A stretch of 22,484 nt of DNA, from the IMG/VR virus record IMGVR_UViG_3300009514_000095, positions 1 to 22,484 of that record, one strand, 5' to 3'. Within the stretch, counting starts at the first letter, position 1; each line of letters opens with the position of its first letter. Shown in pieces: positions 1 to 22,484 of this stretch. The translations under genes were made by a program, and so were the position numbers. The stretch comes from a virus. The notes beneath the pieces are model-generated. The model saw only the letters and a list, made by a program, of their open reading frames with translations. It searched no databases and was not told the DNA's origin.

Positions 1-339
1 ATCATTGAAGAAGCAGAGGGTACAAGAGATGGTTACGTTGATGCTTATAATGATTATATAGTATCTACATGGAGCCAAAGAGATAATGTTGAATATAGAA
101 TAAGAATTGACTACAGTAGTATTGATGCTTTACAGGAAGATTTAACAAAAAAATCAGTAGGCCAAAAAAATCAAAGCGAAATAATAAGGGCAATTGTTGA
201 AGGGATAGGAACTAAATGGAGTGAAATATCAGCAATTGAACAATTAATAATGATTTTAGGTGTTACAGAAGAAAAAGCAAAAATTTTAATTGATAAAAAT
301 GGAATTACAACAGAAAATAGCCAAACACTATTGCCTTAA
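1..339 (+). CDS. Probable phage portal protein, C-terminal end (partial)
   Basis: Reading frame 1 is open from the window edge to the TAA at 337-339 and gives 112 residues; the start lies outside the window. The peptide is charged and mostly helical in character, with no membrane segment or catalytic motif visible. It lies directly upstream of the prohead protease and overlaps it by 41 bases. In HK97-like head modules that position is normally held by the portal protein, the dodecameric ring through which DNA is packaged. The portal call therefore rests on gene order, not on a motif; a head-morphogenesis protein is the main alternative. That this is a real coding C-terminus is much more certain than its function. 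Confidence 0.45.
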   Translation: MIEEAEGTRDGYVDAYNDYIVSTWSQRDNVEYRIRIDYSSIDALQEDLTKKSVGQKNQSEIIRAIVEGIGTKWSEISAIEQLIMILGVTEEKAKILIDKNGITTENSQTLLP

Positions 340-1162
340 AGCAGCTAATACCCTATCCGTTAAAGTGGATGAGGGTGATAGAATTGTTAAAGGGATAGCG
401 AACACTTACTTCTTTATTGATGAAGATTACGACATGCTTGTTACTGGGTGTGCGTTGAAATCAATCAAAGACAGGGGAGTAGAGAGTAAGGCGGTTTCAA
501 AAATCAAACATCAGGCGGATCATTCGCTTAAGACTTCGGAAGTTGTTGGAAGATTAACTGTACTCGATGAAAGGGTAGTTGATAAAAAAACAGTCCTTTA
601 TTTCGAAAGTAAAATACCAAAAACATTAAAGGGTGATGACCATTTGCAAAATTACATTGAAGGTGTTTATGAGAATCATTCTATCGGATTTCGTTATCGG
701 GACATAAGATTTGCTAAAAAAGATAGTGAAATAGCGAAAGAGCGTAATTTATGGAATGAGTATTATCCATTAGCTTTAAACCCAAAAAAGGCGGATGAAA
801 ATGGATATTTTTTCGTTGTAAAAGAAATTGAATTATTTGAAATCTCAGTTGTTTCCTTTGGCAGCAATTCACTTACTCCAAACCTGACAGGAAAGGGGAA
901 GGATTTCATAAAAAATATAAAGGCAGAAATCAACACAAGATTAGAAAGCCTAAACGAGCAGCTTAAAATGAACGCTGATGTTGAAGATTTTAAAACCATT
1001 GATTTGGAGATTCTTCAATTGAGGCAAATTGTTGAAGATTTAGAATTAAAAGAGCCGTTGAAAATAGACACTCAGGAAGATGAGCCGTTGAAAATAGACA
1101 CTCAGGAAGATGATGAATCAGGAAAACACAAATTATTTACAAACATTGTTAAAAATTTATAA
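299..1162 (+). CDS. HK97-family prohead maturation protease (peptidase S78/U35 type)
   Basis: This serine protease should cleave the scaffolding segment of the capsid protein during prohead maturation. From the ATG at 299 (287 aa) the expected triad is visible in order: His71 (KIKHQAD), Ser128 in NHSIGF, and Glu181 in LFEISVVSFGSNS, the typical E-(I/V)-S motif before the domain ends. Residues 200-287 are a charged helical tail containing an exact peptide duplication (see 1052-1111). A TTG at 290 lies in the same frame, but ATG 299 is the more likely start. The gene overlaps the preceding one by 41 bases and is followed five bases later by the capsid gene, the standard portal-protease-capsid order. 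Family identity is secure; the roles of individual residues follow from the family. Confidence 0.88.
   Translation: MELQQKIAKHYCLKAANTLSVKVDEGDRIVKGIANTYFFIDEDYDMLVTGCALKSIKDRGVESKAVSKIKHQADHSLKTSEVVGRLTVLDERVVDKKTVLYFESKIPKTLKGDDHLQNYIEGVYENHSIGFRYRDIRFAKKDSEIAKERNLWNEYYPLALNPKKADENGYFFVVKEIELFEISVVSFGSNSLTPNLTGKGKDFIKNIKAEINTRLESLNEQLKMNADVEDFKTIDLEILQLRQIVEDLELKEPLKIDTQEDEPLKIDTQEDDESGKHKLFTNIVKNL
1052..1111 (+). repeat. Perfect 30-bp tandem duplication inside the protease gene
   Basis: Bases 1052-1081 and 1082-1111 are identical. The unit is a multiple of three, so it adds ten residues (EPLKIDTQED) in frame to the C-terminal tail of the protease. Perfect identity, including wobble positions, indicates a recent duplication, probably by replication slippage. 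Confidence 0.95.
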
Positions 1163-1167
1163 AAAAA

Positions 1168-2634
1168 ATGAGAAAATTAAAAGAACAATTTCAAAAAAGA
1201 CTATCATTATTCGCCTTACTAAGTTTGGCATTTTTAATTGTTAGCACAGGAATAGCCTGTTATGGTATGGATTCAGAAACATTGACACATAGCGTGTCTG
1301 TTGCTGGTTTCTCTGCCGGATTGCCAATATGGTTTGTTGTTAAAGATAGCGTTACATCGTTTAAAACTTTATCCACTGAGGAGGTTGAAAAACTAACTGA
1401 GGAGGAGAAAGGAAAGTATTTAGCCGATATGATAAAGGATAATAACACCCAATTAGAGGCACTGAAAGCTGATATGCTGAAAAATAATACAACTGAATTG
1501 GAGAAAAAATTTAACACATTGTTAGAAACTCAAATAAGTGTATTGAAAACAGCAAGTGAAGCACAAGGAGCAGCATTGGCAAAACTTCAAAAAGAGTTGG
1601 AAAGCAAGGAAAAAGAAGGTGGAGAAGGAAAGAAAACAGAACTAATCACTTTTATTGAAAGGGATAAGACTGAAATCTTAACTAAAAAAGCCAACGGAAT
1701 GGAATTAATAATGCTAAAAACAGCAGCGTTAATGACAACGGCTAATGTTATTCCTAATGCAACAGATGGTTTCAATCAATTATTCGGAAATTATATTGAT
1801 GCGAATCTTTATACTGTTCCAAAGCCTGAGAATTTTATTCTTGGTTTGGTTGATACTCAGACTGCTCCAGGCACAGAAAATATCTGGTATGTTCAAAGAA
1901 TCAATCTTGAGGGTGATGCACAGTTCATTGCGGAAGGTGCATTGAAGCCTCTTGCTGATGGTGAATACAAAGAGTACAAAGCTGATATTAAAGAGGTGGC
2001 AGTACGATGGAAACTTTCAAACAGATTGATTAATCATGCTCCAACAGTTGTATCTGATTTCAGACAACATGCAACTGAATTGGTTGAACAGGTGATTGAT
2101 ACCGATGTGTTGACAGGTGATGGAACAGGTAATACTGTTAATGGTGTAGCTGATTTAGCCTCTCCCTTTATTGTTCCAACTGGTTTAGCCGGTTATTATG
2201 ATTTACCCAACATCTTAGATGCTATCATGGCAGTTGCTACTTATGTTCGTTTGAATAATTTCAAAGGAAAATTAACATGTGTATTAAACACCGTATGGAT
2301 GGCAAAGATGCTTGGAATCAAAGACCCGACTACCGGAATATATATCATCGCTCCATTTGTTACTCAGGACGGAAAGAGAGTTGGTGAAACAACTGTTCGA
2401 TTTGAGAACAAAATGCCAGAGGATAAAATCTTACTTGGTGATTTGAAACAATTCAAAGTGAGAATATCAGAGCAAACTAAATATTACGAAGGCTGGGAAA
2501 ATGATGATTTCTCTAAGAATCTTTCTTCAAGAAAAATTGAAAGTTTCTTAGGAACTTATTTCCCTTCTAATTTAGCAGGATCAATCATCTATGATGATAT
2601 TGATACTGTGTTGACTGCAATTGCAACAACATAA
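1168..2634 (+). CDS. Major capsid protein, HK97 fold, with hydrophobic N-terminal extension
   Basis: The protein is 488 aa. Three parts can be seen. Residues 12-31 and about 43-58 are hydrophobic and look like one or two membrane segments. Residues 67-170 (from FKTLSTEEVEKLTEEEK onward) are acidic and heptad-like, matching the delta/scaffold region that the protease removes in HK97-type capsids. Residues 175-488 look like the HK97 shell domain, with an N-arm, the conserved TDVLTGDGTGNTVNG region and a C-terminal RxFxGTYFP-like end. The gene follows the protease by five bases, and its start is preceded by a run of A. The hydrophobic leader before the delta domain is unusual; it could come from fusion with a small membrane-protein gene. 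M34 is a possible alternative start but would leave part of the hydrophobic region. Confidence 0.85.
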   Translation: MRKLKEQFQKRLSLFALLSLAFLIVSTGIACYGMDSETLTHSVSVAGFSAGLPIWFVVKDSVTSFKTLSTEEVEKLTEEEKGKYLADMIKDNNTQLEALKADMLKNNTTELEKKFNTLLETQISVLKTASEAQGAALAKLQKELESKEKEGGEGKKTELITFIERDKTEILTKKANGMELIMLKTAALMTTANVIPNATDGFNQLFGNYIDANLYTVPKPENFILGLVDTQTAPGTENIWYVQRINLEGDAQFIAEGALKPLADGEYKEYKADIKEVAVRWKLSNRLINHAPTVVSDFRQHATELVEQVIDTDVLTGDGTGNTVNGVADLASPFIVPTGLAGYYDLPNILDAIMAVATYVRLNNFKGKLTCVLNTVWMAKMLGIKDPTTGIYIIAPFVTQDGKRVGETTVRFENKMPEDKILLGDLKQFKVRISEQTKYYEGWENDDFSKNLSSRKIESFLGTYFPSNLAGSIIYDDIDTVLTAIATT

Positions 2635-2642
2635 AATCAACT

Positions 2643-2667
2643 CCTCCCTATCTATATGGTAGGGAGG
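2643..2667 (+). terminator. Hairpin after the capsid gene, possible weak terminator or RNA stabiliser
   Basis: Eight perfect pairs (CCTCCCTA at 2643-2650 with TAGGGAGG at 2660-2667) enclose a nine-base loop. A T-rich but interrupted tract follows (TTATTTATT), so termination would be partial at best. It lies nine bases after the capsid stop. The next gene starts at 2695, so a start inside the hairpin at 2656 is unlikely. Confidence 0.55.
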
Positions 2668-2694
2668 TTATTTATTAACTTATTATTAAAAAAT

Positions 2695-2895
2695 ATGGCA
2701 AAAGAAATGAAAACAATGGATGCTAAAGGTATGCTCCAAAAGCATGGAAAAAAAGGTACTAAAATATTTTATGGTACAAGAAAAAAAGTAAAAGTTGTGG
2801 AGGAAACTCAATTCTTAAAAAAAGGAAGGGAATTAAATCCACATGAAATAATGGCTGACCAGTTGATTGAAGACGGTATAGCCGTTGCCCTATAA
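2695..2895 (+). CDS. Small basic head-region protein, function unknown
   Basis: This 66-aa lysine-rich protein starts MAKEMKTMDAKGML. The ATG at 2695 was chosen because the in-frame ATG at 2656 lies inside the capsid-gene hairpin and would add a hydrophobic leader unlike the rest. No membrane segment or catalytic motif is visible. The middle (KKGTKIFYGTRKKVKVVEET) is strand-forming, and the end (NPHEIMADQLIEDGIAVAL) is probably helical. The place between capsid and connector genes suggests a minor head, decoration or head-completion protein, but this is position only. Confidence 0.6.
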   Translation: MAKEMKTMDAKGMLQKHGKKGTKIFYGTRKKVKVVEETQFLKKGRELNPHEIMADQLIEDGIAVAL

Positions 2896-2912
2896 AAGAT
2901 TAATTCTTTTAG

Positions 2913-2955
2913 CCCCCAAACGGCTCACACTTTAAACGGTGTGGGCATTTGGCGG
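2913..2955 (+). other. Long imperfect hairpin between head genes
   Basis: The inner stem pairs 2923-2930 with 2939-2946 (one G-T pair). After a small bulge, an outer stem pairs CCAAA at 2916-2920 with TTTGG at 2948-2952, then CC at 2913-2914 with GG at 2954-2955. No T tract follows, so it is not a normal intrinsic terminator. It ends nine bases before the start codon at 2965 and could affect mRNA stability or translation of the glycosyltransferase fusion. Confidence 0.6.
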
Positions 2956-2964
2956 TAAAAGACG

Positions 2965-4029
2965 ATGAATAAATTAGCTATAATATTACCAATTTATCAA
3001 AGGCATCAAATAACAACGTTGTGCCTGAGAAATTTATGGCATCAATGGTCAAAGTATGGAATTGAAGTATTTGTTGTCGGAAGTGAAGGTGAGCAATCAA
3101 AGGAACTTGTTGAGCATTTCGGATTTAATTATCTTGAGTATGAAAATAATCCGCTGTCTGAAAAATTAAACGCAATACTTGAAAAGACGAAAGGATATGA
3201 TGGTGTGATACTAATGGGGTCAGATAACTTTATATCTGATAGCGTTATTGAGTATTATCAAACTGTTGATTGTTCGGTAAATGCGATGTATGGCTTTGAT
3301 GATTTACATTTTTATTCAACAACTTCAAATTTATTAGCAACAAAAAGCTCGTACAACTCAATGAAGATGAGTGTTGGTGTTGGTAGATTGTTCACAAAGG
3401 AATTGTTAAAGTCTTCTGGTTATAGACTATGGCGTGAAAACCTAAATAGGGGGCTTGATAATTCTTGTTACAAAACAGTATTATCGTTGAAATCAGAAAC
3501 AATTAAGATAAAATATACATCTGATTATTTCATCCTTGACGTTAAGGATGAGTTAAACATATCTGATCCTGCGGTTTTAAAAACCTGTAGAAAGAAATGT
3601 GAGTTAGATTTATTAAAGAAATACATTCCTTACATCGCTGATGATATTTTAAGATTAAAAACATATAAAAAAATTACACGTATGAAAACATTAAAGCAAA
3701 ATCCGATAAAAAAACAACGTGAGCTTGTTAAGATTGAAATAATCAAAGACATAGCGGGCATGAAAGTTGGAGATACTCGTTCTGTTACAAAAGCAATAGC
3801 ATCAAAAGCCGTATCTCATGGATGGGCTAAGATTGTAACACAGCCTGTTCAGGAGGTTATAACAATAAAACCTGTTAAGGAAATCAAACAAGAAATTAAG
3901 ATGATAAAACCTGTCAACAAAGAATCTTACGCTGAAAAGTTAGAGAAAAGTTTAGAAAAGAAAAGTCCTGCAAAAAATAAAACCGTTAAAAAAGGAACCG
4001 GAACTAAAAAAACAGGTAAAAAGAAATGA
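2965..4029 (+). CDS. Glycosyltransferase (GT-A/GT2-like) fused to a small phage head-type domain
   Basis: The 354-aa protein starts with a classic GT2-like strand, MNKLAIILPIYQRHQ, followed by the Rossmann-like fold of a sugar-nucleotide-dependent transferase. ILMGSDNF (residues 82-89) takes the place of the DxD metal/nucleotide motif, and RGLDNSCYK (162-170) resembles the acceptor-side acidic motif. Residues 255-291 (VKIEIIKDIAGMKVGDTRSV...HGWAKIV) form a separate small domain of the type K-x-GD-x-V...A..L...G-x-A, found alone in small phage head proteins. Residues 300-354 are a lysine-rich, disordered tail. The stop overlaps the next start by four bases (ATGA). I infer a virion-linked glycosyltransferase that may modify capsid or tail proteins; the sugar and target are unknown. 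The DxD equivalent is not canonical, so activity is not certain. Confidence 0.7.
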   Translation: MNKLAIILPIYQRHQITTLCLRNLWHQWSKYGIEVFVVGSEGEQSKELVEHFGFNYLEYENNPLSEKLNAILEKTKGYDGVILMGSDNFISDSVIEYYQTVDCSVNAMYGFDDLHFYSTTSNLLATKSSYNSMKMSVGVGRLFTKELLKSSGYRLWRENLNRGLDNSCYKTVLSLKSETIKIKYTSDYFILDVKDELNISDPAVLKTCRKKCELDLLKKYIPYIADDILRLKTYKKITRMKTLKQNPIKKQRELVKIEIIKDIAGMKVGDTRSVTKAIASKAVSHGWAKIVTQPVQEVITIKPVKEIKQEIKMIKPVNKESYAEKLEKSLEKKSPAKNKTVKKGTGTKKTGKKK

Positions 4030-4526
4030 GTTTATTTATTAAAATAGCAGACTTTGAGAAAATTGTACCACAGGATAAATATACTGTGACCAATTTACAA
4101 AAGTATTTAGACGATTTAGAAGAACCGTATTTGATTAAATTACTTGGCGCTACGTTATTTGACGAATTTAAAACCGATTTTGAGATTATCGGAACAGAAC
4201 CGACCGAACAAAGATTTAAAGATCTATGGAACGCTTTTCATGAGGACTTTAATTATTTGATTTACATTTCAAAAGGTATCAAAGAAATGCTCGTAGGTTT
4301 CATAGCATTTGAATTTCTAAGGGATGAAATGACAAAAAAAACAATTGGTGGTTTAGTTCAAAATGAACAGGTGAATGGTGTTATCGCATCATTTCAGAGT
4401 AGTGATTTATTAAATCTTCACAATATGTCGGTACAAACGTACCAATCTATTCAATGGAAAATAAATCAGGATTTGACCACTTACGATGGATTTAATGGTA
4501 TTTACATGAAAATATCAATAGGATAA
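4026..4526 (+). CDS. Probable head-tail connector/adaptor protein
   Basis: This 166-aa, mainly helical protein starts MSLFIKIADFEKIVPQDKYTV. It contains YLIKLLGATLFDEF at about residues 35-48, resembling the L-G-x-x-L-(Y/F)-x-E helix common in gp6-like connector proteins of Bacteroidetes phages. A second hydrophobic helix (GIKEMLVGFIAFEFLRDE) follows at about 84-101. It is translationally coupled to the glycosyltransferase fusion (ATGA overlap at 4026-4029) and precedes the probable tail-tube gene, the normal place for connector proteins. No enzymatic motif is visible. Assignment is by position and fold character. Confidence 0.5.
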   Translation: MSLFIKIADFEKIVPQDKYTVTNLQKYLDDLEEPYLIKLLGATLFDEFKTDFEIIGTEPTEQRFKDLWNAFHEDFNYLIYISKGIKEMLVGFIAFEFLRDEMTKKTIGGLVQNEQVNGVIASFQSSDLLNLHNMSVQTYQSIQWKINQDLTTYDGFNGIYMKISIG

Positions 4527-4529
4527 AAA

Positions 4530-4560
4530 AATAATTTTAAGCTGCAAAACTAAAATTATT
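4530..4560 (+). other. AT-only hairpin upstream of the tail-tube gene
   Basis: AATAATTTTA (4530-4539) is perfectly complementary to TAAAATTATT (4551-4560) across an 11-base loop. It lies four bases after the connector stop and 21 bases before the next start. It could stabilise the 5' end of a processed message for an abundant structural protein. No TAnnTTTG promoter is visible here. Confidence 0.5.
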
Positions 4561-4581
4561 AATAATTAAAAATTAAAAGAA

Positions 4582-5523
4582 ATGAGTACAACAAGTTGTA
4601 TAACCGCTCAAAAAAATTTAGGAATCCCAAATTGCCTAATTGTTGCGGATGTAACCAAACGACTAATGTTCGTTAATTACTACAAAGAAGATGGGACAGT
4701 TAATGGAATTGATTTATCGACATTACCGGCAGGAGTTCTTACCCCAACCGTGTGGGATGCTTTAATAAATAATCTTTCGGCTGCCGACAGGTTTTATCTA
4801 ACACCTCAATTAAATCTTGTAACGGATGTTCGTGAGGACAGAGTTATGCAGGATGTAGGTGGTGGAGTATCTTTGCCAGTTAGACAAGGAGCAAGAAATT
4901 TTGAAGCCTCTGTGTTTTTGGCAGACCCTACATGGCTTGGGAATATGCAGGGATGGGAAGGCAAGATTGTCGGTGTTTTCAACATTGATAAAAGTGGTAA
5001 CATCATCGGTAATGGAGCGACAGACGGGTATTTATATCCCCGAATGATTCAGAGAAATTCAATTTCCTCCGATTTAATCCCTGGAGGCGATGACACTTTA
5101 CAAAGTGTTAAGTTGAAATTTCAGATTTCCGAATTAGAAAAAGATAAAAATATCGGAATGATAAGCAACGCTATGATAACTGCCGATGTTGCCAATTCAT
5201 TGCCGTTGGTTGATGTTGTTTCTGATGAAACAGACAATATTACAACTACCGGATTTGATGTTCAGTTGCGAACTGAATACAATGGATTGACTGATAAGAT
5301 TCAGGCGGAAGGATTGGAAGCATCAGACTTTTATGTGTACAATGAAACGCAAAGTTCTGTTGTTACGCCAACTATCACTGAAAATGTTGGAGATACATTG
5401 AATTACACTTTTGCTTTTTCGGCACAAGTAGCAGGAGATGTATTAAGGGTTCAAAATAAAATAACCGGAACATTGAGTAAAGGCTATGATATTGAGACAT
5501 TCTACATTTCAATACCAACTTAA
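4582..5523 (+). CDS. Probable major tail tube protein with C-terminal Ig-like domain
   Basis: This 313-aa strand-rich protein has no membrane segment. The N-terminal two-thirds (residues 1-205) contains KNLGIPNCLIVADVTKR and a region ending DTLQSVKLKFQISELEKDKNIGMI, consistent with a tail-tube beta-barrel. The last ~105 residues (VVSDETDNITTTGFDVQLRT... to ETFYISIP) look like an immunoglobulin-like surface domain, as many tube proteins carry. It is the only medium-sized beta protein between the connector and the tape measure. It is bounded by a 5' hairpin and a strong 3' terminator-like hairpin, which suits a highly expressed subunit. A contractile sheath seems unlikely because the length is too short and no separate tube gene follows. 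Confidence 0.6.
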   Translation: MSTTSCITAQKNLGIPNCLIVADVTKRLMFVNYYKEDGTVNGIDLSTLPAGVLTPTVWDALINNLSAADRFYLTPQLNLVTDVREDRVMQDVGGGVSLPVRQGARNFEASVFLADPTWLGNMQGWEGKIVGVFNIDKSGNIIGNGATDGYLYPRMIQRNSISSDLIPGGDDTLQSVKLKFQISELEKDKNIGMISNAMITADVANSLPLVDVVSDETDNITTTGFDVQLRTEYNGLTDKIQAEGLEASDFYVYNETQSSVVTPTITENVGDTLNYTFAFSAQVAGDVLRVQNKITGTLSKGYDIETFYISIPT

Positions 5524-5531
5524 TAAATATT

Positions 5532-5558
5532 GAGGGGGTGAAATTCCCCCTCTTTTTT
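5532..5558 (+). terminator. Intrinsic terminator after the tail-tube gene
   Basis: A 7-bp GC-rich stem (GAGGGGG at 5532-5538 with CCCCCTC at 5546-5552), a seven-base loop and six T (5553-5558) form a textbook intrinsic terminator nine bases after the tail-tube stop. The next gene starts at 5565, so read-through must supply downstream genes. The structure probably lowers expression of the tape-measure side relative to the tube. Confidence 0.8.
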
Positions 5559-5564
5559 ATTGTT

Positions 5565-6029
5565 ATGGCTAAATTTTTTGGAGATTTAATAAAGAGGTTA
5601 GAAAAATTTAAGCAATTAAACGCTGATGAACTTGCTTATCAACTGACAAGAACAGGCAATTTTCAGGATTTAGTCATAGAATTGAATACGGAAGACCAAC
5701 TGTATAATAAGGGTGAGGATAGTAAGGGGAAAAGATTAAGCGACATTGGTGGTGATTATTCGCCTGTAACCATTGAAATAGCAAGGAAAGAAGGCAGACC
5801 AAAGAAAAGTGAAAGTGATATTAATCTTTACGATACGGGAGAATTTTACCACAGTTTTGAAGTTCATCCGTATAAGGGAGGTTTTGAAATAGATGCCGAT
5901 CCGATAAAAGGAGAGGATAATTTATTTGACAATTGGGGAGAGGATATAGTTGGGTTGAACGATAAGAATCTACAAATAATAATAGATGAGCATAAGAAAT
6001 ATTTTCAGGAAAAAATCAGAGGACTTTGA
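5565..6029 (+). CDS. Putative tail-completion/neck protein (gp10-like character)
   Basis: The 154-aa protein starts MAKFFGDLIKRLEKFKQLN. A GTG at 5538 is in frame but lies inside the terminator hairpin, so ATG 5565 is the start. The middle carries NLYDTGEFYHSFEV (about residues 98-111), resembling the D-T-G-x-(F/L)-x-x-S-F motif of HK97 gp10-like and related neck or tail-completion proteins. The preceding part has many lysine and acidic residues (GEDSKGKRLSDIGGDYSPVT). It overlaps the next gene by 44 bases in a different frame. Function is a motif-plus-position guess. Confidence 0.45.
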   Translation: MAKFFGDLIKRLEKFKQLNADELAYQLTRTGNFQDLVIELNTEDQLYNKGEDSKGKRLSDIGGDYSPVTIEIARKEGRPKKSESDINLYDTGEFYHSFEVHPYKGGFEIDADPIKGEDNLFDNWGEDIVGLNDKNLQIIIDEHKKYFQEKIRGL

Positions 6030-6450
6030 TTGTTTTAGCTCAATAAAGGAACTGCCTGTTGAGACATGGTTCGATATTCACGAAACTGGCGACCTATTAT
6101 TATTATTTAAGGACAGAAAAAAAGCATTTTTAACACCAAAATTAAACACACTATTTGATGAAATATACAATAGTTTTATCAATACATTTGGATTGAGCGA
6201 CGAATACTTGCTCGACATCGAGAATGAGCGACAAATGGCTATAATGAAAGCTGATTTGATTATAACCGGAAAAAAGCATTTGAAGACTTTAATTGAAATC
6301 AGAAAATTACGAAAATCACCAATAAGCAAACCTGTGGAATTAGGTAAGATATTAGCACAACTCGGGAAGTATTATGGTTATTTTTTGAATGAGAAAATAT
6401 CTGTTTATCAATACTATTCACATCTAAACGCGATAAAGAAAAATGGCTAA
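5986..6450 (+). CDS. Small tail-region protein, possible tail assembly chaperone
   Basis: This 154-aa mostly helical protein starts MSIRNIFRKKSEDFDC. Its start lies 44 bases inside the previous gene and its stop overlaps the tape-measure start by eight bases. Tail assembly chaperones (lambda gpG/T-like) usually sit immediately before the tape measure, are of similar size and bind it during assembly. Helical stretches such as NTLFDEIYNSFINTFGL and KPVELGKILAQLGKYYGYFLN suit such a role, but there is no sequence signature. It may depend on translational coupling for its start. Confidence 0.4.
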   Translation: MSIRNIFRKKSEDFDCFSSIKELPVETWFDIHETGDLLLLFKDRKKAFLTPKLNTLFDEIYNSFINTFGLSDEYLLDIENERQMAIMKADLIITGKKHLKTLIEIRKLRKSPISKPVELGKILAQLGKYYGYFLNEKISVYQYYSHLNAIKKNG

Positions 6451-9400
6451 AAGAGTAGAAAATAGCGACCTTTTTTCGGGAGATGTTTTTTTAAAAACAA
6501 AGCAGGATGTTGAATTGCTAATTGGTGAAATTACCAAATTAGAGGCAGGGCTTGTATCGGTTGCGAAAGCACAAAAAAAGATATTGGAGAACTCCGATAC
6601 AAAGAGTATTCAAGGGATAAGAGCAACAAAAAATAGTATTGACAAGCTGAATGAAACCGAAAAGATACATTCAAAATTAAAAGAAGATAGGATAAGATTA
6701 GAGAATAAGCTAAAGTCATTGCGGACAAATCAGGCAAAACAAAATTCGGAGCTTAACATTTTAATTCAGCAACAAAATAAGCTGAACAAGCAATCCATTT
6801 TAGAAAATGAGAAGTTGTCAGGGGCTTATGCAGCACAATCAGCACGCTTAAATAGGTTAAGGAAGGAATACAAAGATTTAGCAGTAAGCACAGGAACAAG
6901 TGGGAAAAGGGCAAAAGAATTAAGAAATGAGATAACCAAGTTAGACACTAAATTAAAACAAGTCGATGCTACTGTTGGACAATCACAAAGAAATGTAGGT
7001 AATTATGGTAGTGCATTTAGTAAGTTAGGAGGAGTATTAAGGAGTGGATTAGGTGTATTAGGAATAACAGCAGGAATAGCAGGAATAGTAAGAGGTGTTG
7101 GAGAAGCGATAGGAATATTTAAAGATTTTGAAGCAGCCAACAGTAAATTAGAAGCAATTTTAAGAGCTACCACCGATGAGATGGATAGCCTAAAAAAACA
7201 AGCAAAAGAATTAGGGGCGACCACTGCATTTACAGCTTCGGAAGTAACAGGGCTTCAAATTGAATTTGCAAAGCTGGGATTTCCAACGTCTGATATTAAG
7301 AATATGACTGCATCAACATTGGATGCAGCAGCAGCAATGGGAAGTGATTTAGGTGAGCAGGCAGCATTGACAGGAGCAACATTAAAGGCGTTCGGATTAA
7401 AATCAAAAGACACCGCAAGGGTTAATGATGTATTGGCAAAATCAACGACACGATCAGCATTAGATTTTAGTAAGTTAAATGCTTCCATGAGTACTATCGC
7501 ACCAGTCGCTAAAGCGATGGGATTCGGGTTAGAAGATACGGTATCATTGTTGGGTAACTTATCCGATAGCGGTTTTGACGCAAGTACAGCAGCAACAGCG
7601 ACAAGGAATATCATGCTTAAATTAGCTGATAGTTCAAGTGTATTAGGAAAAAGACTGAAAGAGCCGGTAAAAGATTTGCCAAGCTTAATTAAAGGATTAA
7701 AGCAATTAAAAAGTGAGGGTGTAAATCTATCAGAGGCGTTGGAGTTAACCGATGTTAGAAGCGTTGCAGCATTTAGCACATTTTTAGAAGGCACTGATAG
7801 CCTTGAAAAACTAAGTGCTGAATTACATAATGCCGATGGTGCAGCTAAAGAGATGGCAGAAACGATGCTCAATAATTTGAGTGGAGATATGACAAAAGCA
7901 CAATCCGCATGGGAGGGGTTTGTGTTGAGTTTAGAGGACGGAAGTGGTGTTATGTCAAATGCACTAAGAAAAGCAACGCAGCAATTAACGACATTTTTAG
8001 GATTATTAACAGATTTAAACAATCCAGATAAAAAACAATCTTTTGAATCGTTCGCAAATTCGTGGCATAAAGCGATGACAGGGGTGGATTTAGGTGTAAA
8101 GACACTCGATGACCATGTTAATAGTATCACTAAAAGTTTTCAGAAATTATCGGATGAGCAGATATTATCTAAAGAAGTCGGGAAAGCATACGTTAAAAGT
8201 TTGGTAGATGTCGGATTATCTGCTAAAGGAGCAGTTGAAAAATTAAAAGAATTAAGAGCAGGAGTTGAAACAGAAACAGGGATTATTGATGCTAATACAA
8301 AATCGACAAACGCCAATGTTTCAGCAAAAAAGAAGGCTATTGAAGTAACTAAAGATTATTCTAAGGAGTTGGAAGACGTACAAAATAGGTTGATTAAAGA
8401 TGACTTAGACAGGCAAATCGCTCAAATAGAGACGGAATTTAAGCGAAAAATTGAGGCTATAAAAGGCAATTCTAAAACTGAAAATGAATTAAGGGAATTA
8501 TTAAGGATAGAACGCAACAGAAAAGAGGATGAATTAATCAAAAAATACGATGATGATGAGCTAAAAAGAGAGAAGGAAAAAGCTGATAAATTACAAAAAA
8601 TACTTGATGATGCAGCAAAGAAAAGGCTGGACGAAGAAAAGAAACAAGATGATGAAAGGTTTAAGATTGAGCAGGAAAATGAAAAGAAAAGACTGGAACA
8701 AAGAAAAGAGTTGACACAGGCAGCGATTGAAATAATATCATCCATGATAGATGAGCAGAATAAAAGAGAGTTGGAAGCAATGGACAAACAAATATCCGCC
8801 ACATCGAAAAGAGTTGACCAGTTAAACAGAAAGGCAGAATTAGGACAATTGGCTAATGATGAAAATAGAGCGTATGAGGAAAAGAAATTAGCACAACTGG
8901 AAAAGGAAAAAATAAAAGAACAGCAAAGACAACAACGTGAACAAGCCTTGTTTACAGTCATTTCAACTTATCAGAATAAAATAGCTAATAATGATCCTAA
9001 TCCTCTTTTGTCAACAATTAAAGATATAGGAGTTTTGAAAGCATTTGCAGCAACATTAGCCGGATTTTATGAAGGTACGGATGATGTTGGAGCGTCATTA
9101 GGTAAACCACAATTAAGCGGAAAAGATGGGCATATTATAAGGGTTGACGGAAAAGAACAGATTTGGTCAGCAAAAGACAGGGAGGAAGTAGGTTATAGGA
9201 GTAGGAGGGAAATCAAAGACTTGGTTGGATTAGTTGATAATAAAATCATAAAAAACATCACTAATCAGCCATTTAGCACATCTGCATTTGCATTAAATGG
9301 AATGATGAACGAACAATTTTTGAATGAACTATCAGGAATTAAAGAGGCAATAAATAAAATAGACATACCCGAAGGTATGGTTGATATTGACCAGGTGCGA

Positions 9401-9469
9401 GGATTGATTAATCTTTACTCACGAAAAGCGAACAAAAAAACAATCGAACGAAGTAAACTATTTAGTTAA
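6443..9469 (+). CDS. Tail tape measure protein
   Basis: The 1008-aa protein has the usual layout. Residues 20-185 form a long coiled coil. A glycine-rich hydrophobic stretch follows at about 192-228 (GGVLRSGLGVLGITAGIAG). Next is the conserved TMP core with TTAFTASEVTGLQIEFAKLGF near 254-275 and SALDFSKLNASMSTIAPVAKAMGF near 335-358. A second very charged coiled coil spans about 640-860. The end (FYEGTDDVGASLGKPQLSGKDGHIIRVDGKEQIWS) resembles the tail-tip end of many TMPs. It sets tail length and is ejected with DNA. At roughly 1.5 angstrom per residue it predicts a tail of about 150 nm (inference from the general TMP rule). It overlaps both neighbours, the next by one base (TAATG). Confidence 0.92.
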   Translation: MAKRVENSDLFSGDVFLKTKQDVELLIGEITKLEAGLVSVAKAQKKILENSDTKSIQGIRATKNSIDKLNETEKIHSKLKEDRIRLENKLKSLRTNQAKQNSELNILIQQQNKLNKQSILENEKLSGAYAAQSARLNRLRKEYKDLAVSTGTSGKRAKELRNEITKLDTKLKQVDATVGQSQRNVGNYGSAFSKLGGVLRSGLGVLGITAGIAGIVRGVGEAIGIFKDFEAANSKLEAILRATTDEMDSLKKQAKELGATTAFTASEVTGLQIEFAKLGFPTSDIKNMTASTLDAAAAMGSDLGEQAALTGATLKAFGLKSKDTARVNDVLAKSTTRSALDFSKLNASMSTIAPVAKAMGFGLEDTVSLLGNLSDSGFDASTAATATRNIMLKLADSSSVLGKRLKEPVKDLPSLIKGLKQLKSEGVNLSEALELTDVRSVAAFSTFLEGTDSLEKLSAELHNADGAAKEMAETMLNNLSGDMTKAQSAWEGFVLSLEDGSGVMSNALRKATQQLTTFLGLLTDLNNPDKKQSFESFANSWHKAMTGVDLGVKTLDDHVNSITKSFQKLSDEQILSKEVGKAYVKSLVDVGLSAKGAVEKLKELRAGVETETGIIDANTKSTNANVSAKKKAIEVTKDYSKELEDVQNRLIKDDLDRQIAQIETEFKRKIEAIKGNSKTENELRELLRIERNRKEDELIKKYDDDELKREKEKADKLQKILDDAAKKRLDEEKKQDDERFKIEQENEKKRLEQRKELTQAAIEIISSMIDEQNKRELEAMDKQISATSKRVDQLNRKAELGQLANDENRAYEEKKLAQLEKEKIKEQQRQQREQALFTVISTYQNKIANNDPNPLLSTIKDIGVLKAFAATLAGFYEGTDDVGASLGKPQLSGKDGHIIRVDGKEQIWSAKDREEVGYRSRREIKDLVGLVDNKIIKNITNQPFSTSAFALNGMMNEQFLNELSGIKEAINKIDIPEGMVDIDQVRGLINLYSRKANKKTIERSKLFS

Positions 9470-11232
9470 TGGCTGATATTTCAAAAAATACAGAGATAAG
9501 AGTTCTGCTTGACGGGCAAGTTGAGGAAGGTCTGATAGAATGGAAAAACATTGAGATAACTGCCAATTATGAAGATGACAATGTGCAGCCATCATTGAGC
9601 ATTGATAATTTTAATTTTAAATTAAATGCACGTCAAAAAATACTTAACAAAATAGAAGCCGGATTAACAGGAGGAACAGGAATATTTGAAGGGATGCCGT
9701 TTGAGATACAAATTTTCAATCAAACAACATCACGAAGTTTCAAAGGTTATTTAGATTTCACAAAAGGTTTTCAGGATTTTCAAGAAGATCAGAATTTATC
9801 AGTTAGCATAATGAAGTCTAAGGGATTGGATAATTTCTTTAATCAGATTGATAATTTAACTTATGGCTATCTTGAAAGTATCGGAATAGTAGGGCAGGGT
9901 AATTATTCAAGTATTGATTATGTTGTAGAAAAAAAAGTTCAGTTATTAGAACTAATCATGTTAGCAGTAACGACATACGTCATGCTTAAAGAACTAATCG
10001 AGAGCATTGTAAGCCTTATTGACACTATAAATAAGACAGTAACATCCGCAATTCCATCCGTTGGGCTTGGCGTTGTCGTTAATATTGGGTCGATTTTGTA
10101 TGCTGTTTTGTCCATTATATTGAGGGTATTATACATTGCGTTGATATTAGTAGCAATTATAAATATGGGTACGCTAATATTTGAGTTATTTATTTCTCCG
10201 AAAAGAACCCATAAAATGATAAATCTGCGAACAGCAATGCAAGTTGTTTGTACACAATTAGGCTATACATTGGATGCACCGGACATATTATTTACAAAAA
10301 TATATTATTTACCTTCTAACCCAAGAGTTGATGACACAAATGGAATAGGAATAGTTATCCCAAAATCAATAACATCAGGAATCCCTAACAGCCTTGATTA
10401 CGGCTATAATTGTGGTGAAATGTTTCAATTATGCAAGAGATTAATAAACGGGCGGTTTAAGATTGATGGGACAACTGTTGTTTTAAGGTCTAAAAAAGAC
10501 CCTTACTGGACGACAACATCGATATTTAACAGAAGTGTACTTTTGAACAACATTGAGTATAACACAGATAAATTAAAACCATCAAAATTAATATCGTTCC
10601 AGGTTGACCCAAATGATGAGTACACCATAGATAATTTTACAGGAACGAATATTGAAATCAGAACAATACCGATAACAGTAGCGAATAAAGATGCTGTATT
10701 ATTAAAGGGTGTTGAAAACATCAGGTTAAATACTGCGTTGGGCAATGTGAAAACAAGTTTCACTCCATTGGAAAACTCATTAAACACTATTGCTGGAATA
10801 ATAGACGGAATTACTTCATTGTTTGGAGGAGGAACACATCTTGCGAATAAAATAAAAAACAGAATTGGATCGTTAAAAGTATCAGACAATTATCATTCAA
10901 TTCCAAAATTGCTATATATAGATGGTAGCAAAGTTCCATTCATTCATAGGGCGTTATTTTCTGCAGTTGTGCTTTATGACAATTATCATTATTACGATTC
11001 ATTTGTGTTGAATAATTTCGGAGGGCAGAGGGAATTAAGAAATAATGTAACTATTCCTTTTGGTTTTAACGATTTTAATACATTAGTCGATAATGCTTAT
11101 TGCACGATTAATCAAAAAAATGTTAAGATAAATGAGATTAAATGGAAAATTGGACAGGATAATGCGATTATCAATTTTGAAGAAAAAAAACCTTACACAA
11201 AGAATTTAAAAGAAATTAAATTAATACCTTAG
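9469..11232 (+). CDS. Tail tip/hub protein with a large hydrophobic insert
   Basis: This 587-aa protein follows the tape measure directly (TAATG overlap), where distal-tail or baseplate-hub proteins sit in siphoviruses. Residues 1-150 are strand-rich (LSIDNFNFKLNAR, FKGYLDFTKGFQDFQ). Residues 155-190 form an amphipathic or hydrophobic helix region. Residues 199-241 are almost continuously hydrophobic (VGLGVVVNIGSILYAVLSII and onward), enough for one or two membrane spans. Residues 245-587 return to a soluble strand-rich region with RTAMQVVCTQLGYTLDAPDI. A membrane-spanning insert in a tail-tip protein suggests a role in penetrating the envelope or forming a channel for DNA. No lysin motif is visible. 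Confidence 0.6.
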   Translation: MADISKNTEIRVLLDGQVEEGLIEWKNIEITANYEDDNVQPSLSIDNFNFKLNARQKILNKIEAGLTGGTGIFEGMPFEIQIFNQTTSRSFKGYLDFTKGFQDFQEDQNLSVSIMKSKGLDNFFNQIDNLTYGYLESIGIVGQGNYSSIDYVVEKKVQLLELIMLAVTTYVMLKELIESIVSLIDTINKTVTSAIPSVGLGVVVNIGSILYAVLSIILRVLYIALILVAIINMGTLIFELFISPKRTHKMINLRTAMQVVCTQLGYTLDAPDILFTKIYYLPSNPRVDDTNGIGIVIPKSITSGIPNSLDYGYNCGEMFQLCKRLINGRFKIDGTTVVLRSKKDPYWTTTSIFNRSVLLNNIEYNTDKLKPSKLISFQVDPNDEYTIDNFTGTNIEIRTIPITVANKDAVLLKGVENIRLNTALGNVKTSFTPLENSLNTIAGIIDGITSLFGGGTHLANKIKNRIGSLKVSDNYHSIPKLLYIDGSKVPFIHRALFSAVVLYDNYHYYDSFVLNNFGGQRELRNNVTIPFGFNDFNTLVDNAYCTINQKNVKINEIKWKIGQDNAIINFEEKKPYTKNLKEIKLIP

Positions 11233-11236
11233 TAAA

Positions 11237-11452
11237 ATGAATTTTAAATTTGACAATAAAGAATTAGAGGGATTTGCGAACACGTTGAAAAAAGCATTAG
11301 CGGATTCAGAGGTGCAATTCAATAATAATATCGCATTGTTGAAAAAAGAAGGTGAGGGCGACAAAGCAGAATCTCTGAAAGATTTATTTTTAAGGGCAAA
11401 AACGGGGAAAATGAGTATTGATGAATTTTTAAATGAAGCAAAAAAATATTAA
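11237..11452 (+). CDS. Small tail-operon protein, unknown function
   Basis: This 71-aa soluble protein (MNFKFDNKELEGFANTLKKAL...) is probably three helices. It is highly charged and has no cysteine or membrane segment. It starts four bases after the tail-tip gene and ends two bases before the next large gene, so it is co-transcribed and may be translationally coupled. Possible roles include a tail-tip assembly chaperone; nothing in the sequence decides this. Confidence 0.6.
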   Translation: MNFKFDNKELEGFANTLKKALADSEVQFNNNIALLKKEGEGDKAESLKDLFLRAKTGKMSIDEFLNEAKKY

Positions 11453-11454
11453 CA

Positions 11455-13956
11455 ATGTCGGTTGAAATAAACGTAATATCGCAAAAATACTACAAACAAT
11501 GGATAAATGATTCTGCATTTTCATCCGACCTGACAAATTATGTCGCTAATTTGGCAGCCCTTGTGATGCAGAAAATTAAACTAATTACTGTTGTAGATGT
11601 TCATACTGCGACAAAATCAGGTGTGGCAGCAGCTAATTCACCGGCTAATTTAAGCTGGACATTTACACCAATTGCTCCTTCAACATCAAATACAGTTACA
11701 ATAACAAACAACGGGCAAATAGATTGGGTTAATGAGCGGTTTTTTGTTGGCGACACCGTTACATTTTACGGCACTTCATTATCAATAGGTAATTTCTCCT
11801 CAGTCGATGGGACAGTAACAGCCGTCACTCCTTCTGTTATTACTATTTATTACTCTTTGGCACAATCATATCCTAACGATATTATAAATGCTATGTTGGT
11901 TAATAAGACGCCATTAACTTCATTGATATATAATTATGGGTTGATTGAAAATACTGATAATTTTAACACAAATTCGCTTGTAACATCTGAAAATCAGGGA
12001 TATTATTCGACATCAGAAATCGGAACAGGATCACCAAGAGCAACAACATTTGTGGCAATGGAAGGTCTTGGTATTCCTAATTCGTGGGATTCAGGAAGTT
12101 GTCAGGCAAGATATGTTAGTGGAACAGAAACGCAACGATTTGAGATTGAACACATATTTATCATCCCATTTTACAGGGTTGGCGATTTGACCGACTTAGA
12201 AAATGATGTTCCACCTGATTATTTACTTGGAAATGCTTCTTTAAAGTATGTATTTGATGTTGATTTACGTACTGTTTTATCAAATCCAAACACTTCAAAA
12301 TATAAGAAAATAGAAAATATTTTAGGTTCAGTCGGGTTTTTCAATGAAGTGTTTAACGGTTTTGATTCTAATTATCAAATAAACTCTATTAGTTATGTTG
12401 ACCAGTCAACATCATTGAGTGCAGATGGATTATTAATATCAGGAACGACAGAGGTAACTATTGAAGTCGAGAAAATATCAGGGAACTTCGGTACTGATAA
12501 TGTTGGGGTGTATTTTAGTTATTTGCCTCAATTACAAGCAGAGGTTGAAAATACAATAACAGATTTTGAGACCAATTTCATGTACGATAATATTTTTGCA
12601 GTAATTGGAGCAGGAGCAACATCTGGTTCAGGCGTATTGGACAATTGCGAAGCAACGGCATCTACTAATATTTTAACGATAACATTTGAAACTTCTTTAT
12701 CAATAGCCCAACAATTAAGGCTTGCTAATGGAGGTAATTATCTGATTGGTATAGAAGTAGGAGACAGTACTATATCAGCAGGCAGTAGTGATGCGGTAAT
12801 GTTGAAAGTAATTGACGAGTTTGATTTTTCTGCCGATATTCCTGATTTGTTTAAGGAATTTGAATTTGAATTATACCCACACACACAACCATTTGCATCA
12901 GGTGGGTTTACAGATGGAAGAGCATGGAATGAAGATGGGTTTGGGATAAAGGGAAATTTTACAATTGATTTGACAAAAGATGCTTTCATTAACTCGATGA
13001 AAGGTTTATTGGTTGCTCATAAATCAAGCGCGAACAGTTATTTCGTGATGGACGGGTTTGATTATGTACTTGGGACGGGTATAGTAACGGTAGCAGGACA
13101 AGATTACCAGATATTAGATATGGTAGCTGACAGAAACTATCGTTTAGCATCAGGAAGTGAAAAGAATGGTGTTTCGGTTACATTAGACCAAGCATCAATT
13201 GTATCACCTTATCAGGATGCTGCTTATGATTTCACGTTTGCACAAAAAATACGATGGGAAGATTGGATTAAAAATTATGATGTTGATAATATTTTTTATG
13301 ATTCTTCTAAATTAAACAACAATTTGAATTATAAAAGCTCTAATTATGGTAGCTCATTTGGATATAAACTAAAAATAATGTTTCAATTAAATATCTACGG
13401 AACAAGCGTACTAGGAGTAAGTGGCAACACTATTTATAATTTTCTTTCTAATAATATTTCGGTGTATGACTATGATGATGATGAATTTTCCCCATCACCA
13501 AGATTTACACAGGTTATAGAAACATTCACAGCAGATGGATTGACAAATTTAGGAGGTGAAATATTAGTTGGTGATGATACTTTGATGAGGATTACATGGA
13601 CACACACAACAGGTATAATGGCTGATATTACCGATTTTTGGGGCATTCATAGAATTGAAATAACAGGAGAGACAGGGCAACAGATTGATGAGTTAAGCAC
13701 AACGGAAACAAACGAATTGACAAACAATTTATTGAAAGGGATTACAACTGATTATTTAGATATGAGTTTGGTGCTCGGGGAAATTGTAACGGAATGTTTG
13801 ATTGACGGTTCAAAAATACAAAATGGAGTTAATTATAACCTAAGCGGACGAATTGAAAGCCCAGATAGACCAAAAGGGTCGTTTACGGCAAGGACATCGG
13901 AAGATTTGGAATATCGAACATCGGAAGATTTAGAGATACGATTTATTGAAAATTAA
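11455..13956 (+). CDS. Large tail/baseplate structural protein
   Basis: This 833-aa protein is mostly beta, rich in Thr, Ser and Asn, with no membrane segment or catalytic motif I recognise. Residues 50-155 look like an inserted beta-sandwich (LSWTFTPIAPSTSNTVTI, FFVGDTVTFYGTSL). Residues 330-470 look like another (ISYVDQSTSLSADGLLISGT onward). The C-terminus ends in two 8-residue repeats (RTSEDLEY, RTSEDLEI), a short acidic tail. Its size and place between the tail-tip protein and the lectin-bearing protein fit a baseplate or tail-fibre core component. No similar named family is claimed. Confidence 0.6.
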   Translation: MSVEINVISQKYYKQWINDSAFSSDLTNYVANLAALVMQKIKLITVVDVHTATKSGVAAANSPANLSWTFTPIAPSTSNTVTITNNGQIDWVNERFFVGDTVTFYGTSLSIGNFSSVDGTVTAVTPSVITIYYSLAQSYPNDIINAMLVNKTPLTSLIYNYGLIENTDNFNTNSLVTSENQGYYSTSEIGTGSPRATTFVAMEGLGIPNSWDSGSCQARYVSGTETQRFEIEHIFIIPFYRVGDLTDLENDVPPDYLLGNASLKYVFDVDLRTVLSNPNTSKYKKIENILGSVGFFNEVFNGFDSNYQINSISYVDQSTSLSADGLLISGTTEVTIEVEKISGNFGTDNVGVYFSYLPQLQAEVENTITDFETNFMYDNIFAVIGAGATSGSGVLDNCEATASTNILTITFETSLSIAQQLRLANGGNYLIGIEVGDSTISAGSSDAVMLKVIDEFDFSADIPDLFKEFEFELYPHTQPFASGGFTDGRAWNEDGFGIKGNFTIDLTKDAFINSMKGLLVAHKSSANSYFVMDGFDYVLGTGIVTVAGQDYQILDMVADRNYRLASGSEKNGVSVTLDQASIVSPYQDAAYDFTFAQKIRWEDWIKNYDVDNIFYDSSKLNNNLNYKSSNYGSSFGYKLKIMFQLNIYGTSVLGVSGNTIYNFLSNNISVYDYDDDEFSPSPRFTQVIETFTADGLTNLGGEILVGDDTLMRITWTHTTGIMADITDFWGIHRIEITGETGQQIDELSTTETNELTNNLLKGITTDYLDMSLVLGEIVTECLIDGSKIQNGVNYNLSGRIESPDRPKGSFTARTSEDLEYRTSEDLEIRFIEN
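13891..13938 (+). repeat. Two 24-bp tandem repeats at the end of the large baseplate gene
   Basis: Units 13891-13914 and 13915-13938 encode RTSEDLEY and RTSEDLEI. They differ at a few bases, including silent ones, so the duplication is older than the one in the protease gene. It forms the acidic C-terminal tail and could be a protein-protein docking peptide. Confidence 0.8.
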
Positions 13957-13968
13957 AATATAAAAAAA

Positions 13969-14676
13969 ATGAGCGGAATAATAAGACTTTTACCTAATGA
14001 ACGAACAAATGAGAATCTTCACGTTGATGATTTGATGGAAGTTCAGATAATGGACACAGGCATACCTGAATACAAACAATCAGCCTACATGAAAGTAAGC
14101 GATGTCGCAAAATATGCTAATAGTGGGGTTACTCCATTGAGATTTAAGGCATTATTTAGCCAAAATGCACCAATATTGAACGCAACAAGCAAACCAGCCG
14201 GAATAAAAATAGGACAAATATATTTGATAAATACGTATGTGGCAGGAGATGATTTTTCGGTGTGGGAATTAATAAGCGGAACAGGCAACACAACTGGCGA
14301 TATTTATCGTGTAACCACGACTGAGATATTAACATGGACAAACGGAAGTGATTTGACTTATGATGGTACTCCTTATATTGTCTCAACAGATGAAACAGGA
14401 GATTTCAATCCATTAATTAATACCATTGGAGTTGGCATTTATAATTATACAAGTGCCGGAGATTTTTATTTAGAATCAGTAGGTAATTTTTTACAAGGGA
14501 AAACTGTTATTAAAATAGAAAATACATTGCCGGGCATTGTTGGTGCAGGTGTTATTTATCAGAATTTCGGTTACAGGTATGATGATGACTACATAGGTAT
14601 ATTTACGAAAGCGGACGGGGTATTAACTGACGATATTTTAAATTATACATTAATTGAATTAGAAATTTATCCATAA
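13969..14676 (+). CDS. Tail/fibre structural protein, unknown family
   Basis: This 235-aa protein starts MSGIIRLLPNERTNENLHVDDLMEVQIMDTG. It has a short N-terminal segment that may attach to the baseplate (to about residue 55), then a strand-rich domain with many Gly, Thr and Tyr (TYVAGDDFSVWELISGTGNT, GVGIYNYTSAGDFYLES). No membrane segment, cysteine or enzyme motif is visible. Its stop overlaps the next start by one base (TAATG at 14674-14678), tying it to the next structural gene. It may be a fibre or adaptor protein; evidence is location and composition. Confidence 0.55.
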   Translation: MSGIIRLLPNERTNENLHVDDLMEVQIMDTGIPEYKQSAYMKVSDVAKYANSGVTPLRFKALFSQNAPILNATSKPAGIKIGQIYLINTYVAGDDFSVWELISGTGNTTGDIYRVTTTEILTWTNGSDLTYDGTPYIVSTDETGDFNPLINTIGVGIYNYTSAGDFYLESVGNFLQGKTVIKIENTLPGIVGAGVIYQNFGYRYDDDYIGIFTKADGVLTDDILNYTLIELEIYP

Positions 14677-15581
14677 TGGCAATAACAACAACAATAACAA
14701 ACTCATCCCCATTTATGGCTTATGAGGGAATGGCAACAAAAGCAACAGGAGGGGCTATAATTCCTTTAGATGCTCCAGATGAGTTCAATTGTGATTATGT
14801 GGTATCTCCTTACGGTGAACTTGTATTTGCTCACCCTGACGGTGAATGGTACAAGAATGATAAAAGCGATTTTTTGTTTAAAAAAGTTATCGCTACAGAC
14901 ACTATATTGATTGAATTGTATAAAAATGATGTGAAGATTGAAGATTTGAACGATAATGATTTTGGAACTTTCTTTAATGGATTTACTTTACAGCCTTTGT
15001 ATGTCGGGTATTTATTGGATTGGAATCTTGTTTATGCAACTTATGGCGTTGGAAACTATCAGGTAATTGCACAAATAACATCTTTATCAGTTACAATTGA
15101 AGTTCCATCACGAGTATTTATGCTTAAAAAATACACAAAAGAATTGGCACATGAAACAGTAAGGATTGAAAGCGTACAAAATGGTAATATTTTCGGAAAT
15201 ATTTTTGACCACACAGGGTTAGAATGGTATCAGTCGATTAGAATACCTGGTGTATTTGGAAATCCTAAACCTGTATATGAGACAGATAATTATGTAACTG
15301 AAAATCATGCTTACGAGCAGAATAAATCTAAGATGAACAGGGAGTTTACTTTATCAATTTTCCCTATTCCATTTGAAGTTGTTGAGATAATTATTTATAA
15401 TAAATGTTTAGCCAACTCAATATTAATAACTGATTATAATCTTTTCGCAGAAAAAGAATGGAAAAGATTACCTGTTGTTCTTAAAGATTTGTCAAAACCT
15501 GATATTGTGAAGGTTCAAAATAAAATTTATGAGCTTCAATTTATTGATAAAAACGATATATTTGTAAAAAGAAACTATTGA
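14676..15581 (+). CDS. Tail/baseplate structural protein, unknown family
   Basis: This 301-aa protein (MAITTTITNSSPFMAYEGM...) is soluble and strand-rich with many aromatic residues. The central part has DEFNCDYVVSPYGELVFAHP and a run of acidic and Asn residues (KIEDLNDNDFGTFFNG). The C-terminal half has KPVYETDNYVTENHAYEQ and finishes with a compact IYELQFIDKNDIFVKRNY. It is coupled at both ends: TAATG upstream and a TTGA overlap downstream. The conserved order with the lectin-like protein suggests an adaptor that mounts the receptor-binding protein, which is inference from position only. Confidence 0.55.
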   Translation: MAITTTITNSSPFMAYEGMATKATGGAIIPLDAPDEFNCDYVVSPYGELVFAHPDGEWYKNDKSDFLFKKVIATDTILIELYKNDVKIEDLNDNDFGTFFNGFTLQPLYVGYLLDWNLVYATYGVGNYQVIAQITSLSVTIEVPSRVFMLKKYTKELAHETVRIESVQNGNIFGNIFDHTGLEWYQSIRIPGVFGNPKPVYETDNYVTENHAYEQNKSKMNREFTLSIFPIPFEVVEIIIYNKCLANSILITDYNLFAEKEWKRLPVVLKDLSKPDIVKVQNKIYELQFIDKNDIFVKRNY

Positions 15582-17497
15582 AAGCAACTGTAAACATAAT
15601 AAAAGACATTGTAAACAGTATTTCTGCGAATATTGTTATAAATGCAGCCATAAGCAACGGTGATGGCACATATACCGTTTATTCAACTAATACCTGGTGG
15701 TTATCAAAAGATGACATTATTACAATTGGAACGGATGATTATCGCGTAAATTCATTTATACAAAATGAAGAATTTACAATTACGCCAACTGGAACAGGGG
15801 TATTGCCTACGGCTGCCAATTTCGATTTACAGTCACCGACCTACATACATGGCACGTTAAAAATGGCTAAAAATGAGGTTAATGCCATTAAAAATAAAAT
15901 GGGATTGGTCCCGTTTATTTATTTGTATGAGGTTTTAAGAGATAAAAAAAATACGGATGCAAGTTCTGCAATAGACAGGGAGACTACCTTGAGGATATTC
16001 TTTTTAAACACATCGAGCTTTAAAGATATGTTGACCGAAGATGTTTATTTAAACATTTTAGATCCATTGCAGTCAATGTTTGATTTATTTATTACGAAAT
16101 TAAAACAAAGTAAATATTTCACTTATACAATGGACTATGACAATATTCCATTAGTTAATTTTTCTGAGGAGGGAAATCAGCAAAAAAGCATCTTTGATGT
16201 CAATTTATCGGGAATAGAAATGCGGTTAAACGCTGAGATTCGCAAGGATTTAAGCGGATGCAGGAATTATGTACCACCAAATCCACCGAGTTGTGCTAAT
16301 GGAAATGTCGTTAATTCAGATAGTACTTACTCGTTGATTGTGCCAAGTGGCGAAACCGAGACATTGCCTGACATTACACATACCGATTCAGACCTTACTC
16401 CTGTAATATTGCCGGCTCAAACGCCAATGATATGTACACCACAAGCACCTTTTATTGATGCAAAAGTATATCATTCAGCAGGAAGCGGTTTAGTTGCATC
16501 ATTAGGAAGTGGCGATAGCTATAATATTCCAAAACACAATATCCTGAAAAGCGATTTATCATTGATTGAATCGAAAGAATTTGATGAAAATTCGACAATA
16601 TCAGATTCAGAAATAAGCAACTCTGATAATAGTTATTTATCATCCGTGAAAGCAACAGAAACAAAAATATTGCCGGATATTAATATAAATAAAAGTGATT
16701 CAACATTAATTGAAACAATACCGAGCGTAAAAGATTATAATGTAGGAGATTCAACTGTTAAAAATTCGGATGATTCTTATTCAGATGTTATAAAAGCAAC
16801 AGACACTTTAATATTGCCGGATATTTTATTCACTGATTCGGACGGATCGACATCATCTATTCCAAGTGTCAAGGATATTAGTGCCACACCTTGTCCTGTA
16901 AAAAGCGGAATTGCTTATCAAAGACCAGAAGCTACAGGTCAATATCAATCATTTCAAGATGGTGATGATGGTTGGCATAAAAATAATGGAACATATGATT
17001 ATACACCACCTGAATATCCGTTATATAGACAAACATTAGATCACACAATTACTAATGCAAATAATTTTAATACATTATTTTATCCAAATGAGTTTGGTAA
17101 TTATAATAGATTTACAGACCCTATAGGAGGCTCTGATTATTCTACACATGAGTATGCTATAGATCATTTGACACGATTAGCATATTATTATTATACGTTG
17201 TCGGGACTAGATTGGTCAGAAGCTATATCAACAGCGCATAATTCTACTTCTCTTGGTTATACAGACTGGAGAATACCAAGTGCATTAGAAGCAAGAACAC
17301 TTTGGTCGGCCTATGGGAGAAATAGAGGATTTAATATAATAACTGATGGGAGTGCATCAGAAGATTATCTGACAAGCACAACAAGATATGATCTTCCTAC
17401 CTATGCGATGGTAGCTGGTTATGTTTATGGCGGTGGACAATTGATTAAAACATCTAACTCAATTAGAGCAGTTATGGTAAGAAATCATTATATATAA
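15578..17497 (+). CDS. Putative receptor-binding tail protein with repeat stalk and Lcl/DUF1566 C-type-lectin-like domain
   Basis: This 639-aa protein starts at TTG 15578, overlapping the previous stop (TTGA); no in-frame ATG occurs for about 95 codons, so TTG is well supported. Residues 1-230 are a mixed domain that probably anchors it to the tail. Residues 246-440 form a stalk of degenerate repeats with the pattern N-S-D-x-S-Y ... LPDI ... SD ... PSVKD. Residues 482-639 match the Lcl/DUF1566 lectin-like pattern: RFTDPIGG, IDHLTRLAYYYY, LDWSEAI, YTDWRIPSALEARTLW, YLTSTT and the closing IRAVMVR. Such C-type-lectin folds are used by phage adhesins and by targets of diversity-generating retroelements. 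It is the last large gene before the lysis genes, where receptor-binding proteins usually lie. No reverse transcriptase or template repeat is visible in this window. Confidence 0.72.
   Translation: MKATVNIIKDIVNSISANIVINAAISNGDGTYTVYSTNTWWLSKDDIITIGTDDYRVNSFIQNEEFTITPTGTGVLPTAANFDLQSPTYIHGTLKMAKNEVNAIKNKMGLVPFIYLYEVLRDKKNTDASSAIDRETTLRIFFLNTSSFKDMLTEDVYLNILDPLQSMFDLFITKLKQSKYFTYTMDYDNIPLVNFSEEGNQQKSIFDVNLSGIEMRLNAEIRKDLSGCRNYVPPNPPSCANGNVVNSDSTYSLIVPSGETETLPDITHTDSDLTPVILPAQTPMICTPQAPFIDAKVYHSAGSGLVASLGSGDSYNIPKHNILKSDLSLIESKEFDENSTISDSEISNSDNSYLSSVKATETKILPDININKSDSTLIETIPSVKDYNVGDSTVKNSDDSYSDVIKATDTLILPDILFTDSDGSTSSIPSVKDISATPCPVKSGIAYQRPEATGQYQSFQDGDDGWHKNNGTYDYTPPEYPLYRQTLDHTITNANNFNTLFYPNEFGNYNRFTDPIGGSDYSTHEYAIDHLTRLAYYYYTLSGLDWSEAISTAHNSTSLGYTDWRIPSALEARTLWSAYGRNRGFNIITDGSASEDYLTSTTRYDLPTYAMVAGYVYGGGQLIKTSNSIRAVMVRNHYI
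16313..16897 (+). repeat. Degenerate repeats of the stalk region
   Basis: Protein-level repeats span residues 246-440. Clear units begin at NSDSTYSLIV, SNSDNSYLSSV and KNSDDSYSDVI, each followed by a LPDI motif and, in the last two, PSVKD. A more diverged unit lies between the first two. Spacing of the last two is close to 48 residues. DNA identity between units is limited, so these are old repeats. Confidence 0.75.
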
Positions 17498-17502
17498 GAA
17501 AT

Positions 17503-17703
17503 ATGACACAGGATTTTATAAATAAAGCGATGCTCTCAATGGGCGCAGCAATTACCGGAACAATAGCTCCATACATCGGACAGGCTTCGGAGTTAAGAAT
17601 ACCTCCTATAATGATGGATATATTCCAGCTAATGAGTTGGTCCGCAGGTGTTGTTATTGCTATTATTACTTTGTTGAAATGGTTGAAAAATCGTAAAAAA
17701 TGA
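17503..17703 (+). CDS. Holin-like small membrane protein
   Basis: This 66-aa protein has a semi-hydrophobic first half (AMLSMGAAITGTIAPYIG) and a clear membrane helix at about residues 38-60 (IFQLMSWSAGVVIAIITLLK), ending with a positive tail WLKNRKK. Size, basic C-terminus and direct coupling to the endolysin (ATGA overlap at 17700-17703) are typical of a holin, which would let the peptidase reach the cell wall. Holins are too diverse for assignment by motif, so the call rests on topology and context. Confidence 0.65.
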   Translation: MTQDFINKAMLSMGAAITGTIAPYIGQASELRIPPIMMDIFQLMSWSAGVVIAIITLLKWLKNRKK

Positions 17704-18152
17704 ACATCTCAAAACATTTAAGCGTAAAAGAAGTAATAAAATCGAACACAGCGACAAGGTTTGGGATAGATAATACACCAACTGCTGAACATTTGACTAA
17801 TCTTAAGTACGTAGCTAATCATATATTTGAGCCTTTAAGAACTCATTTTGGAATACCAATAGGAATAAGTAGCGGATATCGCTCAGATGCTTTAAATAAA
17901 GCAGTAAATGGCAGTAAATCATCCCAGCATTGCAAAGGTGAAGCCCTTGATATTGATGCGGATATTTTCGGTAAGTTGGCTAATGCTGATATTTTTAATT
18001 ATATTAAAGATAATTTGGATTTTGACCAGTTGATTTGGGAATATGGAAATGATATTAATCCTGATTGGGTACATGTTTCTTATTCAAAAGAAAGGAATAG
18101 AAAGAAAATATTAAGAGCAGTTAAAGGAAAAGGTTATATTAATTATATTTAA
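17700..18152 (+). CDS. Endolysin: M15-family peptidase (D-Ala-D-Ala carboxypeptidase/L,D-endopeptidase type)
   Basis: The 150-aa protein has the full zinc-peptidase pattern of the M15 (VanY/Peptidase_M15_3) fold. SGYRSDALNKAVNG (58-71) is followed by SSQHCKGEALDID (74-86), giving zinc ligands His77 and Asp84, and by WVHVSY (123-128) giving His125. No signal peptide is seen, so release through the preceding holin is expected. It should cut the peptide part of peptidoglycan at the end of infection. Length is normal for a single-domain M15 lysin and there is no wall-binding domain. The start overlaps the holin stop by four bases. Confidence 0.88.
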   Translation: MNISKHLSVKEVIKSNTATRFGIDNTPTAEHLTNLKYVANHIFEPLRTHFGIPIGISSGYRSDALNKAVNGSKSSQHCKGEALDIDADIFGKLANADIFNYIKDNLDFDQLIWEYGNDINPDWVHVSYSKERNRKKILRAVKGKGYINYI

Positions 18153-18161
18153 AAAAAAGCG

Positions 18162-18365
18162 ATGAAATTTCAGGAAATAATATTAGACATCATAGGGTTG
18201 GCATTAATAATTCTTAGTACGTACTTCTTTTTTATGTACGAAATGGTCTGGAAAGAATGTTTAGGAGCTTTCTTATTAGGCTTATGCTTATTTTTGTTCA
18301 AAGCCAGTAAAATAAACAGGTTTATCGTAAAGCTATTTAATAAATTGCTTTCAAAAAAGGATTAA
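18162..18365 (+). CDS. Small membrane protein of the lysis region
   Basis: This 67-aa protein has two hydrophobic segments, about residues 7-27 (LDIIGLALIILSTYFFFMY) and 31-47 (ECLGAFLLGLCLFLFKA), and a basic C-terminus (KLFNKLLSKKD). It starts nine bases after the endolysin and ends the late operon, just before a terminator. It could be a second holin, antiholin or lysis accessory protein. There is no lipobox or periplasmic domain, so it is not an obvious spanin. Confidence 0.6.
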   Translation: MKFQEIILDIIGLALIILSTYFFFMYEMVWKECLGAFLLGLCLFLFKASKINRFIVKLFNKLLSKKD

Positions 18366-18366
18366 T

Positions 18367-18410
18367 AACACTTCATAAAAAGCCATTGAAACGGCTTTTA
18401 TTCCGGTGTT
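18367..18410. terminator. Bidirectional terminator between converging operons
   Basis: A 7-bp stem (AAAAGCC at 18378-18384 with GGCTTTT at 18393-18399) has an eight-base loop. It is flanked by A and T runs so that both strands read hairpin then T-rich. An outer AACAC (18367-18371)/GTGTT (18406-18410) match lengthens it. It sits between the plus-strand late operon (stop 18365) and the minus-strand operon (stop 18427). Confidence 0.8.
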
Positions 18411-18426
18411 GTATACCATCGCTCAG

Positions 18427-18633
18427 TTAAAACTCAGCAACAAAATACTGTCTATATCCACAGTAGTTTACAAGGTAGTCAATCTTACCCCAGCTTCCAT
18501 TCCCTAAGTCGTGTTGCTTTGGTTGTTTTTTACCTTTACCATTTAGAACTAAAATATCAGTTCCGTCAATTCTACAGTCTTGCTTATTTCCTAAAGAACG
18601 CAACACTTCGTCCATTTGATGTTTACGTGCCAT
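18427..18633 (-). CDS. Small protein, unknown function
   Basis: This 68-aa protein (MARKHQMDEVLRSLGNKQDC...) has a helical start, a Lys/Gln-rich linker (LNGKGKKQPKQHDLGNG) and an aromatic end (SWGKIDYLVNYCGYRQYFVAEF). It is the last gene of the minus-strand operon, 11 bases after the RNA ligase gene and just before the shared terminator. No domain is recognised. The compact aromatic end and conserved-looking GNGSWGKIDYL segment argue that it is genuinely coding. Confidence 0.6.
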   Translation of the reverse strand: MARKHQMDEVLRSLGNKQDCRIDGTDILVLNGKGKKQPKQHDLGNGSWGKIDYLVNYCGYRQYFVAEF

Positions 18634-18644
18634 CGTTTATAAAT

Positions 18645-19394
18645 TTAATTTTGTGCGTTATTCCGCACTTTTCTTTTGAAAAAAGCATTAGGGTTAACAT
18701 TCCACGTTAAATTTTCCTCGGCAACATCAATTATGTATATTCCGCATTGGTGGTCTTGCCTTACAAATTTAGCTGCATAATCAAATTTACCTTTTCGTTC
18801 AACTCTATAAACTAACCCCTCTGGGTTTTCTTGTGCAACTGTATTTTGTCGGTGTTTATTTCCGTTCAATTCTTCCAAAGCCAAATCAAGTCTAAAAGCT
18901 TGGAATCCGTGGAATATTATTCTTGGAGTTTCGATTTCTGCATTAGCAGTTTTGCTTATAAGGTCAGAATAAAGCATTCTTTCATTATTGGTTGTAAAGT
19001 AATCGAAAGCAATAAACGGATCTTTCACTACATTGTATTTAATTCCGTGTGCGCACATCATCCATTCACCTGCAATTCGTTCATTTTCGCCAATAAAATC
19101 GAATCTATTTCCTTGCATTTCTACCCAATTTGCAAAATAATGATGTTGTGTATATGGGCTTGTTTCTGCTAAATATCCAGAGCGAGTAATTGCGAGTATT
19201 TTACCGTTTACCTTAGTAATACCAACATTACTACCATCGTATTTTTCAGTTACAATTACGTAGTCGTGTTTGTCTCTGGTTTTTTCTGTCATTATTCGGT
19301 GCTGTCCTTCGTGTACATACTTGTCTGTTGCTCCAAGCTTCGAGCCAAGTAAGTGCGGAATACTACCGTAGTTTTTTCTATTTAAAGGTTTCAT
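18645..19394 (-). CDS. RNA ligase (Rnl2-like nucleotidyltransferase fold)
   Basis: The 249-aa protein carries the ligase motifs in order: I, EKYDGSNVG with nucleophile Lys51; IIIa-like, RIAGEWM at 106-112; IV, PEGLVYR at 191-197; and V, AAKFV at 207-211 with Lys209. It should join RNA ends using ATP through a lysine-AMP intermediate. Phages use such ligases to mend tRNAs or mRNAs cut by host defence nucleases. A longer reading from 19475 would overlap the neighbouring membrane-protein gene; ATG 19394 (MKPLNRKNYGSIPHLLG) leaves an 11-base gap and fits the family start. There is no polynucleotide kinase nearby in the window. Ligase identity is well supported; the substrate is inferred. Confidence 0.85.
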   Translation of the reverse strand: MKPLNRKNYGSIPHLLGSKLGATDKYVHEGQHRIMTEKTRDKHDYVIVTEKYDGSNVGITKVNGKILAITRSGYLAETSPYTQHHYFANWVEMQGNRFDFIGENERIAGEWMMCAHGIKYNVVKDPFIAFDYFTTNNERMLYSDLISKTANAEIETPRIIFHGFQAFRLDLALEELNGNKHRQNTVAQENPEGLVYRVERKGKFDYAAKFVRQDHQCGIYIIDVAEENLTWNVNPNAFFKRKVRNNAQN

Positions 19395-19405
19395 CGCCAA
19401 ACACG

Positions 19406-20002
19406 TTAAAATATTTTTTTCCAAAAAACACAAAAAATCAAAAATAGAATCGAAAAAATTACAATCCATTTCCAAGATTTACCCATGTAATTACAAAACT
19501 TTTCAAACAAAGTTAGTTCAGCAGGTCGCACGACTTGAATAGGTGTTGTTGTTTCGCCTTGTATAGTTTTTTGGTATATTTCTATGTCATAAGACAAGAC
19601 GCCATTAGAGAGCCTTATATTGAGCCTATAAAGCGAATCTAATATTAATGTGTCAATCGAAATACTATTTACCACGTACTTTATTTTGTCCTTTGTTATA
19701 TATTTCAGCATTTCCATCGTGTCAATCTTAGTATATACACTATCTTTTATATCTAATTTTGGTACAATTACCTCGAACGGCACATTGATAGTATCTGCTT
19801 TTAATAACTCCGGGCACTTCTTAACCACTCTTTCCAGTTTTCTGTTGCATTTATTTTTATGCCTCAATTCTTTTGAAATAAAAGGATTGCAGGACGTGAA
19901 TAAAATTATTAATAGAATTATTCCTATTACAACAAAGCCGATAAATAGACAACCCTTCTCTAAGGTAGTGTCCATTTCCTTAAAATCATCATCTGACATC
20001 AT
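19406..20002 (-). CDS. Two-TM membrane protein with lipobox-like motif, unknown function
   Basis: This 198-aa protein has an N-terminal membrane helix (about residues 17-36) running into LFTSCNPF, a sequence like a lipobox with Cys38. A soluble, strand-rich central domain spans 40-170 and includes RKLERVVKKCPELLKADTI. A second membrane helix lies near 177-193 with the tail WKKIF. The 16-residue stretch before the first helix is long and acidic for a signal peptide, so lipoprotein processing is doubtful. The centre is probably extracytoplasmic. A spanin-like or superinfection-exclusion role is possible but unproved. The start overlaps the previous gene's stop (ATGA on the minus strand). Confidence 0.6.
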   Translation of the reverse strand: MMSDDDFKEMDTTLEKGCLFIGFVVIGIILLIILFTSCNPFISKELRHKNKCNRKLERVVKKCPELLKADTINVPFEVIVPKLDIKDSVYTKIDTMEMLKYITKDKIKYVVNSISIDTLILDSLYRLNIRLSNGVLSYDIEIYQKTIQGETTTPIQVVRPAELTLFEKFCNYMGKSWKWIVIFSILFLIFCVFWKKIF

Positions 20003-20214
20003 GCCATTTTATTTAATTGTTTGACTGACTTTCGTATGTTACCATAAAGCCGATAACCTCTAAACACGCCTGTCTTTCGAGGTTGTTCCATATATTTCAC
20101 CTCAGCTTCTTCATAGAAGCGTTCACCGATTTTTTGGGCAGCCTTAAACAGTTTCCCATTTCTCCAACCGTATCTAATACCATTGAAGGAAAATTCTTTT
20201 TCGTATTTGTTCAT
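19999..20214 (-). CDS. Small basic protein, unknown function
   Basis: This 71-aa protein (MNKYEKEFSFNGIRYGWRNG...) is rich in Lys, Arg and Tyr, with FNGIRYGWRNGKLFK at the start and RGYRLYGNIRKSVKQLNKMA at the end; nucleic-acid binding is possible by charge. It lies just after the second attC-like element, with a 26-base AT-rich leader (20215-20240), and is coupled by an ATGA overlap to the membrane-protein gene. In the cassette model it was the original neighbour of the 111-aa gene at 20942-21277 before the methyltransferase cassette came in. Confidence 0.6.
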   Translation of the reverse strand: MNKYEKEFSFNGIRYGWRNGKLFKAAQKIGERFYEEAEVKYMEQPRKTGVFRGYRLYGNIRKSVKQLNKMA

Positions 20215-20240
20215 ATTATATTTTATTATTTACTTTTTTT

Positions 20241-20304
20241 AGCTAACAGCAACTAAAAATAACCTACGGTCGCTTACGCTTATTTTTAGTTTCGTGTTAT
20301 GCAC
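20241..20304 (-). other. attC-like palindromic site A, downstream of the methyltransferase gene
   Basis: Read on the minus strand, the site has outer box GTGCATAAC, spacer ACGA, stem arm AACTAAAAATAA, a 17-base loop, the perfectly complementary 12-base arm, spacer GCT, then outer box GTTAGC. The layout is like an integron attC: R'', spacer, arm, loop, arm, spacer, R', 64 bp. Its two outer boxes do not pair well with each other, but each pairs with a box of site B (20861-20935). The R'' edge lies five bases past the methyltransferase stop. There is no obvious single extrahelical base in the stem, so it is not a textbook attC. Confidence 0.6.
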
Positions 20305-20868
20305 AAGCACTACTGACCGCTTCCAAAGATAGATTTCATTCCCATTAACACTTTGGTTTCGCCCTTATATCCTTTCTCAAAATGAAAGTTCCCGACCGAA
20401 AACCCAAAAGGAAAATCTATCAATCGACCGCTTCCGTAAATGATTATGCTTTTAATTCCACCGTATTTATTTATCATATCCATAATTATTTGCCTTTGAA
20501 ATATCTTGTTTGTTGGTACTAAGTAGCTCACATTATCAGCGAGTTCAAAGCCTTTTCTTAAAAAGTCTTCAAATATGCTGTAAGGTGGGTTTCCTATTAT
20601 CCAATCTACTTTTTCGTTGTGCATAAAAAAGTCTTTGCCCTCTCGTATTTCGCAATAATCACGATTATCTTCAGGCAAATAATTATAAAACGCTCCATCT
20701 CCTTTACAAGGGTCAAGGCATTTTCCTTTTGGGTTTAGCCAACGCACAATATGCTCACTAACATAGGTCGGTGTATAAACTATGTCCGCAGGTAAAACGG
20801 GCATATCCCAAAGTGTTGTTTGTATATTCATATCAAAAATTCGTTAATAAAACCGTGCCAGTGCATAA
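20247..20868 (-). mobile_element. Putative integron-type gene cassette carrying a DNA methyltransferase
   Basis: The minus strand reads G, then TTATGCAC at the cassette start (20868 downward), a 37-base leader, one ORF, and GTGCATAAC plus hairpin ending in G at 20247. If the segment is circularised at these G/TT points, its own outer boxes become GTGCATAAC and GTTATGCAC, perfect nine-base complements. If it is removed, the remaining boxes become GGCTAAC and GTTAGC(T), complementary over six bases. One ORF, about 620 bp, short leader, and palindrome immediately after the stop are all typical of integron cassettes. No integrase gene lies in this window. Confidence 0.6.
20310..20831 (-). CDS. 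Small adenine-N6 DNA methyltransferase
   Basis: The 173-aa protein shows a class I SAM-dependent fold. YTPTYVSEHIVRWL precedes motif I, LDPCKGDGAF (39-48), the variant of FxGxG that binds SAM. Motif IV, NPPYS (81-85), is the catalytic signature of N6-adenine methyltransferases. It is short for the family and seems to lack a target-recognition domain, so specificity is unclear. No restriction endonuclease is adjacent, so it is an orphan, possibly giving the phage protection from host restriction. It is the only ORF of the putative 622-bp cassette and is transcribed from upstream; no clear promoter of its own is seen in the 37-base leader. Confidence 0.82.
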   Translation of the reverse strand: MNIQTTLWDMPVLPADIVYTPTYVSEHIVRWLNPKGKCLDPCKGDGAFYNYLPEDNRDYCEIREGKDFFMHNEKVDWIIGNPPYSIFEDFLRKGFELADNVSYLVPTNKIFQRQIIMDMINKYGGIKSIIIYGSGRLIDFPFGFSVGNFHFEKGYKGETKVLMGMKSIFGSGQ

Positions 20869-20935
20869 CTGCAGCTATACGCAACCTTGCCGCAGGCGCA
20901 ACACAAGGCTGCGCATAGCTGCATCCGTTAGCCAC
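20861..20935 (-). other. attC-like palindromic site B, upstream of the methyltransferase gene
   Basis: On the minus strand, box GTGGCTAAC (20935-20927) and spacer GGA are followed by a 20-base arm (20923-20904), a 14-base loop, and the complementary arm (20889-20870) leading directly into G and TTATGCAC (20869-20861). The stem is continuous with two G-T pairs. It is much more GC-rich than its surroundings. It begins six bases after the stop of the 20942-21277 gene. The outer boxes mismatch each other but match those of site A, the key sign of cassette insertion. Confidence 0.6.
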
Positions 20936-20941
20936 AATGCC

Positions 20942-21277
20942 TTAGTGTTGCTGTATTATTTCAGTATCAGTTAAAATCCTTTCAGAATTTGCGATTGAAC
21001 GTAAGTGAAAATAATCACCACTATCATTAGATAAATGCAAGGCAGTCCACCACTTTTTACCATTCCTTTCTGTAAGTCTTACCCATTTGTACATATAATA
21101 GTTTTTCCTTCCTCTGCCTTGCTCGTTCACGCCTTTAAAGTGAAATATCTTTATAACCGCAAATTCCTTAATCTCTTTTCCATTTTTATCAAAGTATGGT
21201 GCTTCAATCTCAGCACAGTTGCTTACATTGTGTATAGCAAATGCCTTTTCGTTTTTATCTAAGTTATTTTTTGTCAT
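20942..21277 (-). CDS. Protein of unknown function, first gene of the minus-strand operon
   Basis: This 111-aa soluble protein starts MTKNNLDKNEKAFAIHNVSNC. In-frame ATGs also occur at 21301 and 21289. The first lies within the promoter -7 element (21299-21306) and so cannot be the start; the second would be almost leaderless, so 21277 is preferred, leaving a leader of roughly 15 bases. Features are strand-rich segments (KEFAVIKIFHFKGVNEQGRGR) and an aromatic core (KNYYMYKWVRLTERNGKKWWTALHL), but no recognised family. Its stop is followed six bases later by attC-like site B. Confidence 0.6.
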   Translation of the reverse strand: MTKNNLDKNEKAFAIHNVSNCAEIEAPYFDKNGKEIKEFAVIKIFHFKGVNEQGRGRKNYYMYKWVRLTERNGKKWWTALHLSNDSGDYFHLRSIANSERILTDTEIIQQH

Positions 21278-21298
21278 GATTTCTTTCATATTTTCAAG

Positions 21299-21331
21299 CA
21301 AATATACAAATAATTTAATTAAAAAAGCAAA
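21299..21331 (-). promoter_or_regulatory. Bacteroidetes-type promoter for the minus-strand operon
   Basis: On the minus strand, TTTG (21331-21328), a 21-base spacer and TATATTTG (21306-21299) match the TTTG/TAnnTTTG consensus of Bacteroidetes primary sigma factors. Transcription should begin near 21292. It drives the operon that includes the cassette. It lies close to a plus-strand -7 element at 21349, so the two directions may interfere. Confidence 0.75.
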
Positions 21332-21348
21332 TTGTTGAAAATATTTAT

Positions 21349-21356
21349 TACATTTG
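21349..21356 (+). promoter_or_regulatory. Possible -7 promoter element for a small plus-strand gene
   Basis: TACATTTG matches TAnnTTTG and lies 28 bases upstream of the ATG at 21384. A TTG at 21332-21334 is only 14 bases away, shorter than the usual spacing, so the -33 part is weak. The region 21302-21383 otherwise holds only AT-rich sequence and the divergent promoter. Confidence 0.4.
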
Positions 21357-21383
21357 CTTTAAAATAATAGAAACAAAATATAA

Positions 21384-21536
21384 ATGCAGAAACTTAAACA
21401 GGCGTTCGCAAAGGTGCTAATTTCCAAACCTTACAACCAAGAGACAATTGATAGGCTTAACAAAATGAAGGAACAATCTTATAAAATGACAAAACAAGCG
21501 AATAAAAGCAAATTATTCTTATTGATTTTCAGTTAG
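21384..21536 (+). CDS. Very small basic protein, unknown function
   Basis: This 50-aa ORF (MQKLKQAFAKVLISKPYNQET...LFLLIFS) is rich in Lys and Gln and probably helical, with a hydrophobic end. A TAnnTTTG element lies 28 bases upstream, and the leader is A-rich as in the neighbouring genes. No other gene occupies this stretch. It could be a small regulator or simply a chance ORF; coding is plausible, not proven. Confidence 0.4.
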   Translation: MQKLKQAFAKVLISKPYNQETIDRLNKMKEQSYKMTKQANKSKLFLLIFS

Positions 21537-21570
21537 TTACATGTTTTTACTAAAAATAATTACCTAAAAA

Positions 21571-21603
21571 TTTGCTTTATATATATAAATTTGCTTACAT
21601 TTG
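21571..21603 (+). promoter_or_regulatory. Bacteroidetes-type promoter for the right-end genes
   Basis: TTTG (21571-21574), 21 bases, then TACATTTG (21596-21603) repeats exactly the spacing of the minus-strand promoter at 21299-21331. Transcription should begin near 21610, giving a leader of about 22 bases that contains ACTACGCA. Confidence 0.75.
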
Positions 21604-21621
21604 AAGTATAAATCAATTAAA

Positions 21622-21629
21622 ACTACGCA
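21622..21629 (+). promoter_or_regulatory. Leader motif ACTACGCA, copy 1
   Basis: ACTACGCA lies two bases before the ATG at 21632, within AAAACTACGCAAA. The same motif precedes the ATG at 21924. Its complement TGCGTAGT is in the hairpin loop at 21836-21847. This may be a translation-control site for a shared RNA or protein factor. Confidence 0.5.
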
Positions 21630-21631
21630 AA

Positions 21632-21826
21632 ATGAAAACAATTAAAGAAGTAATCGAAAATTTAAAAGGCGGAAAATCAGCATACGAATGTATGAGATTA
21701 TGTCAATCTGCAATATTAACTATTAATAAAAATGAGTTACAAAAATTAAATGAAATGGTTGAGTATTACAGAGGTATACATGGGTGTTTAGACCAATTAA
21801 ATAATAATTTTGTAGAAATAGCATAA
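21632..21826 (+). CDS. Small protein, unknown function
   Basis: This 64-aa helical protein (MKTIKEVIENLKGGKSAYECMRLCQSAILTINK...) has two cysteines in ECMRLC and a third near the end (GCLDQL). There is no membrane segment and no DNA-binding motif I can name. A well-formed promoter lies 29 bases upstream, and the ACTACGCA leader directly precedes the start. Its stop is at the base of a hairpin that carries the complement of that leader, suggesting feedback or coupled control with the next gene. Confidence 0.6.
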   Translation: MKTIKEVIENLKGGKSAYECMRLCQSAILTINKNELQKLNEMVEYYRGIHGCLDQLNNNFVEIA

Positions 21827-21828
21827 CC

Positions 21829-21854
21829 CCTGCTGTTCCTGCGTAGTCAGCAGG
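21829..21854 (+). promoter_or_regulatory. Hairpin whose loop is complementary to the ACTACGCA leaders
   Basis: CCTGCTG (21829-21835) pairs with CAGCAGG (21848-21854) around a 12-base loop. The loop's last eight bases (21840-21847, TGCGTAGT) are the perfect complement of ACTACGCA at 21915-21922, just before the next start codon, and at 21622-21629. A loop-to-leader pseudoknot that hides the ribosome start site is possible. Confidence 0.5.
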
Positions 21855-21860
21855 TCGGTT

Positions 21861-21896
21861 AAGCCCGTAACGACATTGATTTGGTTCGACGGGCTT
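21861..21896 (+). terminator. Terminator-like hairpin in the intergenic region
   Basis: AAGCCCGT (21861-21868) pairs perfectly with ACGGGCTT (21889-21896), enclosing a 20-base loop, and the T run extends to 21898. The T tract is short, so termination may be partial or conditional. It lies between the leader-complement hairpin and the next gene's leader. Confidence 0.5.
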
Positions 21897-21914
21897 TTCG
21901 GGTGAAACTTAAAA

Positions 21915-21922
21915 ACTACGCA
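21915..21922 (+). promoter_or_regulatory. Leader motif ACTACGCA, copy 2
   Basis: ACTACGCA lies one base before the ATG at 21924, in the context AAAAACTACGCAAATG, closely matching copy 1. It can pair with the loop of the upstream hairpin. Confidence 0.5.
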
Positions 21923-21923
21923 A

Positions 21924-22232
21924 ATGCCTGAATTAATAGAAATATACCACTACGGGATATTAGATAAAGACCATACGAGCAACATAGAATTTGAAGCAAT
22001 TTTCAATGATTATTCATTCAGAGGCACGGTAGATGTTGAGATTGAAATCTGCGAAAGGGCGGAACCGGAAGTAGGAATAATGAGAGATAGCTACCAATGT
22101 AACGGAATTGAATATTGGAGGTATGATATTATTAACGATGCCTGTGAGGTAATAAGCCTCAATAAAGATGAAAAAAATTCATGCAGAAATGAAATTGAAA
22201 ATTACTTTGATAATTTGGTCCAAAACTTTTAA
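21924..22232 (+). CDS. Small acidic protein, unknown function
   Basis: This 102-aa protein (MPELIEIYHYGILDKDHTSNIEFEA...) is strongly acidic, probably mixed alpha/beta, with strand-like pieces (SNIEFEAIFNDYSFRGTVDVEIEIC) and an acidic helical end (NSCRNEIENYFDNLVQNF). No membrane segment or known motif is visible. Strong acidity in a small phage accessory protein can mean DNA mimicry or inhibition of a host factor, but nothing here proves this. It shares its leader with the 64-aa gene upstream. Confidence 0.6.
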   Translation: MPELIEIYHYGILDKDHTSNIEFEAIFNDYSFRGTVDVEIEICERAEPEVGIMRDSYQCNGIEYWRYDIINDACEVISLNKDEKNSCRNEIENYFDNLVQNF

Positions 22233-22242
22233 AACAAAAGAT

Positions 22243-22484
22243 ATGAAGAAAATAATTTATTTAAGAGATGGAAATTATAACTGGAAAAAATTTGAATATG
22301 AAAATATTTCAGATTTAAAAAGAGAATTTTCAGAAAGAAATATAAAAATAGGCGATGGTTGCTCATTAGGCGATGGTTGCTCATTAGGCAATCGTTGCTC
22401 ATTAGGCTATGGTTGCTCATTAGGCGATGGTTGCTCATTAGGCGATGGTTGCTCATTAGGCAATCGTTGCTCATTAGGCGATGG
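22243..22484 (+). CDS. Hexapeptide-repeat (left-handed beta-helix type) protein, partial
   Basis: The frame is open from ATG 22243 to the window end (80 residues seen). The first ~35 residues (MKKIIYLRDGNYNWKKFEYE...) form a short non-repetitive cap. From residue 36 the protein is a run of six-residue units of the form G-x-x-C-S-L. With Leu, Gly and small Cys/Ser at fixed places these fit the hexapeptide pattern (L/I/V)-G-x-x-(S/T/A/C)-x of left-handed beta-helices found in acyltransferases and some structural proteins. No enzyme motif can be seen because the gene is cut off. The start follows the previous gene by ten bases in an A-rich leader. Confidence 0.65.
   Translation, partial: MKKIIYLRDGNYNWKKFEYENISDLKREFSERNIKIGDGCSLGDGCSLGNRCSLGYGCSLGDGCSLGDGCSLGNRCSLGD
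22351..22484 (+). repeat. 18-bp tandem repeats encoding GDGCSL-type hexapeptides
   Basis: Seven full 18-bp units (starting at 22351, 22369, 22387, 22405, 22423, 22441 and 22459) and one partial unit reach the window edge. Differences fall only in the second and third codons: GAT GGT in most, AAT CGT in units 3 and 7, TAT GGT in unit 4. The TGC TCA TTA GGC part is identical throughout, indicating recent expansion. Confidence 0.95.

Follow-up and report, generated by a model that had tools for sequence, protein, structure and literature searches.

A methyltransferase cassette in a phage fragment and a probable IntI-independent integron lineage in the class Bacteroidia

The window analysed here is a virus record of 22,484 bp, taken over its whole length. 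Its tape-measure protein is closest to those of Cellulophaga, Bacteroides and Flavobacterium phages, and for this reason a host in the class Bacteroidia is likely. A DNA methyltransferase gene, assigned by PHROG 799 (3.5e-28) and Pfam N6_Mtase (7e-5), lies between two phage genes, all on the same strand (Table 1). The flanks displayed for the relatives of the gene on its 5' side contain neither a methyltransferase of this kind nor a hairpin. The extreme end of the contig (22229-22474) carries a tandem-repeat ORF (MSNHRLMSNDCL).

Table 1. Features in and around the methyltransferase cassette (positions in the window).
Feature	Position	Strand	Description
Neighbour 3' of unit	19999-20214	minus	Phage gene, 71 aa; no relative in viral contigs
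Site A	20239-20304	+	AT-rich hairpin; left box TTAGCTAAC (20239-20247), right box GTTATGCAC (20296-20304)
Site A arms	20251-20262/20280-20291		Pairing 12/12
Alternative unit (earlier reading)	20247-20868	minus	622 bp; site A as own site; same boxes
Likeliest mobile unit	20297-20927	+	631 bp; site A right-box TT to site B right-box G
DNA methyltransferase ORF	20310-20831	minus	173 aa; limited to the catalytic core, with DPCKGDGAF and NPPY motifs
Leader	20832-20868	minus	37 nt; right box to start codon
Site B	20861-20935	+	attC-like; left box GTGCATAAC (20861-20869), right box GTTAGCCAC (20927-20935)
Site B arms	20870-20889/20904-20923		Pairing 18/20
Neighbour 5' of unit	20942-21301	minus	Phage gene, 119 aa; relatives L008-L010, 56-63% identity

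The two palindromes that a sequence-only reading of this DNA had placed on either side of the methyltransferase, sites A and B, are both present. Their minus strands fold better than shuffled DNA (z -3.4 and -4.5), and the outer boxes of the two sites are separated by 48 and 57 nt. Within each hairpin these boxes pair incompletely. The pairing is found across the gene, where the right box of A matches the left box of B at 9/9 positions and GGCTAAC of B matches GTTAGCT of A (minus strand) at 6/7, so that the swap of boxes claimed in that reading is confirmed. Such a swap is the signature of a putative cassette insertion at G/TT. A CALIN is defined by at least two attC sites within 4 kb without IntI; the two attC-like hairpins of the window lie 571 bp apart and only B falls in a recognised family.

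The pair was evaluated with a scanner that looks for stretches of 100-3000 bp framed by a pair of hairpins whose 9-nt boxes match (hairpin-box-gene-box-hairpin). This scanner allows bulges and was used in place of a simpler first one, which missed class 1 and chromosomal arrays; as a control, it recovered the class 1 integron cassettes known from the P1-type phage MH445380, a derivative of P1. In the window it finds the A/B pair, with hairpin scores of 12.4 and 16.4. From 600 first-order shuffles of the window, 11 pairs were obtained at a loose threshold, and no pair combined a 9/9 box with a score of at least 11 for each of its hairpins. An Rfam search of the region gave chance matches only, and site A has no relatives among the phages or viral contigs searched. 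Two ordinary hairpins, such as terminators, could carry boxes that match by chance around a gene acquired by illegitimate or homologous recombination, and the AT-rich site A is picked up by none of the attC models tried (R1 and R2, below). Nonetheless, given that no shuffle equals the A/B pair and that unrelated phages carry the same gene flanked by matched boxes of other sequence, this explanation is extremely improbable.

Methyltransferases 87-95% identical to that of the window occur in L001, L002, L006 and L003/L011, of which L003 is the same prophage as the Lacibacter luteus contig L011. In L002, L003 and L006 the gene is bounded by GTTATGGGC...GCCCATAAC, where the window has GTTATGCAC...GTGCATAAC. 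It lies between box-matched hairpins in L002 and L006, with boxes unlike those of the window, and between a 5' hairpin and the 3' box of that hairpin in L011/L003. The double swap is repeated in L002 (GGGCAAC...GTTGCC), L006 carries a second cassette (GTTAGTACC...GGTACTAAC), and another hairpin of the cassette type lies downstream in L001. Related methyltransferases thus recur with the same layout and other boxes, both in unrelated phages and within a prophage of Lacibacter, which indicates an integron-type cassette. The box-matched relatives (L002, L006 and L011/L003) also bear out the earlier proposal that an attC-like cassette recombined at G/TT into a phage operon.

The relatives also inform on the extent of the cassette. 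The hairpin 5' of the gene is common to L002 and L006 while their 3' sides are unlike, and L011 is devoid of a 3' hairpin, which points to the 5' hairpin, site B in the window, as the one belonging to the cassette. The mobile unit is therefore probably 20297-20927 with site B travelling, rather than 20247-20868 with site A as had been read before; the boxes of that reading stand, its extent probably does not, and both frames predict the same boxes for the empty site. The putative cassette has G/TT bounds, complementary swapped boxes, a single ORF, one attC-like site and a short leader, found at the length of 37 bases given in the earlier reading. This leader resembles those of other phage cassettes (e.g., GTTATGCACTGATGCGG in L087), and a search of viral contigs with the leader pattern returned no contigs beyond three already known. 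Site A is the probable acceptor site. The predicted empty site, in which TTAGCTAAC and the hairpin of site A would be followed by GTTAGCCAC and then by base 20936, was sought in related phages through the flanking genes and none was found for this phage, the relatives of these genes being too distant or non-syntenic.

The methyltransferase is antisense to the + frame of the unit 20297-20927. Indeed, a cassette gene antisense to its attC-like site, with the hairpin 5' of the gene, is seen in the window, L001, L002, L006, L011, L030 and L085-L087, opposite to the chromosomal arrays described below (L177-L209), where 24 of 25 cassette genes have the usual sense. In the viral contig L087 (4590-4778), a site-B-type hairpin directly follows the apparent 3' end of a tRNA gene (GGTTCGATTCCCGGC), and is itself followed by GTTATGCAC and a window-like leader.

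Clusters of attC sites (CALINs) with methyltransferases have been reported in virulent phages, including Polaribacter phage P12002L, and five of the six phage attC sites tested were recombined by IntI1 (Qi et al. 2023, PMC9892861). Given these phage methyltransferase cassettes, that of the window is a further member of a known phenomenon. P12002L and the window both concern Bacteroidota phages, DNA methyltransferase cassettes and hairpins with matching boxes, but the boxes and hairpins themselves are different. The minus strand of P12002L (L030) carries, within 29100-32300 and 37190-38960, four or more cassettes of one gene each whose boxes match over 8-9 nt, among them gp35, gp38, gp53 (Mom-like) and gp54. 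This exceeds the two methyltransferases that had been described for the attC cluster of this phage. The authors of that study (PMC9892861) assumed IntI, whereas the attribution to an IntI-independent system is made in the present analysis.

The core of site B has an exact match of 25-26 nt in chromosomal sites of the class Bacteroidia. It was found in 18 of 395 genomes of the class, in 8 of these 18 over at least 25 identical bases. The chromosomal elements have the form xxxxTAAC-AGCGTGTAAGC...GCCTACACGC-AAAAC-GTTA and frame dispersed cassettes, such as one with a GmrSD-type restriction gene in L107. Among viruses, an exact stretch of 20 nt of site B is shared with three viral contigs, and no relatives were found among the annotated phages searched. 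In 21 sites of this family, with the window excluded, 9 of 10 stem pairs show compensatory changes and 81% of the cells are paired, versus 23-33% after sliding.

A covariance model (R2) built from these 21 sites recognises site B in the window with 21.6 bits (E=0.0019), on the + strand only and with the next best place at 8.8 bits, a score that is partly circular because several of the training sites were retrieved by their similarity to B. Site A gave no match. Outside the window, R2 gave 14 matches at E<=0.01 beside Xer-like recombinases, at loci that were not used for its training, and no match at this threshold in control loci; the 379 kb surrounding 20 IntI genes were likewise free of matches. 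The attC covariance check suggested in the earlier reading was done with a home-made model (R1) of Bacteroidota IntI arrays and phage sites, and was negative: sites A and B reached at best 7 bits, under the window background of 10.8 bits, with a model that is weak even on known sites (aadA1, E 3.3; TJE1, E 4.7). These sequence comparisons demonstrate that the boxes of the putative cassette are swapped, that its layout recurs with other boxes in other phages, and that site B is homologous to chromosomal sites of Bacteroidia.

Of 396 genomes sampled from the phylum, 105 have the IntI integrase (TIGR02249 above cut-off); none of 14 controls has it. Within the class Bacteroidia, which holds Lacibacter, it was found in 1 of 198 genomes, and it is absent from all 18 genomes that bear the site-B element. 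Cassette arrays were observed at 10 of the 20 IntI neighbourhoods examined (L065-L083), in the part of the phylum outside the class of Lacibacter. The sequence-only reading had taken an integron-type integrase to be the mover of the methyltransferase, which in the IntI sense would be a classical integron cassette served by a true IntI of the host or of a co-resident element. The layout and the G/TT logic do match IntI cassettes, IntI with arrays is present elsewhere in the phylum, and one attC site of P12002L is recombined by IntI1 (PMC9892861). Nonetheless, the rarity of IntI in the class and its absence beside site-B elements, the failure of R1 to find A and B and that of R2 to find any site at IntI arrays make this explanation unlikely, and the proposed mover was not retained.

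The window fragment (22.5 kb) encodes no recombinase, and thus neither IntI nor a member of the Xer-like family described here. Among the phage pieces examined, a recombinase lies next to a cassette in L086 only: this viral contig carries a site-B-type hairpin and a methyltransferase-like cassette (GTTATAGCC...GGCTATAAC), with a tyrosine recombinase of 277 aa located 58 nt beyond the cassette. Relatives of this recombinase were found in 79 of 149 genomes of the class. The search for an intI-like recombinase proposed earlier has therefore given nothing on the window itself and, in likely hosts, a Xer-like family that is not IntI. Around 34 loci of these recombinases, 25 strong cassettes lie on the 3' side and none on the 5' side (313 versus 240 kb), with 24 of the 25 cassette genes on the strand of the recombinase; 19 control regions of the same genomes (378 kb) contain no strong cassette. 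Mrr and OLD-like genes are part of the cargo. Strong arrays are found at only 10 of the 34 loci and are absent from some subfamilies (e.g., the three G301 copies); given that array-bearing and array-free members are mixed, the recombinase family and the array do not coincide. Lacibacter was considered as a donor and rejected, since its distant member of the family (36%) has no adjoining array. An array cassette of L203 (6699-8050) encodes a protein that is itself tyrosine-recombinase-like.

IntI proteins carry an insertion between the beta-hairpin Lys and the HxxR motif that is needed for attC binding. The distance from KGKDR to HxLRH is 58-61 aa in all 35 Bacteroidia recombinases and 100 aa in all 28 IntI sequences, and the 42-residue insertion is absent from the former. 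The Bacteroidia recombinases are set apart from IntI in the tree by a branch supported at 100/100, with the Xer-like rows being very long-branched and unsure in their placement. The best NCBIfam match, NF040815 ('site-specific tyrosine recombinase/integron integrase'), scores 208 bits, below its cut-off of 220, and TIGR02249 scores 193 bits, below 265; the scores are under the cut-offs for XerC, XerD, XerA and the integron integrase. Judged by motif spacing, tree and profiles, the array recombinase is not IntI. Smyshlyaev et al. 2021 (PMC8138268) state that conservation of the insertion is incomplete within their integron-like subgroup of Xer-type recombinases. The Bacteroidia recombinase shares its core-binding and catalytic domains with 'simple' Xer-type recombinases, and differs from them by its cassette arrays and by an attI-like site 3' of its gene.

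This attI-like motif, TATAAACAA/GTTAnnnnn, lies about 90-110 nt 3' of the stop codon of the recombinase, and is present in 16 of the 34 loci, whereas none of the 282 ORFs used as controls has it. At six loci, a hairpin site located 242 to 3,796 nt downstream, which is the expected first attC, has a left box that agrees 9/9 with the GTT box of the motif. Two metagenome contigs, L179 and L180, end 2-3 nt past the crossover G of the attI-like site, which suggests strain variation at the presumed crossover point. Contigs ending within 2.5 kb do so on the 3' side of the recombinase in 16 of the 34 loci and on the 5' side in one, as expected if the arrays vary within the sampled population. Between a plasmid of Chryseobacterium sp. 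SNU WT5 (NZ_CP041688.1) and one of C. oryzae, the identity is 95-96% over the integrase and attI through GTT; past GTT it falls to 27.5%, which is the chance level, and different genes come next. With what appear to be two insertions into a single site, this pair provides the best evidence for the crossover at GTT. On the Acinetobacter indicus plasmid p80-1-2-tetX3 (L233, 5001-7320), a recombinase shares 46% identity with the array recombinase of Bacteroidia, and in Acinetobacter plasmids tet(X3) starts about 190 nt past the recombinase gene. The search of L233 for a matching attC beyond tet(X3) was negative, and the position of this gene may be a remnant of a first cassette.

A host XerC/XerD or a phage integrase, acting on boxes that are like Xer half-sites by chance and with no dedicated system, would be in line with the boxes (GCATAA/TTATG), which resemble dif half-sites, and with the Xer-like character of the Bacteroidia recombinases themselves. 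It does not account for cassettes that lie 25 to 0 on the 3' side of a single recombinase family, which has an attI-like site of its own, nor for boxes 48-127 nt apart instead of the 6-8 bp of dif, and is very unlikely. The same spacing separates the window cassette from the pdif modules of Acinetobacter, which are Xer-flanked gene modules with 28-bp sites made of XerC and XerD half-sites and a spacer of 6-8 bp. Both consist of single genes framed by inverted recombination half-sites, but the boxes of the cassette stand around a hairpin and the pdif arrangement is not found.

The Bacteroidia loci have the elements of an integron platform, namely an integrase gene, an attI, an array and a putative crossover at G/TT. 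Like the chromosomal integrons with IntI, they combine a tyrosine recombinase, attI and cassettes with the 9-nt box rule and a hairpin attC with a covarying stem; unlike these, the recombinase is devoid of the 42-aa insertion and is co-oriented with the cassettes, with attI 3' of its gene. The genomic comparison establishes that site-B-type sites belong to this putative platform, with its Xer-like recombinase lacking the IntI insertion, its attI-like site and its co-oriented array of single genes. What is new is the candidate platform independent of IntI, given that phage methyltransferase cassettes were already known. IntegronFinder 2.0 reported a single complete integron in the Bacteroidetes proper, in Salinibacter ruber, and no paper describing an IntI-independent platform in Bacteroidia was found in a literature search of the open PMC set.

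The phage cassette is rather likely to be a stray member of this Bacteroidia system, moved by a recombinase provided in trans. The methyltransferase and the site B hairpin would form the mobile cassette. Site A, a hairpin or attC-like site serving as acceptor, would have received this cassette at its G/TT, among the late genes of a phage whose host would belong to the class Bacteroidia. A Xer-like recombinase of the host or of another element would move the cassette by cutting between G and TT, presumably on folded single strands as with the attC sites of IntI, and the methyltransferase may shield the phage DNA from host restriction. Within the window, site B has the characters of the site family and site A does not, and no recombinase with attI lies in cis. 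Several observations count against this explanation: the gene is antisense to the site in the phages, opposite to the chromosomal cassettes; there is no recombinase on the fragment; site A is missed by R1 and R2; strong arrays are limited to part of the recombinase loci; and the Chryseobacterium plasmids contain no site recognised by R2.

Bacteroidia are dominant in the human gut and in many waters and soils, and are held to be nearly integron-free. Our analysis makes it likely that this class has an integron lineage of its own, with a Xer-like integrase lacking the IntI insertion, a 3' attI-like site and co-oriented arrays, from which phages pick up methyltransferase cassettes; restriction and OLD-type ATPase/nuclease genes are among the array cassettes of this lineage. 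Integron searches are keyed to IntI and to proteobacterial attC models, and would therefore miss such a platform. If the lineage is real, the integron function arose, or survived, without a domain held essential for integrons. The platform makes it testable whether the IntI insertion is truly required for recombining folded single-stranded sites. If it works, a large share of the cassette pool has been overlooked, including defence genes and the counter-defence methyltransferases of phages.
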